Assembly: GCA_002721545.1 (NCBI GenBank)
Contig: PBKR01000011.1
Location: 1-64,000 of the forward strand
DNA: 64,000 bases
Direction of reading: 5' to 3'
Source: Nitrosomonadaceae bacterium
GTDB taxonomy: Bacteria; Pseudomonadota; Gammaproteobacteria; Burkholderiales; Nitrosomonadaceae
Shown: in pieces, positions 1 to 64,000 of the stretch
How the letters are laid out: each line of letters opens with the position of its first letter
How positions within the stretch are numbered: the first letter of the stretch is position 1
The notes under the pieces: generated by a model
What the model was told of the DNA's origin: nothing
The model's database searches: none
Seen by the model: only the letters and a program-made list of their open reading frames with translations
Made by a program: the position numbers and the translations under genes

Positions 1-288
1 TTTTTTCTTAGCAGCTACTCTCTTCTTAGCCGCTGGTTTCTTCTTAGCAGCTACTCTCTTCTTAGCCGCTGGTTTTTTCTTAGCAGCTACCTTTTTCTTA
101 GCCGCTGGTTTTTTCTTAGCAGCTACTCTCTTCTTAGCTACTGGTTTCTTCTTAGCAGCTACTCTCTTCTTAGCTACTGGTTTCTTTTTCGCCACTACTT
201 TCTTTTTCGCGACTACTTTTTTCTTAACTACTATTTTCTTTTTAACTACTTTCTTCTTAGCTACAGGTTTCTTCTTGGTAGTTGCCAT
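1..288 (-). CDS. Histone H1-like Lys/Ala/Pro repeat DNA-binding protein (3' end cut off by the window)
   Basis: The 96 visible codons read without a stop to the window edge and encode almost only Lys, Ala, Val, Pro and Arg, as repeats of the type KKPAAKKRVAAK. This composition is that of the bacterial H1/HC1-like proteins common in Betaproteobacteria, which bind and condense DNA non-specifically. The start ATG (286-288, reverse strand) has a perfect GGAGG Shine-Dalgarno about six bases upstream. The first 30 residues are richer in Val (KKKVV, KKKIV) and later repeats become regular PAAKK/VAAKK blocks of 12 residues. It is transcribed in the same direction as nrdB but 348 bases downstream of it, so it probably has its own promoter. 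The family is clear from composition; the exact target and regulation cannot be seen. Confidence 0.8.
   Translation of the reverse strand, partial: MATTKKKPVAKKKVVKKKIVVKKKVVAKKKVVAKKKPVAKKRVAAKKKPVAKKRVAAKKKPAAKKKVAAKKKPAAKKRVAAKKKPAAKKRVAAKKK
7..186. repeat. Five 36-bp tandem repeats inside the histone-like gene
   Basis: Five consecutive 36-base units begin at 7, 43, 79, 115 and 151, each starting CTTAGCAGCTAC on the plus strand. Each unit encodes 12 residues of the Lys/Ala/Pro protein. Units differ only at a few positions, for example CCGCTGG against CTACTGG. The array is coding and in frame, so copy-number change by slippage would lengthen or shorten the protein by 12 residues without a frameshift. 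Confidence 0.85.
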
Positions 289-636
289 TTCAACCTCCAA
301 ATTAAAATTAGATAAGATTATTACTCGTTACTTTCATCACCCCTTACTACATGCTTAATTATAGAGTAACTAATAATTATTAGATATTTTTCCCTAAATC
401 TCGCGGTAGTTCTTTTTTAATGTAGCATAGCTTTTAGACTTTGCTAACACGGTATCCGTAGAGTACGTTAGATCCTAAATTAATTCCACCTTAACATAAC
501 ATCATTTTTCTTATTAGATTATAAATTCTTTAAATATTCCTTTTTTTATTTATTCAATGTGTTTGCAACTTATAATCTTCTTTAATATAGCTAAAATTAA
601 TTCATATGAATTAATTTTATATAAATAGTTTTTAAT
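289..636. other. Intergenic region between nrdB and the histone-like gene
   Basis: This is 348 bases of AT-rich sequence with no credible open reading frame. It must carry the promoter of the histone-like gene, but I could not pick a convincing -35/-10 pair. It contains one perfect 26-bp palindrome at 593-618, just after the nrdB stop codon. Confidence 0.6.
593..618. repeat. Perfect 26-bp AT-rich palindrome after nrdB
   Basis: The sequence is its own reverse complement, with half-site AAAATTAATTCAT. It lies 18 bases downstream of the nrdB stop codon. It could form a hairpin and act as a weak transcription end for nrdAB, but it has only two G/C bases and lacks a separate T tract, so a terminator role is uncertain. 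Confidence 0.45.
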
Positions 637-1800
637 TTAATCCCAATTTAGCGCGCCGCCTGTTTGGTATTCAGTTACCCGAGTTTCAAAGAAGTTCTTT
701 TCTTTTTTTAAATCAATCATTTCTGACATCCATGGAAATGGGTTCTTGGCTCCTGGATAAATAATATCTAGGCCAATTTGCTGGCATCTGCGGTTAGCGA
801 TATAGCGAAGACACTCTTTAAACATTGGCGCATTCATGCCTAGAACACCACGTGGCAAAGTATCTTCAGCATAACGGTATTCTAGTTCCACCCCTTTTTT
901 AATAAGCATATTAATTTCTTCACGAAAGTTTTTTGTCCAAAGATGAGGATTTTCCATTTTTATTTGATTAATCACATCAATACCAAAATTACAATGCATA
1001 GATTCATCACGTAATATGTATTGATATTGTTCTGCGGATCCAGTCATTTTGTTTTGTCTGCCTAATGCTAAGATTTGTGTGAATCCCACATAAAAGAACA
1101 TGCCTTCCATGATACATGCAAATACAATTAAGCTTTTTAATAGTTGTTGATCAGATTCTGGTGTGCCAGTTTTGAAATTTGGATTTGTGAGAGTGTCAAT
1201 AAATGGGATAAGAAATTCATCTTTATCACGAATTGATTCTATTTCATGGTAGGCATTGAAAATTTCACCTTCATCTAACCCAAGGGATTCGACAATATAC
1301 TGATAAGCATGTGTATGAATTGCTTCCTCAAAGGCCTGTCGCAATAAATATTGACGGCATTCTGGGTTAGTAATGTGGCGGTAAGTTCCAAGTACAATAT
1401 TATTAGCCGCTAGTGAATCAGCAGTAACAAAAAAGCCAAGATTACGTTTAACTAACCGTCGCTCATCCTCAGTTAACCCATTAGGGTCTTTCCAGAGTGA
1501 AATATCACGGCTCATATTAATTTCTTGGGGCATCCAGTGGTTGGCACAAGCTGCAAGATATTTCTCCCAGGCCCATTTGTATTTAAATGGGACAAGTTGA
1601 TTTACATCTGACTGGCAATTAATAATTTTTTTGTCTTCTACAGATACGCGACGATTGTTGTCCTTAATTGATTCTTCATTATTAGCACTAGTTATAGAAC
1701 TAATATTTTTCATATTTAAATCAGTATTTGTTACCACTTGAGTATTATTTAACATCCCTAAGTGCTCAGATTGTAGCTTTTTGTCTTCAAATGTCAGCAT
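637..1800 (-). CDS. nrdB: Ribonucleoside-diphosphate reductase class Ia, beta (R2) subunit
   Basis: NrdB holds the di-iron site and tyrosyl radical used by NrdA to reduce ribonucleotides to deoxyribonucleotides in the cytoplasm. The 387-residue product has the R2 ferritin-like fold signatures: first Asp ligand near 128 (VTADSL), the EExIH motif at 158-162, and the radical Tyr at 166 in the HAYQY stretch, followed by a second RDESMH ligand motif. The Tyr is present, so this is not the Phe-containing chlamydial subtype. The first 60 residues are a low-complexity lead-in, usual for betaproteobacterial NrdB. It lies 32 bases after nrdA with a GGAGAAA ribosome site between, so nrdAB is one operon. 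Confidence 0.96.
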
Positions 1801-1832
1801 ATTTTCTCCTTTTATTTCCTATAGCGCATTCA

Positions 1833-4697
1833 TTACTGGCAAGATTCGCACTCAGGATCGTCAATTGCACAATATTTTATATCTGTTGTTGGTTCTACAT
1901 TTGTTGCAGCTATTTCTCTATCTGCTGGCACTGCATTTAAGGTCCCTGTTTTGACTGTAGATTTTTCTGTTGATGTCGCACCTAATGTACGAAGATAGTA
2001 GGTGGTTTTTAAACCGCGTATCCATGCAAGCTTATAAGTCTCGTCTAATTTTTTACCTGAGACTCCTGCCATATATATATTGAGTGACTGGGCTTGATCA
2101 ATCCATTTTTGTCGCCTTGCTGCAGCTTCAATTAACCACTGCGGGTCGATTTCAAAGGCAGTGGCATAAAGCCTTCTAATATCAGCTGGCACACGGTCTA
2201 TTTTGCTTAATGAGCCATCAAAATATTTAAGGTCAGCGATCATTACTTCGTCCCAAAGCTCAAGTTTTTTTAAGTCCTCTACTAAAGCTTCATTGGCGAT
2301 GGTAAATTCCCCTGATAGATTAGATTTTACATAGAGGTTTTGGTAGGTAGGTTCAATACTTGCAGATACGCCAATAATATTAGAAATAGTTGCCGTCGGT
2401 GCAATAGCAAGACAATTAGAGTTTCGCATACCGTATTTTTTTATACGTTCTCGTAGTTTGTCCCAATCCAGTGTAGAGATTCTGTCTATTTCTACATATC
2501 CCCCGCGCTCTTCCTTTAAGCGATCTAGTGAGTCTTGTGGTAGAACTCCCTTATCCCATAGACTTCCTTTATAGGAGGTATATGGACCACGTTTCTCAGC
2601 TAATTTGGTAGAAGTCCAGTAGGCATAGTAAGCTATTGCTTCCATAGAACGATCAGCAAATTCCACCGCTTCTTCAGAAGCATAAGGAATACGTAGCTTG
2701 TGTAGGCAGTCTTGGAAGCCCATGACACCTAATCCTACTGGGCGGTGTCTAAGATTAGAGTTTCTTGCTTTTTCAACAGGGTAGAAATTTATATCAATTA
2801 CATTATCTAGCATATGCATTGCTGTGCTGATAGTTTTTTGGAGCTTATGCATATTTATTTTTCCGTCTTTGATATGAGTTACCAAATTGACAGATCCCAA
2901 ATTACATACAGCTATTTCTTGGTCATTTGTATTTAAAGTAATTTCGGTACAAAGGTTAGAGCTATGCACGATGCCTATATGATTCTGAGGTGAGCGAATA
3001 TTGCAGGGGTCTTTGAAAGTAATCCATGGATGTCCGGTTTCAAATAACATACTAAGCATTTTTCGCCATAATTGTGTCGCAGGTACTTTCTTATATAAGC
3101 CAACAAATTCACCGAGCTTAATTTTCTCTTCATAAGCAATGTAAGACTGTTCGAACCCTTTCCCAAATTTTTCATGGAGATCAGGTACGTCTGAAGGTGA
3201 GAATAAAGTCCATTCACCATTTTCCATCACTCGTTTCATAAATAAATCAGGGATCCAGTTTGCAGTATTCATGTCATGAGCCCGGCGTCGATCATCACCA
3301 GTGTTTTTACGTAATTCAAGAAACTCCTCTATGTCTAGATGCCATGATTCCAAATATGAGCAAACGGCCCCTTTGCGCTTACCCCCTTGATTTACTGCTA
3401 CTGCCGTATCAGAAACGACTTTTAGAAAAGGTACTACTCCTTGTGATTTGCCATTAGTTCCCTTGATATATGAACCCATGCCTCGTACAGGAGTCCAATC
3501 ATTTCCTAAGCCCCCAGCATATTTAGCAAGTAAAGCGTTTTCTTTAATTGACTCAAAAATCCCTTTAAGATGGTCTGGTACTGTTGATAAATAACATGAG
3601 GATAATTGAGAGCGACAGGTTCCGGAATTAAATAAAGTTGGTGTGGAGCTCATGAAATCAAAGTTTGATAGAGTTTGATAGAATTCAATAGCTCTTGCTT
3701 CTCGGTCATCTTCATTAATAGAAAGTCCCATCGCTACGCGCATGAAAAATGCTTGCGGTAGTTCAATACGTTGATCTTGTACATGTAAAAAATAACGGTC
3801 ATATAAAGTTTGTAGACCAAGATAGTCAAATTTAAGATCACAGGAGGCATCAAGTGCTTTTGCTAATCGCGGGATATCAAACTTGGCTAAACGCTTATCT
3901 AGTAATTCTGAATCAATTCCACGTTTAATGAAGCTAGGAAAATATTCTGAATAACGTGAGGTCATTTCATGCTGAGTTACTTCTTCTCCTAATACTTCTA
4001 GGCGAATATTGTGTAACAAGAGTCTAGCAGTAACATAACGGTAAGCTGGTTCTTTTTCAATTAGAGATCTGGCAGAAAGGATTATTGATTTCCTTACCTC
4101 TTCTATAGGCACACCATCATATAGATCTTTTAGGGAGGAATTTAATACTAATTCACTATTTACTTTATCTCCTAATCCTATGCATGAGGACTCAATTAAT
4201 GCTAGCAATGACTCCATATTTAATGGGGCTTTATTGCCATTATCTAGTACATTTATAGCCTTTGTTGTTGTATCTGCTTTAATGTCTTCTTTTTGTTTTT
4301 CTCGCTCTCGAGCTCGATCTTCACGGTACAACACATATGCACGTGCTACATCATGTTCACCAGAACGCATGAGGGCAAGTTCCACCTGATCTTGAATATC
4401 TTCTATATGAAAAGTTCCACTTACAGGATGGTGTCGGATTAATGCATTAATCACGTTACCTGTCAGGTGAATTACAACTTCCCGCACACTAGCAGATACG
4501 GTGTTCTGGCCAGCATTAACAGCAATAAATGCTTTAGTCAGTGCAATTGATATTTTATTTGGCATGAACGGAACTACTGAACCGTTACGGCGAATAATTT
4601 TATATTGAGAATAGTGTGAGTCTTGATAAGGAGAGGTAAATGAAGAGTCGTAATTAGGTACTGTTGTGGAGCTAGTGCTCTCTGTTGCAAGCTGCAT
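1833..4697 (-). CDS. nrdA: Ribonucleoside-diphosphate reductase class Ia, alpha (R1) subunit
   Basis: NrdA is the catalytic and allosteric subunit that makes dNDPs. The 954-residue protein begins with an ATP-cone near residues 32-130 (YKIIRRNGSVVPF), which senses ATP/dATP, then the all-alpha R1 domain and the ten-stranded barrel. The barrel contains the SSCYLS and NLCTEI stretches with redox and thiyl Cys residues. The C-terminal tail ends CESCQ, the pair that passes electrons from thioredoxin or glutaredoxin. Length matches betaproteobacterial NrdA (about 950-970). The ATG has a GGGGGAG ribosome site upstream. The promoter region carries a putative NrdR box at 4788-4806, so repression by NrdR when dATP is high is likely. 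Confidence 0.97.
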   Translation of the reverse strand: MQLATESTSSTTVPNYDSSFTSPYQDSHYSQYKIIRRNGSVVPFMPNKISIALTKAFIAVNAGQNTVSASVREVVIHLTGNVINALIRHHPVSGTFHIEDIQDQVELALMRSGEHDVARAYVLYREDRAREREKQKEDIKADTTTKAINVLDNGNKAPLNMESLLALIESSCIGLGDKVNSELVLNSSLKDLYDGVPIEEVRKSIILSARSLIEKEPAYRYVTARLLLHNIRLEVLGEEVTQHEMTSRYSEYFPSFIKRGIDSELLDKRLAKFDIPRLAKALDASCDLKFDYLGLQTLYDRYFLHVQDQRIELPQAFFMRVAMGLSINEDDREARAIEFYQTLSNFDFMSSTPTLFNSGTCRSQLSSCYLSTVPDHLKGIFESIKENALLAKYAGGLGNDWTPVRGMGSYIKGTNGKSQGVVPFLKVVSDTAVAVNQGGKRKGAVCSYLESWHLDIEEFLELRKNTGDDRRRAHDMNTANWIPDLFMKRVMENGEWTLFSPSDVPDLHEKFGKGFEQSYIAYEEKIKLGEFVGLYKKVPATQLWRKMLSMLFETGHPWITFKDPCNIRSPQNHIGIVHSSNLCTEITLNTNDQEIAVCNLGSVNLVTHIKDGKINMHKLQKTISTAMHMLDNVIDINFYPVEKARNSNLRHRPVGLGVMGFQDCLHKLRIPYASEEAVEFADRSMEAIAYYAYWTSTKLAEKRGPYTSYKGSLWDKGVLPQDSLDRLKEERGGYVEIDRISTLDWDKLRERIKKYGMRNSNCLAIAPTATISNIIGVSASIEPTYQNLYVKSNLSGEFTIANEALVEDLKKLELWDEVMIADLKYFDGSLSKIDRVPADIRRLYATAFEIDPQWLIEAAARRQKWIDQAQSLNIYMAGVSGKKLDETYKLAWIRGLKTTYYLRTLGATSTEKSTVKTGTLNAVPADREIAATNVEPTTDIKYCAIDDPECESCQ

Positions 4698-4787
4698 ATT
4701 TGATTACTCCCCCATTAATTCTATTGTTTTTGTATAGGAAAATTATGATTTTCCATCAATTTAATTGGCTATTATTTCAATTTTATT

Positions 4788-4806
4788 ATCTACTATATAT
4801 AGTGGT
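4788..4806 (-). promoter_or_regulatory. Putative NrdR box upstream of nrdAB
   Basis: The core ACTATATATAGT (4792-4803) is a perfect palindrome. On the reverse strand the 16-mer CCACTATATATAGTAG matches the published NrdR consensus acaCwAtATaTwGwgt at all but three outer positions. A TTGACT -35-like hexamer (4813-4818) and a TATAGT -10-like hexamer (4792-4797) on the reverse strand flank and overlap it, though their 15-base spacing is short. NrdR usually binds two boxes about 31 bp apart. The partner here is unclear: an AACTATAGTT palindrome is centred 34 bp away but matches the consensus poorly. Confidence 0.6.
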
Positions 4807-4832
4807 TAATAAAGTCAACTAGAACTAACTAT

Positions 4833-4886
4833 AGTTGATTTTATAATTTTAGTTGGTTTTACAATTCTAGTTAGTTAAAAAAAAAT
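4833..4886. repeat. Three 18-bp direct repeats upstream of nrdA
   Basis: Units starting AGTTGATTTTATAATTTT (4833), AGTTGGTTTTACAATTCT (4851) and AGTTAGTT... (4869) are spaced exactly 18 bp apart. They lie directly upstream of the putative NrdR box and -35 hexamer. The third copy is degenerate after its first eight bases. Helical spacing of about 1.7 turns does not point to one known regulator; DnaA boxes (TTATNCACA) are not present. Confidence 0.5.
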
Positions 4887-5090
4887 TGCAAGTATTTTTA
4901 TAATAATATTTAAAAAGTAAAGTATAAGTGGTCACAACTTGATTTAGCATAAGCTAAGCTAGCAAGAGATTGGCTAGGTGTTAGGTATATTTCTTAGAAT
5001 TTAATTGGCAAATAATTTTATTAAATAGCTCCCTTTGATTAAATGAATAATGTCAATATAGTTAATTATTTTAAATCACCCGTATAGTGA

Positions 5091-5447
5091 TTAGTGACCT
5101 GGAACTGGTTTTGGCTTTCTTTTTGACATGTAATTATCTGCTTCAGTTTTGTCAACGGAACCATCACCATTGGCATCTACCTTATCAAATATAGCTTCAT
5201 TATATTTCAAAAACTCTTCTTTGCTGACCTTGGCATCTTTATTTTTGTCCATTAATGATAGTCCATATCCACCACCACTTGATTCAGTTTTCTTTGGTTT
5301 GTCTGCTTCTGCTAAATCAGCATAGGCAAGCATGTTTCTGGAATGTGAAGCAGAAGTTACATCAGCAGCAAAGCTAATTGAAATAACAATTAATGCTATT
5401 CTAAAAATAGAATTCAAGGCGATATAAGTGAAAATTTTGTTGTACAT
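5091..5447 (-). CDS. Secreted or membrane-anchored EF-hand protein
   Basis: This 118-residue protein has an N-terminal hydrophobic stretch (about 8-28) that looks like a signal peptide with a likely cut near residue 28. Two canonical Ca2+-binding EF-hand loops follow: residues 67-78 (DKNKDAKVSKEE) and 91-102 (DANGDGSVDKTE), with Asp/Asn/Asp and final Glu ligands all intact. The tail is basic and Pro-rich. It probably binds calcium in the periplasm; the partner is unknown. The ATG follows a strong AGGAGA ribosome site. It lies downstream of a thioredoxin-fold gene and the exporter operon on the same strand, but a stable hairpin at 5529-5556 separates them, so it may be transcribed alone. Confidence 0.75.
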   Translation of the reverse strand: MYNKIFTYIALNSIFRIALIVISISFAADVTSASHSRNMLAYADLAEADKPKKTESSGGGYGLSLMDKNKDAKVSKEEFLKYNEAIFDKVDANGDGSVDKTEADNYMSKRKPKPVPGH

Positions 5448-5528
5448 AATGTTCTCCTGCCGGCAAGCATGAAATAGAAACTATAATTTATCGTGGTATC
5501 GAATGGATGCAAATTTTGATACACACGT

Positions 5529-5556
5529 ATTCCGTGCCTTTCTTAAGGCACGGAAT
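5529..5556. terminator. Stable 12-bp-stem hairpin between the thioredoxin-fold and EF-hand genes
   Basis: Arms ATTCCGTGCCTT (5529-5540) and AAGGCACGGAAT (5545-5556) pair perfectly around a four-base loop. This is one of the most GC-rich hairpins in the window. It sits 17 bases after the stop codon of the upstream reverse-strand gene, the position expected of a terminator, but no clear T run follows on that strand. It may be a terminator with an imperfect tail or an RNA-stabilising stem. Confidence 0.6.
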
Positions 5557-5572
5557 AACTTATGCTTCTTTT

Positions 5573-5812
5573 CTAGTTCTTTAATGCAGACATTGGGGCA
5601 CCAAAATTTATATGGAAAGGCGCTCCGTCAATTACTATTGCTGGAACTGATTTAACTCCAGCTGCTTCAGCCGTTTCAATCTGCTCTTTCTGCTCGCCCA
5701 AGTGTACCATTTGCACATCATAGCGGGCAGCGTCTAGAGCCTCAGCTATTTGGTGTTCTGCTTCAATACATACAGGGCAGCCAGCGTGATAAAAAATAGC
5801 AGGTGTTTTCAT
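5573..5812 (-). CDS. Small thioredoxin/glutaredoxin-fold protein
   Basis: The 79-residue product has an N-terminal beta strand ending in the redox motif CPVC (residues 12-15), and the SVPAIVIDG stretch with the cis-Pro at 57 that is typical of the thioredoxin fold. It has no signal peptide, so a cytoplasmic thiol-disulfide role is likely. The length is that of glutaredoxins and archaeal-type mini thioredoxins. It is 155 bases downstream of the exporter permease gene and may or may not share its transcript. The substrate is unknown. Confidence 0.75.
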   Translation of the reverse strand: MKTPAIFYHAGCPVCIEAEHQIAEALDAARYDVQMVHLGEQKEQIETAEAAGVKSVPAIVIDGAPFHINFGAPMSALKN

Positions 5813-5967
5813 AGATAATCTCCATAAGAATCAAAAATATTGGTTAATTTACATCATCAATAATTAATTTATATGTGACGTTGTAATACTTTAATTATAG
5901 TCTAAATGAGCATTTCCATGTCATATGGGCCGCTTATTTTAATAACTAAATAATTTTTAATATTAAA

Positions 5968-7134
5968 TCATACTGCCCTTAAAGATTCTACGATACTAAG
6001 ATAGGCTGCTTTTACTGCAGGCAGAAATCCTCCAATTAGCCCCATAATTAATGCAAATGCAAAAGATTTTATGATTATTGAGGAGTTTAATGTAAAGCCA
6101 AAAGCAAGTTCAGAGAACGTTTGCCAGTTCATTGTTGAAATAGTGAAAAACTGCATGAATGATGCTAGTGTTAAGCCGACTATCCCCCCTATTGCCCCAA
6201 GAATTAATGATTCTGTTAGAAAGGCAGATAAAATATTATTTCTACGAAATCCAAGCGCACGCAATGTTCCAATCTCCATAATACGGTTGGCAACTGATGC
6301 ATACATAGTGATCATTGCTCCTATAATAGCGCCAACAGAGAAAAATCCTGATAATGCTACCCCTAGATAACGAATAAAATTTGATAGTACTTGTGATTGC
6401 TCAGCATAGAAAACACTTTCTTTTTTAGCTCCGAGAGTAAGCCTAGGGTCTCCTTCAATACGTGTTTTAATATTTTGAAATTTTGTTGGATCATTTAATT
6501 TTAGAATAATTGAAGAGTATACCGGTCTACGAAATGCTTGCATTAATTGATCTACGTCTCCCCAAATTTCTGAATCAAATCCTGTTTTACCTGCATCAAA
6601 AATACCGACTACTGTCCACTCACGTTTACCAAAATATAATTTCTCACCAATCCCTGCGCCATTATATCTGTCCGCAATACTTTTACCTGCAATTATTTCT
6701 GATAGTCCTGGTTTAAACATGCGCCCACTAATAATCTTTACTTGTGGGCGCAATAAAATTCCACTTTGTTCAATCCCGCGGATTAATACATTTGCGGGTT
6801 TATCAGATTCTCTACGAGTAAGGGAAATCAAAACAACAGATTCCTTTGATGTTAGCCGTATATTGTTGTCTCCATATGCAACTTCTGGCTGGCTTTCAAC
6901 AATAGCAGCTTGATCACGATTTATGATACTTTGTATTTCAGCTTCAGCAGATCTGCGTGTAACTACAACATTATCAGGGGATCCTGTTTCAACTAAGGTT
7001 TTTTTAAGTCCCTCTTCTAGCATTAATACTGTGGCAAAGACAAATACTACTAACGCCATGCCACTGGCTGTAAGTATTGTGGTTAGTTTACGAGTTATTA
7101 AATTACGAATTATGTATGAAATTGGTATGGTCAT
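5968..7134 (-). CDS. ABC transporter permease, MacB/FtsX type (second of two)
   Basis: This 388-residue protein has the FtsX/MacB plan: an N-terminal transmembrane helix (about 15-40), a large periplasmic domain (about 45-260) of the MacB_PCD type, and three C-terminal helices. The conserved cytoplasmic coupling stretch is RIMEIGTLRALGFRRNNIL. It ends with PAVKAAYLSIVESLRAV, as do other members. It is the last gene of the adaptor-ATPase-permease-permease operon and starts 19 bases after its sister permease. The two permeases probably form a heterodimer. The substrate cannot be told from sequence; related systems (DevBCA, MacAB) export glycolipids, peptides or drugs rather than importing. Confidence 0.88.
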   Translation of the reverse strand: MTIPISYIIRNLITRKLTTILTASGMALVVFVFATVLMLEEGLKKTLVETGSPDNVVVTRRSAEAEIQSIINRDQAAIVESQPEVAYGDNNIRLTSKESVVLISLTRRESDKPANVLIRGIEQSGILLRPQVKIISGRMFKPGLSEIIAGKSIADRYNGAGIGEKLYFGKREWTVVGIFDAGKTGFDSEIWGDVDQLMQAFRRPVYSSIILKLNDPTKFQNIKTRIEGDPRLTLGAKKESVFYAEQSQVLSNFIRYLGVALSGFFSVGAIIGAMITMYASVANRIMEIGTLRALGFRRNNILSAFLTESLILGAIGGIVGLTLASFMQFFTISTMNWQTFSELAFGFTLNSSIIIKSFAFALIMGLIGGFLPAVKAAYLSIVESLRAV

Positions 7135-7153
7135 ATTTTTTATCTATGAATTT

Positions 7154-8320
7154 TTATCCTATATTTCTTAGCCCTTCTACAATCGAGGCTTGCGCTGAGC
7201 GTAATGCTGGTAGAGCTGCTGCTGTAATTCCTATTAAAGCTGCAGCAATTATTTGCATATATATTGTTTCTAGTGACACACCAAATACGGGAAAAAGTGT
7301 TCCAACTTTGGTCTTGAACAAAGAAGCAACTGGGAAAGTTAATAAAATGCCAATTAATGTACCTAAAAATGCAATAACTAGAGATTCTCCATAAATTAAT
7401 CCTGAGATAAAACTATGGCTAAAACCCAATGCTTTTAAAGTGGCGTATTCACTTGTTCTCTCTCGTGCTGTCATTGCCATAGTGTTGGCCATAACGGCAA
7501 GGATTATTAATATGACTAGATATGAAACAATTCGAATTGCCACCACTATTGCTTCAGTCATGGAAACAAATCCTAGTTGGAAAGCTTTTTCAGTTTCTGT
7601 GTGCGTTTCTGCAAGTGAGTCTTTAAATAGCTTATCAACTGCTTCTGATATTTGAGATGCCCTGCTTGGCTCTGATATATTGATGGCGTATACACCAACC
7701 CAATTAGTAGTATTGGCTGATCGCGCTATTACTCTTTTTTTTGTTTCATTTAGATAATCCCAATGAAAGAAAAATTGAGAGGTATCTGTTTTTGTTTCTA
7801 TACCATCATATATAGCACGGACTGTAAATCTCCATACGCCCGGATAAATTGTGCCTCGTATAGGTACGGCATCACCTATTTTTAAATTATATATATCCGC
7901 AATCTTACGGCCTATAACACAGCCCTTCCGGTCATTTATAAATGAAGTTAGATCTTTTGGTGGAATTATATATTCGGAGTAAACATTAAAGTAAGTTTTT
8001 GAATCAATCGCAAATTGAGGAAAGAAATTCTTTTCAGTAATATAAACTCCTCCAAACCAACTGGCATGAGTAACTTCTGTAACTCCTTGGATCTTTCTTA
8101 TTCTGTCTTGATATTTTATAGGTAAATGAAATACAAGTGAGATAGCATTACGTGTAATTAATCGTGCTTCTGAGGAGCCCTCGGCGCCTGAGTACCAAGC
8201 ATCCACTACTGTTCGTAATAATCCAAAAGCCACTATTGCTACTATAATGCCTAGAATAGTTAAACCAGTCCGTAATTTGTGGCGTAAAGTATTACGGAGA
8301 ATAAGTTTCAGGAAATGCAT
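7154..8320 (-). CDS. ABC transporter permease, MacB/FtsX type (first of two)
   Basis: This 388-residue protein has the same topology as its downstream neighbour: one N-terminal helix (about 18-40), a periplasmic domain of roughly 220 residues, and three C-terminal helices. The coupling motif is ARERTSEYATLKALGFSHSFI, and the end reads ALPALRSAQASIVEGL. The periplasmic domain differs clearly from that of the sister permease, which supports a heterodimeric exporter rather than a recent duplication. It lies 61 bases after the ATPase gene in the same operon. Confidence 0.88.
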   Translation of the reverse strand: MHFLKLILRNTLRHKLRTGLTILGIIVAIVAFGLLRTVVDAWYSGAEGSSEARLITRNAISLVFHLPIKYQDRIRKIQGVTEVTHASWFGGVYITEKNFFPQFAIDSKTYFNVYSEYIIPPKDLTSFINDRKGCVIGRKIADIYNLKIGDAVPIRGTIYPGVWRFTVRAIYDGIETKTDTSQFFFHWDYLNETKKRVIARSANTTNWVGVYAINISEPSRASQISEAVDKLFKDSLAETHTETEKAFQLGFVSMTEAIVVAIRIVSYLVILIILAVMANTMAMTARERTSEYATLKALGFSHSFISGLIYGESLVIAFLGTLIGILLTFPVASLFKTKVGTLFPVFGVSLETIYMQIIAAALIGITAAALPALRSAQASIVEGLRNIG

Positions 8321-8381
8321 TGCATGTAGTTTATATACAAAGAAAAGAAATAAATAAAATAATTAACTTCATTTATATGAA

Positions 8382-9074
8382 TTAATTTTCTACATCTAAT
8401 TCCCCTTTTTCTAGGTGCCGAGTCAGATGTGCAGTTCTGGCAGCATGAGGATCATGTGTAACCATGATGATAGTCTTTTCCATTTCTTTATTTAGGCGAT
8501 CAAGTATAGCGAGAATTTCTTCTGCTGATGTGCGGTCTAAGTCGCCTGTAGGTTCGTCTGCCACTAATATTGCTGGATCAGAAATAAAGGCGCGGGCAAT
8601 TGCTACACGTTGTTGTTGTCCGCCAGATAGCTCGGAAGGATAATGTTCCATGCGATTAGAGAGCCCAACCATTGCTAGAGCTAATTCTACTCGTTCTTGT
8701 CGTTCTTTAAATGAAAGTTGTGTTAGTAATAGTGGAAGTTCCACATTCTCAAATGCTGTTAATACTGGCATTAAATTATAAAACTGGAAAATAAAGCCTA
8801 CATTTACTGCTCTCCAATCAGCTAATTCTCTCTCAGATAAAAGGGCAATATTTTTTCCTCCTACTTCCAGTATTCCGCTATCCGGCGTATCAATTCCTGC
8901 AATCAAGTTAAGTAATGTACTTTTACCAGACCCTGAGGGTCCCATCAGAGCAATGAATTCTCCTGTAGGGATATCAAAAGTAATATCAGTTAATACAGGC
9001 ACAGTTTGTTCGCCCCTGCGATAGGATTTTGTAAGATGTTTAATATGGATAATAGACTCTGAAAAATTTTCCAT
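8382..9074 (-). CDS. ABC transporter ATP-binding protein (MacB/LolD family)
   Basis: This 230-residue ATPase has Walker A GPSGSGKST at 45-53, the Q-loop FIFQFYNL near 95-102, signature LSGGQQQR at 149-156, Walker B ILVADEPTGDLD ending near 180, and the switch His in MVTHDPHAA. The family usually has GNLD after Walker B; here it is GDLD. It powers the two FtsX-type permeases next to it. It is 16 bases after the adaptor gene, so translation is probably coupled. The LolD/MacB family drives substrate extraction or export by a mechanotransmission mechanism. Confidence 0.92.
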   Translation of the reverse strand: MENFSESIIHIKHLTKSYRRGEQTVPVLTDITFDIPTGEFIALMGPSGSGKSTLLNLIAGIDTPDSGILEVGGKNIALLSERELADWRAVNVGFIFQFYNLMPVLTAFENVELPLLLTQLSFKERQERVELALAMVGLSNRMEHYPSELSGGQQQRVAIARAFISDPAILVADEPTGDLDRTSAEEILAILDRLNKEMEKTIIMVTHDPHAARTAHLTRHLEKGELDVEN

Positions 9075-9090
9075 TCTATTAAGATTTCAT

Positions 9091-10308
9091 TTATTTCGAT
9101 ATGGTTTTAACTATATCGCCAGTAGTAAGATCATTGATTGGTCTTAATACGATTTTGTCTCCTGGTTTGGGTCCTGTTAATATTTCAATCATGTCCCCAA
9201 TTTTTTGACCTGTTTCAATTGGCATTTCAATTACTTTTTTTTCTTTTATAAGGAATATTATTTCTTGATTATTTCGCTTAGTTATAGCATCGGGTTGTAT
9301 GACTGTACGGGGCATGCGTTGATCAACGGGCATTTCTTTTTCAAGAAATGCTATTTTTGCGCTCATTTCTGGCAAAATTTTGGGATTACGATCAATAAAT
9401 TTTACCTTTACTAGTACAGTGGCTTTTGAACGGTCTACTGTTGGAACTATTCGTTGTACAACGCCACGTAATCGTGATGCAGGCAGTGCATCTAATTGGA
9501 TTTCACATGGTTGCCCCAATCTTACTTTATGTAGATTTGATTCAGATACATCGGCCTCAACCTCTAATGTATCCATGTCCGCCATAGTTACTACGGCACC
9601 TTTTGCATTAAGTGCAGAAGAAAAAGGCGTAACCACATCACCAATATTCGCACTTTTTGTCAATACTACCCCATCGAATGGTGCGCGAATCAATGTATGT
9701 TCTACAGAGGTTTGTGCCACATGATATCCTGCCTTTGCTGCCCCAATTGCAGCTTTATATCCAATAACAGCAGCCTGTGCAGCACGAAAGCGAGCCACAG
9801 CTATATCATATGTGGATTGAGAAATAAAATTCTTTGTTAATAAATTTCTTTTTCGTTTAAGTGATGCTTCTGCATTTATTAATTCAGCTTTTCCTTGCTG
9901 AAGATTTGCTTCAGCAACTTTAATTTTAGCTGCGGCCTGCTTCATTGTGGCAGAGACATCTTTATTTTCCAGCTGTGCAATTACTTCTCCTTTTTTCACT
10001 TTGCTGCCCTCGGTAACACCCAGCCATTCAACACGCCCAGTTGCTTTAGATGCTACAGCTGCTTTTCTTTGTGCAGTGACATATCCTGTGGCATTAAGTA
10101 GCGTGAATGATTGAGAAGGGTAGGCTGTAGTAACAGTAGCAGATTCTATCTCAACAGGTGTGATGCTTTTGAAATATAGAAACAAAAATAATGCTAGCGT
10201 GACAATAATTGAAAAGGTAGCTATTGATTTTGGTTTTCTATTACGACTAGTAATTCTAGTTGAGCTATTTCTGTCTATTTTTAATTTGGATAAATCTTTT
10301 TCTGCCAC
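9091..10308 (-). CDS. Periplasmic adaptor (membrane fusion) protein of the ABC exporter, MacA/RND-adaptor type
   Basis: This 405-residue protein has one N-terminal membrane helix (about 29-48), then a lipoyl half-domain (VASKATGRVEWLGVTEGSKVKKGEVI), a short alpha-helical hairpin (about 125-195), the second lipoyl half (IRAPFDGVVL), a beta barrel and a membrane-proximal domain. Such adaptors bridge the inner-membrane transporter to a TolC-type outer-membrane channel. No tolC gene is nearby, so a shared channel is inferred. It is the first gene of the exporter operon. The chosen start is a GTG at 10306-10308 with only a weak ribosome site. Confidence 0.88.
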   Translation of the reverse strand: MAEKDLSKLKIDRNSSTRITSRNRKPKSIATFSIIVTLALFLFLYFKSITPVEIESATVTTAYPSQSFTLLNATGYVTAQRKAAVASKATGRVEWLGVTEGSKVKKGEVIAQLENKDVSATMKQAAAKIKVAEANLQQGKAELINAEASLKRKRNLLTKNFISQSTYDIAVARFRAAQAAVIGYKAAIGAAKAGYHVAQTSVEHTLIRAPFDGVVLTKSANIGDVVTPFSSALNAKGAVVTMADMDTLEVEADVSESNLHKVRLGQPCEIQLDALPASRLRGVVQRIVPTVDRSKATVLVKVKFIDRNPKILPEMSAKIAFLEKEMPVDQRMPRTVIQPDAITKRNNQEIIFLIKEKKVIEMPIETGQKIGDMIEILTGPKPGDKIVLRPINDLTTGDIVKTISK

Positions 10309-10406
10309 AGGAGCGCCTTTGAAATTTTGATGTGGTGATTATGGCGTAGAAGTTACGTTACTGCTAGAGATCTATTTGGAGTTTTGTAGTGTTTTCTAGC
10401 TATAAA

Positions 10407-11744
10407 TTACTCTAGCCTCACTATTTTTGAGCGTGAAAGAGGTGGATTTTTGGAAAAATAGCGCTTAATTCCATCGAGCATTGCTTTGGCCATTTTGTCC
10501 TGATAAAATTTATTGCGAAGCTTTTTCTCTTCAGCTGGATTACTAATAAAAGCGGTCTCTACTAAAATCGAAGGAATATCAGGAGATTTAAGTACTGCAA
10601 ATCCAGCTTGTTCTACATGACTTTTATGTAAATGATTGATTTCACCAATCTCTGATAATACTTCTTTTGCAAGATTGTGGCTGTCTTCTCTTGTTTGTGA
10701 TAGTGAAAGGTCTAGAAGGGTTTTGTTAAGATAGGGATCCTTAGTATCAATATTTACTCCTCCAATTAGATCCGCATCATTTTCAGTTTTTGCTAGCCAT
10801 CGTGCGGCAGCAGAAGTTGCGCCACGTTCAGACAATGTAAATACAGAAGAACCTCTTGCATGAGGCTTAACAAAAGCATCGGCATGTATTGATACAAATA
10901 AATCAGCATTTATTTTTCTCGCCTTTTCTAGTCGCGTTCGGAGAGACAGATAGTAATCTCCATCTCGAGTTAATGCTGCTTGCATATTGGGTTCAGCATC
11001 TATTTTAGCTTTGAGTTTTCGCGCAATGGCAAGAGTAATATTTTTTTCACGTGTACCCCTCTTACTTATTGCCCCGGGGTCTTCTCCTCCATGACCGGGA
11101 TCAATTGCAACAGTTATGATCCGTATGGCTGAATCAGGCTTCTTTTTTCTAGTTGAGGCTACTTTTGATTTTCTATCTGATTGGATATGTGCAGAAGCAT
11201 TAGCTTGTGCTGATTTTACCGCTCCTTTATTTATTAATGCCATTAAAGGGTCAGGTGGGGTAATAGGGTAAATGTCTAGCACTAAGCGGTGACCATAATC
11301 TCCTACTGGCTTAAGAACAAATGCCTGAGGTTTAATTTCGCTTTTTAAGTCCAGGACAAGCCGTAGGGTCCCTAACTTAAATTTACCAATACGGATCGCG
11401 CGAATATATAAATTATCAGCACTTATTTTACTGGGTAATTTTTTAATTTCAGAAGAAAGCTGAACATCTGTTAGATCTAGCACAACCCGATTTGGATTTT
11501 TAAGTAAAATAAGTGAGTAATCTATGGGAGTATCTGACTCTAGGGTAAGGCGGGTATATTCTGATGCTGGCCAAATACGAGTAGAATTTACTGTTGTGTC
11601 AGCTAAAACTGTACCAGTAGCTAAAAATATATGAAATGCTGCTACAATAAAAATGATATAAAATTTTGCTAAAAAAGATATTCTCGGACAATCGGGCGAT
11701 ATCCTAGCTAATGAGATTTCTAGATTTTCCAATCTTTTAAACAC
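10407..11744 (-). CDS. amiC: N-acetylmuramoyl-L-alanine amidase with AMIN domain
   Basis: The enzyme cuts the bond between MurNAc and the stem peptide, splitting septal peptidoglycan. The 445-residue protein has an N-terminal hydrophobic export signal (about 27-48), an AMIN domain (about 55-160) for septal targeting, a basic linker, and an Amidase_3 domain (about 210-430). The Zn ligands are visible in DPGHGGEDPGA, in REKNITLA, in SIHADAF and in the catalytic Glu of LVETAFISN. The GTG start overlaps the end of tsaE by 25 bases, so the genes are translationally coupled. AmiC and the neighbour TsaE are linked this way in many Betaproteobacteria. Confidence 0.93.
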   Translation of the reverse strand: MFKRLENLEISLARISPDCPRISFLAKFYIIFIVAAFHIFLATGTVLADTTVNSTRIWPASEYTRLTLESDTPIDYSLILLKNPNRVVLDLTDVQLSSEIKKLPSKISADNLYIRAIRIGKFKLGTLRLVLDLKSEIKPQAFVLKPVGDYGHRLVLDIYPITPPDPLMALINKGAVKSAQANASAHIQSDRKSKVASTRKKKPDSAIRIITVAIDPGHGGEDPGAISKRGTREKNITLAIARKLKAKIDAEPNMQAALTRDGDYYLSLRTRLEKARKINADLFVSIHADAFVKPHARGSSVFTLSERGATSAAARWLAKTENDADLIGGVNIDTKDPYLNKTLLDLSLSQTREDSHNLAKEVLSEIGEINHLHKSHVEQAGFAVLKSPDIPSILVETAFISNPAEEKKLRNKFYQDKMAKAMLDGIKRYFSKNPPLSRSKIVRLE

Positions 11745-12202
11745 TGTCTACCTACCTCCGTGCCAGCTTGAATTTCAATATCGCGCCCCATCTCATTTAT
11801 AGTAAAAGAAATTTCTATATCTGGTATGGGTAATAGTTTTTCTGCTTTTTCAGGCCACTCCACCAGACAAATGGAGTTTTTATTAAAATACTCACGAAAC
11901 CCAGCCTCTTCCCATTCTTCAGGATCAGTGAAACGATAGAAATCAAAGTGATAAAAGTATAACCTGTAAATTTTATAAAGTTCAACCAAATTATATGTAG
12001 GGCTTTTGACTTTTCCTTTATAACCTAAACCACGCAAGATACCTCTTGTAAATGTTGTTTTGCCTGAGCCAAGGTTGCCTTTTAAGAAAATTATAAGCCC
12101 CGGACGTAGTATAGGGGATATCTTTACACCAAGAGCTAGTGTTACAGATTCACTCTTTAAGTGGCATGATGCAATAGAATTGTTATGATGAGAATTATGC
12201 AA
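11720..12202 (-). CDS. tsaE: tRNA threonylcarbamoyladenosine biosynthesis ATPase TsaE
   Basis: TsaE is the ATPase partner of TsaB-TsaD in making t6A37 on ANN-decoding tRNAs. The 160-residue product has the P-loop GNLGSGKTTF around residue 42, the SPTYNLVE switch region, HFDFYRF and the LVEWPEKAE motif of the family. The only sensible start is a TTG at 12202 (reverse strand), which gives the usual 20 residues before the LALG stretch. That start lies inside the first codons of the divergent queG, leaving no space between the two genes. Confidence 0.92.
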   Translation of the reverse strand: MHNSHHNNSIASCHLKSESVTLALGVKISPILRPGLIIFLKGNLGSGKTTFTRGILRGLGYKGKVKSPTYNLVELYKIYRLYFYHFDFYRFTDPEEWEEAGFREYFNKNSICLVEWPEKAEKLLPIPDIEISFTINEMGRDIEIQAGTEVGRQCLKDWKI

Positions 12203-13291
12203 AAAAATATTTCCAATTATCTGCTTTTAGATTTAGCTTCAGTTACAAATAATATTAGAATTTGGAGCAAAGAGCTTGGATTTCAAGAAATCGGTATATC
12301 TGATGCTAAATCTGAAAAATCACATATTGAATCAGGCCTATTAAGGTGGTTAGACATAGGATATCACGGCACCATGGATTATATGGTAAAACATGGTATT
12401 AAGCGCGTTCATCCAGACAAATTGATACCAGGCACACTGCGAGTAATTTCGGTACGGATGAATTATTCACCGCCTAAAACAAGAAATAGTTGGCAAGTAA
12501 TAAAAGATCGTGAGAAAGCATTTATCTCTCGCTATGCGCTTGGCCGAGATTATCATAAGGTATTACGTGGCCGATTACAAAAGCTTGCTGATAAAATAGC
12601 TGAACAAATAGGCTGTTTTAATTATCGCGTGTTTTCTGATAGCGCACCTGTTATGGAAGTGGAATGGGCGCAAAAATCTGGTCTTGGGTGGCGTGGAAAA
12701 CATACCCTCCTACTTTCACGTGAGGCTGGCTCAATGTTTTTCCTTGGAGAAATATATACTGATTTGCCATTGCCTGTAGATAAACCCATCAAAAATTATT
12801 GTGGTACTTGTACAAAATGTATCGATATATGTCCTACCCAGGCTATTATTGAACCTTACAGATTAGATGCTAGACGTTGTATTTCCTATCTTACTATCGA
12901 GCTAAAAGGTAGTATCCCGGAACCCTTGCGTCCTTTAATTGGAAATCGAGTCTATGGATGTGATGATTGCCAGTTGGCTTGTCCTTGGAATAAATATGCT
13001 GCAGCTACTGGAGAACAAGATTTCGCTGTACGTAATGGCTTAGATAACTCATCTTTAGTAGAGTTATTTAATTGGAGTAGAGAAGAGTTTGATACAAAAT
13101 TAGCTGGTAGCCCAATTCGGAGAATTGGGCATGAACAATGGCTTCGTAACTTGGCTGTAGGATTAGGGAATGCTTCATATTCTAAGAAAATATCTAATGC
13201 ATTAAAAGCTCGATATAATGATAATTCGCCTTTGGTTCGTGAGCATGTGAGATGGGCTTTACAGCAACATGGCGTGGTAGGACACTTATAG
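12185..13291 (+). CDS. queG: Epoxyqueuosine reductase
   Basis: QueG uses cobalamin and two 4Fe-4S clusters to reduce epoxyqueuosine to queuosine in tRNA. The 368-residue protein has the DUF1730 N-terminal half, the CGTCTKCIDICP ferredoxin motif near 206-217 and the second cluster motif CDDCQLACPW near 257-266, followed by a HEAT-like tail. Possible starts are ATG at 12185, 12188 or 12197; all overlap the start of the divergent tsaE. A cobalamin supply is required, which I cannot check in this window. Confidence 0.93.
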   Translation: MMRIMQKNISNYLLLDLASVTNNIRIWSKELGFQEIGISDAKSEKSHIESGLLRWLDIGYHGTMDYMVKHGIKRVHPDKLIPGTLRVISVRMNYSPPKTRNSWQVIKDREKAFISRYALGRDYHKVLRGRLQKLADKIAEQIGCFNYRVFSDSAPVMEVEWAQKSGLGWRGKHTLLLSREAGSMFFLGEIYTDLPLPVDKPIKNYCGTCTKCIDICPTQAIIEPYRLDARRCISYLTIELKGSIPEPLRPLIGNRVYGCDDCQLACPWNKYAAATGEQDFAVRNGLDNSSLVELFNWSREEFDTKLAGSPIRRIGHEQWLRNLAVGLGNASYSKKISNALKARYNDNSPLVREHVRWALQQHGVVGHL

Positions 13292-13381
13292 TTTATAAAT
13301 ATAAGAGGTGAGCTTAATTTGCTTAGCACTAGTGTTGATAAGTCTCTTATATAAATGAATTAGAAGTGTAAAGGGGTAAAA

Positions 13382-13759
13382 ATGTTGCTTGCTGACACAA
13401 TTCTTATTTTCCATTTTCTATTTGTAATTTTTGTTGTTGGAGGGTTGCCGGTAATCTGGATTGGGGAATGGATTGGGTTGGAATTTGTGCGAAATATTTG
13501 GTTTCGAATCATTCATCTGGCCGCCATTTTTGTTGTTGTTGGAGAGTCTATTCTTGGTGTGGCCTGCCCTCTGACAATATGGGAAGATAATTTACGGCAA
13601 TCTGAATCTGAGCTCGGGTTTATTCAAAGGTGGCTGCACTACATAGTGTTTTATGAACTGCCAGAATGGGTGTTTACAGTAATTTATTTGTTATATGCAA
13701 TTTTGATTGTCACTACATTCTTATTAATCCCACCATATTATAAAAATACACGCATATGA
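13382..13759 (+). CDS. DUF2784 family membrane protein
   Basis: This 125-residue protein has four hydrophobic segments (about 4-30, 40-62, 85-100, 100-118). Its layout of an N-terminal ADTILIFHFLFVIFVV, a central CPLTIWE and HYIVFYELPEWVF matches the DUF2784 family of unknown function. It starts at an ATG 90 bases after queG and reads in the same direction. No function is known for the family. Confidence 0.75.
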   Translation: MLLADTILIFHFLFVIFVVGGLPVIWIGEWIGLEFVRNIWFRIIHLAAIFVVVGESILGVACPLTIWEDNLRQSESELGFIQRWLHYIVFYELPEWVFTVIYLLYAILIVTTFLLIPPYYKNTRI

Positions 13760-13857
13760 TATGTTGTTTTATTGATGGTAATTTGGTAGTTAATCCAAAT
13801 TTAATCTGAACGTTATTCAATTAATCATGTTTTTTCTATTTAAAATCATTTAACAAT

Positions 13858-14691
13858 TTAATTTGTTGTAGCAGGAAGCTCGATCATATGTTTGTTATTA
13901 ATTTGGAAACCTTGGAAATCATAAAGTGTATTATCAATTAGATGCGAGGGCTGTACATTACGTAGTGCGGTAAACATGGTTTCTAGTCTTCCGGGGAAAT
14001 TCTTTTCCCATTCTCGCATCATTTTTTTAATTCTTTGGCGTTGTAGGTTTTGTTGTGAGCCACATAAGTTACAAGGAATAATAGGAAATATTTCAATATT
14101 CGCGTACTCCTCCAAATCTTTTTCTTTACAATAAACAAGTGGACGAATCACAATGTGTTGGCCAGTATCATTTATTAATTTAGGTGACATGGCTTTTAGC
14201 TTTCCACCATAAAATAAATTAAGAAACAGGGTTTCAAGGATATCATCTCGGTGATGACCTAATGCAATTTTAGTCGCACCTATTTCACTGGCAACCCGAT
14301 ATAAAACTCCACGCCTTAGACGAGAGCATAGGCTGCAGGTGGTCTTACCTTCAGGAATAACCCTTTTTACTACACTATAAGTATCTTGCTCAATAATATG
14401 AAAAGGAATGCCAATTTTAGTTAGATATTCTGGCAATATTTGCTCTGGAAATCCTGGTTGCTTTTGGTCCAGATTCACAGCAATTAATTCAAATTGCATT
14501 TGTGCGCGTGATTGAAGGTTGCGTAAAATATCAAGCAATGCATAGCTATCCTTGCCACCAGACAGACATACCATGACTTTATCGCCTTCTTCAATCATAT
14601 TGAAATCCGAAATTGCAGAGCCAACTTGGCGTCTTAATCGTTTATACAGTTTATTCGTATTATATTTTTCTTTTCTAGAGTATTTCTCCAT
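13858..14691 (-). CDS. ttcA: tRNA 2-thiocytidine(32) synthetase
   Basis: TtcA thiolates C32 of certain tRNAs using ATP and a 4Fe-4S cluster. The 277-residue protein has the PP-loop SGGKDS at 44-49 and the Cys pairs of the family: CSLC (LCSRLRRGV) near 117-120 and CNLCGSQQ near 208. [10 protein letters not shown] is the conserved central motif. Its 3' end faces the DUF2784 gene convergently. The length is close to the family norm of about 290. Confidence 0.93.
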
Positions 14692-15432
14692 TACAATCCT
14701 CGTAATTTAAAAGAACAGTTTGTGAAATTTTTCTTTTGAATAAATATTTGTAGGATATTAGTATAAATGGGTTGTCATGAAGTTAATTAAAACATAGGTA
14801 GTTATTTTATTAGTTTTGGTTCAAATTGAGGAGTTCTTGAAATTTTTTGATTGTGGCTATTTAATTTTCAAGGGCATGATTTAATCATTTTAAAAATAAA
14901 AACGATTTGGCAAGTTGTTAGGAAATATTGATATTGGTTAAAGCCTAATGTATATTAACTCTCCAAATAGGACATTAATAACCTTTTATCTAATTTTTAT
15001 TCCTTTGAAATAATATATAAAATAGTTGTAGTTATAACATATTATTTGTATTGATTTCCTAGTCTAGAATATTAAGATTGTGTTTTGGATAGGATAGGGA
15101 GAAAAAATTTTATATATCTTATTTAGAAATAATACGAACTGTGCCATGCTAATTTCAAAATATTATTTTTATATGAATTTATATGGGTTAATTATAAAGT
15201 TGTTAGGAATAAAAATTAAAGATAAATTGAAGCTTGTCTGGGTATTTCCGGCGTGTTAAAATTCGCTGTTATTTAGCTACGCAATCATATATTTAAACAA
15301 ACATAAACATTAAAATTAATTAGTTATATTAAATTTGATAGGTGCAGAGACTAATAAGGAAATATTTAATAAATTTATATTTCACACTAAAAATTAGAAA
15401 TATGAAGTTGAGGAAATTAAGCGGGGGGGAAT
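14692..15432. other. 741-base non-coding region between ttcA and the cox operon
   Basis: This is the longest gap in the window, very AT-rich, without a credible open reading frame or tRNA on either strand. It must hold the divergent promoters for ttcA and the cox operon. One good sigma-70-like promoter is seen at 15234-15262. A 13-base word AAGTTGTTAGGAA occurs twice (14912 and 15198), which may be chance. No riboswitch or structured RNA was recognised. Confidence 0.6.
15234..15262 (+). promoter_or_regulatory. Candidate sigma-70 promoter of the cox operon
   Basis: TTGTCT (15234-15239) and TAAAAT (15257-15262) are separated by 17 bases. They lie in the one locally GC-richer patch of the gap. 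They predict a 5' leader of about 160 bases before ctaC, which itself has a GGGGGGA ribosome site. Confidence 0.45.
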
Positions 15433-16236
15433 ATGGGCAGTAAAGTAACAACTATATTGGTGTGGGTCTCAGCACTTTTTATGTACCCAAGTTTGGCGGC
15501 GGCTGAAAAATTAAGCACAATTAATTTACCGGCACCAAATACAGCAGTTGCCTCAGAAATGTATGATCTACATATGTATGTTATGTACATTTGTGTCGTA
15601 ATTTTTATTGGCGTATTCGGTACAATGTTCTATTCTGTTGTTGTTCACAGAAAGTCTAAAGGTTACAAGGCTGCCAATTTTCACCATAGCACCACTGTTG
15701 AAATTATCTGGACAGCTGTCCCTATTTTTATTCTTATAGGTATGGGTTACCCTGCTACTAAAACAGTTGTTGATATGAAGGATACATCAGCACCAGAAAT
15801 TACTATTAAAGCAACTGGTTATCAGTGGATGTGGGGGTATGATTATTTAACTGGGGAAGGAGAAGGAATTAGTTTCTACAGTAGGTCATCTACCCCAAGA
15901 GAGCAAATCAGAAATGAAGCTCCTAAAGGCGAACATTATATATTGGAGGTTGATAATAATGTTGTTGTGCCTGTTGGGAAAAAAATTCGAATACTCACTA
16001 CTGCAAATGATGTGATTCATGCGTGGTCAGTACAGCAGCTAGGTGTAAAACAAGATGCTATTCCAGGTTACATACGTGATACTTGGTTTAAAGCTGAAAA
16101 GCCAGGTATATATCGTGGTGTGTGTTCGGAACTTTGTGGTAAGGAGCATGCATATATGCCAATAGTTGTAGAAGTAATGGAGCAAGAAAAATATACTCAA
16201 TGGGTGGCTGCTCAACAAGCAGCTGCTGATGGTTGA
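15433..16236 (+). CDS. ctaC: Cytochrome c oxidase subunit II
   Basis: Subunit II of the aa3-type oxidase takes electrons from cytochrome c through the CuA centre. The 267-residue protein has a signal peptide (about 1-24), two membrane helices (about 45-68 and 85-108) and a periplasmic cupredoxin domain. That domain carries HAWSVQQLGVKQDAIPG and the CuA motif CSELCGKEHAYM with both Cys, His and Met. There is no C-terminal cytochrome c domain, so it is a caa3-negative, aa3-type subunit. It is the first gene of the cox operon. Confidence 0.96.
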   Translation: MGSKVTTILVWVSALFMYPSLAAAEKLSTINLPAPNTAVASEMYDLHMYVMYICVVIFIGVFGTMFYSVVVHRKSKGYKAANFHHSTTVEIIWTAVPIFILIGMGYPATKTVVDMKDTSAPEITIKATGYQWMWGYDYLTGEGEGISFYSRSSTPREQIRNEAPKGEHYILEVDNNVVVPVGKKIRILTTANDVIHAWSVQQLGVKQDAIPGYIRDTWFKAEKPGIYRGVCSELCGKEHAYMPIVVEVMEQEKYTQWVAAQQAAADG

Positions 16237-16402
16237 TGTTTTTTTTATAATAGACGGGCTAGAAGCCAAGGGCGAAAAAGTATATGCAGTAAATTTTGCT
16301 ATAGTAATTACCTATGAACGCAATACCAAAGGTAATATAGCAGATATAGTGCAAACCTTGAGAAATTAAAGCATTTAGAAATTAAGGAACGAGGAGAATA
16401 TT

Positions 16403-17998
16403 ATGGCAGCAGTACACCATCCTGATCACGGCCAGGCGCATGAACATGAGCATCATGGTCCACCTAGTGGCATCATGCGTTGGTTGACCACTACTAATCA
16501 TAAAGATATTGGTACGCTATACCTATGGTTTAGCTTTACAATGTTTTTAACAGGTGGGGTGATGGCTCTAACTATACGTTCTGAGTTATTTCAACCAGGC
16601 TTACAGATTGTAGAGCCAGAATTTTTTAATCAGCTTACAACTTTGCATGGTTTGGTAATGGTGTTTGGTGCGATTATGCCTGCTTTTGTTGGATTTGCTA
16701 ACTGGCAGATACCAATGATGATAGGTGCTCCAGACATGGCTTTTGCTCGTATGAATAACTGGAGTTTTTGGTTATTACCTCCAGCAGCTATATTATTAAT
16801 TAGTTCATTTTTTGTACCAGGAGGCGCTGCAGCAGGTGGTTGGACACTATATCCACCGTTATCTATCCAGACGGGGATGGGTATGGATATGACAATTTTT
16901 GCTATTCATATATTAGGTGCTTCTTCAATCATGGGGTCAATAAATATTGTAACAACTATTCTAAATATGCGAGCCCCAGGTATGACAATGATGAAAATGC
17001 CATTATTTGTATGGACTTGGCTCATTACTGCATATTTGCTTCTTGCAGTCATGCCAGTATTGGCAGGGGCTGTTACGATGTTATTGACTGACCGTCAATT
17101 TGGGACCAATTTCTTTAATGCTGCTGGTGGTGGTGACCCAGTCATGTTTCAACACATCTTTTGGTTTTTCGGGCACCCAGAAGTATATATAATGATTCTG
17201 CCAGCATTTGGAATTGTATCTCACATTATTCCTACATTTGCTCGTAAGAGATTGTTTGGCTATTCGTCAATGGTTTATGCGACTGCATCTATTGCAATTC
17301 TGTCATTTATTGTATGGGCGCATCATATGTTTACAGTAGGTATGCCTGTTACTGCACAGCTGTTTTTTATGTATGCAACGATGTTGATAGCCGTTCCAAC
17401 AGGGGTAAAAGTATTTAATTGGACTGCTACAATGTGGCGTGGATCCATGACATTTGAAGCGCCTATGTTGTTTGCTATTGGCTTTATTTTCTTGTTTACC
17501 ATTGGTGGATTTAGCGGAATAGTGCTTGCAGTAGTACCTGTAGACATACAATTGCAGGAAACCTATTATGTAATAGCTCATTTTCATTATGTGCTTGTGT
17601 CTGGTTCATTATTTGCACTATTTGGAGGGACTTATTACTGGATACCAAAATGGACTGGTAATATGTATGACGAAGGTTTAGCCAAAACACACTTTTGGTG
17701 TTCTATGATTTTCTTTAATGTCACATTCTTTGTACAGCATTTCTTGGGACTAGCAGGGATGCCTCGTAGAGTACCAGATTATGCTTTACAGTTTGCTGAT
17801 TTCAACATGATTTCAAGTATAGGTGCTTTTGGATTTGGTTTGAGTCAGTTAATATTTCTGTACGCTATTATTAAATGTATACGCGGTGGAGAAAAAGCAA
17901 CAGATGAGGTTTGGGAAAGTGCAGATACGCTAGAATTCACTGACTTACCTTCACCGGCACCGTATCATAGTTTTGAAACGGCACCACAGGTAAAATAA
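16403..17998 (+). CDS. ctaD: Cytochrome c oxidase subunit I
   Basis: Subunit I carries heme a and the heme a3-CuB site that reduces oxygen and pumps protons. The 531-residue protein has twelve membrane helices. Visible motifs are the heme a ligand region LHGLVMVFG, the CuB/His-Tyr region [23 protein letters not shown] with two CuB His, the K-channel TGVKVFNW, and AHFHYVL with the heme ligands. All marks of an A-type oxidase are present. The N terminus is His-rich ([15 protein letters not shown]). It lies 166 bases after ctaC with an AACGAGGAG ribosome site. Confidence 0.97.
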
Positions 17999-18001
17999 AG
18001 T

Positions 18002-18115
18002 ATGGAGGATCGTGAATCAAAGGCTAGGCGCAGTAAAAATATTAAGACTGCGCTGGTTCTTTGGGCAATAGTAGGCATGATTATAATTTCATTTTTCTCT
18101 AAGCATTGGGGATGA
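18002..18115 (+). CDS. Very small membrane protein of the cox operon (37 aa; cytochrome oxidase small assembly protein type)
   Basis: The 37-residue product starts MEDRESKARRSKN, with a charged N terminus, followed by one membrane helix (about 17-33) and the end SKHWG. It begins three bases after the ctaD stop, and its TGA overlaps the ATG of ctaG (ATGA, 18112-18115), so it is translationally coupled. Many betaproteobacterial cox operons have such a tiny single-helix gene in this place, often annotated as a cytochrome oxidase small assembly protein. The mechanism is not known. Confidence 0.75.
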   Translation: MEDRESKARRSKNIKTALVLWAIVGMIIISFFSKHWG

Positions 18116-18681
18116 GTGTAGTAAAATTAAATCTAGTAATGCTAAAAAAATTACTAGTAGTAGCTATGGTGATGTTCGCTTTTGGCTATGCAATGATACC
18201 GTTTTATAAAAAGATCTGTGAGGTAGCTGGATTAGATAATCTACTACAGCCTGATACTGTAGCGGAAGAAACGCAAAAGATAGACACAAGCAGATTACTG
18301 ACAGTTGAGCTTGATGCAAATACTCGTGGCTTACCTTGGAAATTTAAGCCACTGCAATCAACGGTTAAAATGCATCCGGGTGAGTTAGTAGAAGTGATGT
18401 ATGAAATTAAAAACACTACAAACAGAGAAATAACTGGCCAAGCGATTCCAAGCTATGCACCATTATTGGTTTCGCAGTATATTAAAAAACTCGAGTGTTT
18501 TTGTTTTACTAAACAGGTTTTGAAACCAAATGAAGTACGGAAAATGCCAGTTCAGTTTCTAATTGAAGCAGGCTTTCCAGAAGAGATTACTACTTTATCA
18601 ATCTCATATACTTTTTTTGAAATAGGGCTAAGTAATGGAAGCAACTTAAGTTTGAGCAAAAATACAATAAGTAAAATTTGA
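18112..18681 (+). CDS. ctaG: Cytochrome c oxidase assembly protein CtaG/Cox11
   Basis: CtaG delivers copper to the CuB site of subunit I. The product from the ATG at 18112 is 189 residues with one N-terminal membrane helix (about 11-30), a periplasmic immunoglobulin-like domain and the copper-binding CFCF motif near 126-129. A TTG at 18106 would add two residues, but the ATG overlapping the previous stop is preferred. It overlaps the next gene by four bases. Confidence 0.93.
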   Translation: MSVVKLNLVMLKKLLVVAMVMFAFGYAMIPFYKKICEVAGLDNLLQPDTVAEETQKIDTSRLLTVELDANTRGLPWKFKPLQSTVKMHPGELVEVMYEIKNTTNREITGQAIPSYAPLLVSQYIKKLECFCFTKQVLKPNEVRKMPVQFLIEAGFPEEITTLSISYTFFEIGLSNGSNLSLSKNTISKI

Positions 18682-18887
18682 AGGAAATTATTAATAAGCC
18701 TGCTAAAGCGGGAAAGATACAAGTTGCAAAAGCAGTATTTTGGGCCTTTATTGGTATTCGAAAGCATGAAGATCATGCTGCAGATGTAGAATCATTAACA
18801 ATGAAGCAAGTAGTAATTGGTGGAATTATCGGTGCTGCTTTATTTGTTGGGGTCTTACTGTTAATAGTTAATTTAATAACAAATTGA
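18678..18887 (+). CDS. DUF2970 family single-helix membrane protein
   Basis: The 69-residue protein has a soluble start (VFWAFIGIRKHEDH), then one C-terminal membrane helix (about 44-66). This pattern and the place between ctaG and ctaE match DUF2970, found in cox operons of Betaproteobacteria and Gammaproteobacteria. The start is a TTG that overlaps the ctaG stop (TTGA). The function is unknown; a role in oxidase assembly is inferred from context only. Confidence 0.75.
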   Translation: MKEIINKPAKAGKIQVAKAVFWAFIGIRKHEDHAADVESLTMKQVVIGGIIGAALFVGVLLLIVNLITN

Positions 18888-18919
18888 AAATTGATTAAAA
18901 TATACGCAGGAGAATAAGC

Positions 18920-19777
18920 ATGAGCCAAGAAGCAAATCATTACTATATTCCAACGCCATCAACATGGCCTCTTACTGGCTCTATAGCCATTTTCTTTATG
19001 GGATTTGGTGCGGCTTTTAGCGTCAATAAACTTCCAATTGGGTATGGGTTGCTGGCCATAGGTTTTGCGATTTTAATTTATATGCTTTTTGGTTGGTTTG
19101 GTGATGTATCACGTGAAAGTGAAGGTGGAAAATACAACAAGCAGGTAGATACTTCATTTCGTTGGAGTATGAGTTGGTTTATTTTCACAGAAGTAATGTT
19201 TTTTGCTGGTTTCTTTGGCGCGTTATATTACATGCGTGTGTTATCAGTTCCGTGGCTGGGTGACATGGGAGTAATGTATGGGGATTCAATATGGCCAGAA
19301 TTTACTGCTGGATGGCCAACATCAGGGCCTTACATAACTGATACTTTTACTCCTATGGGGGCATGGGGCTTGCCAGCTATAAATACTGCACTGTTACTAA
19401 CTTCTGGTGTAACTTGTACTTGGGCACATTGGGCGATCAAACTAGATAAGCGTAGCCAATTAAAATGGGCTTTATTTTTAACCATAGCACTTGGTGCTGT
19501 TTTTCTTGGTTGTCAGGTTTACGAATATATGCATGCATATTCAGATTTAAACCTTAAGCTTACATCTGGCGCATATGGCGCTACATTTTTTATGCTAACA
19601 GGGTTTCATGGCTTTCATGTAACGATTGGCGCGATCATGTTAACAGTAATATATTTTCGAGTTTTAGCTGGCCATTTTAAACCAGAAAATCATTTTGGAT
19701 TTGAAGGGGTATCATGGTATTGGCATTTTGTTGATGTAGTTTGGTTGGGTTTATTTATATTTGTTTACTTACTATAA
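18920..19777 (+). CDS. ctaE: Cytochrome c oxidase subunit III
   Basis: The 285-residue protein has seven predicted membrane helices and the family motifs FIFTEVMFFAGFFGA, TGFHGFHVTIGAIML and YWHFVDVVWLGLFIFVYLL at the C terminus. Subunit III stabilises the oxidase and its D-pathway. The ATG follows a CAGGAGAAT ribosome site. It is the last of the plus-strand block before the small opposing gene at 19809. Confidence 0.96.
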   Translation: MSQEANHYYIPTPSTWPLTGSIAIFFMGFGAAFSVNKLPIGYGLLAIGFAILIYMLFGWFGDVSRESEGGKYNKQVDTSFRWSMSWFIFTEVMFFAGFFGALYYMRVLSVPWLGDMGVMYGDSIWPEFTAGWPTSGPYITDTFTPMGAWGLPAINTALLLTSGVTCTWAHWAIKLDKRSQLKWALFLTIALGAVFLGCQVYEYMHAYSDLNLKLTSGAYGATFFMLTGFHGFHVTIGAIMLTVIYFRVLAGHFKPENHFGFEGVSWYWHFVDVVWLGLFIFVYLL

Positions 19778-19808
19778 AAATAGAAATTAGCATGTAAATT
19801 GAACTGGT

Positions 19809-20003
19809 CTATTGGCTTTTAGGAAGAATGCCAAAATAATAACTTGTCATAAGGATAATAAAAAGAACAACTGATAGACCAATTCGTATAGTAAGAGATT
19901 TAACCATGCGCGTACTCTGGCCTTTGTCTTTAAGCATGAAGAATAATGCGGATGCAAGACTATAAAATATGAAAAGAAAAAATACGGCTGCAATAATTTT
20001 CAA
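19809..20003 (-). CDS. DUF2909 family twin-helix membrane protein
   Basis: This 64-residue protein has two hydrophobic helices (about 3-23 and 40-60) around a short basic loop. It lies on the reverse strand between ctaE and the SURF1 gene, the usual place of DUF2909 in betaproteobacterial cox loci. It interrupts the operon's coding direction, so SURF1 and the genes after it need their own promoter or read-through. The function is unknown. Confidence 0.75.
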   Translation of the reverse strand: MKIIAAVFFLFIFYSLASALFFMLKDKGQSTRMVKSLTIRIGLSVVLFIILMTSYYFGILPKSQ

Positions 20004-20072
20004 TTTGGACTCCGCCTGTTTTATAAATTTAGGTTCTGGGCAGAATTTTAGCCGAGAATAGTGTTCTAACCA

Positions 20073-20792
20073 ATGACTATTTTTGGTTGGCAGTTTAGAG
20101 GAAACTTCTTGCCAACAGTTGCTGCTGTTTTTTTTGTTGTTCTAACTGTGATGTTAGGCAACTGGCAAATTTCTAGAGCGGAGGAGAAAGAGGCTCGTCA
20201 GGCGCAGTTAAATAAACTTTCACAGGGGCCAGTAATATCGATACCTACAACACCAATTACGCTTAAAGATTATCAGTATCGTAAGGTTGAAGTGCATGGA
20301 ACTTATGTTCCCGCCCATACAATATTCTTAGATAATAAGATACATAAAGGTATCGTAGGGTATCAAATTATCACACCAATAAGATTAAGTGGAAGTTCTA
20401 TGCATGTTTTAATTAATCGTGGCTGGGTTGCTGCTGGTCGCACTCGGTATGAGTTGCCTGATATCTCTACTCCTACTGGCCGAGTGATGGTGTCAGGTAT
20501 AGTAGAATCGCCAACAATTAGGACTTTAGAGCTTTCTACAGAAACCGTGGCTGGGCAAGTTTGGGAAAATTTACATCTTGATCGTTACCGTAAGGCAACG
20601 GGGCTTACGCTTCAGCCATTATTAGTATTGGAAGAAAAAGGTATAGATGATGGGCTGACTCGTGAATGGGTCCGTCCTGATTCTGGGGCTAGTAGAAATT
20701 GGGGGTATGCGTTTCAGTGGTATTCTATGGCATTGGCTATATTAATATTATATTTGGTGTTAAATGTTAAAAAAGACCAACCAAGGGAATAA
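20073..20792 (+). CDS. SURF1 family cytochrome oxidase biogenesis protein
   Basis: SURF1 helps insert heme a into subunit I. The 239-residue protein has the classic topology: an N-terminal helix (about 10-28), a periplasmic domain with GNWQISRAEEKEARQ, LINRGWVAAG and a C-terminal helix (about 215-234) after NWGYAFQWYSMAL. Its end overlaps the next gene by 29 bases. Confidence 0.92.
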   Translation: MTIFGWQFRGNFLPTVAAVFFVVLTVMLGNWQISRAEEKEARQAQLNKLSQGPVISIPTTPITLKDYQYRKVEVHGTYVPAHTIFLDNKIHKGIVGYQIITPIRLSGSSMHVLINRGWVAAGRTRYELPDISTPTGRVMVSGIVESPTIRTLELSTETVAGQVWENLHLDRYRKATGLTLQPLLVLEEKGIDDGLTREWVRPDSGASRNWGYAFQWYSMALAILILYLVLNVKKDQPRE

Positions 20793-21345
20793 TAAGATTA
20801 GATTATATTTATTAATAACAGTAATGATTGCGCCTATAGCAGTTTCTTACATCCTATTTTATTTGGGGGGGGCTCCAGCTACTGTAAATTATGGAGAACT
20901 AATTAAGATCAAACAAGCTTTACCAGACGTAGTTTTACATAAAACAAATGGCGAAGCATTTAATATTAGTCAGTTACGTGGAAAATGGGTAATGTTAGTT
21001 ATAGACTCTGGAGAGTGTGCGGAGTTATGTCGTAAACAGCTCTACTATATGCGTCAGGTAAGGTTAATGCAAAATAAGAAAATGGACCGTATAGAGCGAG
21101 TATGGTTAATTGATGATAATAAGACTTTAGAAACTAGTATTCAAGAAGATTTTAAAGGGACTATTTTTGTAAATGCTCATAAAAGTAAATTATTAAATGA
21201 AATTCCAGCAAAAGTTTCACAGCATGATCATATTTATATAATTGATCCATTAGGGAATTTGATGATGCGTTTTCCAAAAGATATTGACCCATCTAAGATG
21301 GCAAAAGATATTAAGAGATTACTTAAGGTCTCGCGAATAGGATAA
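20764..21345 (+). CDS. SCO/SenC-like membrane-anchored thioredoxin-fold protein
   Basis: This 193-residue protein has an N-terminal membrane anchor (about 13-34) and a thioredoxin-like domain. It keeps the SCO-type CxxxC (Cys85 and Cys89 in GECAELCRK) and a His-rich [18 protein letters not shown] stretch (His154/156) near where SCO proteins have their copper-binding His. In beta- and gammaproteobacterial cox loci this gene sits between SURF1 and the heme synthesis genes. A copper or thiol role in CuA assembly is likely; it is shorter in motif conservation than true Sco1. Confidence 0.78.
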
Positions 21346-21356
21346 GGACAGATATT

Positions 21357-22250
21357 ATGGCTATTAGTATAACTTGGCAAAATAAAGCCGCACGATTGTA
21401 CCAATTTTATCGATTAACCAAGCCTAGGGTTGTGTCACTTATTGTTTTTACTGCATTTATAGGTATGTTTCTTGCAGTGCCAGGCGCAGTTCCTTTAAAT
21501 GCATTAATTTTTGGTACATTAGGGATTGCTCTAGTCGCTGGTGCAGCTGCGGCAGTAAATTGTTTAGTAGAGCAAAAAATTGACTCTGTTATGGCTCGTA
21601 CACGTGGTAGGCCTTTACCAAGAGGTGAAGTAACCTCCCCAGAAACCTTGTTTTTTCTTGCGTTGATTGGTGGAGGGGGCTTATTCATACTATATCAATG
21701 GGTAAATCCCTTAACAATGTGGCTTACTTTGGTTACATTTGTTGGTTATGCAATTATTTATACAGTGTTACTTAAACCTCTAACGCCGCAAAATATTGTT
21801 ATTGGTGGGGCTTCTGGCGCAATGCCGCCTGTACTTGGATGGACAGCAGTAACAGGAGAGGTTTCAGCTGATGCGCTGCTTTTATTTCTCATAATATTTG
21901 CATGGACCCCACCACATTTCTGGGCGCTCGCACTCTACCGGAAACATGAGTATGCTAAAGTGGGAATGCCAATGCTTCCGGTAACACATGGAGACAAATT
22001 TACTCAACTTAATGTCCTTCTTTATACCTTTATACTGTGTGCTGTTACGCTTATGCCCTATGCAACACAAATGGGAGGATTGATTTATCTTATTAGTGCG
22101 ATAGTTTTAGATGCCATATTTTTATACTACGCAGTAAAAATTTATCTTAATTATAGTGATAAGCTTGCACGTGCCGCTTTTCGTTATTCAATTTTTTATT
22201 TGACAGCGTTATTTACGGCATTATTAGTTGATCATTATTTTTATTTTTAA
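21357..22250 (+). CDS. ctaB: Protoheme IX farnesyltransferase (heme O synthase)
   Basis: CtaB adds a farnesyl group to heme b to give heme O, the precursor of heme A. The 297-residue membrane protein has the UbiA-family first Asp-rich motif region ([21 protein letters not shown]), eight or nine helices and the second motif region ([20 protein letters not shown]). It starts 11 bases after the SCO-like gene. The heme A synthase gene ctaA, usually just before ctaB, is not here, so it must be elsewhere if the enzyme uses heme A. Confidence 0.93.
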
Positions 22251-22462
22251 TCATTATTTAATAGATTGATTAGTATTTTTAATATTCTTAGCTCAGTATT
22301 AATACTAGTTTTTGTTGAATAATGGATATCTTTCTTATCATATTATGTAGATATCAAGAATTTAATAGGGGTAATTAGTCAGAATTTCGGCATATATTTT
22401 TTAAACCCCCATATTTTCTATTTAATTTTATAGGTCATGATGGGTTTATTATATTTTTAAAT

Positions 22463-23824
22463 TTATAAAAATAATTTTCCTGGGTTAAGTATGTTATTAG
22501 GATCAAAAACCTGTTTAATATTCTTCATTAATTGTATCGTTTGCCCATCAATTTCTCGGTCAATATAAGCACGCTTTTCTCTACCAATACCATGTTCTCC
22601 TGATAATGTACCATTCAGGTTAATTACTAGGTCAAAAATTTCACTTAGACATTTTTCAGCACGATCCATTTCTTTAGTATTATTTGGGTCTACTAATAGG
22701 TTTACATGAATATTCCCATTTCCAGCATGGCCGAAATTAACATTACTAATTTGATACTTTGAGCTTAGTTTAGTGAGGCCATTCAGAAATGTAGGTAGAG
22801 TGGATATTGGTACGACAACATCTTCATTAATTTTTTTTGGTGCAATATCCCGTAATAATGGTGACAATGCTTTACGCATTCTCCATAAATTTACAGAATC
22901 TGGCACACAATCAGCCTGTAATAACCCTTTGTTTTGGCAAGAAGATAATATAGCAGTGCTTGTATCATTTACTTCTTGATAAGATCCGTCAACTTCGATC
23001 ATAAGCATAGCGGCACTATCATCTGGTAGTATTTCTGGAGATCGGTTGCGAATTAGGTTAAGTGAACCTTGATCTAGAAATTCAAGTGCACTAGGGCCCT
23101 GTGGAAGAGACATAATTGAGACTATTGCTTTAGCACAATTTGAGGCATCACGGAAATGAGCAACTATTCCTCCAGTAGATTGTGGTAGGGGGGTAAGTTT
23201 AAGTGTTGCTTCAGTAATTACTGCCAATGTACCTTCAGAGCCAATCAAAAGTCTTGTTAGATCATAGCCTACTACGCCTTTCGTTGTATAACAACCAGTC
23301 TTAATTTTCTCCCCTTTACCCGTTATTGCTTTTACACCTAAAACATGATCACGAGTAGTCCCATATTTTACTGCATGAGGACCTCCTGCAGATGTGGCAA
23401 GGTTTCCACCGATACTAGAATATGCAGCACTAGAGGGATCAGGTGGCCAGAAAAAATTGTGAGGCTTAACGGTGTCTTGTATAGTCTGATTGAGAACCCC
23501 AGGCTCAGTTACAATTAAACGATTAGCAGGATCAATTATAGGGATTTGTAACATACGCTCTAGTGATAATGCTATACCACCTTGCTCTGGTATACTGCCG
23601 CCAGCAGTTCCTGTACCACGTCCACGTGGTGTGAGCGGAACTCTATGAGTATTACATAACAAAATTATTGCTTCAATCTCATCGGAGTTTAGTGGAAATA
23701 CCACTATATCCGGTGGATATATTTTTTGACTATTATCATAAGCATAGGCGTAACAATCTACTGGATCTGTATAAATCCTATCGGGGGGTAACATAGACTG
23801 AAGCTGGGTAAGAAGGATAGACAT
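22463..23824 (-). CDS. glcD: FAD-linked oxidase, glycolate oxidase GlcD-like subunit
   Basis: This 453-residue flavoprotein has the N-terminal PCMH FAD-binding domain (about 35-215), including PRGRGTGTAGGSIPEQGG and SSIGGNLATSAGGPHAVKYG, and the C-terminal FAD-oxidase domain with NFGHAGNGNIHVN and the final GTLSGEHGIGREKR. These fit GlcD or related D-lactate dehydrogenases. Neither glcE nor glcF is adjacent; a GlcF-like gene lies about 19.5 kb away at 43312-44622. It oxidises glycolate or D-lactate at the membrane, passing electrons to quinones. Confidence 0.88.
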   Translation of the reverse strand: MSILLTQLQSMLPPDRIYTDPVDCYAYAYDNSQKIYPPDIVVFPLNSDEIEAIILLCNTHRVPLTPRGRGTGTAGGSIPEQGGIALSLERMLQIPIIDPANRLIVTEPGVLNQTIQDTVKPHNFFWPPDPSSAAYSSIGGNLATSAGGPHAVKYGTTRDHVLGVKAITGKGEKIKTGCYTTKGVVGYDLTRLLIGSEGTLAVITEATLKLTPLPQSTGGIVAHFRDASNCAKAIVSIMSLPQGPSALEFLDQGSLNLIRNRSPEILPDDSAAMLMIEVDGSYQEVNDTSTAILSSCQNKGLLQADCVPDSVNLWRMRKALSPLLRDIAPKKINEDVVVPISTLPTFLNGLTKLSSKYQISNVNFGHAGNGNIHVNLLVDPNNTKEMDRAEKCLSEIFDLVINLNGTLSGEHGIGREKRAYIDREIDGQTIQLMKNIKQVFDPNNILNPGKLFL

Positions 23825-23935
23825 TTATAACTTCCATAAATTATTTATTTGTGGAATGGGAAATAGCAACAAGCTATCATATGGCATAGTTATCATTACC
23901 AGAAATATTAACATGGGTCTTATTTATAGCTGAAA

Positions 23936-24793
23936 ATGATACAGAAAAGTACATTATATGTGGTTGCTACTCCGATTGGAAATCTACGAGATATTAGTCT
24001 GCGGGCGTTAGATGTTCTTATGGCTGTTGATATAATTGCTGCTGAAGATACGAGAAACTCTAGAAAATTGTTAGCACATCATTCTATTACCAAAAAAATG
24101 ATAGCTCTACACCAGCATAATGAACGAATAGCTGCAAAGAAGATTTTGGGGTTACTGGAAGCAGGAAAATCTGCTGCCTATATTACTGATGTTGGCACAC
24201 CTGGAATTTCTGATCCTGGGGCAATTTTAGTTAATTTAGTAAGAAAAAATTATCGTGTGGTGCCGATTCCTGGTGCTAATGCAGCATTATGCGCCCTATC
24301 TGCAGCTGGAATTTCTCTATCAAATTTCTTATTCTGTGGATTTCTCCCTACTTCAAAGAGTATGCGTAGGAAGAAAATGGAAGAATTGAAATCGCTTCCA
24401 TACGTTTTAGTGCTCTATGAAGCACCACACCGAATATTAGAATGTATTCTTGATTTATCTGAAATATTGGGGGTAAATCGGCAATTAACTATAGGCAGAG
24501 AATTGACAAAATTATTTGAGACTATTCATACCTGTACTTTGGGTGATGCATTAACTTGGTTCAATTCAGATACTAATCAACAAAGAGGTGAATTTGTATT
24601 AATCATTTCTGGTGCTGAAGCTCCAGATAAAAAAAGAATTAGTAATCATGCTACATATACACTCAAATTATTATTGAAAGATCTGCCTTTAAAGCAAGCA
24701 GTAAAAATTACATCAGATATTACTTCTGAAAATAAGAATCAATTATATAAAATGGCATTACTACTAAAAAATGAAAAAGGGGGAGGAATTTAA
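23936..24793 (+). CDS. rsmI: 16S rRNA (cytidine(1402)-2'-O)-methyltransferase
   Basis: RsmI and RsmH (present at 45835) modify C1402 in the decoding centre of 16S rRNA. The 285-residue protein has the tetrapyrrole-methylase fold with LYVVATPIGNLRDIS, AAEDTRNSRKLL, VGTPGISDPG and PIPGANAALCALSAAG, all typical of RsmI. It is divergent from glcD with a 111-base gap. Confidence 0.95.
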   Translation: MIQKSTLYVVATPIGNLRDISLRALDVLMAVDIIAAEDTRNSRKLLAHHSITKKMIALHQHNERIAAKKILGLLEAGKSAAYITDVGTPGISDPGAILVNLVRKNYRVVPIPGANAALCALSAAGISLSNFLFCGFLPTSKSMRRKKMEELKSLPYVLVLYEAPHRILECILDLSEILGVNRQLTIGRELTKLFETIHTCTLGDALTWFNSDTNQQRGEFVLIISGAEAPDKKRISNHATYTLKLLLKDLPLKQAVKITSDITSENKNQLYKMALLLKNEKGGGI

Positions 24794-24846
24794 ATTTCAT
24801 CTATTCATTTATATTTAATTAATAGACACATTCTTTATTATTTCCA

Positions 24847-25386
24847 TCAACGATCTATATTATCTAAAGTGTCTATATAAAAACTAGGTTCACCAGTATG
24901 GCATTCTTTAAAATAACGCTTTAAAGGTATGCCTATAACTCGGAAAGCTATTTCATCCCAAGGAACTTCTTTTTCTTTAAAAAGTTTTACTTCTAGACTC
25001 TCAATTCCTGGTTGGAAATTTAAGTCTAATAGTTCTGCTAAGAATAGAAAATATACCTGATTTATAGCTGGAAGATTATAAATGGTGTAGAGGTTACCAA
25101 TCTTTACTCGGGCATTAGCCTCTTCCATAGTTTCACGAGAGGCAGCTTGCTCTAGAGTTTCAGAGTTTTCCATAAACCCTGCCGGTAGAGTCCAAAGCCC
25201 ACAGCGGGGCTTAATTGCTCTTCGACATAGCAATACTTTATCTTCCCATTTTGGTATGCAACCTACTACCATCTTAGGGTTGTGATAATGTATACGATTA
25301 CATGTAGGGCACACATGGCGTGGCAGTGTGTCTCCTTCTGGAATACGTATATCAACAAGGGTTCCACAATTACTACAATATTTCAT
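24847..25386 (-). CDS. NUDIX hydrolase with N-terminal zinc ribbon
   Basis: The 179-residue protein begins with a zinc ribbon (CSNCG at 4-8 and CPTC near 26-29), then a NUDIX domain. Its box GFMENSETLEQAASRETMEEAN carries the Glu residues that bind Mg2+. The layout resembles NADH pyrophosphatase NudC and the ADP-ribose/FAD type NUDIX enzymes that share the ribbon. The substrate is therefore a nucleoside diphosphate linked to another group, not further defined. Confidence 0.82.
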   Translation of the reverse strand: MKYCSNCGTLVDIRIPEGDTLPRHVCPTCNRIHYHNPKMVVGCIPKWEDKVLLCRRAIKPRCGLWTLPAGFMENSETLEQAASRETMEEANARVKIGNLYTIYNLPAINQVYFLFLAELLDLNFQPGIESLEVKLFKEKEVPWDEIAFRVIGIPLKRYFKECHTGEPSFYIDTLDNIDR

Positions 25387-25601
25387 TGAAATATCTCTGT
25401 GAGATTAGTTACTCATAAAATCTAATGATTAATTTTATTCTAACACGTGGAAATATACTTTCTTACAGTTGTTATTAATGAGACAATTATTAAATATTCT
25501 TTCTATTAATATAATAAATTACAATAATATTGCATCTAAGAAGAAAATTTAATTCTGGTATGCTCAAATTATAGGTAATAAATTAAATTAATCATTGCGC
25601 C

Positions 25602-27218
25602 ATGCGAATTGCCATTGCCCAGATCAATTGTACAGTAGGTGACCTTACCGGTAATGCAAAGAAAATTCTTGATTTCACTAATCAGGCAAAAAACAAAGAT
25701 ACTGCATTAGTTATCACGCCTGAATTAGCCTTATCTGGCTATCCTCCTGAGGATTTATTGTTGCTAGATGGGTTTCGTCTGGCCTGCATAAAAGCATTTG
25801 ATAATCTAGTAAAAGAAATAAATGGGATTTCTCTATTATTAGGGCATCCTTATTTTATTAACAACCGTATTTATAATGCTGCTTCATTAATTTGTGATGG
25901 GAAGGTTGTTGCGACGTACTTTAAGAATAACCTTCTAAATGATAATTGGTTTACAGAGTCTTATTATTTTGAGGCTGGTTTAGACAGCTGTGTTTTCACT
26001 TCTGAGGGAATAAAATTTGGAATAAATATTTCTACTGATATATTGCAAGAAATTAATACAGTTGCTGTTAAAAGAGAGGGGGCAGAAGCATTAATATTAT
26101 TATGCGCTTCGCCTTATCACGTTAATAAGCAAGCTATATTGCATAATTTAATATGTCAACGCGCTCATAAAATAGGAATACCCATTATTTGTGTAAATTT
26201 AGTGGGAGGGCAGGATGAATTAGTATTTGATGGGGCTTCATTTGTAGTAAATTTTAAAGGGGACCTTATTCATCAATTTGATGGGTTTATTGAGACTCTA
26301 GGTTTGATTGAATTTCAAGGTGGCTTGCCTATGAAGGGGCTGGTTACTAATACAGATATTCAAGAAGAAAATATATACAGAGCTTTGTGTCTTGGAGTAA
26401 AAGATTATATTAATAAAAATGATTTTACTAATGTAATTCTTGGCATATCTGGGGGTATTGATTCTGCCCTTACATTAGCAATTGCAGTTGATGCCTTGGG
26501 TTCTGATAGGGTATGGGCAGTAATGATGCCGTCAGAATATACAGCAAGTATAAGCTTGCAAGATTCACGGGCTATATCTAAGGCTTTAGGTGTGAATTAT
26601 AGTGAATTTTCAATTAATACAATGTTTGATCAATTATTAAATTCACTTGTTAATAAATTTCAGTGGCCTCAAGATCAACATGAAATAGGAGTTACTGAAG
26701 AGAATATACAAGCACGAATTCGTGGAACTATCTTAATGGCATTATCAAATAAATATGGAGCAATTGTACTTACCACTAGTAATAAATCTGAAATGGTAAC
26801 AGGATATAGTACGCTTTATGGCGATATGGCTGGCGGGTTAGCTGTACTCAAGGATGTCAGCAAGAGTATGGTCTATAAGCTTTGTAATTACCGTAATAGT
26901 TTAAGTATGGTGATTCCAGAGCGTATCATTCAGCGTGCACCTTCTGCTGAATTGCGACCAAATCAGATAGATCAGGATAATCTCCCACCTTATAATATTA
27001 TTGATGGCATTATTGAGGAGTATATAGAGAATGGTAAATCACTATATGAGATAGTTGATATGGGCTATCCTAAGGCTGATGTGCGACATATCGTAAGTTT
27101 ACTCTGTAAGAATGAATATAAAAGGCGTCAATCACCCTTGGGAATTTGTATTACTAAACAAAGCTTTAGTAAGGGCTGGCGTTACCCAATTACATCTAAA
27201 TATAAAGACACGGTGTGA
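25602..27218 (+). CDS. nadE: NAD+ synthetase with glutaminase domain lacking the catalytic Cys
   Basis: NadE amidates nicotinic acid adenine dinucleotide to NAD+. The 538-residue protein has an N-terminal nitrilase-type glutaminase domain (1-250) and a C-terminal synthetase domain with the PP-loop GISGGIDSA (about 281-289). In the glutaminase domain Glu41 (TPELALSGYP) and Lys108 are kept. At the place of the family's ICED Cys nucleophile the sequence reads NISTD, with Ser144 (TCT, 26031-26033). Transfer of ammonia from glutamine should thus be lost or very weak, while the synthetase half looks complete. It lies 53 bases before glnB in the same direction, probably one transcript. Confidence 0.93.
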   Translation: MRIAIAQINCTVGDLTGNAKKILDFTNQAKNKDTALVITPELALSGYPPEDLLLLDGFRLACIKAFDNLVKEINGISLLLGHPYFINNRIYNAASLICDGKVVATYFKNNLLNDNWFTESYYFEAGLDSCVFTSEGIKFGINISTDILQEINTVAVKREGAEALILLCASPYHVNKQAILHNLICQRAHKIGIPIICVNLVGGQDELVFDGASFVVNFKGDLIHQFDGFIETLGLIEFQGGLPMKGLVTNTDIQEENIYRALCLGVKDYINKNDFTNVILGISGGIDSALTLAIAVDALGSDRVWAVMMPSEYTASISLQDSRAISKALGVNYSEFSINTMFDQLLNSLVNKFQWPQDQHEIGVTEENIQARIRGTILMALSNKYGAIVLTTSNKSEMVTGYSTLYGDMAGGLAVLKDVSKSMVYKLCNYRNSLSMVIPERIIQRAPSAELRPNQIDQDNLPPYNIIDGIIEEYIENGKSLYEIVDMGYPKADVRHIVSLLCKNEYKRRQSPLGICITKQSFSKGWRYPITSKYKDTV

Positions 27219-27259
27219 AGAATTTTAGTATAAATTATCAGATTCAAACTATCTAATAA

Positions 27260-27610
<351 letters not shown>

Positions 27611-27684
27611 GCTAGATTTAAATAGAAGTATATAGCGTAGTATATTAATTACTAGTTTTTTAGGGGTATTTTTTCAGAGTTATT

Positions 27685-29244
27685 ATGTCTGCCTACTCAT
27701 ATCATTTTCAAAGCTCCTATGGAAAGGCCTCTCAAATCAGTATGAAAATAAATTTTATTATTACAGTGTTATTATTTTTGTTTGGTAAAAATGTTCTTGC
27801 TAATGAATTGCCTGATTTAGGAGAAGCATCTCAAGCTGATATTTCCCCATATGAAGAAAGGCAGATTGGCTTGGAAATAATGTCCCAAATTCGTTCTGAT
27901 AGTAGGTATCTTGATGATGCTGAAATAGCTGGGTATCTTACTAACTTAGGATACAAATTAATTTCTGCCTCTGATGAGGCCCATCCAGATCAAGAATTTG
28001 AGTTTTTTGCTGTTCGTGATCCATCATTAAATGCTTTTGCTTTGCCGGGTGGTTTCATGGGTTTTAATAGTGGGCTGATTCTAGCAGCACAGAGTGAATC
28101 AGAATTAGCTGGGGTAATGGCTCATGAAATTTCACATGTTACACAAAAACACCTTGCTCGCATGATATCAGGCCAGAAATATGGCATGTTAACTACACTA
28201 GCATCTATAGCACTTGCAATTATGGCGTCACGGGCGAATCCGCAAGCAGGGACTGCAGTTATGGCAACTTCTGAAGCTATTTTAGCCCAGTCACAATTAA
28301 ATTTTACTCGTGCAAATGAGAAAGAAGCTGATCGTATTGGCTTAGCTGTACTCATGAGAGCTGGATTTGATCCTGCTGGCATGGCATCTTTTTTTGGTCG
28401 ATTACAGAGAGCTAGTAGGTTCCAGGGTGATATTCCCTCTTACTTACGCACTCATCCACTTAGTTATGAGCGCATAGCAGATATCGAAAATCGAATACAA
28501 GGTTTACCTTATAAGCAGGTTGCTGATAGCATTGAATTTCAATTAGTTCGCGCCAAGTTACGTGCAGCTGAGGGAAAACCCTTAGAAGCGGTAAAATATT
28601 TTGAATCTAATTTGAAAGAGAGGCGTTATAGTAATGAGACAGTTGAGCGTTATGGGCTAATAAGTGCTTTGTTGCGGGAAGGAAACAATTTACGAGCAAA
28701 TGAGGAGCTGAAATTGCTTTATGAGTCTGGTCATTATGACACAATGGTTAAATTACAAGAAAATCATCTGTTAGGAAATGAGATTCAGATTAAAAAGAAA
28801 ATATTATATTCAAGCGCAATGATTGAAACGCTTGCAGCTCGTGTTAAATTCTCTGTAGGGCTTTATTCTGAAGGCTTGCATATTTATAGGGAAGCGTTAA
28901 AAATTTATCCGCAACATCGTGCATTAATTTATGATTATGCTGCTGCTTTATTATATGATGGGAATCAGAAAGACGCACTTAGGTTTATAAATCGGCAGCT
29001 TCGGTTTACACCAAATGATATAAGGCTATATCAATTACAGGCAAAAGCATATGAAGCAGATGGAAATAGTATGTTGCTACATCGTGCATTAGCAGAATCT
29101 TATATTCGTCAAGGGGATCTTCCAAGAGCAATAAATCAATTAGAAATTGCACTAAAAAGTGAAGATGGGGATTTCTATGAGATATCTAGTGCTGAAGCAC
29201 GCCTTAAAGAGCTTCGGCATCAGCTGTCACTATCAGAAGAATAA
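27685..29244 (+). CDS. Periplasmic M48 metalloprotease with TPR repeats (BepA/YfgC type)
   Basis: BepA-type proteases help assemble or degrade outer-membrane proteins. The product has a signal peptide starting at an inner Met (MKINFIITVLLFLF). The M48 domain carries HEISH (147-151, counted from 27685) and the third ligand in NEKEADRIG, and TPR-like helical repeats run through the second half (about 300-515). The ATG at 27685 gives 519 residues, but an ATG at 27742 (500 residues) places the signal peptide at the true N terminus and is a good alternative. Neither has a strong ribosome site. Confidence 0.88.
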   Translation: MSAYSYHFQSSYGKASQISMKINFIITVLLFLFGKNVLANELPDLGEASQADISPYEERQIGLEIMSQIRSDSRYLDDAEIAGYLTNLGYKLISASDEAHPDQEFEFFAVRDPSLNAFALPGGFMGFNSGLILAAQSESELAGVMAHEISHVTQKHLARMISGQKYGMLTTLASIALAIMASRANPQAGTAVMATSEAILAQSQLNFTRANEKEADRIGLAVLMRAGFDPAGMASFFGRLQRASRFQGDIPSYLRTHPLSYERIADIENRIQGLPYKQVADSIEFQLVRAKLRAAEGKPLEAVKYFESNLKERRYSNETVERYGLISALLREGNNLRANEELKLLYESGHYDTMVKLQENHLLGNEIQIKKKILYSSAMIETLAARVKFSVGLYSEGLHIYREALKIYPQHRALIYDYAAALLYDGNQKDALRFINRQLRFTPNDIRLYQLQAKAYEADGNSMLLHRALAESYIRQGDLPRAINQLEIALKSEDGDFYEISSAEARLKELRHQLSLSEE

Positions 29245-29358
29245 TATAGATTTAAGCTCTACTACGCGCACTTAAATTAAGAGTTATTCTTGTCTACAAC
29301 TAAAAAATTATGATTTGATCAATACTCTAAGATTTATCTATGTTTTTTGTTTGATCAG

Positions 29359-30048
29359 TCATAGACGCTCTATTTTTAGGGATTTAGCTGCCAGCCATTT
29401 TCCAGTTAGTACTATAACAAAAGCCCCGAGAATTGGAGATAGCCATTGTAGATAGGTTGCATTAGTATTTATCCATTCATTGATAATTACATCAGTTATT
29501 ATCATATTACCAGCTATCCATCCAAGTAATCCGGCACCAATTGTGACAATAATTGGAAATTGATCCATTAATTTCATTATCACTTTACTTCCCCAGACAA
29601 TGATAGGAACACTTATTATTAGGCCAAATATTACTAAACCAACACTGTCTTTTGCGGCACCAGCAATCGCGATAACATTGTCTAGGCTCATTACAGCATC
29701 AGCAATAATGATAGTTTTTATAGCCCCTAATAATGTGGCACTAGCATCTATTTTATGTGCTCTATTTTCTGGGCTTGGTTGAAGTAATTTAATTCCGATC
29801 CAAATTAATAATATAGATCCGATAATTTTTAAGAAAGGAATTGTTAATAAAGTCAGTGCAAATGAAATGAAGATTACCCGTAGGGCGATGGCACCAAAGA
29901 CGCCCCAGAATATACCGCGGTTACGTTGACCCTCAGGTAGTTGTCGACAAGCAAGCGCTATTATAATTGCATTATCACCACCAAGTATTATATCAATAGC
30001 AATTATTTGTATTACTGCGACCCAGAATTGTGGGCTAGTGATGTCCAT
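29359..30048 (-). CDS. TerC family integral membrane protein
   Basis: The 229-residue protein has seven hydrophobic helices and the TerC signatures: the acidic GGDNAIIIALACRQLP at the start, ADAVMSLDNVIAIAGA in the middle and the conserved DV in the last helices. TerC/Alx/YjbE proteins export Mn2+ or assist metal loading of exported proteins. There is no tellurite operon around it, so a manganese or general metal role is more likely than tellurite resistance. Confidence 0.85.
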   Translation of the reverse strand: MDITSPQFWVAVIQIIAIDIILGGDNAIIIALACRQLPEGQRNRGIFWGVFGAIALRVIFISFALTLLTIPFLKIIGSILLIWIGIKLLQPSPENRAHKIDASATLLGAIKTIIIADAVMSLDNVIAIAGAAKDSVGLVIFGLIISVPIIVWGSKVIMKLMDQFPIIVTIGAGLLGWIAGNMIITDVIINEWINTNATYLQWLSPILGAFVIVLTGKWLAAKSLKIERL

Positions 30049-30167
30049 TAATTAATCTCAAAGAATTTAAATTCTATTTTAATGCCAATTTATACTAGTC
30101 TTTAATACCATAGCAAATACTTAAATGGTAACTCCACTATAATAAAATATCTGTAATTTTAATTTTG

Positions 30168-30419
30168 TTAGTTTAAAATTAGTTCTGGCTTTATTCTGTT
30201 TAGTGCATAGCGCAAATTTTCTTCGCTAACCTTATTTAGGCTGTTAGATAGTATTTCAACAGCGCTACAAGTTTCTTTTGATAATTTACTGTAATCTAGG
30301 GTGGCAATTAGTAGAGCTGCTGCACCTGTTACTCTGAGTAAATCTTGGCGTTTATTCATAAATATCTTAATTTCAGTTTCTAACATAGAAATTTTTCTTT
30401 CATGTAGAGTATGGCCCAT
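30168..30419 (-). CDS. Hypothetical protein, 83 aa, helical
   Basis: I do not recognise this protein. From ATG 30417-30419 it is 83 residues, starting MGHTLHERKISML. It is soluble and mostly helical, with an Ala/Leu-rich central stretch (VTGAAALLIATL) too short and polar-flanked to be a sure membrane helix, and a conserved-looking end (LRYALNRIKPELILN). A GAGGGTGG ribosome site lies just upstream, which supports translation. A GTG six bases earlier is an alternative start. It lies 119 bases before terC on the same strand. Confidence 0.5.
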   Translation of the reverse strand: MGHTLHERKISMLETEIKIFMNKRQDLLRVTGAAALLIATLDYSKLSKETCSAVEILSNSLNKVSEENLRYALNRIKPELILN

Positions 30420-30808
30420 TCCCACCCTCAGTATTTTTATGGTATGTAAAAGTATGCAATATAACAGAATCAGTATATGTATGAAGTTAGAATGAGTCTT
30501 ATAATTTAATTATTATTTTGTTTCTAATATATAATTTATGTTAATTAGATCGTTAGTAGAGATTTAGGTCTTGCATAGAGTGGTATTTATAGAATTAGTA
30601 TTATAAGAGAACTCGAATAGTTTAATTTCATTAACTAATGTAGTTATTTCAGGATAGGATTATTTTATTATTGGTAACGTTCTATGTAATATTGCTGATA
30701 ATTTTAAGATATTTTTTAGATAAGATAATACTAGGTTAGTTAGGTAATTATGTAAGATAAAGATTTGTTTTGTTATGTCGATTAGATGGTAGTTTTATTA
30801 TTCTTATT
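30420..30808. other. Non-coding region between fumC and the 83-aa gene
   Basis: 389 bases of AT-rich sequence with many stops in all frames. It contains the promoter of the reverse-strand gene at 30168 and the 3' flank of fumC. I see no terminator hairpin, RNA gene or repeat in it. Confidence 0.55.
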
Positions 30809-32188
30809 TCATACCATATCTTTTGGTTGCACCCATGTGTCAAATTGCTCTGCAGTTATATAGCCTAATGCAATTGAAGCCTCTTTTAATGTAATGCCTT
30901 CAATGTATGCTTTTTTAGAAATTTCGGCTGCCTTATCATAACCAATATGTGGGTTTAGTGCTGTTACCAACATAAGCGAATTATTCATTAGCTTGTTAAT
31001 ATGCTTAACATTAGCCTCTATTCCAACAGCACAGTTCTTATTGAAACTAATAATTCCATCTGATAGTAGGCGAACACTTTGTAGAAAATTGTTAATTATG
31101 AGTGGTTTCATCACATTAAGTTCAAAATTTCCCATTGACCCACCTATATTTATAGCTACATCGTTACCCATAACTTGGCAACATAACATGATCAATGCCT
31201 CTGATTGAGTAGGGTTTATTTTTCCTGGCATTATGGAGCTGCCTGGTTCGTTTTCAGGGATCTTGAGCTCTCCAATACCACATCGAGGACCAGATGCTAG
31301 CCAACGAATATCATTAGCAATTTTAATTAAAGATACTGCAAGAGTTTTAAGCGTTCCATGTGCATTAACTAGTGCGTCATTTGAGGCTAGTGATTCGAAT
31401 TTATTAGGAGAAGTGATGAAAGGAAGATTTGTTTTTTTAACAAGTTCCTCTGTAGTTCTTTTAGAAAATTCTGGATGAGTATTTAGTCCGGTGCCTACAG
31501 CTGTACCACCTATTGCTAACTCACATAAATGGGGTAGAGATGATTCTAAATGACTAGCAATATGGTCAAGTTGTGATACATATCCTGAGAATTCTTGCCC
31601 TAAAGTAAGGGGTGTGGCATCTTGCAGATGTGTGCGACCAATTTTTACTATATTTGAGAATTCTTCTGATTTAGTATTGAGTGTTTGGCGTATTGTATAA
31701 ATAGCAGGCTTCAAATTATGTTCAATAGCTTGCAGTGCTGCAATATGCATTGCAGTTGGAAAAACATCATTTGATGACTGCCCTTTGTTTACATCATCAT
31801 TCGGGTGTATTTTTCGGTCTTTACCACGCTTAGAGCCAATTAGTTCAGAAGCACGGTTAGCTAGCACTTCATTCATATTCATATTTGTTTGTGTGCCAGA
31901 TCCAGTTTGCCATACTACTAATGGGAATTCATTATTATGGCGTCCTTGAATTATTTCATCAGCAGCTTGGATAATAGCAGCAGCATTATCTGAGCTAAGC
32001 AGGCCTAAATCATTATTTACTTTAGCAGCAGCACGTTTGACTAGAGCAAGTGCATTTATTAATTCATGTGGAATCTTTTCATTTGATATTTTGAAGTTTT
32101 GTAGAGATCGCTGTGTTTGTGCACCCCACAGTACTTTGGTAGGCACCCTGACTACTCCCATAGTGTCTTGTTCTTCTCTGTAGTTCAT
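30809..32188 (-). CDS. fumC: Fumarate hydratase class II
   Basis: FumC interconverts fumarate and malate without an iron-sulfur cluster, so it is oxygen-stable. The 459-residue protein carries the aspartase/fumarase signature [25 protein letters not shown] and the [15 protein letters not shown] active-site region. The ATG overlaps the phoU stop (ATGA), so it is coupled to phoU, which is unusual company for fumC. Confidence 0.96.
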
Positions 32189-32895
32189 TGCTTCCGAGCT
32201 ACACGCTCAATCTCCTTGATTCCCACATGTCGCACATCCTTACCCTTTATCAGGAAAATTACATATTGAGACATATTCTTTGCATGATCTCCAATGCGTT
32301 CAATGGCTTTTGCAGCAAATAGAATTTCTATTGAAGAAGAAATATTACGTGGATCTTCCATCATAAAGGTAACAAGTTGACGAAGAATAGAACGGAATTC
32401 ATCATCTACTAATTCATCTTGGCGAGCCACATGAGCTGCTTCTGTTACGTCAAGTCGAGCAAAGGCATCTAATGATTTTCGTAGCATTTCCATTGCAATA
32501 TTAGCAACATGCCTAATTTCATGGAAACGAGGCTTATGAATGCGGTCATCAGCATAAATTAATTGTGCCATACGCGCAATTTTTGCAGCTTCATCTCCAA
32601 TGCGTTCGAGATCGGTAATAATCTTGATGACCATTATAATCATACGTAAATCACCAGCAGCTGGTTGTCGGCGTGCAATAATCTGGCTACAAATTTCATC
32701 AATTGATACTTCCATTTCATTGACACGATAGTCATCAGCTACCACTTGTTCCATTAAATCTTGATCTGCTGTAGTAAGTGCTTTAACTGCATGATCGATC
32801 TGTTCTTCAACAATACCGCCCATTTTTAGTACACTCATACGCACCGTTTTAAGATCTGCATCAAATTGCTTAGATATGTGTTTTCTGCCTGCCAT
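32185..32895 (-). CDS. phoU: Phosphate transport system regulator PhoU
   Basis: PhoU represses the PhoR/PhoB response through the Pst transporter. The 236-residue protein has two PhoU repeats, each with the metal-binding (E/D)xxxD motif: [12 protein letters not shown] in the first and [12 protein letters not shown] in the second. No pst or phoBR genes are nearby. It is in a row with rpiA (68 bases upstream) and overlaps fumC downstream, so rpiA-phoU-fumC is a probable operon. Confidence 0.93.
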
Positions 32896-32963
32896 TTAAT
32901 ACCTTTAGATTTTAAAGAAAAGTTATATTTTTTGTGAATTGTAATAATTTATTATGATTCTTA

Positions 32964-33629
32964 TCATATAGTTATAGTACGAACCCCATTATTAGTTCCA
33001 AGTAGCAGTATATCAGCACTACGTTTTGCAAATAGGCCATTTGTTACGATACCTGTTATTTGGTTGAGAGCCACTTCTAGCTCTATTGGGTTTAGAATTT
33101 TTAAGCCATGTACATCAAGAATTACATTTCCATTGTCAGTGGTAAATTTCTCTCTTAGAACAGGGTGCCCTCCAAGTTGTACAATTTCCCTTGCTACATA
33201 GCTACGGGCCATCGGTATGACTTCTATTGGCAATGGGAACTCTCCCAATACATTTACTAGTTTACTTTCATCAGTAATACAAATAAACTTTTTTGCTGTT
33301 GCAGAGACAATTTTTTCTCTTGTTAATGCTCCCCCACCCCCTTTTATCATATGTAGATGTTCAGTAATTTCATCTGCTCCATCCACATAAACTGGGATAT
33401 CGTTAACATTATTTAAGTCGAGTACTTCAATATAGTGGCTTTTTAGTCGCTGAGCTGTATTATCAGAACTTGCTACTGCCCCATTAATTTTATTCTTGAC
33501 CTTGGCTAGTTCATCTATAAAATAATTTGCAGTGGAGCCTGTTCCCACGCCTATGATACTACCTATAGGGATATGTTGAATGGCAGTTTTGGCAACTTCA
33601 AGCTTTTGTTCGTTAAGTGTTTTAGTCAT
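32964..33629 (-). CDS. rpiA: Ribose-5-phosphate isomerase A
   Basis: RpiA interconverts ribose 5-phosphate and ribulose 5-phosphate in the pentose phosphate pathway. The 221-residue protein has the typical [32 protein letters not shown] and [12 protein letters not shown] motifs, the last with the catalytic Lys and the phosphate loop. It is complete in length. Confidence 0.95.
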
Positions 33630-33768
33630 GGTTTCTTATATAAAATAGTGTAGCTTACATATTAGAATAGCTCTATCTGAAGATTATAACAATTAACTCT
33701 TGTATTAAGCATAGTCTCTGGCATGCTAAAATTCTTTTATATTTATGATTTCTTAAATTTTTTTACAA

Positions 33769-35280
33769 ATGAAAACTGATTATCTTAAAAAAATTCTTAC
33801 TGCTCAGGTTTATGATTTAGCAATAGAAACACCGCTTGAACTTGCACCGGGATTATCGAAGCGTATAAAAAATCAATTGCTATTAAAGCGAGAAGATATG
33901 CAAGAAGTATTTTCATTTAAGTTGCGTGGAGCCCACAATAAAATGAGTAAACTCTCTCCTGACGTTCTGAAGCGAGGTGTTGTAACAGCCTCTGCAGGAA
34001 ATCATGCACAGGGAGTAGCATTGGTGGCGCAGAGGTTAAATTGTAAAGCTACAATTGTAATGCCGGTAACCACGCCACAAATTAAAATACAAGCAGTTGA
34101 AGCTTATGGAGCAGAAATAATGCTTCATGGAGATTCTTTTGATGATGCTTATATCCAAGCAACAAAGCTTGCAGTAAAGAAAAAATTAACTTTTATTCCG
34201 CCATATGATGATCCTGATATTATTGCTGGACAAGGAACCATAGGAATGGAAATTTTACGTCAGTATGCTAGACCTCTGTATGCTGTATTTGTACCAATAG
34301 GTGGGGGTGGGCTCATTTCTGGGATCGCTGCATATATAAAGAGTTTACATCCTGAAATAAAAATTATTGGGATTGAGCCTACTGATTCAAATGCTATGTA
34401 CCTTTCATTACAAAAAGGTCGTCGTGTAAAGATTCCTCAAGCTGGGGTATTTGCTGATGGTGTTGCAATTAAACAAGTAGGGAAGGAAACTTTCCGTCTT
34501 TGCCGTGAATTAGTAGATGAAATAATTTTGGTTGATACGGATGCTATTTGTGCTGCTATTAAAGATGTCTTTGAAGACACGCGTGTAATGCTAGAGCCAT
34601 CGGGTGCGCTTTCAATTGCTGGAGCAAAATTATATTGTGATCGGGAGGAACTTCAAGGCAAAACTTTGGTGGCTATAACTTCTGGTGCTAATATGAATTT
34701 TGATCGGTTAAGGCATGTGTCTGAAAGGGCTGAGATAGGAGAGGAGCGTGAAGCAGTAATGTCAGTCACTATCCCTGAAAAACCTGGTAGTTTTAAGAAA
34801 TTTTGTTCTATGCTAGGAACAAAAAGCATCACTGAATTTAATTACCGTTATGATGACCCAAAAGAGGCACGTGTGTTTGTTGGGGTATCTGTTCGGAATC
34901 GTAATGAGACAGATAAATTAATTAAGCTTCTAGAAAAAAATGGATTACATACTGAAGATCTTAGTGATAATGAAATGGCAAAATTACATGTAAGATATTT
35001 AGTTGGAGGGCATGCAAATGGAGTAAAAAATGAGATCCTTTATCGATTTGAATTTCCTTCTCGGCCTGGTGCGCTTATGGAGTTCTTAAATAGTATGAGC
35101 CATAACTGGAATATTAGCTTATTTCATTATCGTAATCATGGGACTGATTATGGTCGTGTATTAGTTGGTATGGATGTGCCACCTGGGAATCATGTTAAAT
35201 TTAAAAAATTTCTTGGGCAGCTTGGTTACCGTTATTGGGATGAGAGTAAAAATCCTGCTTATAAAATATTTCTTAGTTAA
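33769..35280 (+). CDS. ilvA: Threonine ammonia-lyase, biosynthetic
   Basis: IlvA turns threonine into 2-oxobutanoate, the first step to isoleucine. The 503-residue protein has a PLP domain with the Schiff-base Lys51 in SFKLRGAHNK, the SAGNHAQGVA motif and the phosphate-binding GGGGL loop, followed by two ACT-like regulatory domains (about 325-500) for isoleucine inhibition. These domains separate it from the short catabolic TdcB. It is divergent from rpiA. Confidence 0.95.
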   Translation: MKTDYLKKILTAQVYDLAIETPLELAPGLSKRIKNQLLLKREDMQEVFSFKLRGAHNKMSKLSPDVLKRGVVTASAGNHAQGVALVAQRLNCKATIVMPVTTPQIKIQAVEAYGAEIMLHGDSFDDAYIQATKLAVKKKLTFIPPYDDPDIIAGQGTIGMEILRQYARPLYAVFVPIGGGGLISGIAAYIKSLHPEIKIIGIEPTDSNAMYLSLQKGRRVKIPQAGVFADGVAIKQVGKETFRLCRELVDEIILVDTDAICAAIKDVFEDTRVMLEPSGALSIAGAKLYCDREELQGKTLVAITSGANMNFDRLRHVSERAEIGEEREAVMSVTIPEKPGSFKKFCSMLGTKSITEFNYRYDDPKEARVFVGVSVRNRNETDKLIKLLEKNGLHTEDLSDNEMAKLHVRYLVGGHANGVKNEILYRFEFPSRPGALMEFLNSMSHNWNISLFHYRNHGTDYGRVLVGMDVPPGNHVKFKKFLGQLGYRYWDESKNPAYKIFLS

Positions 35281-35310
35281 CATTATAATATTTAATTAGT
35301 GGTATTTTTT

Positions 35311-35874
35311 TCAAACTTCACATCCATTTTCATCGCAAATGCCAGTATTTTTTTGTGAGACTCCTGTTGGTTCTGTTGGTATTATTTTTTCAGATAATAG
35401 TGCTCCAATAGAATATCCAAGTGTTAAATCACTGATATGGCCAAACTTGTGTAGACGCAGCTTTCCTGTTTTATCAATTAAAATAAGAGTTGGAGTTCCT
35501 TGCATTTGATATGCGCTCATGGTTAGTGGTAAATCCTTATTATGGTCGCTGTACCCATCGATTCCAATTGGAAAGCGCAACCGATATTCATTAGCAAATA
35601 CTTTAAGAGCCTCTTTCCCCATAACAGAGTGGTGTTCAAAAACAGTATGAAGACCAATAACAGCAACTTTCTCAGGATCAAATTCCTCATAAACTTTTTG
35701 GGCTTGTGGTATACCAACTTGTACACAGCCTGGGCATAGCATTTGGAAAGAATGTAGTACTACTACTTTTCCAAGTAATGAGGAGAGCGTTATTGGTTCT
35801 AAAGTGTTGATCCAACTAGAAGTTTGTAATTCAGGAGCTAGACCTTCCCGAGCATCAGTATTTGTATTCAACAT
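35311..35874 (-). CDS. TlpA-like thioredoxin-family protein with a C-terminal Cys pair
   Basis: The 187-residue protein has a redoxin/AhpC-TSA fold with the active site CPGC (Cys47, Cys50) after VVVLHSFQML, and GTPTLILIDKTGKLRLH with the cis-Pro. There is no signal peptide, so it is probably cytoplasmic. Unusually, the tail ends with a second pair, Cys180 and Cys185 (CDENGC), beyond the fold. That pair could act in disulfide exchange or bind metal; this is inference. Confidence 0.75.
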   Translation of the reverse strand: MLNTNTDAREGLAPELQTSSWINTLEPITLSSLLGKVVVLHSFQMLCPGCVQVGIPQAQKVYEEFDPEKVAVIGLHTVFEHHSVMGKEALKVFANEYRLRFPIGIDGYSDHNKDLPLTMSAYQMQGTPTLILIDKTGKLRLHKFGHISDLTLGYSIGALLSEKIIPTEPTGVSQKNTGICDENGCEV

Positions 35875-36065
35875 TATAGGTTCCTATGATAATTTTTTTG
35901 TACCAATAGTAGTTAGGCCTTTCTTTTTCGTCAAGGAAGTGTTACTTAAAAATAAATAGACAACCTTAATATGAGCAGAATATATGTGACTCCAGAATGA
36001 TAAAATAATGCCATGCTAGAATACTATTCTATTATATAAAAGTATCAATTACAGTAAATATAAAA

Positions 36066-37106
36066 TTGAATAAGATTACCTTTACACGTCCTGATGATAT
36101 GCATTTGCATCTTAGGGATGGTGAGCAAATGCAAGCAGTTCTCCTTGACTCTGCCAGGAGGTTTGCTCGTGCTATTGTAATGCCTAATCTTGAGTTGCCA
36201 ATAGTAACAACGGAATTGGCATTAGCGTACAGTTCACGTATTTCCTCTGCGCTGGTAGAGAAAACAGGAATGGAATTTGAGCCGTTGATGACATTATATC
36301 TTACTGATAACACGAAGTGTTCCGAGATTAGGAAAGCTAAATCTAGTGGTGTGGTTTACGGAGTAAAATTCTATCCTGCTGGTGCTACTACATATTCTGA
36401 TACAGGGGTTACAGATATAACCAAATGTTTTCATGTACTAGAAGTTATGGAGCAGGAAAAAGTACCCTTGTTAGTACATGGTGAAATAAATGATCCTAGA
36501 ATAGATATTTTTGACAAAGAAAAGATTTTTATTGATAGAGTGCTTACTACAATAGTTAGAAATTTTCCAAATTTAAGAATTGTATTTGAACATATTACAA
36601 CTAAAGAAGCTGTAGAGTTTGTTAAGGGAGCAGCCAATAATATTGGTGCGACTATTACAGCTCATCATTTGTTATTTAATCGCAATGCAATATTTCAGGG
36701 TGGGATTCGTCCACATTATTATTGTTTACCAGTACTTAAGCAGGAGGCCCATCGTCTCGCATTGATTGAGGCCGCTATTAGTGGTGATCCAAAATTTTTT
36801 CTTGGGACAGATAGTGCTCCTCATTCTAAAAATTCTAAGGAGTCTACTTGTGGTTGTGCTGGCATCTATACTTCTCATGCAGCAATTGAGCTCTACGCAG
36901 AAATCTTTGAGCAGGCGGATTCTTTAGGAAAATTAGAAGGATTTGCTAGTTTCTTTGGTGCGGATTTTTATGGTTTGCCACGTAATAGAGAACATATTAC
37001 GTTAATAAAAGAAAGTTGGGAGGTTCCTATGCAATTTGATTTTGCAGGAGAGGCTCTAGTTCCATTACGTGCGGGAGAGAATATGGTATGGAAAATACTT
37101 GATTGA
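36066..37106 (+). CDS. pyrC: Dihydroorotase
   Basis: PyrC closes N-carbamoyl-aspartate to dihydroorotate in pyrimidine synthesis. The 346-residue protein has the HxH zinc pair His13/His15 (DMHLHLRDG), the carboxylated Lys101 (VYGVKFYPAG), HGE and EHITT motifs with further ligands, and the GTDSAPHSK motif. It is the homodimeric class with about 345 residues, like E. coli PyrC. A TTG start at 36066 gives the normal N terminus; no clear ribosome site precedes it. Confidence 0.95.
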   Translation: MNKITFTRPDDMHLHLRDGEQMQAVLLDSARRFARAIVMPNLELPIVTTELALAYSSRISSALVEKTGMEFEPLMTLYLTDNTKCSEIRKAKSSGVVYGVKFYPAGATTYSDTGVTDITKCFHVLEVMEQEKVPLLVHGEINDPRIDIFDKEKIFIDRVLTTIVRNFPNLRIVFEHITTKEAVEFVKGAANNIGATITAHHLLFNRNAIFQGGIRPHYYCLPVLKQEAHRLALIEAAISGDPKFFLGTDSAPHSKNSKESTCGCAGIYTSHAAIELYAEIFEQADSLGKLEGFASFFGADFYGLPRNREHITLIKESWEVPMQFDFAGEALVPLRAGENMVWKILD

Positions 37107-37178
37107 CTACATGAAAGCTAAAATAACCTGATAATATTCTTAATAAGGATAAATTTTCGACGGCATAATGAAGAGAAG

Positions 37179-38153
37179 ATGAAAGTAGTTTTATGTAAAG
37201 AATTTGGTTCTCCAGAGAACCTCGTAATTGAAGATATTCCTTCACCAAAGATAAAGAATGGGCATGTAATCATTACTGTAAAGGCCTGTGGTATTAATTA
37301 TCCAGATACTTTAATTATTCAAGGAAAGTATCAGTATCAGCCTGACTTTCCATTCTCACCAGGGGCAGAAATTTCTGGTGTAGTTAAAGAGGTGGGGATA
37401 GGCGTAAATGGTATTGCAGTTGGTGATCGCGTGTTTTCCTTTATTAGAATTGGTGGATTCTGTGAGGAAGTACTGGTATCGGCAAATAAGGTTTTTCATA
37501 TGCCAGAGAATATGGATTTTAAAATTGCTGCTGCTCTTATCATGACATATGGAACTTCATACTACACGCTGAAACATAGGGCTAAACTTAGATCTAGAGA
37601 AACTTTATTAGTACTCGGGGCTGCAGGTGGAATTGGATTAGCAGCAATAGAGCTTGGAAGAACAATGGGGGCACGAGTTATTGCTTCAGCCTCAACTGAT
37701 GATAAGTTAATGGTATGTCAGAAGTCGGGTGCAAATAAATTAATTAATTATTCTACTCATGATTTTCGTTCTGCTATTAATCACATGACAAATGGCAAGG
37801 GAGTGGACGTTGTTTGTGATCCTGTTGGAGGTGAAATTACAGAGAAAGCATTGCGCTGTACTGGCTGGAAAGGGAGATATATGGTGATGGGTTTTGCTAG
37901 TGGAGAAATTCCTAAGATTGCTTTAAATCTTCCGTTACTTAAAGGTAATGCTGTTATGGGCATCTTCTGGAGTGATTTCATTCAACGAGAAGAGAATGCA
38001 TATATATGTGTTGTGCAGGACTTAATCTCATTATTTTTGGAGGGGGAAATAAATCCAAAAGTTTCAAAAATTTATCCTCTAGATCAAGTAAGTTTTGCTC
38101 TTAAAGAGATTATGCAACGTAGAGTAATCGGAAAGAGTATATTGATCCCGTAG
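37179..38153 (+). CDS. Quinone oxidoreductase / zinc-independent MDR family dehydrogenase
   Basis: The 324-residue protein is a medium-chain dehydrogenase/reductase with a GroES-like start, the quinone-oxidoreductase stretch VLGAAGGIGLAAIELGRTMGARVIA (Rossmann loop near 143-150) and no zinc-binding Cys/His set. It resembles NADPH:quinone reductases (Qor family). The true substrate is not known. It starts 72 bases after pyrC with an AAGAGAAG ribosome site. Confidence 0.85.
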   Translation: MKVVLCKEFGSPENLVIEDIPSPKIKNGHVIITVKACGINYPDTLIIQGKYQYQPDFPFSPGAEISGVVKEVGIGVNGIAVGDRVFSFIRIGGFCEEVLVSANKVFHMPENMDFKIAAALIMTYGTSYYTLKHRAKLRSRETLLVLGAAGGIGLAAIELGRTMGARVIASASTDDKLMVCQKSGANKLINYSTHDFRSAINHMTNGKGVDVVCDPVGGEITEKALRCTGWKGRYMVMGFASGEIPKIALNLPLLKGNAVMGIFWSDFIQREENAYICVVQDLISLFLEGEINPKVSKIYPLDQVSFALKEIMQRRVIGKSILIP

Positions 38154-38194
38154 TCATAGTGGAGGAGCAAATTTAATTCTTAAATCTTAAGCTT

Positions 38195-38983
38195 TTAGTT
38201 TATTTGATTTTTATTAGCTCTGATTATCATCCATATTCCAACAATTATCATTGGTAGTGACAGCCATTGTCCCATACTAACACCTAGTGTAAGTATACCG
38301 ATGAATCCATCTTCAGGCTCACGAAAAAATTCAGCAACTGAGCGTAGCACGCCATAGCTAATAAGAAACATCCCAGAGATGGAGCCAACTGGTCTTGGTT
38401 TTGCTGAATAAGCCCATAGCAGTAAAAAAAATAGTATGCCTTCAAGTGCAAACTCATAAATTTGAGAAGGGTGGCGTGGGATTGTATCTACATTAGGGAA
38501 TATCATGCCCCAAGGCATATTTGTTGGTTTTCCCCATAGTTCAGCATTAATAAAGTTACCTATACGACCTGCTCCAAGCCCTAGTGGTACCAGTGGCGCA
38601 ATAAAATCTGTAACAGCTAGCCATCTTAATTTAAATTTACGTGCCAATATTGCCATTGCGGCAATAACGCCTAGAAATCCGCCATGGAAAGACATTCCCC
38701 CCTTCCAAATAGCAAAAATTTCTAGTGGTTCTTGTAAGTAGTAATCAAATTGATAAAATAGAATATGCCCTAAGCGGCCACCGAGTATTACTCCTAGCAT
38801 TCCAAAAAACATCAGATCATCAAGTATGGTATTGTTAAATGAAGATTGTGGATTAAGTTTAATACGATAACGTCCCAATAGAATGAAAATTGTAAATCCT
38901 AGTAGGTACATCAGTCCGTACCAATGAATAGAAAGGGGGCCAAGATAAATAGCGACTGGATCAAATTGTGGGTGAACTAGCAT
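38195..38983 (-). CDS. lgt: Phosphatidylglycerol:prolipoprotein diacylglyceryl transferase
   Basis: Lgt attaches diacylglycerol to the lipobox Cys of prolipoproteins in the inner membrane. The 262-residue protein has seven helices and the diagnostic [15 protein letters not shown] signature near 139-153, along with HGGFLGVI and the [15 protein letters not shown] stretch containing essential Arg and Glu. It is convergent with the quinone oxidoreductase gene. Confidence 0.95.
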
Positions 38984-39103
38984 AGGTATTTGCTTTATTT
39001 ACTGTAAAATATAGATTATACGGCAAGCATGTTCGCGGAAATATATAAACATATTTTAGGAAAAAATTGCAGCTATAACGTTCTATATTTTCCAGGAGAA
39101 ATT

Positions 39104-40783
39104 ATGTCAGATAATAAGCGTAGTCAGGCTATTACCAAAGGGGCAAAGCGTTCCCCAAATCGCGCTATGCTTAGGGCTGTAGGTTTTGGCGATAAAGATT
39201 TCGATAAACCTATAGTAGGCGTAGCCAATGGGTTTTCTACTATTACACCTTGTAATATGGGGTTAAATGAGCTGGCCACTGATGCTGAAAGTGCATTAAA
39301 AGAAGCAGGCGCAATGCCACAAATGTTTGGCACTATTACTGTATCAGATGGTATTTCTATGGGAACAGAGGGTATGAAGTACTCTTTGGTATCTAGAGAA
39401 GTTATTGCAGACTCTATTGAAACTGCAGTGCAGGCAGAGAGTATGGATGGTGTAATTACAATTGGTGGTTGTGATAAGAATATGCCTGGTGCAATGATTG
39501 CAATTGCACGGATGAATATCCCGTCTATTTTCGTTTATGGGGGGACAATTAAACCTGGTAAGTATAAAGGGCGTGATTTAACTATTGTTAGTGCTTTTGA
39601 AGCAGTAGGACAATATATTGCAAATAATATTGATGAGAAAGAATTACTTGAAGTTGAGCGGCATGCCTGCCCTGGTGCAGGATCTTGTGGTGGTATGTTT
39701 ACTGCAAATACCATGTCATCTGCATTTGAAGTAATGGGGATGAGTTTGCCCTATTCTTCAACTATGGCTGCGGAAGATCAGGAAAAGCGTGACAGTTCTA
39801 TTCGTTCTGCAGAAGTATTAGTTAATGCGATTAAGAAACAAATATTACCGCGTGACATTATTACTAGAAAATCAATTGAAAATGTTATTGCTGTAATTAT
39901 GGCTGTAGGTGGTTCAACTAATGCAGTATTACATTTTCTTGCAATTGCACATGCTGCAGAAGTAGAACTTTCAATTGATGATTTTGAGCGAATACGTGGT
40001 AAGGTTCCTGTTCTATGTGATTTGAAGCCTTCTGGGCGTTATGTTGCAACTGATTTACATGCTGCAGGCGGTATCCCTCAAGTAATGAAAATGTTGCTTG
40101 AACATAATTTATTACATGGGGACTGCCTGACAATTAGTGGCCAGACTATTTCAGAAATACTGAAAGATATTCCGGTAGCCCCACGAAAGGACCAGGATGT
40201 TATTCGGCAATGGGATAACCCTCTATATAAGCAAGGACACCTTGCTATACTTAAAGGAAATCTCTCTCCAGAGGGTTGTGTAGCGAAAATTACTGGAGTA
40301 AAAACGCCAAAAATAACTGGTCCTGCAAGGATATTTGAATCAGAAGAAAGTTGTATGGCAGCAATAATAGCCCAAAAAATTCATCCTGGGAATATAGTAG
40401 TGATACGCTATGAGGGGCCAAAAGGTGGGCCAGGTATGCGTGAAATGCTTTCACCAACTGCGGCTCTTATTGGTGAGGGACTTGGAGATTCAGTGGGGCT
40501 TATCACTGATGGTCGTTTTTCTGGTGGGACATACGGCATGGTAGTTGGGCATGTTTCACCTGAAGCTTTTGTTGGTGGCCTCATCGCATTAGTACATGAG
40601 GGAGATTCAATTACTATAGATGCAGAAAATAGATTGTTACAGTTAAATGTGTCAGAAGAGGAGATTCTTAGTCGTCGTGCAAAATGGAAAGCACCTGAAC
40701 CACGTTATACAAGGGGAGTGCTGGCGAAATATGCAAAACTAGCTTCTACTGCTAGTAGAGGAGCAATAACGGATTCATCATAA
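39104..40783 (+). CDS. ilvD: Dihydroxy-acid dehydratase
   Basis: IlvD makes 2-oxo acids from dihydroxy acids in valine and isoleucine synthesis. From ATG 39104 it is 559 residues. An upstream in-frame ATG at 39029 would add 25 unrelated residues, but the CCAGGAGAA ribosome site before MSDNKRSQ decides for 39104. Cluster-binding Cys residues lie in [15 protein letters not shown] and [18 protein letters not shown]. With ilvA nearby, two steps of isoleucine synthesis are in this window. Confidence 0.95.
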
Positions 40784-40958
40784 TTAATGTAATAGAGTTT
40801 TTCTGGTTTGTTACCTTATTTTATTAAATTTACTCAAGTGCGGTATGATAAGTATGAGTTGAACACCTATAATTTATATGGGCTCTTTCAGATATTTAGA
40901 CTTAAGGGTAAAATATGACATTCTTATTCAAATTAAACTTTATTAGGAGAAAGTGAAT

Positions 40959-41270
40959 ATGAAAGCTGTCTGGAAGGGAGTCGTTGTAGTTTCGACATTT
41001 TTATTTGTCGGTACTGCACAAGCAGATGCTGGTTTGGCTAGTAGTAGTGGTTGCATGAATTGCCACATGGTTGATGCGAAAATGGTTGGACCTGGGTTTA
41101 AGCAAGTAGCTGCTAAATATAAGGGCGATGCTGGTGCAGCAGCAAGTTTAGCTGGAAAAGTAAAAAATGGAACTAAAGGCACTTGGGGTCCGATTCCTAT
41201 GCCACCTAATGCAAACGTAAGTGATGATAATATTAAGAAATTAGTAGCATGGATTTTATCTCTAAAATAA
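40959..41270 (+). CDS. Periplasmic class I cytochrome c (c-552/c-551 type)
   Basis: The 103-residue precursor has a signal peptide cut after AQA near residue 22 and one heme site CMNCH (32-36), with the Met ligand at 81 in GPIPMPPN. The end, VAWILSLK, is that of small electron carriers such as Nitrosomonas cytochrome c-552, which it resembles strongly by eye. It probably feeds electrons to the aa3 oxidase. ATG 40959 has an AGGAG site nine bases upstream; the GTG at 40953 is too close to it. A clear terminator follows. Confidence 0.92.
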   Translation: MKAVWKGVVVVSTFLFVGTAQADAGLASSSGCMNCHMVDAKMVGPGFKQVAAKYKGDAGAAASLAGKVKNGTKGTWGPIPMPPNANVSDDNIKKLVAWILSLK

Positions 41271-41290
41271 ATTAGGCCCATATCTAAAAA

Positions 41291-41318
41291 GCCGATACAT
41301 ATTTGTGTCGGCTTTTTT
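41291..41318 (+). terminator. Rho-independent terminator after the cytochrome c gene
   Basis: Arms GCCGATAC and GTGTCGGC (41291-41298 and 41305-41312, one G-T pair) enclose a six-base loop and are followed by TTTTTT. It lies 20 bases after the stop codon. It is the clearest intrinsic terminator in the window. Confidence 0.9.
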
Positions 41319-41391
41319 ATTTCCTACAAGATAAAGAGTATTGTATTAGGTTATTATATTATTATCTTTTAAATTAATCGAACTGAAAGCT

Positions 41392-42156
41392 ATGATTTGG
41401 TTTTTAAGAGATTTGGTAGTGGCTTTTTTGTTGCCTCCATTAAACCTAATTATTTTGGGTGTAGTAGGGATATTTTTTTTAAGAAATCGTCCGGTGCTAG
41501 GTAAATCTCTGATTATCACTACATTCATTCTATTTTATATATTATCTATTCCAATAGTTGCAGAAAATGCACTAAAAACTTTACAAGTTCCTGTTCAATC
41601 TAGTTTTGAAATTAATAAAGTACAAGCAATTGTCATATTAGGTAGTGGAGCTTATATAAGAGCTCCTGAATATAATGATGACTATACAGTAAGTCAGTAT
41701 GGATTAGAACGCATTCGATATGGTGCTTATTTACAACGACATATTGGGAAACCTATATTAGTGTCTGGGGGAGATACTTTTGGAATTGGCTCCTCAGAGG
41801 CAGAACAAATGAAGCTGGTATTGGAGAATGAGTTTCATGTTCCAGTTAAATGGAGTGAAGGAAGTTCAAGAGATACTCGCGAAAATGCTTATAATAGTTT
41901 TTCCATTTTAAGAAAAGATAATATTACCCACATCGCATTAGTTACTCATGCTTGGCATATGCGTAGAGCAATAAGGGAGTTTGAGCATGCAGGGTTCAGC
42001 GTCATACCTGCATCCACTATATATGTAACACAGAGAAATAAAAATTTATTCTCCTTTATTCCATCTGCTAGTGCTTTTCAGAAGAATAGGATTTTTTTAA
42101 ATGAAATCATTGGAACTCTATGGTATCAATTATTTCCAGCCTCAGATAAATCCTAA
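41392..42156 (+). CDS. YdcF/ElyC-family (DUF218) membrane protein
   Basis: This 254-residue protein has two N-terminal membrane helices (about 10-30 and 36-55) and a DUF218 domain with VQAIVILGSGAY, VSGGDTFGIGSSEA, SSRDTRENA and VTHAWHMRRA. ElyC/SanA proteins of this family act in envelope integrity and undecaprenyl-phosphate use; the exact activity is not settled. Confidence 0.85.
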   Translation: MIWFLRDLVVAFLLPPLNLIILGVVGIFFLRNRPVLGKSLIITTFILFYILSIPIVAENALKTLQVPVQSSFEINKVQAIVILGSGAYIRAPEYNDDYTVSQYGLERIRYGAYLQRHIGKPILVSGGDTFGIGSSEAEQMKLVLENEFHVPVKWSEGSSRDTRENAYNSFSILRKDNITHIALVTHAWHMRRAIREFEHAGFSVIPASTIYVTQRNKNLFSFIPSASAFQKNRIFLNEIIGTLWYQLFPASDKS

Positions 42157-42230
42157 GATTTGTTTTTAATTATAGAAAATTTAATTCTCAGCGTAAAATA
42201 ATACTTAGAAATTTACAAATAAAGGTTGTT

Positions 42231-42641
42231 ATGAAAATGTGTATTAAATGGAAGGGTGGAGTAAGTTTTTTAGGGGAATCTGGAAATGGGCATTCAGTGC
42301 TTATGGATGGGGCTCCAGAAATTGGTGGAAGAGGACTTGGGTTACGACCTATGGAAATGTTGCTAATGGGTGCTGGTGGCTGTACTGCTCTAGATGTTGT
42401 GATGATTCTAAAGAAAGGTCGCCAAGAAATTTTTGATTGTGTGGTAGATATTGAAGCAGATCGATCAAAAACAGAGCCTAAGGTATTTACTCGAATTCAT
42501 TATCATTTTATTTTAACTGGTAAGAATTTAAAGCCACAAAAGGTGGAAAGAGCGATCAATTTATCGGCAGAGAAATATTGCTCCGCTTCAATTATGCTAG
42601 GAAAAACAGCACATATATCTCATGACTATGAGATTAGATAA
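42231..42641 (+). CDS. OsmC family protein
   Basis: The 136-residue protein has the OsmC fold motifs: RPMEMLLMGAGGCTALDVV with the first redox Cys and SAEKYCSASIML with the second. The short form with this spacing is of the YhfA type rather than the Ohr or classical OsmC type. It probably reduces organic hydroperoxides or handles thiols. It is convergent with coq7, a pairing common in Betaproteobacteria. Confidence 0.87.
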   Translation: MKMCIKWKGGVSFLGESGNGHSVLMDGAPEIGGRGLGLRPMEMLLMGAGGCTALDVVMILKKGRQEIFDCVVDIEADRSKTEPKVFTRIHYHFILTGKNLKPQKVERAINLSAEKYCSASIMLGKTAHISHDYEIR

Positions 42642-42653
42642 GCATTCTTTTTA

Positions 42654-43280
42654 TTAAAACCAATATGTTGTTTTAGTCATTATTTTTGAACCTAGTTTCA
42701 TAATCAGCTTGATAGGTTTTGGTAGCGTTACGCCACCATTTGATATAGCACAATCAGCGTGCCCTGCCTCATCAATTTGCATTTGTGCAACAATAGCACG
42801 GCTTTTTTTATCTTGGTTTGGTAGGGAATGTAAGTGCTTGCCAAGATGGGATGCTACCTGACGTTCAGTTTCAGCAAGAAAACCCAAATTCCATTTATCA
42901 CCAAACATGCCTGCTGCTGCACCAATAAAAAATGATCCGCTGTACCAAATAGGGTTTAGAATACTTTTTCTTCCACCTAATTCTATAATTCGTTGTTCAG
43001 TCCACGCAAGATGTTCAATTTCTTCACGTGCTGCTTGATTTAGGCTTTGTTGTACCTCTTTATTCTTAGTTGTAAGGGCTTGTCCTTGATATAGTGCTTG
43101 AGCACAAACTTCCCCTGTATGATTTATACGCATTAAAGCAGAAGATTTGTTTTTTTCTATTTTGGTAAGATCAGTTTCAGGAAAATCTTTTCCTGGAACT
43201 TTGCGTATCGTTTGTGCGGGTGCTAACAGGGTACGTAAGGCTCCATCAAAGCCAATAATTATTTTTTCAATATTAAGCAT
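42654..43280 (-). CDS. coq7: 2-polyprenyl-3-methyl-6-methoxy-1,4-benzoquinol hydroxylase
   Basis: Coq7 is the di-iron monooxygenase of one late hydroxylation in ubiquinone synthesis. The 208-residue protein has the ligand motifs RINHTGEVCAQALY, EEIEHLAWTEQR, ETERQVASHL and IDEAGHADCA, giving four Glu and two His. It implies aerobic ubiquinone synthesis. Confidence 0.94.
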   Translation of the reverse strand: MLNIEKIIIGFDGALRTLLAPAQTIRKVPGKDFPETDLTKIEKNKSSALMRINHTGEVCAQALYQGQALTTKNKEVQQSLNQAAREEIEHLAWTEQRIIELGGRKSILNPIWYSGSFFIGAAAGMFGDKWNLGFLAETERQVASHLGKHLHSLPNQDKKSRAIVAQMQIDEAGHADCAISNGGVTLPKPIKLIMKLGSKIMTKTTYWF

Positions 43281-43311
43281 AAAGATCTCCGAATAGGAAA
43301 TACAATTAAAT

Positions 43312-44622
43312 TTATTTATTTATTTGTCGTGCCAGTAAAGTTACTGGGTGTAGTATCTCGAGTTTTGGAATTATATTCTGTAATGCGCTAGCAATATACA
43401 TATTGCAGCCAGTGTTAGAGGTGGCAAGGTAGCGCGTATCAGCACTTATTTTAGATATTTTATCATTTAGTAGTGATTCCGCCATAGCAGATTGGTCTAG
43501 GAAATATGTTCCGGCAGCTCCACAGCATTGGTCATTATCAGCAAGTGGAGTAACATTTATTTCAGGTATACGCATTAATAATTCATAGGGGTATTTTGAG
43601 CTATGGATAATATTGCGTAAAGTACAGGGATCATGAACTAGGACTTTATCTTGTAATGGAGTAATTTTTAGATTATTCCACCCACCTATAGAGACTAGAA
43701 ACTTGCTAATATCTATTATTTTGGAAGAAAATTCAGAATGATAATCTGTGAGGTGCATACCGCAGCCTGAAGAGGTGGTAATAATAGTATTTAGATTTAG
43801 TTCTTTAAAAGCTGATTCATTTTGTTGGGCTAGCTGTATCGCAGTATTTGTATCGCCTCCATGTTGATGTAAGGCTCCACAACAGGTTTGGGTTGGTGGT
43901 ATATGTACCGTATAGCCAAGATGATTGAGTACATATATAGATGAGTTAATTGTTTCCACATCTGTGAGTCTTGCAACACAGCCCAGGAATAATCCAACTT
44001 CACCACAAGGCTTACCAGCTGGGAAATAAACGTTTTCCCAGGAATTTCTTGTATTTTTTCTTCTAGATGAGGTGCTGGGAAATTTAATCTCAGGTAATTG
44101 GTTATTTAATTTATAAATTTTTGTTCTTTTTAGAATAAAAATTTTCTTTAATTGTTTTTGTAGGCCTATTTTTTGATAAAGAAGAATGAGAAAGCGGAAT
44201 TTATCTAAACGTGTAGGTTTTCCAATAAATTCTTTTTCTATTAATTTTTTTAACCAAGATTTTCTGATTAATTTCTGTCCATCAGATAATTTTGGAGGAG
44301 ATGTGGCTATCATGGATCGAGTTTTATTTATTAACTGGCCATATGGAACATGGTTAGGACATACTGATTCACATGCGCGGCAGGTAAGGCAGAGATCAAT
44401 ATGCTTAACAAATTGGAGGTTGATTGGAATGTGTCCGTTTGCGACACCTCTCATTTGAGCTATACGTCCACGAGGAGAATCAGCTTCCGACATAGTCCTT
44501 CGGTAGGTGGGGCAATGAGGTAAGCATAGACCACAAGAAACGCAGCTATTATTTTCTTCAAGTAAGAAATCAGAGTATGTCGTTGGTGAGTTATTGTTAG
44601 GTTCTATGATTGTCTCCGGCAA
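43312..44622 (-). CDS. glcF: Glycolate oxidase iron-sulfur subunit GlcF-like
   Basis: This 436-residue protein has two 4Fe-4S motifs, CVSCGLCLPHCP near 33-44 and CLTCRACESVCP near 83-94, and two CCG domains with CCGALHQHGGD and CCGAAGTYF. It resembles GlcF, which carries electrons from the GlcD flavoprotein to the quinone pool. A GlcD-like gene is at 22463-23824, but no glcE is seen. It lies 31 bases upstream of coq7 on the same strand. Confidence 0.9.
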   Translation of the reverse strand: MPETIIEPNNNSPTTYSDFLLEENNSCVSCGLCLPHCPTYRRTMSEADSPRGRIAQMRGVANGHIPINLQFVKHIDLCLTCRACESVCPNHVPYGQLINKTRSMIATSPPKLSDGQKLIRKSWLKKLIEKEFIGKPTRLDKFRFLILLYQKIGLQKQLKKIFILKRTKIYKLNNQLPEIKFPSTSSRRKNTRNSWENVYFPAGKPCGEVGLFLGCVARLTDVETINSSIYVLNHLGYTVHIPPTQTCCGALHQHGGDTNTAIQLAQQNESAFKELNLNTIITTSSGCGMHLTDYHSEFSSKIIDISKFLVSIGGWNNLKITPLQDKVLVHDPCTLRNIIHSSKYPYELLMRIPEINVTPLADNDQCCGAAGTYFLDQSAMAESLLNDKISKISADTRYLATSNTGCNMYIASALQNIIPKLEILHPVTLLARQINK

Positions 44623-44775
44623 GAGAAAAGATATAAAGCATAAGGTTAAAGCAATGATATTATTAAATTTTACCTCTAATTAGTTATAAAGTGTATAGAT
44701 GTTGCTGAAACAAGGTTTGATACAGCCTGAAGAGTAAAAGTTCTTATCAATTAAAATTAATGATAATATTCTTGT

Positions 44776-45076
44776 GAAGCTGGCTAGGCAGTCGCTGCCA
44801 TTTTTTCAATAATGAAAGACTGGGAGAGGAAAGTCCGGGCTCCAAAGAGCAGGATGCCGGTTAATGACCGGCCGCCGTGAGGTGAGGAATAGGGCCACAG
44901 AGACGAGCGTATTAAGTTGCGGTGAAACGCGGTAACCTCCATCCGGAGCAAGACCAAATAGGCAGATTTTGACGTTGCTCGCCGAGTCTGCGGGTAGGTT
45001 GCTTGAGTGCATGAGTAATTGTGTGCCTAGAGGAATGGCTGTCCAAGACAGAACCCGGCTTATAGGCCAGCTTCAT
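44776..45076 (+). ncRNA. rnpB: RNase P RNA (bacterial type A)
   Basis: The stretch starts GAAGCTGGCTAGGCAGTCGC and ends CGGCTTATAGGCCAGCTTC, so the two ends pair to form helix P1. It contains the conserved cores AGAGGAAAGTCCGGGCTCC (CR I), GAAACGCGGTAACCTCC, GGAGCAAGACCAAATAGG, GGTAGGTTGCTTGAG and GACAGAACCCGGCTTA (CR V). At about 300 bases it is shorter than the 377 of E. coli. It is the catalytic RNA that removes 5' leaders from pre-tRNA. It lies just before the dcw cluster. Confidence 0.96.
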
Positions 45077-45086
45077 TTCTAACAAT

Positions 45087-45107
45087 CAGCTAAGCTGTTA
45101 TTTTTTT
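45087..45107 (+). terminator. Possible weak terminator after rnpB
   Basis: A short stem CAGC/GCTG with a TAA loop (45087-45097) is followed by an A-interrupted run of nine T (45098-45107). The stem has only four pairs, so it is weak, but position and T run fit the end of rnpB. Confidence 0.45.
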
Positions 45108-45255
45108 AATATTCTCTAGAGTTTCTTAAGTTGTAAATTACCTTTAGTGATGGCCCTATCTCTTTTATTTGCTTAGCGTATTTCCGTATATAAAGAAATT
45201 TTCTTAGGTTTCTCCTTAAGTCTTTGTCACATAAACAAAAATCCATTAATTTCTC

Positions 45256-45307
45256 TTGACTTGGTTATATTTTTTAATTAGAGTGGGCATAAGTGGGAAA
45301 TAGTGGG
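45256..45307 (+). promoter_or_regulatory. mraZ promoter with MraZ operator (three GTGGG repeats)
   Basis: Three GTGGG words start at 45283, 45293 and 45303, exactly 10 bp apart. This is the MraZ-binding repeat pattern (TGGGN spaced by five bases) known upstream of mraZ in other bacteria. A TTGACT -35 (45256-45261) and TAGAGT -10 (45279-45284) with 17-base spacing precede or overlap the first repeat. Binding of MraZ there would block RNA polymerase, giving autorepression of the dcw operon. The mraZ start is 64 bases after the last repeat. Confidence 0.75.
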
Positions 45308-45370
45308 AAAAATTATTCAGTTTAAATAAACCATGAACTTGAAATTTTATCTAGGAAAGCAAAGGAAAAT

Positions 45371-45817
45371 ATGTTTCGAGGGATCACACAACTTAATCTT
45401 GATAATAAGGGAAGGCTTGCAATACCCACCAAATATCGAGAGAGTCTTATAGCTTTCTGTGAGGGTCATTTAGTCATTACTGCTGATCCAGCTAAATGTT
45501 TATTGGTATACCCTCAGCCTGCTTGGGAACCTATAGAGCAGAAATTAAATGGTTTGTCTAGTTTTAATCCAGAAACCCGTAGTTTGCAGCGCCTTCTTGT
45601 AGGCAACGCAAGTGATGTGGAGATGGATGCCTCTGGTCGAATTTTAGTGCCCCCGCCTTTGCGTCATTTTGCAGGGTTAATTAAGAATGTGGTGTTAGTG
45701 GGACAGGGTGCAAAATTAGAGTTATGGGAAGAAGAAAAATGGAACCAGCAAATTGATGATTCTATAGCTCTAAAAGGTGAAAATATTTCTCCTGAGCTTG
45801 ATGGATTCTCATTGTGA
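45371..45817 (+). CDS. mraZ: Transcriptional regulator MraZ
   Basis: MraZ binds the GTGGG repeats before its own gene and controls the dcw cluster. The 148-residue protein has two MraZ (AbrB-like) halves; motifs are NLDNKGRLAIPTKYRE near the start and VEMDASGRILVPPPLRHFAGL in the second half. It is full length. The ATG follows a AAGGAAAAT ribosome site. It is the first gene of the cluster. Confidence 0.95.
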   Translation: MFRGITQLNLDNKGRLAIPTKYRESLIAFCEGHLVITADPAKCLLVYPQPAWEPIEQKLNGLSSFNPETRSLQRLLVGNASDVEMDASGRILVPPPLRHFAGLIKNVVLVGQGAKLELWEEEKWNQQIDDSIALKGENISPELDGFSL

Positions 45818-45834
45818 TGTGGCGGTGAATTTAG

Positions 45835-46770
45835 ATGCATGTCACAGTTTTGTTACAGGAGGCAGTAGATGCACTGAAGATTAAGTCAAATGGAGTTTAT
45901 ATTGATGGTACTTTTGGTTTTGGTGGCCATAGTCAGAGGATTTTAGAAAATCTGGATAAAAAAGGAAAATTAATTGCTTTCGATAGGGATGTATCTGCAG
46001 TAGCTAGAGGTAGGTCTATCGAAAATAGAAATTTTCATATTATTCACAGTAAATTTTCTAAAATAAAGCAAGAATTGCAGGAATTGGGTGTGAGTCAAGT
46101 AGATGGGGTGTTGTTGGATTTAGGAATGTCATCACTTCAGCTTGAAGATGTATCAAGGGGGTTTAGTTTTCGTTTAGATGGGCCGCTTGATATGCGTATG
46201 GATACGTGCGAAGGGCAGACTGCAATGGAGTGGATTGCTTCTGCTTCTGAGGCGCATTTAGGGGAAGTAATAAAAAATTATGGTGAAGAACGATTTGCTA
46301 AGCAAATTGCTAGAGAAATTGTTATGGCAAGATCACGACAGCCCATTACTACTACACTTCAACTTGCTGGAATTGTGGCAAAGGTTATTCGTCCAAGTAA
46401 GCATAACAATCACCCAGCAACGCGTACTTTTCAGGCTATACGGATTTATTTAAATCAGGAGCTAGATGAATTGTCATTGACCTTACCCGATTGTATGAAA
46501 TTATTGAAGAAAGGTGGACGGCTTGTAGTTATTAGTTTTCACTCATTGGAGGATCGTACTGTAAAGTGTTTTATGAGAGAGGCATCATGCTCAGATAAAT
46601 TTCCTCGTAAATTACCAATACGAGATACAGATATGCAGCACCTTGTTCACCCTAAGCTACGTTTAGTTGGGAGGGCAAAACGACCCAAAGACAGTGAGAT
46701 AGAAATTAACCCACGCGCTAGAAGTGCGGTCATGCGTGTAGCAGAAAGGATAAATGTGGACAATTTATAG
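45835..46770 (+). CDS. rsmH: 16S rRNA (cytosine(1402)-N(4))-methyltransferase
   Basis: RsmH (MraW) methylates N4 of C1402, complementing RsmI. The 311-residue protein has the SAM motif GTFGFGGHS near 25-33 with the start HVTVLLQEAV, LLDLGMSSLQLE, RTFQAIRIYLNQEL and VVISFHSLEDRTVK. It starts 17 bases after mraZ. The usual next gene is ftsL, but here ftsZ is next. Confidence 0.95.
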   Translation: MHVTVLLQEAVDALKIKSNGVYIDGTFGFGGHSQRILENLDKKGKLIAFDRDVSAVARGRSIENRNFHIIHSKFSKIKQELQELGVSQVDGVLLDLGMSSLQLEDVSRGFSFRLDGPLDMRMDTCEGQTAMEWIASASEAHLGEVIKNYGEERFAKQIAREIVMARSRQPITTTLQLAGIVAKVIRPSKHNNHPATRTFQAIRIYLNQELDELSLTLPDCMKLLKKGGRLVVISFHSLEDRTVKCFMREASCSDKFPRKLPIRDTDMQHLVHPKLRLVGRAKRPKDSEIEINPRARSAVMRVAERINVDNL

Positions 46771-46842
46771 AAAAAATATTTTTAAAAAGGGTAGGTCTAA
46801 AAAAAGTAAATTAATTTGCTAACTCATCAAAGGAGAGCTGTT

Positions 46843-48012
46843 ATGAAATTCGAGATCATGGAGGCAGAAGACCGAGCGGCGGTTATAAAGGTTATAGGTG
46901 TCGGTGGTTGTGGGGGTAATGCTGTGGATCACATGATTAAGAACGGAGTACAGGGTGTTGAATTCATTTGCGCTAATACTGATGCACAATCTTTAAAGCG
47001 TAATCAAGCACGTATTTTATTACAATTAGGTCCTGCTATTACAAAGGGATTGGGCGCTGGAGCAAACCCCGAGATTGGACGTTTAGCAGCAATTGAGGAA
47101 CGTGATCGTATTGCTGAATTAATTGATGGGGCGGATATGTTGTTCATCACTGCAGGCATGGGAGGTGGGACTGGAACTGGTGCGGCACCAATAGTGGCAG
47201 AAATAGCAAAAGAAATGAATATTCTAACTGTGGCGGTTGTGACAAAGCCATTTTTATTTGAAGGTAAGCGTTTAAAGTCAGCAAAGATTGGCATGGAAGA
47301 GCTATCAAATTATGTTGATTCATTAATTGTTATTCCAAATGATAAATTAATGTCAGTACTGGGGGATGATGTGAGCATGCTAGATGCTTTTGAAGAAGCA
47401 AACAATGTGCTTTATGGAGCAGTTGCAGGAATATCAGAGGTAATTAATTGTCCAGGCCTTGTAAATGTAGATTTTGCTGATGTTAAAACTGTAATGTCAG
47501 AAGCTGGTATGGCAATGATGGGGACTGCATTTTCAACAGGGATTGACCGTGCAAGTTTATCGGCTCAGCAGGCAGTTGCTAGCCCTTTGCTTGAAGGAGT
47601 AAATCTTTCTGGTGCGCGTGGTGTGTTAGTAAATATTACTGCAAGCTCGGGATTAAAAATGCGTGAAGTACAAGAAGTAATGAGCACAATTAAAGATTTT
47701 ACTGATGATGACGCTACAGTAATTATTGGTACAGTGATAGATGAAAATATGCAGAATGATTTGCGTGTGACAGTTGTAGCAACTGGGCTTAATGAATTAG
47801 AAACTAGTCATCAGTCTAACACTAAGCCACTTAGTGTTATTCATACTCGAACTGGCACTAATGATTCCCCATCAGAAGATGTAGTGGACTTGAGAGAGCT
47901 TAGTGTTCCTGCAGTTACTCGTACAAATAGGCGTGAAGCAGTGCAAGCAATGAAGCAATCTGGCGTAGATGAATTAGAGATTCCTGCATTTTTACGGAAA
48001 CAGGCAGATTAG
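46843..48012 (+). CDS. ftsZ: Cell division protein FtsZ (located between rsmH and ftsL)
   Basis: FtsZ is the tubulin-like GTPase that forms the division ring. From ATG 46843 it is 389 residues and complete. It shows the GTP-binding start KVIGVGGCGGNAV, the tubulin signature GGGTGTGAAP (about 107-116), synergy-loop NVDFADVKTVM and the C-terminal peptide DELEIPAFLRKQ that docks FtsA and ZipA-type partners. An AAAGGAGA ribosome site before 46843 decides this start over a TTG 27 bases upstream. In Betaproteobacteria the gene normally follows ftsA; here it sits 72 bases after rsmH. It may have its own promoter, but none stands out in that short gap. Confidence 0.97.
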   Translation: MKFEIMEAEDRAAVIKVIGVGGCGGNAVDHMIKNGVQGVEFICANTDAQSLKRNQARILLQLGPAITKGLGAGANPEIGRLAAIEERDRIAELIDGADMLFITAGMGGGTGTGAAPIVAEIAKEMNILTVAVVTKPFLFEGKRLKSAKIGMEELSNYVDSLIVIPNDKLMSVLGDDVSMLDAFEEANNVLYGAVAGISEVINCPGLVNVDFADVKTVMSEAGMAMMGTAFSTGIDRASLSAQQAVASPLLEGVNLSGARGVLVNITASSGLKMREVQEVMSTIKDFTDDDATVIIGTVIDENMQNDLRVTVVATGLNELETSHQSNTKPLSVIHTRTGTNDSPSEDVVDLRELSVPAVTRTNRREAVQAMKQSGVDELEIPAFLRKQAD

Positions 48013-48065
48013 AATTTGTATTTTTTATAGAAAAATAAGATTAATGGAGCAAGATAAAATTATTG

Positions 48066-48094
48066 TTGCCCACATTCAGTATTATTTATTTAAT
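48066..48094 (+). promoter_or_regulatory. Possible promoter before ftsL
   Basis: TTGCCC (48066-48071) and TTTAAT (48089-48094) with 17-base spacing lie in the 159-base gap between ftsZ and ftsL. Such a promoter would let ftsL and the later genes be expressed independently of ftsZ. In this AT-rich DNA chance matches are frequent. Confidence 0.3.
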
Positions 48095-48171
48095 TTTAGT
48101 TCTTTTTATTATACAGGCTAGATAGCTCTAGTAGTTATATAGGCTCATGATTTTAGTCATGGAAAATTGAA

Positions 48172-48477
48172 GTGACTAGACTAAATATTTTTCTTACGTT
48201 GATCGCTATTGTCTGTGCTTTAGGTGCTGTGACCTCACAGCATGAAGCGCGTAAACTTTTTATGGAGCTGGAAAAAGAGCAGAAAGAGGCAATAAATTTA
48301 GCCGTAGAGTGGGATCAGCTACTTCTCGAGCAAAGTACTGTCGCAATGCGGACTCAGATTGAGAAGATAGCTACTGAGAAATTATTAATGAAAGTTCCAG
48401 ATGAGTCCCAAATTAAAATTATTTCTTTAATAGAGTCTGATAGTGCAGAAGTTTCTGTAGATAAGGAAGAGTTATGA
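48172..48477 (+). CDS. ftsL: Cell division protein FtsL
   Basis: FtsL is a bitopic divisome protein that works with FtsB and FtsQ to activate FtsWI. The 101-residue protein has one N-terminal helix (about 4-22) and a coiled-coil segment (about 25-75, EARKLFMELEKEQKEA). Start is GTG at 48172 (GTGACTAGA). Its stop overlaps the ftsI ATG. Confidence 0.9.
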   Translation: MTRLNIFLTLIAIVCALGAVTSQHEARKLFMELEKEQKEAINLAVEWDQLLLEQSTVAMRTQIEKIATEKLLMKVPDESQIKIISLIESDSAEVSVDKEEL

Positions 48478-50201
48478 CTCGTAATCCTATTCTAAATTTT
48501 ACCTTACCAGCTTGGCGTTCGCGAGTGTTAATCGCTCTTTTTTTGCTTAGCTTTCTTGGTTTGATTGGACGTGCAGTTTATTTGCAAGGTATGCATAACG
48601 AAATTTTGCAGAAAAGGGGAGAGTCTCGTTCAAGCCGTGTAGTTGAGATGCCTGCACATCGTGGAATGATTACTGACCGACATGGTGAGCCTCTTGCTAT
48701 TAGCACACCGGTTAAATCTTTATGGGCAAACCCTGCTGGTGTTCATGCAACTAATAGTCAATTAAGAAAATTGGCAGAATTAGCCGAGGTGAATGTTGCT
48801 GAGATTAGAAAAAAAATAAGTAACAAGAAGCGAGATTTCGTTTATTTAAAGCGTCATTTATCACCAGATGTAGCAGATAAAATAGTTGATCTTGGTATTC
48901 CTGGAATATTTTTTGATCCAGAATTTAAGAGATATTATCCTCAACGTGAGATAACAGCTCAAATGCTCGGATTTACTAATGTAGATGATAATGGGCAAGA
49001 AGGTATCGAATTAGGATGGCAAGAAATTTTAGCTGGTAAAGCTGGCAGTCGTCGTGTCATTAAAGATAGAAAAGGTCGTATTGTTGAAGATATAGAGATT
49101 ATATTAACACCTAGACCAGGAAAAGATTTAGTTTTATCTCTTGATAGCAAGATTCAGTATCGTGCATATAGAGAATTAAAGCATGCTATGGATCTTAATA
49201 AAGCTAAAGCTGGAGAGATTGTAGTTTTAGATCCTCAAACTGGAGAAGTATTGGCATTAGTTAATTTACCAGCTTACAATCCAAATAATAAAACTGGAAG
49301 GAGTGGGGGGAAGTCTAGGAATAGGGTATTAACTGATATATTTGAACCCGGTTCGACTATGAAGCCTTTTACAGTAGCTGCTGCACTTGAAGCAGGAAAA
49401 ATAAAGCCAGATACTGAATTTGATACTGCTCCCGGATTTATAACTATTGGTAGAAATACAATTAGAGACTCACATGTAGAAGGTGTCTTGACTGTAGAGC
49501 AGGTGATTAAGAAGTCAAGTAATGTTGGTACTGTACAAATTGCCTTGAAATTACCAGCACAAACAATGTGGGAAACTTTTAATCGTTCTGGTTTTGGTTC
49601 ATATACTGGTTCAGGATTTCCTGGTGAAGTAAAGGGTAAGCTTCGTCCATATCAAAAATGGCGATCTATTGAGCAGGCAACGATGTCATATGGTATGGGA
49701 ATTTCAGTGAATTTGTTGCAGTTGGCTCGTGCTTATACTTTATTTTCAGCAGAAGGAAAATTGAAGCCGGTATCTTTATTAAGGGTCGATAAGCCACCAG
49801 TTGGTAAGCAGATAATTTCACGTAAAACGGCCCTTTCTGTAAGTAAAATGCTTGAGATGGCGGTAGCAAAGGGTGGGACAGCTACTCTTGCACAAATTAA
49901 GGGTTATCGAGTAGCAGGTAAAACTGGCACCGCACATAAGGTAAAAGATGGTGGTGGTTATGCTAGAGATAAGTATATTTCTTCATTTGTAGGTTACGCA
50001 CCAGCTTCTAATCCACGTCTTATCATTGCAGTAATGCTTGATGAACCTTCAGCTGGAAAATATTTTGGAGGTCAAGTGGCTGCACCTGTTTTTAGCCGGG
50101 TCATGGCTGATTCATTAAGAAATTTAAATGTTCCTCATGACGCTCCCATTGATAAAACAGTTTCTTCATCGCTGATGCTGAGGCTAAAAGGTGATGTATG
50201 A
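48474..50201 (+). CDS. ftsI: Septal peptidoglycan transpeptidase FtsI (PBP3)
   Basis: FtsI cross-links septal peptidoglycan in partnership with FtsW. The 575-residue class B PBP has one membrane helix (about 17-35), the dimerisation domain and a transpeptidase domain with SxxK at Ser294-Lys297 (GSTMK), SSN at 348-350 and KTGT at 483-486. All catalytic motifs are intact. ATGA overlaps link it to ftsL and murE. Confidence 0.96.
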   Translation: MTRNPILNFTLPAWRSRVLIALFLLSFLGLIGRAVYLQGMHNEILQKRGESRSSRVVEMPAHRGMITDRHGEPLAISTPVKSLWANPAGVHATNSQLRKLAELAEVNVAEIRKKISNKKRDFVYLKRHLSPDVADKIVDLGIPGIFFDPEFKRYYPQREITAQMLGFTNVDDNGQEGIELGWQEILAGKAGSRRVIKDRKGRIVEDIEIILTPRPGKDLVLSLDSKIQYRAYRELKHAMDLNKAKAGEIVVLDPQTGEVLALVNLPAYNPNNKTGRSGGKSRNRVLTDIFEPGSTMKPFTVAAALEAGKIKPDTEFDTAPGFITIGRNTIRDSHVEGVLTVEQVIKKSSNVGTVQIALKLPAQTMWETFNRSGFGSYTGSGFPGEVKGKLRPYQKWRSIEQATMSYGMGISVNLLQLARAYTLFSAEGKLKPVSLLRVDKPPVGKQIISRKTALSVSKMLEMAVAKGGTATLAQIKGYRVAGKTGTAHKVKDGGGYARDKYISSFVGYAPASNPRLIIAVMLDEPSAGKYFGGQVAAPVFSRVMADSLRNLNVPHDAPIDKTVSSSLMLRLKGDV

Positions 50202-51754
50202 ATTTGGGGGATAAAAATACGTTAGAAGAAAAATTTGATCCAGATATACTCAATAGCATGGGTATTAGTATTGAGAATCTTATTACTGATAGCCGTATGG
50301 TTAAGCCAGGGGATACATTCTTAGCTTATGTTGGAGAGAAAGTCGATGCGCGTAAATATATCCCACAGGCAATTAAAGCGGGTGCAAATGCAGTTTTATG
50401 GGAGCGTAGTGGCTTTGTATGGAATCCAGAATGGAAGATACCAAATTTATCGATATCAAAATTACGTAGTAAAGTTGGTGTAATTGCAAATCATATATAT
50501 AAAAACCCATCAGGAAAATTATGTCTAATTGGTGTTACTGGTACAAATGGAAAAACATCATGTGTTCAATGGATAGCTCAGGCGTTGACAGAATTTGATA
50601 TAAAAGTTGCTTCGATAGGTACTTTAGGGAGTGGGTTTTCTGGTAATCTTCTGCCCTCTTTCGATACAACCCCCAGTCCAGTTTTACTACAACAAAGAAT
50701 GGCTGATTTTTTGAAACAAGGTGCCAAGTATGTGGTACTGGAAGCATCATCTCATGGTATAGCACAAGGGAGAATAAATGGGTCTACATTATCAGTAGCA
50801 TTATTTACAAATTTATCACATGACCATTTGGATTATCACGGTAGTATGCAGGCATATGCTGCTTCTAAAGCACGCTTATTTCATTGGGATAGACTTCAGC
50901 ATGCTGTTTTAAATTTAGATGATGTATTTGGTGTGGAGTTGTTAAAGAAGTTAATGGGTCGAGCTATAAATATTATTGGGTATGGGTTTAAAGATCTGGA
51001 AATAAAAGATTATGATCCAAAATTGTTTGAAATGGTTCATGGGTATAACTTAAAAGTAAATAGTCAGGGGCTAGAGTTTGATGTTGTATTTAAGGGAGAG
51101 CGCCTAGGGGTTAAAACAGAACTAATTGGAGAGTTTAATGCATCTAATTTGTTAGCAGTGCTTTCTACTTTATTAGCATGTGGCTTCAATTTAGGTGATG
51201 CAGCTAAGGTTTTAAAAAAAATACAACCAATATCAGGCAGGATGGAGAAATTTGGTGGTGGTAGCTTGCCATTAGTAGTTGTAGATTTTGCTCATACTCC
51301 AGATGCATTAAAAAAAACATTATTAGCACTTCGTGTAATTATTAGTAGTTCTAAAGATGTTTCAAAGATTAAGAATACAAAATCAAAATTAATTTGTGTT
51401 TTTGGTTGTGGTGGTGATCGTGACCAAGATAAGCGGGCACTTATGGGTAAAATAGCAACAGAGTTATCTGATGAAACTATTATTACCAGCGACAACCCTC
51501 GTAATGAAGATCCCTATTCTATTATTAATGATATATCTTTAGGTTTAGATAACGGCTATTTTGTTGAGGAGAATAGAGAAATAGCTATTCGTAAGGCGCT
51601 AAATGGTGCGCATCAAGGGGATGTAGTGCTTATTGCAGGTAAAGGCCATGAGGAATATCAGGAAATAGGCACGAAAAAAATACCTTTTAGTGATGTGAAG
51701 ATGGTGCGATTGATTCTTCAGGAACTAGCAAATAAAGTGCAGGATCAAATATGA
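50198..51754 (+). CDS. murE: UDP-MurNAc-L-Ala-D-Glu:meso-diaminopimelate ligase
   Basis: MurE adds the third residue of the stem peptide. The 518-residue protein has the P-loop GTNGKTS at 115-121, a conserved central domain (KYVVLEASSHGIAQGR) and the DNPRNEDP motif in the C-terminal domain. DNPR is the mark of meso-diaminopimelate selection, so the wall should be of the usual Gram-negative type. It overlaps ftsI and murF by four bases. Confidence 0.95.
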   Translation: MNLGDKNTLEEKFDPDILNSMGISIENLITDSRMVKPGDTFLAYVGEKVDARKYIPQAIKAGANAVLWERSGFVWNPEWKIPNLSISKLRSKVGVIANHIYKNPSGKLCLIGVTGTNGKTSCVQWIAQALTEFDIKVASIGTLGSGFSGNLLPSFDTTPSPVLLQQRMADFLKQGAKYVVLEASSHGIAQGRINGSTLSVALFTNLSHDHLDYHGSMQAYAASKARLFHWDRLQHAVLNLDDVFGVELLKKLMGRAINIIGYGFKDLEIKDYDPKLFEMVHGYNLKVNSQGLEFDVVFKGERLGVKTELIGEFNASNLLAVLSTLLACGFNLGDAAKVLKKIQPISGRMEKFGGGSLPLVVVDFAHTPDALKKTLLALRVIISSSKDVSKIKNTKSKLICVFGCGGDRDQDKRALMGKIATELSDETIITSDNPRNEDPYSIINDISLGLDNGYFVEENREIAIRKALNGAHQGDVVLIAGKGHEEYQEIGTKKIPFSDVKMVRLILQELANKVQDQI

Positions 51755-53118
51755 TGATGGTGCAAGAAGCAGCTCGTATATTGCATGCAGAGTGGTATGG
51801 TGAAGATACACTTTTTACTGGTGTGAGTACTGATAGCCGCAGTGTGAGGGGTGGAGATTTATTTGTAGCTTTGAGTGGCAAGAATTTTGATGGGCATGAA
51901 TTTATTACTCAGGCAAAGGATAGAGGTGCTATAGCTGTAATGGTAGATCAAAAGTCACGTATCCAAGAGAGCCAGGATTTAACAATTCCTGTAATAATTG
52001 TGCAAGATACCTTACTAGGATTAGGGAGGTTAGCAAAATATTGGAGGGGAAATTTTGATATACCAATTATTGGAGTAACAGGCAGTAATGGTAAGACAAC
52101 AGTTAAAGAAATGATCACATTAATATTGCTTCAGTTAGTTGGAAAGAATCAAAATAAAGTTTTAGCAACTATTGGTAATTTTAATAACGATATTGGTGTT
52201 CCAAGAATGTTGTTACAGTTATGTAGGCAACATGAGTATGCGGTAATAGAAATGGGTATGAGCCACCCGGGTGAGATTGCTTATTTAGCTGATTTAGTAC
52301 AGCCGACCGTTGCCCTGATAACAAATGCAGGTGCTGCACATATAGAAGGAATTGGTTCCGTAAAGGAAGTGGCACTTGCTAAGGGTGAAATTTTTGAAGG
52401 ATTGGATAAGTCCGGTATAGCAGTCATTAATGCAGATGATTCAAATGTGCAGTTATGGCGGAGAATCGCTGATAATAGGTCGATAATTGAGTTTGGATTA
52501 AACAAAAAGGTAAAAGTGAGTGGATGTTATAAATTAAATCCAACTAGTGCTGAAATGAAATTAGAGCTTCCTGATGGAACGATAGAAATAAAATTGAAAG
52601 TTCCTGGAAAACATAATGTTTACAATGCTCTTGCGGCGGCAGCAGCAGCAAATGCTATAGGTATAAATAAGGAAAATATCGCGTCTGGATTGGAATTATT
52701 TGGTGGGGTGGATGGTCGGTTACAGCAAAAGAAATGTTTGTGTGGTGCGACAATGATAGATGATAGTTATAACGCTAATCCAGAATCAGTACGGGCTGCA
52801 CTATCAGTATTAGCGAATATCTCTGCTGAAAAGAGAATTCTGGTTCTTGGAGACATGGCGGAACTAGGTGATGCTGCTATAGATTTCCATGAGTGTATTG
52901 GTAAAGAAGCTCGCCTTATTGGTATAGATAGACTATTTGCTTTAGGAAAATTAAGTGCTCACTCTGTAAGCAAATTTGGTTCTGGTGGGCAGCATTTTAG
53001 AAATATTGAAGATATTTTAGCTGTAATTGAGTCAGTATTAGCTCCTGATGTGGCATTGTTGGTAAAGGGATCTCGTTTTATGCAAATGGATCGAATAGTG
53101 AGAAAATTTGAGGTATAA
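51751..53118 (+). CDS. murF: UDP-MurNAc-tripeptide:D-Ala-D-Ala ligase
   Basis: MurF adds the D-Ala-D-Ala dipeptide to the stem peptide. The 455-residue protein has [14 protein letters not shown] (P-loop about 110), NFNNDIGVPRMLL, AVIEMGMSHPGEI and DDSYNANPESVRAAL, all characteristic of MurF. The ATGA overlap with murE shows coupled translation. Confidence 0.95.
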   Translation: MMMVQEAARILHAEWYGEDTLFTGVSTDSRSVRGGDLFVALSGKNFDGHEFITQAKDRGAIAVMVDQKSRIQESQDLTIPVIIVQDTLLGLGRLAKYWRGNFDIPIIGVTGSNGKTTVKEMITLILLQLVGKNQNKVLATIGNFNNDIGVPRMLLQLCRQHEYAVIEMGMSHPGEIAYLADLVQPTVALITNAGAAHIEGIGSVKEVALAKGEIFEGLDKSGIAVINADDSNVQLWRRIADNRSIIEFGLNKKVKVSGCYKLNPTSAEMKLELPDGTIEIKLKVPGKHNVYNALAAAAAANAIGINKENIASGLELFGGVDGRLQQKKCLCGATMIDDSYNANPESVRAALSVLANISAEKRILVLGDMAELGDAAIDFHECIGKEARLIGIDRLFALGKLSAHSVSKFGSGGQHFRNIEDILAVIESVLAPDVALLVKGSRFMQMDRIVRKFEV

Positions 53119-53204
53119 ATTAAACGAGTGATTATAAAAGAGCATGAATAAATTAATTAGAATTAAAATTGAGGGACAAGGTTAAGAGCCCTGTTAGATC
53201 AGAT

Positions 53205-54290
53205 ATGCTATTAGAGTTTACACAATGGTTGGCAGGTGATATTCGAGCTTTTAATGTATTCAGTTATATTACATTACGAACGGTATTAGCGGCACTAACA
53301 TCCCTAATGATTTCATTTATTATTGGTCCAGCCATGATACGTAGGCTTTCTGCATATAAAATTGGTCAGTCGATTCGTGATGATGGGCCACAAACTCACC
53401 TTGTTAAAGCAGGTACCCCTACTATGGGCGGTGCATTGATATTGGTTTCTATTGCAATTAGTACATTACTATGGGCAGATTTAGAAAATCATTATATATG
53501 GGTAGTATTACTAACAACCTTAGGATTTGGAGCAATTGGTTGGGTAGATGATTATCGGAAGGTGGTATATAACAATCCAAAAGGACTTTCTGCTGGTATT
53601 AAATTTTTTTGGCAATCTTCAATTGCAATTACTGTTGCATCTTATTTGGCGCTTACTGCAGATTCTCCAGTACAAACTAGTATGATTGTGCCTTTCTTTA
53701 AGCAAATTATAATACCGTTGGGGGTCGTTGGATTTGTAATACTTTCTTATTTTGTCATAGTAGGTGCTAGTAATGCAGTAAATTTAACTGATGGTCTTGA
53801 TGGGTTGGCTATTATGCCCACGGTAATGATTAGTAGTGGATTAGCAATTTTTGCCTATGTTGCTGGCCATTCAGTTTTTGCAAAGTATCTTGGTATTCCT
53901 TACATTCCTCATGCAGCTGAATTAGCTGTATTTTGTGGGGCATTGGCAGGATCAGGGCTTGCTTTTCTATGGTTTAATGCTTACCCAGCTGAGGTATTTA
54001 TGGGTGATGTTGGTGCTTTGGCCCTTGGTGCTGCACTTGGTGTTGTTACTATAATTATACGCCAAGAAATTATACTCCTTATTATGGGTGGTGTATTTGT
54101 AGTAGAAACTTTATCAGTAATGGCACAGGTGGTTTCATTCAAATTAACAGGCAGGCGTATTTTCAGAATGGCGCCTTTGCATCACCATTTTGAGTTAAAA
54201 GGGTGGAAGGAAAATCAAGTAGTAGTGCGTTTCTGGATTATAACTATGATGTTAGTGCTACTTGGTTTATCTACGCTTAAATTAAGATGA
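53205..54290 (+). CDS. mraY: Phospho-MurNAc-pentapeptide transferase
   Basis: MraY transfers phospho-MurNAc-pentapeptide to undecaprenyl phosphate, making lipid I at the inner membrane. From ATG 53205 it is 361 residues, as in E. coli (360), starting MLLEFTQWL; a TTG at 53169 would add 12 residues. It has ten helices, the Asp-rich [19 protein letters not shown] and the [11 protein letters not shown] motif. Its end overlaps murD. Confidence 0.94.
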
Positions 54291-55702
54291 ATCTATATGG
54301 GAAAACGGTTTTGGTTCTTGGAATGGGAGAAACTGGATTATCTATGGTGAAATGGTTGTCCCGTATAGGTTCAAACATTTTCGTGGCAGATGATCGTATT
54401 GAACCACCGAATCTAGGCATATTGGAACAAATTATTCCTGTTGATCAGATTTTCACAGGTTCTTTTTCGACTGAAATACTTAAGGGGATAGATATTATTG
54501 CTATTAGCCCAGGTATTTCAAAGGCTATCCCGCTAATTTATCAGGCGGCCAAACGTCAAATCCCAGTTGTTGGTGATATTGAACTATTTTCCTTGGTGCT
54601 TAATAAATGTAGTGCTCTCAAGCCAAAGGTTTTAGCAATTACAGGTTCTAATGGAAAAACAACAGTATCATCTATGGTTGATGCAATGTTAAGAGAGGCA
54701 GGATGGGATATAGAAGTAGCTGGGAATATTGGCCCAGCAATATTAAATAAGTTTATGCAGAGGATTGATTCTGGGAAGCCTCCCCAAGCATGGGTTTTAG
54801 AAATTTCAAGTTTTCAGCTGGAATCTACGAAAAATTTTAATCCTGATGTAGCTGCGGTTCTTAATTTAAGTGAAGATCATTTAGATCGTTATGTTGATAT
54901 GGCTGATTATGCTGCTACAAAGGCAAGAATATTTTCAGGGGAAATAGAAAATGGAGGCATGGTACAGATATTAAATCGTGATGATCCTATTGCTAGCACT
55001 ATGGCGATAGCTGGTAAGAAGCAGATCACTTTTGGCATGGATGCTCCAGTTAACAGAAATGATTTTGGTTTGTTGGTAGATGATGAAACTTGGATTGTGC
55101 AAGGCAGAGATCGGTTAATAAAGGTAAGTGAGCTTGTGGTGACTGGACCTCATAATATTGCTAATGCTTTAGCCGCGTTAGCTTTATGTAATGCTGTAGG
55201 CGCAGCATATAGTCCAATACTTAACGCTTTACGAAAATTTACTGGGTTGCCTCATCGTGTAGAGAGGGTTGTAATATTGGATGGTATTACATTCTATAAT
55301 GATTCAAAGGGTACAAATGTAGGTGCGACAGTTGCAGCTATCAACAGTATTACTCAGAAAAAAATATTGATTATAGGTGGTGATGGAAAGAAGCAGGACT
55401 TCTCTCCACTGAAAGAGCCAATTTCAAAGAGTGTACGGGCAGTAATTTTGATTGGAAAGGATGCTAGAAAAATTGGTGCTGCGATAGGTGGTTGTGGAGT
55501 CCCACTACATAGCACGATAACTCTGGAAGATGCAGTAAAAAAGAGCTTTATTTTGGCAAAAGAGGGTGATGCCGTACTTATGTCTCCTGCTTGTTCTAGT
55601 ACTGATATGTTTAGGAATTATATTCATCGTGCTGAGGTTTATATTGCAGCAATAAAAAAATTAGAGCTAAAAATGTTAGATACTAAAAGAGTTATACACT
55701 AG
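54287..55702 (+). CDS. murD: UDP-MurNAc-L-alanine:D-glutamate ligase
   Basis: MurD adds D-Glu to UDP-MurNAc-L-Ala. The 471-residue protein starts with the Rossmann-like [11 protein letters not shown], then [13 protein letters not shown] (P-loop about 120), [19 protein letters not shown] and [13 protein letters not shown]. It overlaps mraY by four bases. Confidence 0.95.
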
Positions 55703-55723
55703 ATAGTTCTTAGGTCGATTTTA

Positions 55724-56884
55724 ATGATTTATCACGCTAGTATTAGTAACCAAAAAACTATCTCTGATTTTGATCAGAGTTTAATTTGGTCTGCAATATT
55801 TCTGTTGAGTCTAGGTCTCATTATGGTTTATTCAGCTTCTATTTCAATAGCTGAGACCAGTCGCGGAGATGGCTATGCAGCATATTTTCTTGTTCGTCAA
55901 GGGGCTTACTTATTAGTCGGGTTATTTATTGGATTGATTTCATTTCAAATACCAATGAAATTATGGCAAAAATACTCGCTTTATCCGTTTCTGATAGGTA
56001 TGGGGCTGCTTGCATTAGTACTGATTCCCGGTATAGGGAATGAAGTTAACGGTAGTAGGCGCTGGTTATCGTTATTTGTTGTAAATCTACAGCCTTCTGA
56101 ATTTATGAAATTATTCATAGTGATGTATGTTGCTAGCTATACAGTTAAAAGAGCGGCATATCTGGATCATCTTAGGAAGGGTTTTTTACCTATTTTTATT
56201 GTAATGATAATGTTAGGTTTTTTATTACTTAATCAACCGGATTTAGGGGCTTTTGTTGTTATTACTGGTATTGTAATGGCTGTTTTATTTTTGGGAGGAA
56301 TGAATATAAAGTTATTTGTTGGAATTATCGGGCTATTGTGTATGGCTGTACTGGTATTAATTTTACTTGAGCCTTACCGTATGAAACGAATTATTGCCAC
56401 TTTAAATCCATTTGAAGATGAATTTAGTACAGGGTATCAATTGTCTCATTCCTTGATGGCATTTGGGCGAGGCGGATGGGAAGGTGTTGGATTAGGTGGG
56501 AGTGTAGAGAAATTATACTATCTACCAGAAGCGCATACTGATTTTTTGCTTGCAGTAATAGCTGAGGAACTTGGTTTTATTGGGGTAATGGTTGTAGTAG
56601 TGTTATTTTCATTGCTAGTGATACGATCCTTTGTCATAGGTCGTCAAGCAGCAATACGTGACCGATTTTTTTCTGCATTAGTAGCCCAAGGATTTGGAGT
56701 ATGGATAGGAATACAAGCTTTCATCAACATGGGTGTAAATATGGGTATTTTGCCGACAAAAGGGTTAACTTTGCCATTAATGAGTTTTGGTGGTAGTGGT
56801 ATTGTTGCTAATTGCATTGCGCTAGCAATTTTATTAAGGGTTGATTGGGAAAATCGCCAGTTAATGAAAGGGTATAAAATATGA
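55724..56884 (+). CDS. ftsW: Septal peptidoglycan glycosyltransferase FtsW
   Basis: FtsW is the SEDS-family polymerase of septal glycan chains, acting with FtsI. The 386-residue protein has ten helices and SEDS motifs: [49 protein letters not shown] and [14 protein letters not shown]. Confidence 0.95.
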
Positions 56885-56924
56885 AAGCAAGTTGTTACCA
56901 AAAAATAATTATAGGATTTTAGGT

Positions 56925-58001
56925 GTGGCACACACTATCTTAATTATGGCAGGAGGAACTGGCGGGCATGTTTTTCCAGCGTTGGCAGTAGCAGATTATT
57001 TAAAGAAGGATGGCTGGAGAATAGTGTGGTTAGGAACAAAAGGTGGAATGGAAGAATCATTGGTTTTAAAAAAAGGGCATGATATTAAATTTATTAATTT
57101 CTCGGGCTTGCGTGGAAAAAATTTAATGACTTGGCTTACTCTTCCTATAAGGATGCTATTTGCATTCTTTCAAAGCGCAAAGATCTTATTTATTTTACGT
57201 CCAGATGTGGTATTGGGTATGGGGGGTTATCCAGCATTTCCAGGAGGGGTTATGGCCTCATTATTCAATATCCCTTTATTAATTCATGAACAGAATTCAA
57301 TACCCGGCCTTACAAATAAGATATTAGCCAAGTTTGCAGATAGAGTTTTAATAGGATTTCCTAATTCTATTAAAGATAAGAGAAATGTGGTTTTCTCTGG
57401 GAATCCAATACGTACTGAGATTAAGCAATTAGATGTACCAGAAAGACGGTATGAAGGGCGGAACGGAAATTTAAAGCTTTTAATAATAGGTGGAAGCTTA
57501 GGTGCTCAAGTATTAAATATTGTCGTACCGCAAGCTTTGAGATTGATACCGGAGAATGTGAGACCAATAGTCATTCATCAAGCTGGAAAGGCACACCTTA
57601 CGGCTTTAAATAAAAATTATTTAGAAGCTGGAGTGAAAGGTGAATTAATAGATTTTATTGATAATATTGCAGCCCAGTACTCTGAAAATGATTTAGTTTT
57701 ATGCCGTGCTGGTGCACTTACGGTTTCTGAATTATCTTCTGCAGGTGTAGCAAGTATTCTTGTGCCTTTTCCGTATGCTGTAGATGATCATCAGACATAT
57801 AATGCAAGATTCCTAAGTAGTCATGGTGCTGCAGTGTTGTTATCTGAGAGTGAATTAACTCCTCATAATTTGGCTAAATTATTGTCAAATTTTACGCGAG
57901 AAAAATTATTGAGAATGGCAATGCAGGCACGAGAATTAGCAAAGCCTAATGCTACTAGAATAGTAGCAGAAGAGTGCATAGGAATGATTACAAATGAATA
58001 A
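56925..58001 (+). CDS. murG: UDP-GlcNAc:lipid I N-acetylglucosaminyltransferase
   Basis: MurG turns lipid I into lipid II at the inner face of the membrane. The protein has the GT28 motifs IMAGGTGGHVFPALAVA, GMGGYPAFPGG, HEQNSIPGLTNK and CRAGALTVSEL. A GTG at 56925 with an AGGA site eight bases upstream gives 358 residues, the usual length, so I chose it over the TTG at 56892 that would add 11. Confidence 0.93.
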   Translation: MAHTILIMAGGTGGHVFPALAVADYLKKDGWRIVWLGTKGGMEESLVLKKGHDIKFINFSGLRGKNLMTWLTLPIRMLFAFFQSAKILFILRPDVVLGMGGYPAFPGGVMASLFNIPLLIHEQNSIPGLTNKILAKFADRVLIGFPNSIKDKRNVVFSGNPIRTEIKQLDVPERRYEGRNGNLKLLIIGGSLGAQVLNIVVPQALRLIPENVRPIVIHQAGKAHLTALNKNYLEAGVKGELIDFIDNIAAQYSENDLVLCRAGALTVSELSSAGVASILVPFPYAVDDHQTYNARFLSSHGAAVLLSESELTPHNLAKLLSNFTREKLLRMAMQARELAKPNATRIVAEECIGMITNE

Positions 58002-58054
58002 TAAGGTAGCCTACTTAGTAGAAATTCCTTTTTAATATCTTATAAAGATAAAGA

Positions 58055-59479
58055 ATGAAGCATAAAGTAAAACATATTCATTTTGTTGGTATTGGTGGAT
58101 CAGGTATGAGTGGAATAGCTGAAGTTTTATTAAATTTGGGCTATAAAATAAGTGGTTCAGATTTATTAGATAGTGTTACGACAAAACGGATAAGAACTTT
58201 GGGTGCTACTGTTCATATTGGCCATGCAAGTAATTATATTGACTCAGCAGATGCAGTAGTTATATCTAGTGTAATAAAATCAGATAATCCAGAAGTAAGT
58301 GCAGCACGAAGAAATAATATTCCTATAGTTCCGAGAGCAATTATGTTGGCAGAGCTACTGCGGTTGCGCCAAGGGATTGGTATTGCAGGAACCCACGGTA
58401 AGACTACTACTACGAGTTTAATTGCAAGTATTCTTGCACAGGCTAAAATGGATCCTACTTTTATTATTGGTGGAAAATTAGAATCTGCAGGAGCTAATGC
58501 CAAATTAGGAAGTGGTGAGTTTATTGTAGTAGAAGCTGATGAATCTGATGCCTCATTTCTTTATCTACAACCAGTATTAGCTGTGGTCACTAACATAGAT
58601 CATGATCATATGGAAGCTTATGATCATGATTTTAATAAGCTTAAAAAGGCCTTCGTAGATTTTATACAGCATCTTCCATTTTATGGGCTGGCAATTCTAT
58701 GTGTAGATGATCCTAATATACGTCAGATTATTCCTGCTATTACTAAACCTATTATGACATATGGTTTGTCAGATGCAGCACAAATTAGGGCCGAAAACAT
58801 TACTCACTGTAAAGGAAAGATGCAGTTTACAGCGGTGGTTAGAGTGAATGAAAAGGTTCGTAAGCTTGATATAAAACTTAATTTGCCAGGACTGCATAAT
58901 GTATTAAATGCATTGGCTGCAATTGCAGTGGGAAATGAATTAGGGATCCCAGATAGTTCAATGATTAATGCATTAAATACATTTAAGGGGGTGGGTCGAC
59001 GCTTCCAGCGTTGTGGTGAGATTGAGATATTTAGAAAAGATATGAACGGGAGTTTCACTCTTGTTGATGATTATGGTCACCATCCAGTAGAAATTGCGGC
59101 AACAATTAATGCAGCTCGCGGAGCATTTCCTGGCCGCCGTCTTATAGTTGCATTTCAGCCACATCGTTATACTCGTACTAGAGATGTATTTGAGGACCTT
59201 GTAAAAGTTTTATCAACATCGGACGTATTATTATTAACTGAAATTTATTCTGCAGGGGAAGCACCAATTATTGCTGCTGATGGGAAATCACTTGTACGGG
59301 CAATTAGGATACAGGGAAAAGTTGAGCCGATTTTTATAGAAGCTGTAGAGGAATTACCCAGAGCTATCTTGAATATTGTACAGAATAGAGATGTAGTATT
59401 AATTATGGGAGCAGGTTCTGTGAGTATCGTATCACAGAGCCTTATGAATTATTCTTGTGAGGATAAAAGAAGTGGATAA
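58055..59479 (+). CDS. murC: UDP-MurNAc:L-alanine ligase
   Basis: MurC adds the first amino acid to UDP-MurNAc. The 474-residue protein has [17 protein letters not shown], the P-loop [33 protein letters not shown] and [10 protein letters not shown], all diagnostic. The C-terminal end overlaps the murB start. Confidence 0.95.
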
Positions 59480-60440
59480 ATTATTGCATGCTCAGTCCCA
59501 CACAAAACAATGGGATAAAAAAAGCCTGCGTGGGGAATTGCGTATTAATGAACCAATGAGAAAATATACCTCCTGGCGTGTGGGAGGTAGGGCAGAGCGA
59601 ATTTATATACCAGCTGATTTAGATGATTTAGCTGAGTTCTTATTTAGTATACCTAAGCGTGAGAAAATTTGTGTTATTGGCCTGGGTAGTAATATTTTAG
59701 TACGTGATGGTGGTTTACGTGGCACAGTGATCTTGCTCCATTCAAAATTAAATAATATTTTACTGGAAGGACATAGTGATGAGGATAAGTTGATTTATGC
59801 TGAGTCAGGAGTGACATGTGCAAAGGTAGCAAAATTTGCCACATTACATAATTTAGCTGGGGCAGAATTTTTAGCGGGCATACCTGGTACAGTCGGGGGG
59901 GCTTTGGCAATGAATGCAGGTTGTTATGGTTCAGAAACATGGGAAATTATAGAGCGAGTACGGATACTAAATAGGTCGGGTTATCTAAAGAATAGAGATG
60001 CAAAAGAGTATAGGGTTGGTTATCGTCAGGTAAATTTAAGATCAAACATTGAGCCATCTGTTGATTATTCTAGAGAGGAATGGTTTGTAGGGGCATGGCT
60101 AAAATTAGAAAGAGGAAATAATGTGGCATCTAAGAAAAAGATTAAAGCATTGCTTTCTGAGCGTATTGGAAGCCAGCCTTTGAATTTACCTAGCGCTGGT
60201 TCAGTATTTCGTAATCCTCCTGGTGATCATGCTGCTCGATTAATTGAATTATGTAATTTAAAAGGATTTAGTATTGGTGGGGCTATGGTTTCAACTAAGC
60301 ATGCTAATTTTATTGTTAATACAGGTAATGCTATAGCAGAAGATATTGAGTCTGTGATTAGAGAAGTGCGTACAAAAGTAAAGAGGAAAACTGGCATTGA
60401 ATTAATACAAGAAATTAGAATTATAGGAGAAATAAAATAA
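59472..60440 (+). CDS. murB: UDP-N-acetylenolpyruvoylglucosamine reductase
   Basis: MurB reduces the enolpyruvyl group to make UDP-MurNAc. It has the FAD motifs [12 protein letters not shown] and [32 protein letters not shown] and the C-terminal [15 protein letters not shown] with the catalytic Ser. GTG 59472, with GAGG nine bases upstream, gives 322 residues; a GTG at 59457 would add five. Both overlap murC. Confidence 0.93.
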
Positions 60441-60494
60441 ATTATTATAGGTGCAAATTTCTAGGAGTGTATTTATTTTTACGGATAACTAGCT

Positions 60495-61412
60495 GTGAGT
60501 ACAAATAATTATGGAAAGATTGCCGTTCTCCTTGGGGGGCGATCCGCTGAGCGTGAGATCTCACTTCAGAGTGGTCAGGCAGTACTTGAGGCATTGCATC
60601 GTAGAGGGGTTGATGCCCATCCATTTGATCCGGCAAGGAATCCTATCGAGGAGCTCTTAAAGAAAGAATTTAATATGGCGTATATAGCTCTCCATGGACG
60701 TTATGGTGAGGATGGTACTGTACAAGGTGCATTGGAACTTATGGGGTTACCTTATACTGGTAGTGGTGTAATGGCATGTGCGCTTGCTATAGATAAATGG
60801 AGAACTAAATTACTATGGCAATCGATAGGTATTAATACTCCCCGTTATATAATGCTTAACGCAGAGAGTAATTTTGATATGGTAGTAAAGGATCTAGGTT
60901 TGCCGCTTATTATTAAACCATCACGAGAGGGCTCTACAATTGGATTGTATAAAGTAACCTCTGCAAAAGATTTACTAGATGTATATCATATGGTTGCTAA
61001 ACATGATTCTATGGTATTGGCTGAGCAGTATATAGAAGGTATAGAATTAACTGCTGCAATTCTTGGTGATGTCCCACTGCCATTGGTACGGATAGAATTA
61101 TCAGGTGAGTTATATGATTATAAGGCCAAATATCTTTCTCATGATACTAAATATTTTTGTCCAAGCGGACTATCTCCCGAATTGGAGAATATAATTCAGA
61201 TGAAAGCATTGCAAGCACATAGAATTCTAGGGTGTGAGGGTTGGGGAAGGGTGGACATAATACTAGACAACTCTGATAAACCTTATTTCCTTGAAACTAA
61301 TACATCACCGGGCATGACAAATCATAGTCTTGTGCCAATGGCAGCAAAGAATGCAGGTATACCGTTTGATGATCTTGTAATAAAAATATTGGAGTTAGCT
61401 CATGTGGGATAA
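60495..61412 (+). CDS. ddlB: D-alanine:D-alanine ligase
   Basis: Ddl makes the D-Ala-D-Ala used by MurF. The 305-residue ATP-grasp enzyme has VLLGGRSAEREISL, LHGRYGEDGTVQG, IKPSREGSTIGL, EGWGRVDIILD and ETNTSPGMTNHSLVP. Start is a GTG at 60495. It overlaps ftsQ by 11 bases. Its place in the dcw cluster suggests the ddlB type. Confidence 0.94.
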   Translation: MSTNNYGKIAVLLGGRSAEREISLQSGQAVLEALHRRGVDAHPFDPARNPIEELLKKEFNMAYIALHGRYGEDGTVQGALELMGLPYTGSGVMACALAIDKWRTKLLWQSIGINTPRYIMLNAESNFDMVVKDLGLPLIIKPSREGSTIGLYKVTSAKDLLDVYHMVAKHDSMVLAEQYIEGIELTAAILGDVPLPLVRIELSGELYDYKAKYLSHDTKYFCPSGLSPELENIIQMKALQAHRILGCEGWGRVDIILDNSDKPYFLETNTSPGMTNHSLVPMAAKNAGIPFDDLVIKILELAHVG

Positions 61413-62157
61413 TTATCGCGCATTAAATGTATTGGCTAATAGCCTTTTTATGTTTGTTGTGCTAGCTATTGTCGCCACCCTTAGCCCATCTATTATAAAT
61501 TTACCAGTTTTTGCATTAAAAGAGATAAAGATTATTGGAGATAATAATGGAAAAGATTTTAAGTATGTAACTAGAGAGCAAATAAGTAATCTTATAAATC
61601 GCAATAAATTTGGGAACTTTTTTACAGTAGATTTAGATATGATAGGTAGTAAATTTGAGACATTGCCTTGGGTCCGTGCTGCCAATATTCGTCGGCATTG
61701 GCCAAATAGTATTGAGGTTCAATTAGAAGAGCATATAGTTCTTGCCAGAAGAGGTGGTTCAGAACTTGTAAATACCTATGGAGAAATATTTATAGCTACG
61801 ACAAATAAAAAATTACCAAAATTCATTGGTTCAGCAGAGAGTTCACATAAAGTATCGCAGCAATATTTGATTTTTAGTAAGTTACTACGATCAATTCAGA
61901 AGAATATTGTTCAGTTAGATTTTTCACCACGTCAAGCGTGGCGTATACATTTAGAAGATGGTGTTGTATTAGAGCTAGGACGCGAGAAAATGCAAGATCG
62001 ATTAGAAACTTATGTGGCCTCATACGATCATATAGATTCACAATTTAAAGAAAAAATTATTTATATAGATTTACGATATCCAAATGGTTTTTCTATTCGT
62101 GCAGTAGATTCATCTCATACGAAGCATCATGATCAAATTGTTAAGAAAAGTGGATAA
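61402..62157 (+). CDS. ftsQ: Cell division protein FtsQ
   Basis: FtsQ connects early and late divisome proteins. The 251-residue protein has a short cytoplasmic start, one helix (about 11-31), a POTRA domain (about 37-110, VFALKEIKIIGDNN) with LPWVRAANIRRHWPNSIEVQLEEH, and a beta domain ending in IYIDLRYPNGFSIR. All are typical for FtsQ. Confidence 0.93.
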   Translation: MWDNYRALNVLANSLFMFVVLAIVATLSPSIINLPVFALKEIKIIGDNNGKDFKYVTREQISNLINRNKFGNFFTVDLDMIGSKFETLPWVRAANIRRHWPNSIEVQLEEHIVLARRGGSELVNTYGEIFIATTNKKLPKFIGSAESSHKVSQQYLIFSKLLRSIQKNIVQLDFSPRQAWRIHLEDGVVLELGREKMQDRLETYVASYDHIDSQFKEKIIYIDLRYPNGFSIRAVDSSHTKHHDQIVKKSG

Positions 62158-62182
62158 TGGGCATGAGGGCTTATGAAATAAA

Positions 62183-63421
62183 ATGAATAAGAAAAATGGA
62201 AATAGAGATCTAATCGTAGGTCTGGACATTGGAACTTCAAAGATTGTTGTCATTGTTGCAGAAGCTGCGCCTGATGGTATGTTTGAAATTATTGGTATGG
62301 GGAGTCATTCCTCTAGTGGATTAAAGAAAGGTGTAGTAGTTAATATTGAGACTACAGTTAATGCAATTCAACATGCCCTTGAAGAAGCAGAGTTAATGGC
62401 AGATTGTAAGATTTATGACGTATATACAGGGATTGCTGGAAATCATATTAAAAGTTTTAATTCACATGGGATGGTAGCAATTAAAGATAGGGAAGTTTCG
62501 CAGTTAGATGTTGAGCGTGTTATGGAAACTGCTAAGGCAGTAAATATTCCAGCAGACCAACAGGTTTTACATATTCTAAATCAAGAATTTATTATTGATG
62601 GACAGGAGGATGTACGTGAACCAATAGGTATGAATGGAGTACGGCTTGAGGTAAAAGTACATATTGTTACTGGTGCAGCTTCTGCTATACAAAATATTAT
62701 GAAGTGTGTGCGTCGTTGTGGGCTAGAGGTGGGAGATGTTGTATTACAACCACTTGCTTCAGCAATGGCAGTTTTGTCTGAAGATGAAAAAGATCTAGGT
62801 GTATGTTTGGTAGATATTGGTGGGGGTACTACAGATATTGCTATATTTTCTCAAGGAGCAATTCGCCATACAGCAGTAATTTCTATTGCTGGTGATCAGA
62901 TAACAAATGATATAGCAATGGCATTACGTACCCCAACTAAAGATGCTGAAGACATTAAGTGCCGTTATGGTTGTGCTTTAAAAGGAATGACTGATACTCA
63001 TGAAATGATTGAGGTATCTGGTGTAGGTGATCGTGGTACACGTCAATTATCTAGGCAAACACTTGCAGAAGTAATTGAGCCACGTGTAGAAGAGCTTTAT
63101 TTACTTGTACAAGCTGAACTACGCCGTAGTGGTTTTGAAGAGTTGCTTTCTTCTGGGATAGTTATTACAGGTGGCAGTAGTTCATTGTTAGGTATGGTTG
63201 AGCTTGGTGAAGAGATTTTTCATATGCCAGTTAGGTTGGGTCTGCCGCTTTATCGTAGTGGCTTGGCAGAAGTGGTTCGTACGCCAAGATTTTCTACTGG
63301 TGTTGGATTGATAATTGCTGGAATGGAGCAGTTACGACATCATAAGCAAGCTAAACAGCAAGGACACTCATTCAAACAGACTCTTGAACGAATAGGCAAT
63401 TGGTTTCAAGGTAATTTTTAG
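62183..63421 (+). CDS. ftsA: Cell division protein FtsA
   Basis: FtsA is the actin-like protein that anchors FtsZ to the membrane. The 412-residue protein has the ATP-binding LIVGLDIGTSKIVVIV, VCLVDIGGGTTDIAIF and ITGGSSSLLGMVELG motifs. The C-terminal amphipathic membrane-targeting helix (QTLERIGNWFQGNF) is present. It is the last gene of the cluster here. No ftsZ or lpxC follows; serS faces it across 277 bases. Confidence 0.95.
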   Translation: MNKKNGNRDLIVGLDIGTSKIVVIVAEAAPDGMFEIIGMGSHSSSGLKKGVVVNIETTVNAIQHALEEAELMADCKIYDVYTGIAGNHIKSFNSHGMVAIKDREVSQLDVERVMETAKAVNIPADQQVLHILNQEFIIDGQEDVREPIGMNGVRLEVKVHIVTGAASAIQNIMKCVRRCGLEVGDVVLQPLASAMAVLSEDEKDLGVCLVDIGGGTTDIAIFSQGAIRHTAVISIAGDQITNDIAMALRTPTKDAEDIKCRYGCALKGMTDTHEMIEVSGVGDRGTRQLSRQTLAEVIEPRVEELYLLVQAELRRSGFEELLSSGIVITGGSSSLLGMVELGEEIFHMPVRLGLPLYRSGLAEVVRTPRFSTGVGLIIAGMEQLRHHKQAKQQGHSFKQTLERIGNWFQGNF

Positions 63422-63554
63422 AGATAATCGTACAGAATCTAGTATATTTAAGCTACTTGGAACTAGGTTGCTAATAGAAATTAATAATGAGTAAATAGTA
63501 GTAAATATGGGAATAAGAATAGTATTTTAAATTAATTTCGAGAATTTATATTTT

Positions 63555-63595
63555 TTACTCGTTATTCTTTTTAAATTTAATGAGTAATGATTTTT
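63555..63595 (+). terminator. Possible terminator after ftsA
   Basis: TTACTCGTT (63555-63563) and AATGAGTAA (63579-63587) pair over eight of nine positions around a 15-base loop, followed by TGATTTTTC. It lies in the gap between the convergent ftsA and serS and may end transcripts of the dcw cluster. The rest of the gap (63422-63698) shows nothing, including no ftsZ remnant. Confidence 0.45.
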
Positions 63596-63698
63596 CTTAT
63601 AAATAAAAACAGTGTGGGTTTGATACTTTGGGTTTATTTTATTTAGGCTTGATTTAATTAAGATTAAATATTTGAGTATCTATATATGAAATGTGGCA

Positions 63699-64000
<302 letters not shown>

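Follow-up and report, generated by a model that had tools for sequence, protein, structure and literature searches.

In teaching, glutamine is presented as the nitrogen donor of nearly all amidotransferases. In glutamine-dependent NAD+ synthetases, the glutaminase triad is C-E-K, the nucleophile being Cys176 in Mycobacterium tuberculosis and Cys175 in human (PMC6946656). According to the relevant sections of PMC3376133, the characterised two-domain NAD synthetases accept ammonia besides glutamine, there is evidence for ammonia use in vivo by typical single-domain NAD synthetases, and the two-subunit NAD synthetases (types C and R) have a separate glutaminase gene that is either clustered or remote. 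Furthermore, the pairing of nadE with glnB, coding for PII, is already known, and PII relieves the NAD+ inhibition of Azospirillum NadE2 (relevant part of PMC7196632).

The NadE considered here is encoded in the window, i.e. the whole stretch of DNA that was analysed (64,000 nucleotides of a Nitrosomonadaceae bacterium). It is like the NadE2-Gln enzymes (NF010588; Burkholderia thailandensis 4f4h, Azospirillum brasilense NadE2) in length, domain order, fold, PP-loop, the Glu and Lys of the triad, and the glnB neighbour, but it lacks the catalytic Cys and Trp148, and its residues Arg516 and Gly523 are changed. With the single-domain, ammonia-dependent NadE of enterobacteria and archaea it shares the predicted donor, free ammonia, although it keeps a full glutaminase domain and its sequence groups with the glutamine enzymes. 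Judging from the structure entries, the NadE C176A mutant of M. tuberculosis (3sdb, 3seq, 3sez, 3szg) has lost the same catalytic position with the fold kept, a change that was engineered there, whereas it is natural and repeated in Nitrosomonadaceae.

Results and discussion

The nadE gene and its product

The window lies on contig 11 in a genome of 2.0 Mb (37 contigs, completeness 99, contamination 7.5). Its nadE gene (Table 1) codes for a protein that matches NF010588 with 682 bits (cut-off 479) and NF010587 with 193.4 bits, under the cut-off of the latter (255); PF00795 is followed by PF02540, and NadE structures were matched, 4f4h being the top one by E-value (46% identity). Codons 141-147, at 26022-26042, are ATA AAT ATT TCT ACT GAT ATA (I-N-I-S-T-D-I), and alignment with the NadE of B. 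thailandensis (4f4h, 'VICEDVW'), that of Acinetobacter (5kha) and relatives places Ser144 in the column of the catalytic Cys. A preliminary description, made from the window alone, had claimed this replacement and had proposed the alignment with betaproteobacterial NadE, which bears it out; Glu41, Lys108 and the PP-loop, said to remain, are all present. Its motif, NISTDIL at 26022-26042, had the serine and the site right, but the letters were one codon off, NISTDIL being residues 142-148. The Trp of ICEDxW is Leu148 in the window protein and is kept in the congeners G001, G003, G004, G005 and G006. A sequencing error as the source of Ser144 could be ruled out, as the Ser is common to six species of the genus. 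No replacement Cys in register was found across the genus. The AlphaFold model has a mean pLDDT of 90.8, which points, with high predicted confidence, to a glutaminase domain that is present and folded despite the loss of its Cys.

The nadE gene adjoins the nitrogen sensor gene glnB, as had been noted, but this neighbour is not special, since, of 105 named or order-level loci, 89 had glnB directly behind nadE. In the genus of the window, glnB came after nadE in all six loci with room, and it was absent there in the loci of Nitrosomonas eutropha and Nitrosomonas stercoris.

Table 1. Features of the nadE region, with positions in the window
Feature	Positions	Strand	Basis
nadE, two-domain NAD+ synthetase, 538 aa	25602..27218	+	ORF; NCBIfam; Pfam; AlphaFold model
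Nitrilase-type glutaminase domain, N-terminal, residues 2-234, predicted inactive	25605..26303	+	PF00795; model pLDDT 87-98
Glu41 codon, general base of the C-E-K triad, kept	25722..25724	+	Invariant in 125 aligned sequences
Lys108 codon, triad lysine, kept	25923..25925	+	Invariant in 125 aligned sequences
Ser144 codon TCT at the place of the catalytic Cys	26031..26033	+	Alignments
Cys168 codon; mostly Asn or Ser in relatives	26103..26105	+	Alignment; Ser in congener G003, Asn in G006
Synthetase domain, residues 259-510	26376..27131	+	PF02540
PP-loop SGGIDS, residues 283-288	26448..26465	+	ORF translation, alignment
Cys516, C-terminal loop; Arg in 103/103 Cys-bearing rows	27147..27149	+	Alignment
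Ser523, C-terminal loop; Gly in 101/103 Cys-bearing rows, Ser in the other two	27168..27170	+	Alignment
glnB (PII), start 57 bp past the last aligned nadE codon	27272..27610	+	ORF; ordinary neighbour

Distribution and independent loss of the catalytic cysteine

Among 125 Nitrosomonadaceae genomes searched, 109 contained a readable nadE of this type, giving 110 sequences (two from G105), two of them partial; the 16 uncounted genomes had no match (G007 and G108), a C-terminal remnant (G086), a remnant together with a NadE of ~700 aa (G025), or only the ~700-aa NadE (12 genomes). The Cys was absent from 20 of the 110 sequences, including 7/7 of the window genus (six Ser and one Gly at position 144). 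It was present in 9/9 sequences of a second group and 23/23 of a third, and the fourth held 58 Cys, six Gly, six Phe and one Tyr; from named members, the third and fourth groups were inferred to be Nitrosospira and Nitrosomonas, respectively. Named Cys-less strains are N. eutropha Nm24 (G013), N. stercoris KYUHI-S (G016), Nitrosomonas mobilis Ms1 (G071) and Nitrosomonas sp. PY1 (G022); Nitrosomonas oligotropha Nm75 (G074) has the Cys. For G016, the plasmid agrees at 100% with AP019756.1 of N. stercoris KYUHI-S across the 20 kb that were aligned. Outside Nitrosomonadaceae, the Cys was kept in 128 of 128 NadE sequences (15 + 96 + 17, the 96 being 104 rows minus eight Nitrosomonadaceae members, with a few of the 96 vaguely titled), which are mostly from the same order as the window and in which some species are possibly counted twice. 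In this sample, the sequence changes are confined to Nitrosomonadaceae, where they recur.

The window NadE was matched once per genome, both in its own and in the other Cys-less genomes, with the exception of the fragmented genome G067, which contains two pieces of one nadE gene. A compensating second NadE was not found in the Cys-less genomes, and the ~700-aa NadE was matched in none of them. The latter protein occurs in a number of genomes of the Nitrosomonas group, either beside the short NadE or replacing it, with ICED in 10/10 read. In the single-contig genome G100 of the same group, the NadE halves match C1:383060-383857 and 1617609-1618376, 1.2 Mb apart; this separation of glutaminase and synthetase halves may be genuine or stem from a faulty assembly.

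A NadE tree built from 123 rows, after removal of the columns flanking the site, gave four changes at the Cys site, as did a synthetase-domain tree of 44 thinned rows. The Cys-less clades are the window genus (7), clade A (N. eutropha, N. stercoris, N. mobilis and relatives, 8 rows) and clade B (PY1 and three others); the partial sequence of G067 resembles clade A and was omitted from the trees. AU tests on the synthetase domain, based on quick trees and with groups that were named once a tree was available, rejected a single Cys-less clade (p-AU 1.5e-130) as well as the union of clades A and B (p 3.5e-4). Clade A without G068, a genome that groups with this clade yet retains the Cys, was not rejected (p 0.354), and clade A may represent one loss or two. 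The Cys was lost at least three times independently within Nitrosomonadaceae. The question raised earlier of whether relatives also lack the Cys can be answered for the whole genus, and the trees and AU tests extend the loss beyond it, to sister lineages that dropped the same Cys on their own.

Decay and constraint of the glutaminase domain

Departures were scored at positions with a constancy of 98% or more in the other Cys-bearing rows. They amounted to 40/308 (13.0%) in the glutaminase and 31/637 (4.9%) in the synthetase domain of the window genus, 56/352 (15.9%) and 33/728 (4.5%) in clade A, and 20/176 (11.4%) and 5/364 (1.4%) in clade B, position 144 itself accounting for 7 glutaminase departures in the window genus, 8 in clade A and 4 in clade B. 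Eight Cys-bearing control clades showed 0-3.7% for the glutaminase and 0-2.5% for the synthetase domain, and the single row of G068 showed 6.8% and 4.4%. Median dN/dS values of near pairs (few pairs, no formal test) were, for the glutaminase domain, 0.18 in Cys-less and 0.098 in Cys-bearing members of the Nitrosomonas group and 0.163 in the window genus, and, for the synthetase domain, 0.084, 0.064 and 0.133, respectively; the excess of glutaminase over synthetase was weak in the window genus (median dN ratio 0.97). The glutaminase domain is still constrained, its dN/dS of about 0.16-0.18 being well under 1. In addition, of 19 Cys-less rows, seven had lost Arg516, namely the 7/7 of the window genus, and 12 had lost Gly523, again including 7/7 of that genus. 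The C-terminal loop of two-domain NadE contacts the glutaminase domain (PMC3376133, in the section concerned); by our own equation, the stretch of Arg516 and Gly523 would correspond to this loop, which is present in the window NadE, yet changed at residues 516 and 523.

The four replacements at position 144 (Ser, Gly, Phe and Tyr) are what decay would be expected to give, rather than a new nucleophile. Nevertheless, Glu41 and Lys108 were unchanged in all 125 aligned rows, including all 20 Cys-less ones, which is odd for a useless site and may mean either that the structure requires them or that a ligand pocket persists. Indeed, their retention, together with the fact that Ser is a possible nucleophile, favours a reading in which Ser144, or the nearby Cys168, serves as a substitute and glutamine is still hydrolysed, perhaps slowly; Cys168 occurs in 5/7 sequences of the genus and, in the model, would close the strand after the nucleophile elbow. 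However, the congener G003 has Ser at both 144 and 168, and G006 combines Gly144 with Asn168, by which Cys168 could be ruled out as the replacement. Moreover, position 144 is Gly, Phe or Tyr in the sister clades, of which Gly and Phe are unable to attack, Trp148 is gone from the window NadE, other glutaminase invariants drift, and the same kind of substitution, Cys to Ser or Ala, was made by crystallographers in the nitrilase fold (5h8k/5h8l C158S, 5nz5 C145S and 3sdb C176A, as given in the entries). Continued hydrolysis by a substitute is thus considered very improbable. We assign an equally small chance to a separate glutaminase protein that supplies the ammonia, like in the two-subunit Thermus enzyme (relevant section of PMC3376133). 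A stand-alone nitrilase-family protein of ~290 aa does occur in each of five Cys-less genomes examined, besides NadE and a ~510-aa protein, but this trio recurs in all five, across three clades, none of the ORFs flanking nadE (22-31 kb) resembles a glutaminase, and the dead domain remains fused to the synthetase. Besides NadE, the trio presumably comprises Lnt and a general small amidase.

A regulatory role of the dead domain, the pocket of which would bind glutamine or another ligand, or which would contact PII, and thereby tune the synthetase, is unlikely but deserves more weight. Invariant Glu41 and Lys108 and continuing purifying selection speak for it, as do the nadE-glnB pair in 6/6 readable loci of the genus and the relief of NAD+ inhibition by PII in a related NadE2 (part of PMC7196632); the residues kept may, however, be structural, and in neither the N. 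eutropha nor the N. stercoris locus does glnB adjoin nadE. Very probably, the window NadE is an ammonia-using NAD synthetase, derived from a glutamine-dependent type, of which the dead glutaminase domain was retained for structural reasons. In this scheme, the ancestor would be a dimeric, NadE2-type glutamine-dependent NAD+ synthetase of an ammonia-oxidising bacterium. With the nucleophile gone, the glutaminase half would be unable to hydrolyse glutamine, whilst the intact synthetase half would adenylate nicotinic acid adenine dinucleotide and free cytoplasmic ammonia would serve as the nitrogen donor; the glutaminase domain would probably persist in folded form, paired with the synthetase domain.

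Ammonia oxidation and ammonium supply

Two pieces of the hydroxylamine oxidoreductase gene (hao) were retrieved from the genome of the window, each cut by a contig end, and one of them is followed by an open frame that we take to resemble haoB. The amoA gene was not found in this genome but is present in three of seven congeners; multi-copy amo and hao genes often break assemblies. Because its genome carries hydroxylamine oxidoreductase, the organism of the window is, by gene content, an ammonia oxidiser, the kind of host in which the preliminary description had considered loss of the Cys tolerable; an intracellular organism, its other example, need not be invoked. Likewise, its suggestion that an enzyme devoid of glutaminase activity would use free ammonia is consistent with hao, the independent losses in sister lineages and the lack of an in-register Cys.

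The likely reason for the loss is that cells living on ammonia, mostly without GOGAT, would hold a pool of ammonium and could therefore do without the glutaminase. The reported ammonium tolerance is 1,000 mM for N. stercoris, 600 mM for N. eutropha and 100 mM for N. mobilis Ms1 (parts of PMC5118430 and PMC4567560), and for PY1 5.7 mM is listed, i.e. the concentration that stopped this strain (PMC10472526, in the part concerned). As the named Cys-less strains span the whole tolerance range, their common factor is ammonia oxidation and not a rich habitat. High ambient ammonium as a general cause is ruled out by PY1, which tolerates less than 6 mM; of the plentiful ammonium proposed earlier, the ammonia-oxidiser lifestyle fits, but a rich habitat is not needed. 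Similarly, the congener G001 is recorded as 'uncultured Nitrosomonadaceae bacterium RIS_SAG_02', and RIS single-cell genomes are from seawater beneath the Ross Ice Shelf (part of PMC12361377), which is apparently also its origin, judging from the record name. Against a simple relation with ammonium, neither PY1 nor RIS_SAG_02 is a high-ammonium organism, and 90 of the 110 Nitrosomonadaceae sequences, mostly from known or likely ammonia oxidisers, retain the Cys.

The large subunit of GOGAT (PF04898) gave no hit in 107 of the 125 Nitrosomonadaceae genomes, some of which are incomplete. It was unmatched in 19/20 Cys-less and 73/89 Cys-bearing genomes, and GOGAT loss as a direct cause was not significant (GOGAT in 1/20 versus 16/89, p 0.19). 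Since GOGAT is also missing from most Cys-bearing genomes, its absence belongs to the general background rather than being a specific cause. Ammonium would be assimilated by glutamate dehydrogenase.

Other glutaminases

The organism of the window is not a general loser of class I glutaminases, as its CarA, GuaA, PyrG, TrpG-like and HisH proteins keep the Cys. Its genome gave 11 matches with the class II glutaminase domain (PF13522), mostly in frames of ~610-700 aa, versus 3-6 in four relatives.

In N. stercoris, the loss goes further, a broader loss that is known from this one genome in a survey of CarA, HisH and TrpG in 27 genomes. Its CarA reads GIHLGYQ versus GICLGHQ and GQAET versus GHPEA, the catalytic Cys and His being gone, whereas Cys and GHPE were found in the CarA of 24/24 other genomes compared. 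HisH and TrpG were unmatched in N. stercoris among the 27 genomes searched; HisH was matched in 25/27 (split in G019) and TrpG in 24/27 (partial in G002 and G003), the other misses being the incomplete genomes G007 (both) and G067 (TrpG). The unaligned stretch between hisB and hisA measures 175 bp in N. stercoris versus 706 bp in N. eutropha, and that at the trpG site 171 bp versus 681 bp, with no credible remnant of hisH or trpG in either N. stercoris region compared with N. eutropha. Both genes are deleted in the finished N. stercoris genome, which retains hisB, hisA, hisF, trpD and trpC and of which GuaA, PyrG, PurL, PurF and GlmS keep the Cys. In general, HisF, TrpE and CarB have ammonia-dependent activity. 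The AsnB-like class II proteins of N. eutropha and N. stercoris start with MSGIAGF versus the Met-Cys-Gly of class II glutaminases, and are possibly another Cys-less glutaminase by their N-termini; they were kept out of the loss count. In the complete genome G019 of the Nitrosomonas group, hisH is split over two frames, due to a frameshift or a sequencing error.

Conclusions

The finding is widened from one gene to repeated loss in one bacterial family, with N. stercoris as the extreme case; the observation is confirmed and its interpretation supported, the glutaminase being predicted to be inactive and ammonia to be used in vivo. Among the matches listed, the titles and abstract openings of the open-access literature, which leaves subscription papers mostly outside, contained no description of NadE glutaminase loss in nitrifiers; missing glutaminase genes go unmentioned in the N. 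stercoris genome paper (PMC6706690), and the word Nitrosomonas is absent from PMC3376133. Automatic annotation may label such NadE proteins glutamine-dependent, as NF010588 accepts the window protein far over its cut-off. Repeated loss of the NadE nucleophile, once together with three other glutaminases, ties a change at the enzyme level to an energy lifestyle, and the hypothesis is testable in the cultured strains N. eutropha, N. mobilis, N. stercoris and PY1. It is an evenly balanced matter whether, in ammonia-oxidising bacteria, one enzyme after another is giving up glutamine as the universal nitrogen donor, NadE being the first and a repeated case and N. stercoris, which grows at 1,000 mM ammonium, the most advanced. 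If so, free ammonia would be the direct nitrogen source for NAD, carbamoyl phosphate, histidine and tryptophan in such cells, and the same syntheses would fail once cytoplasmic ammonium falls.
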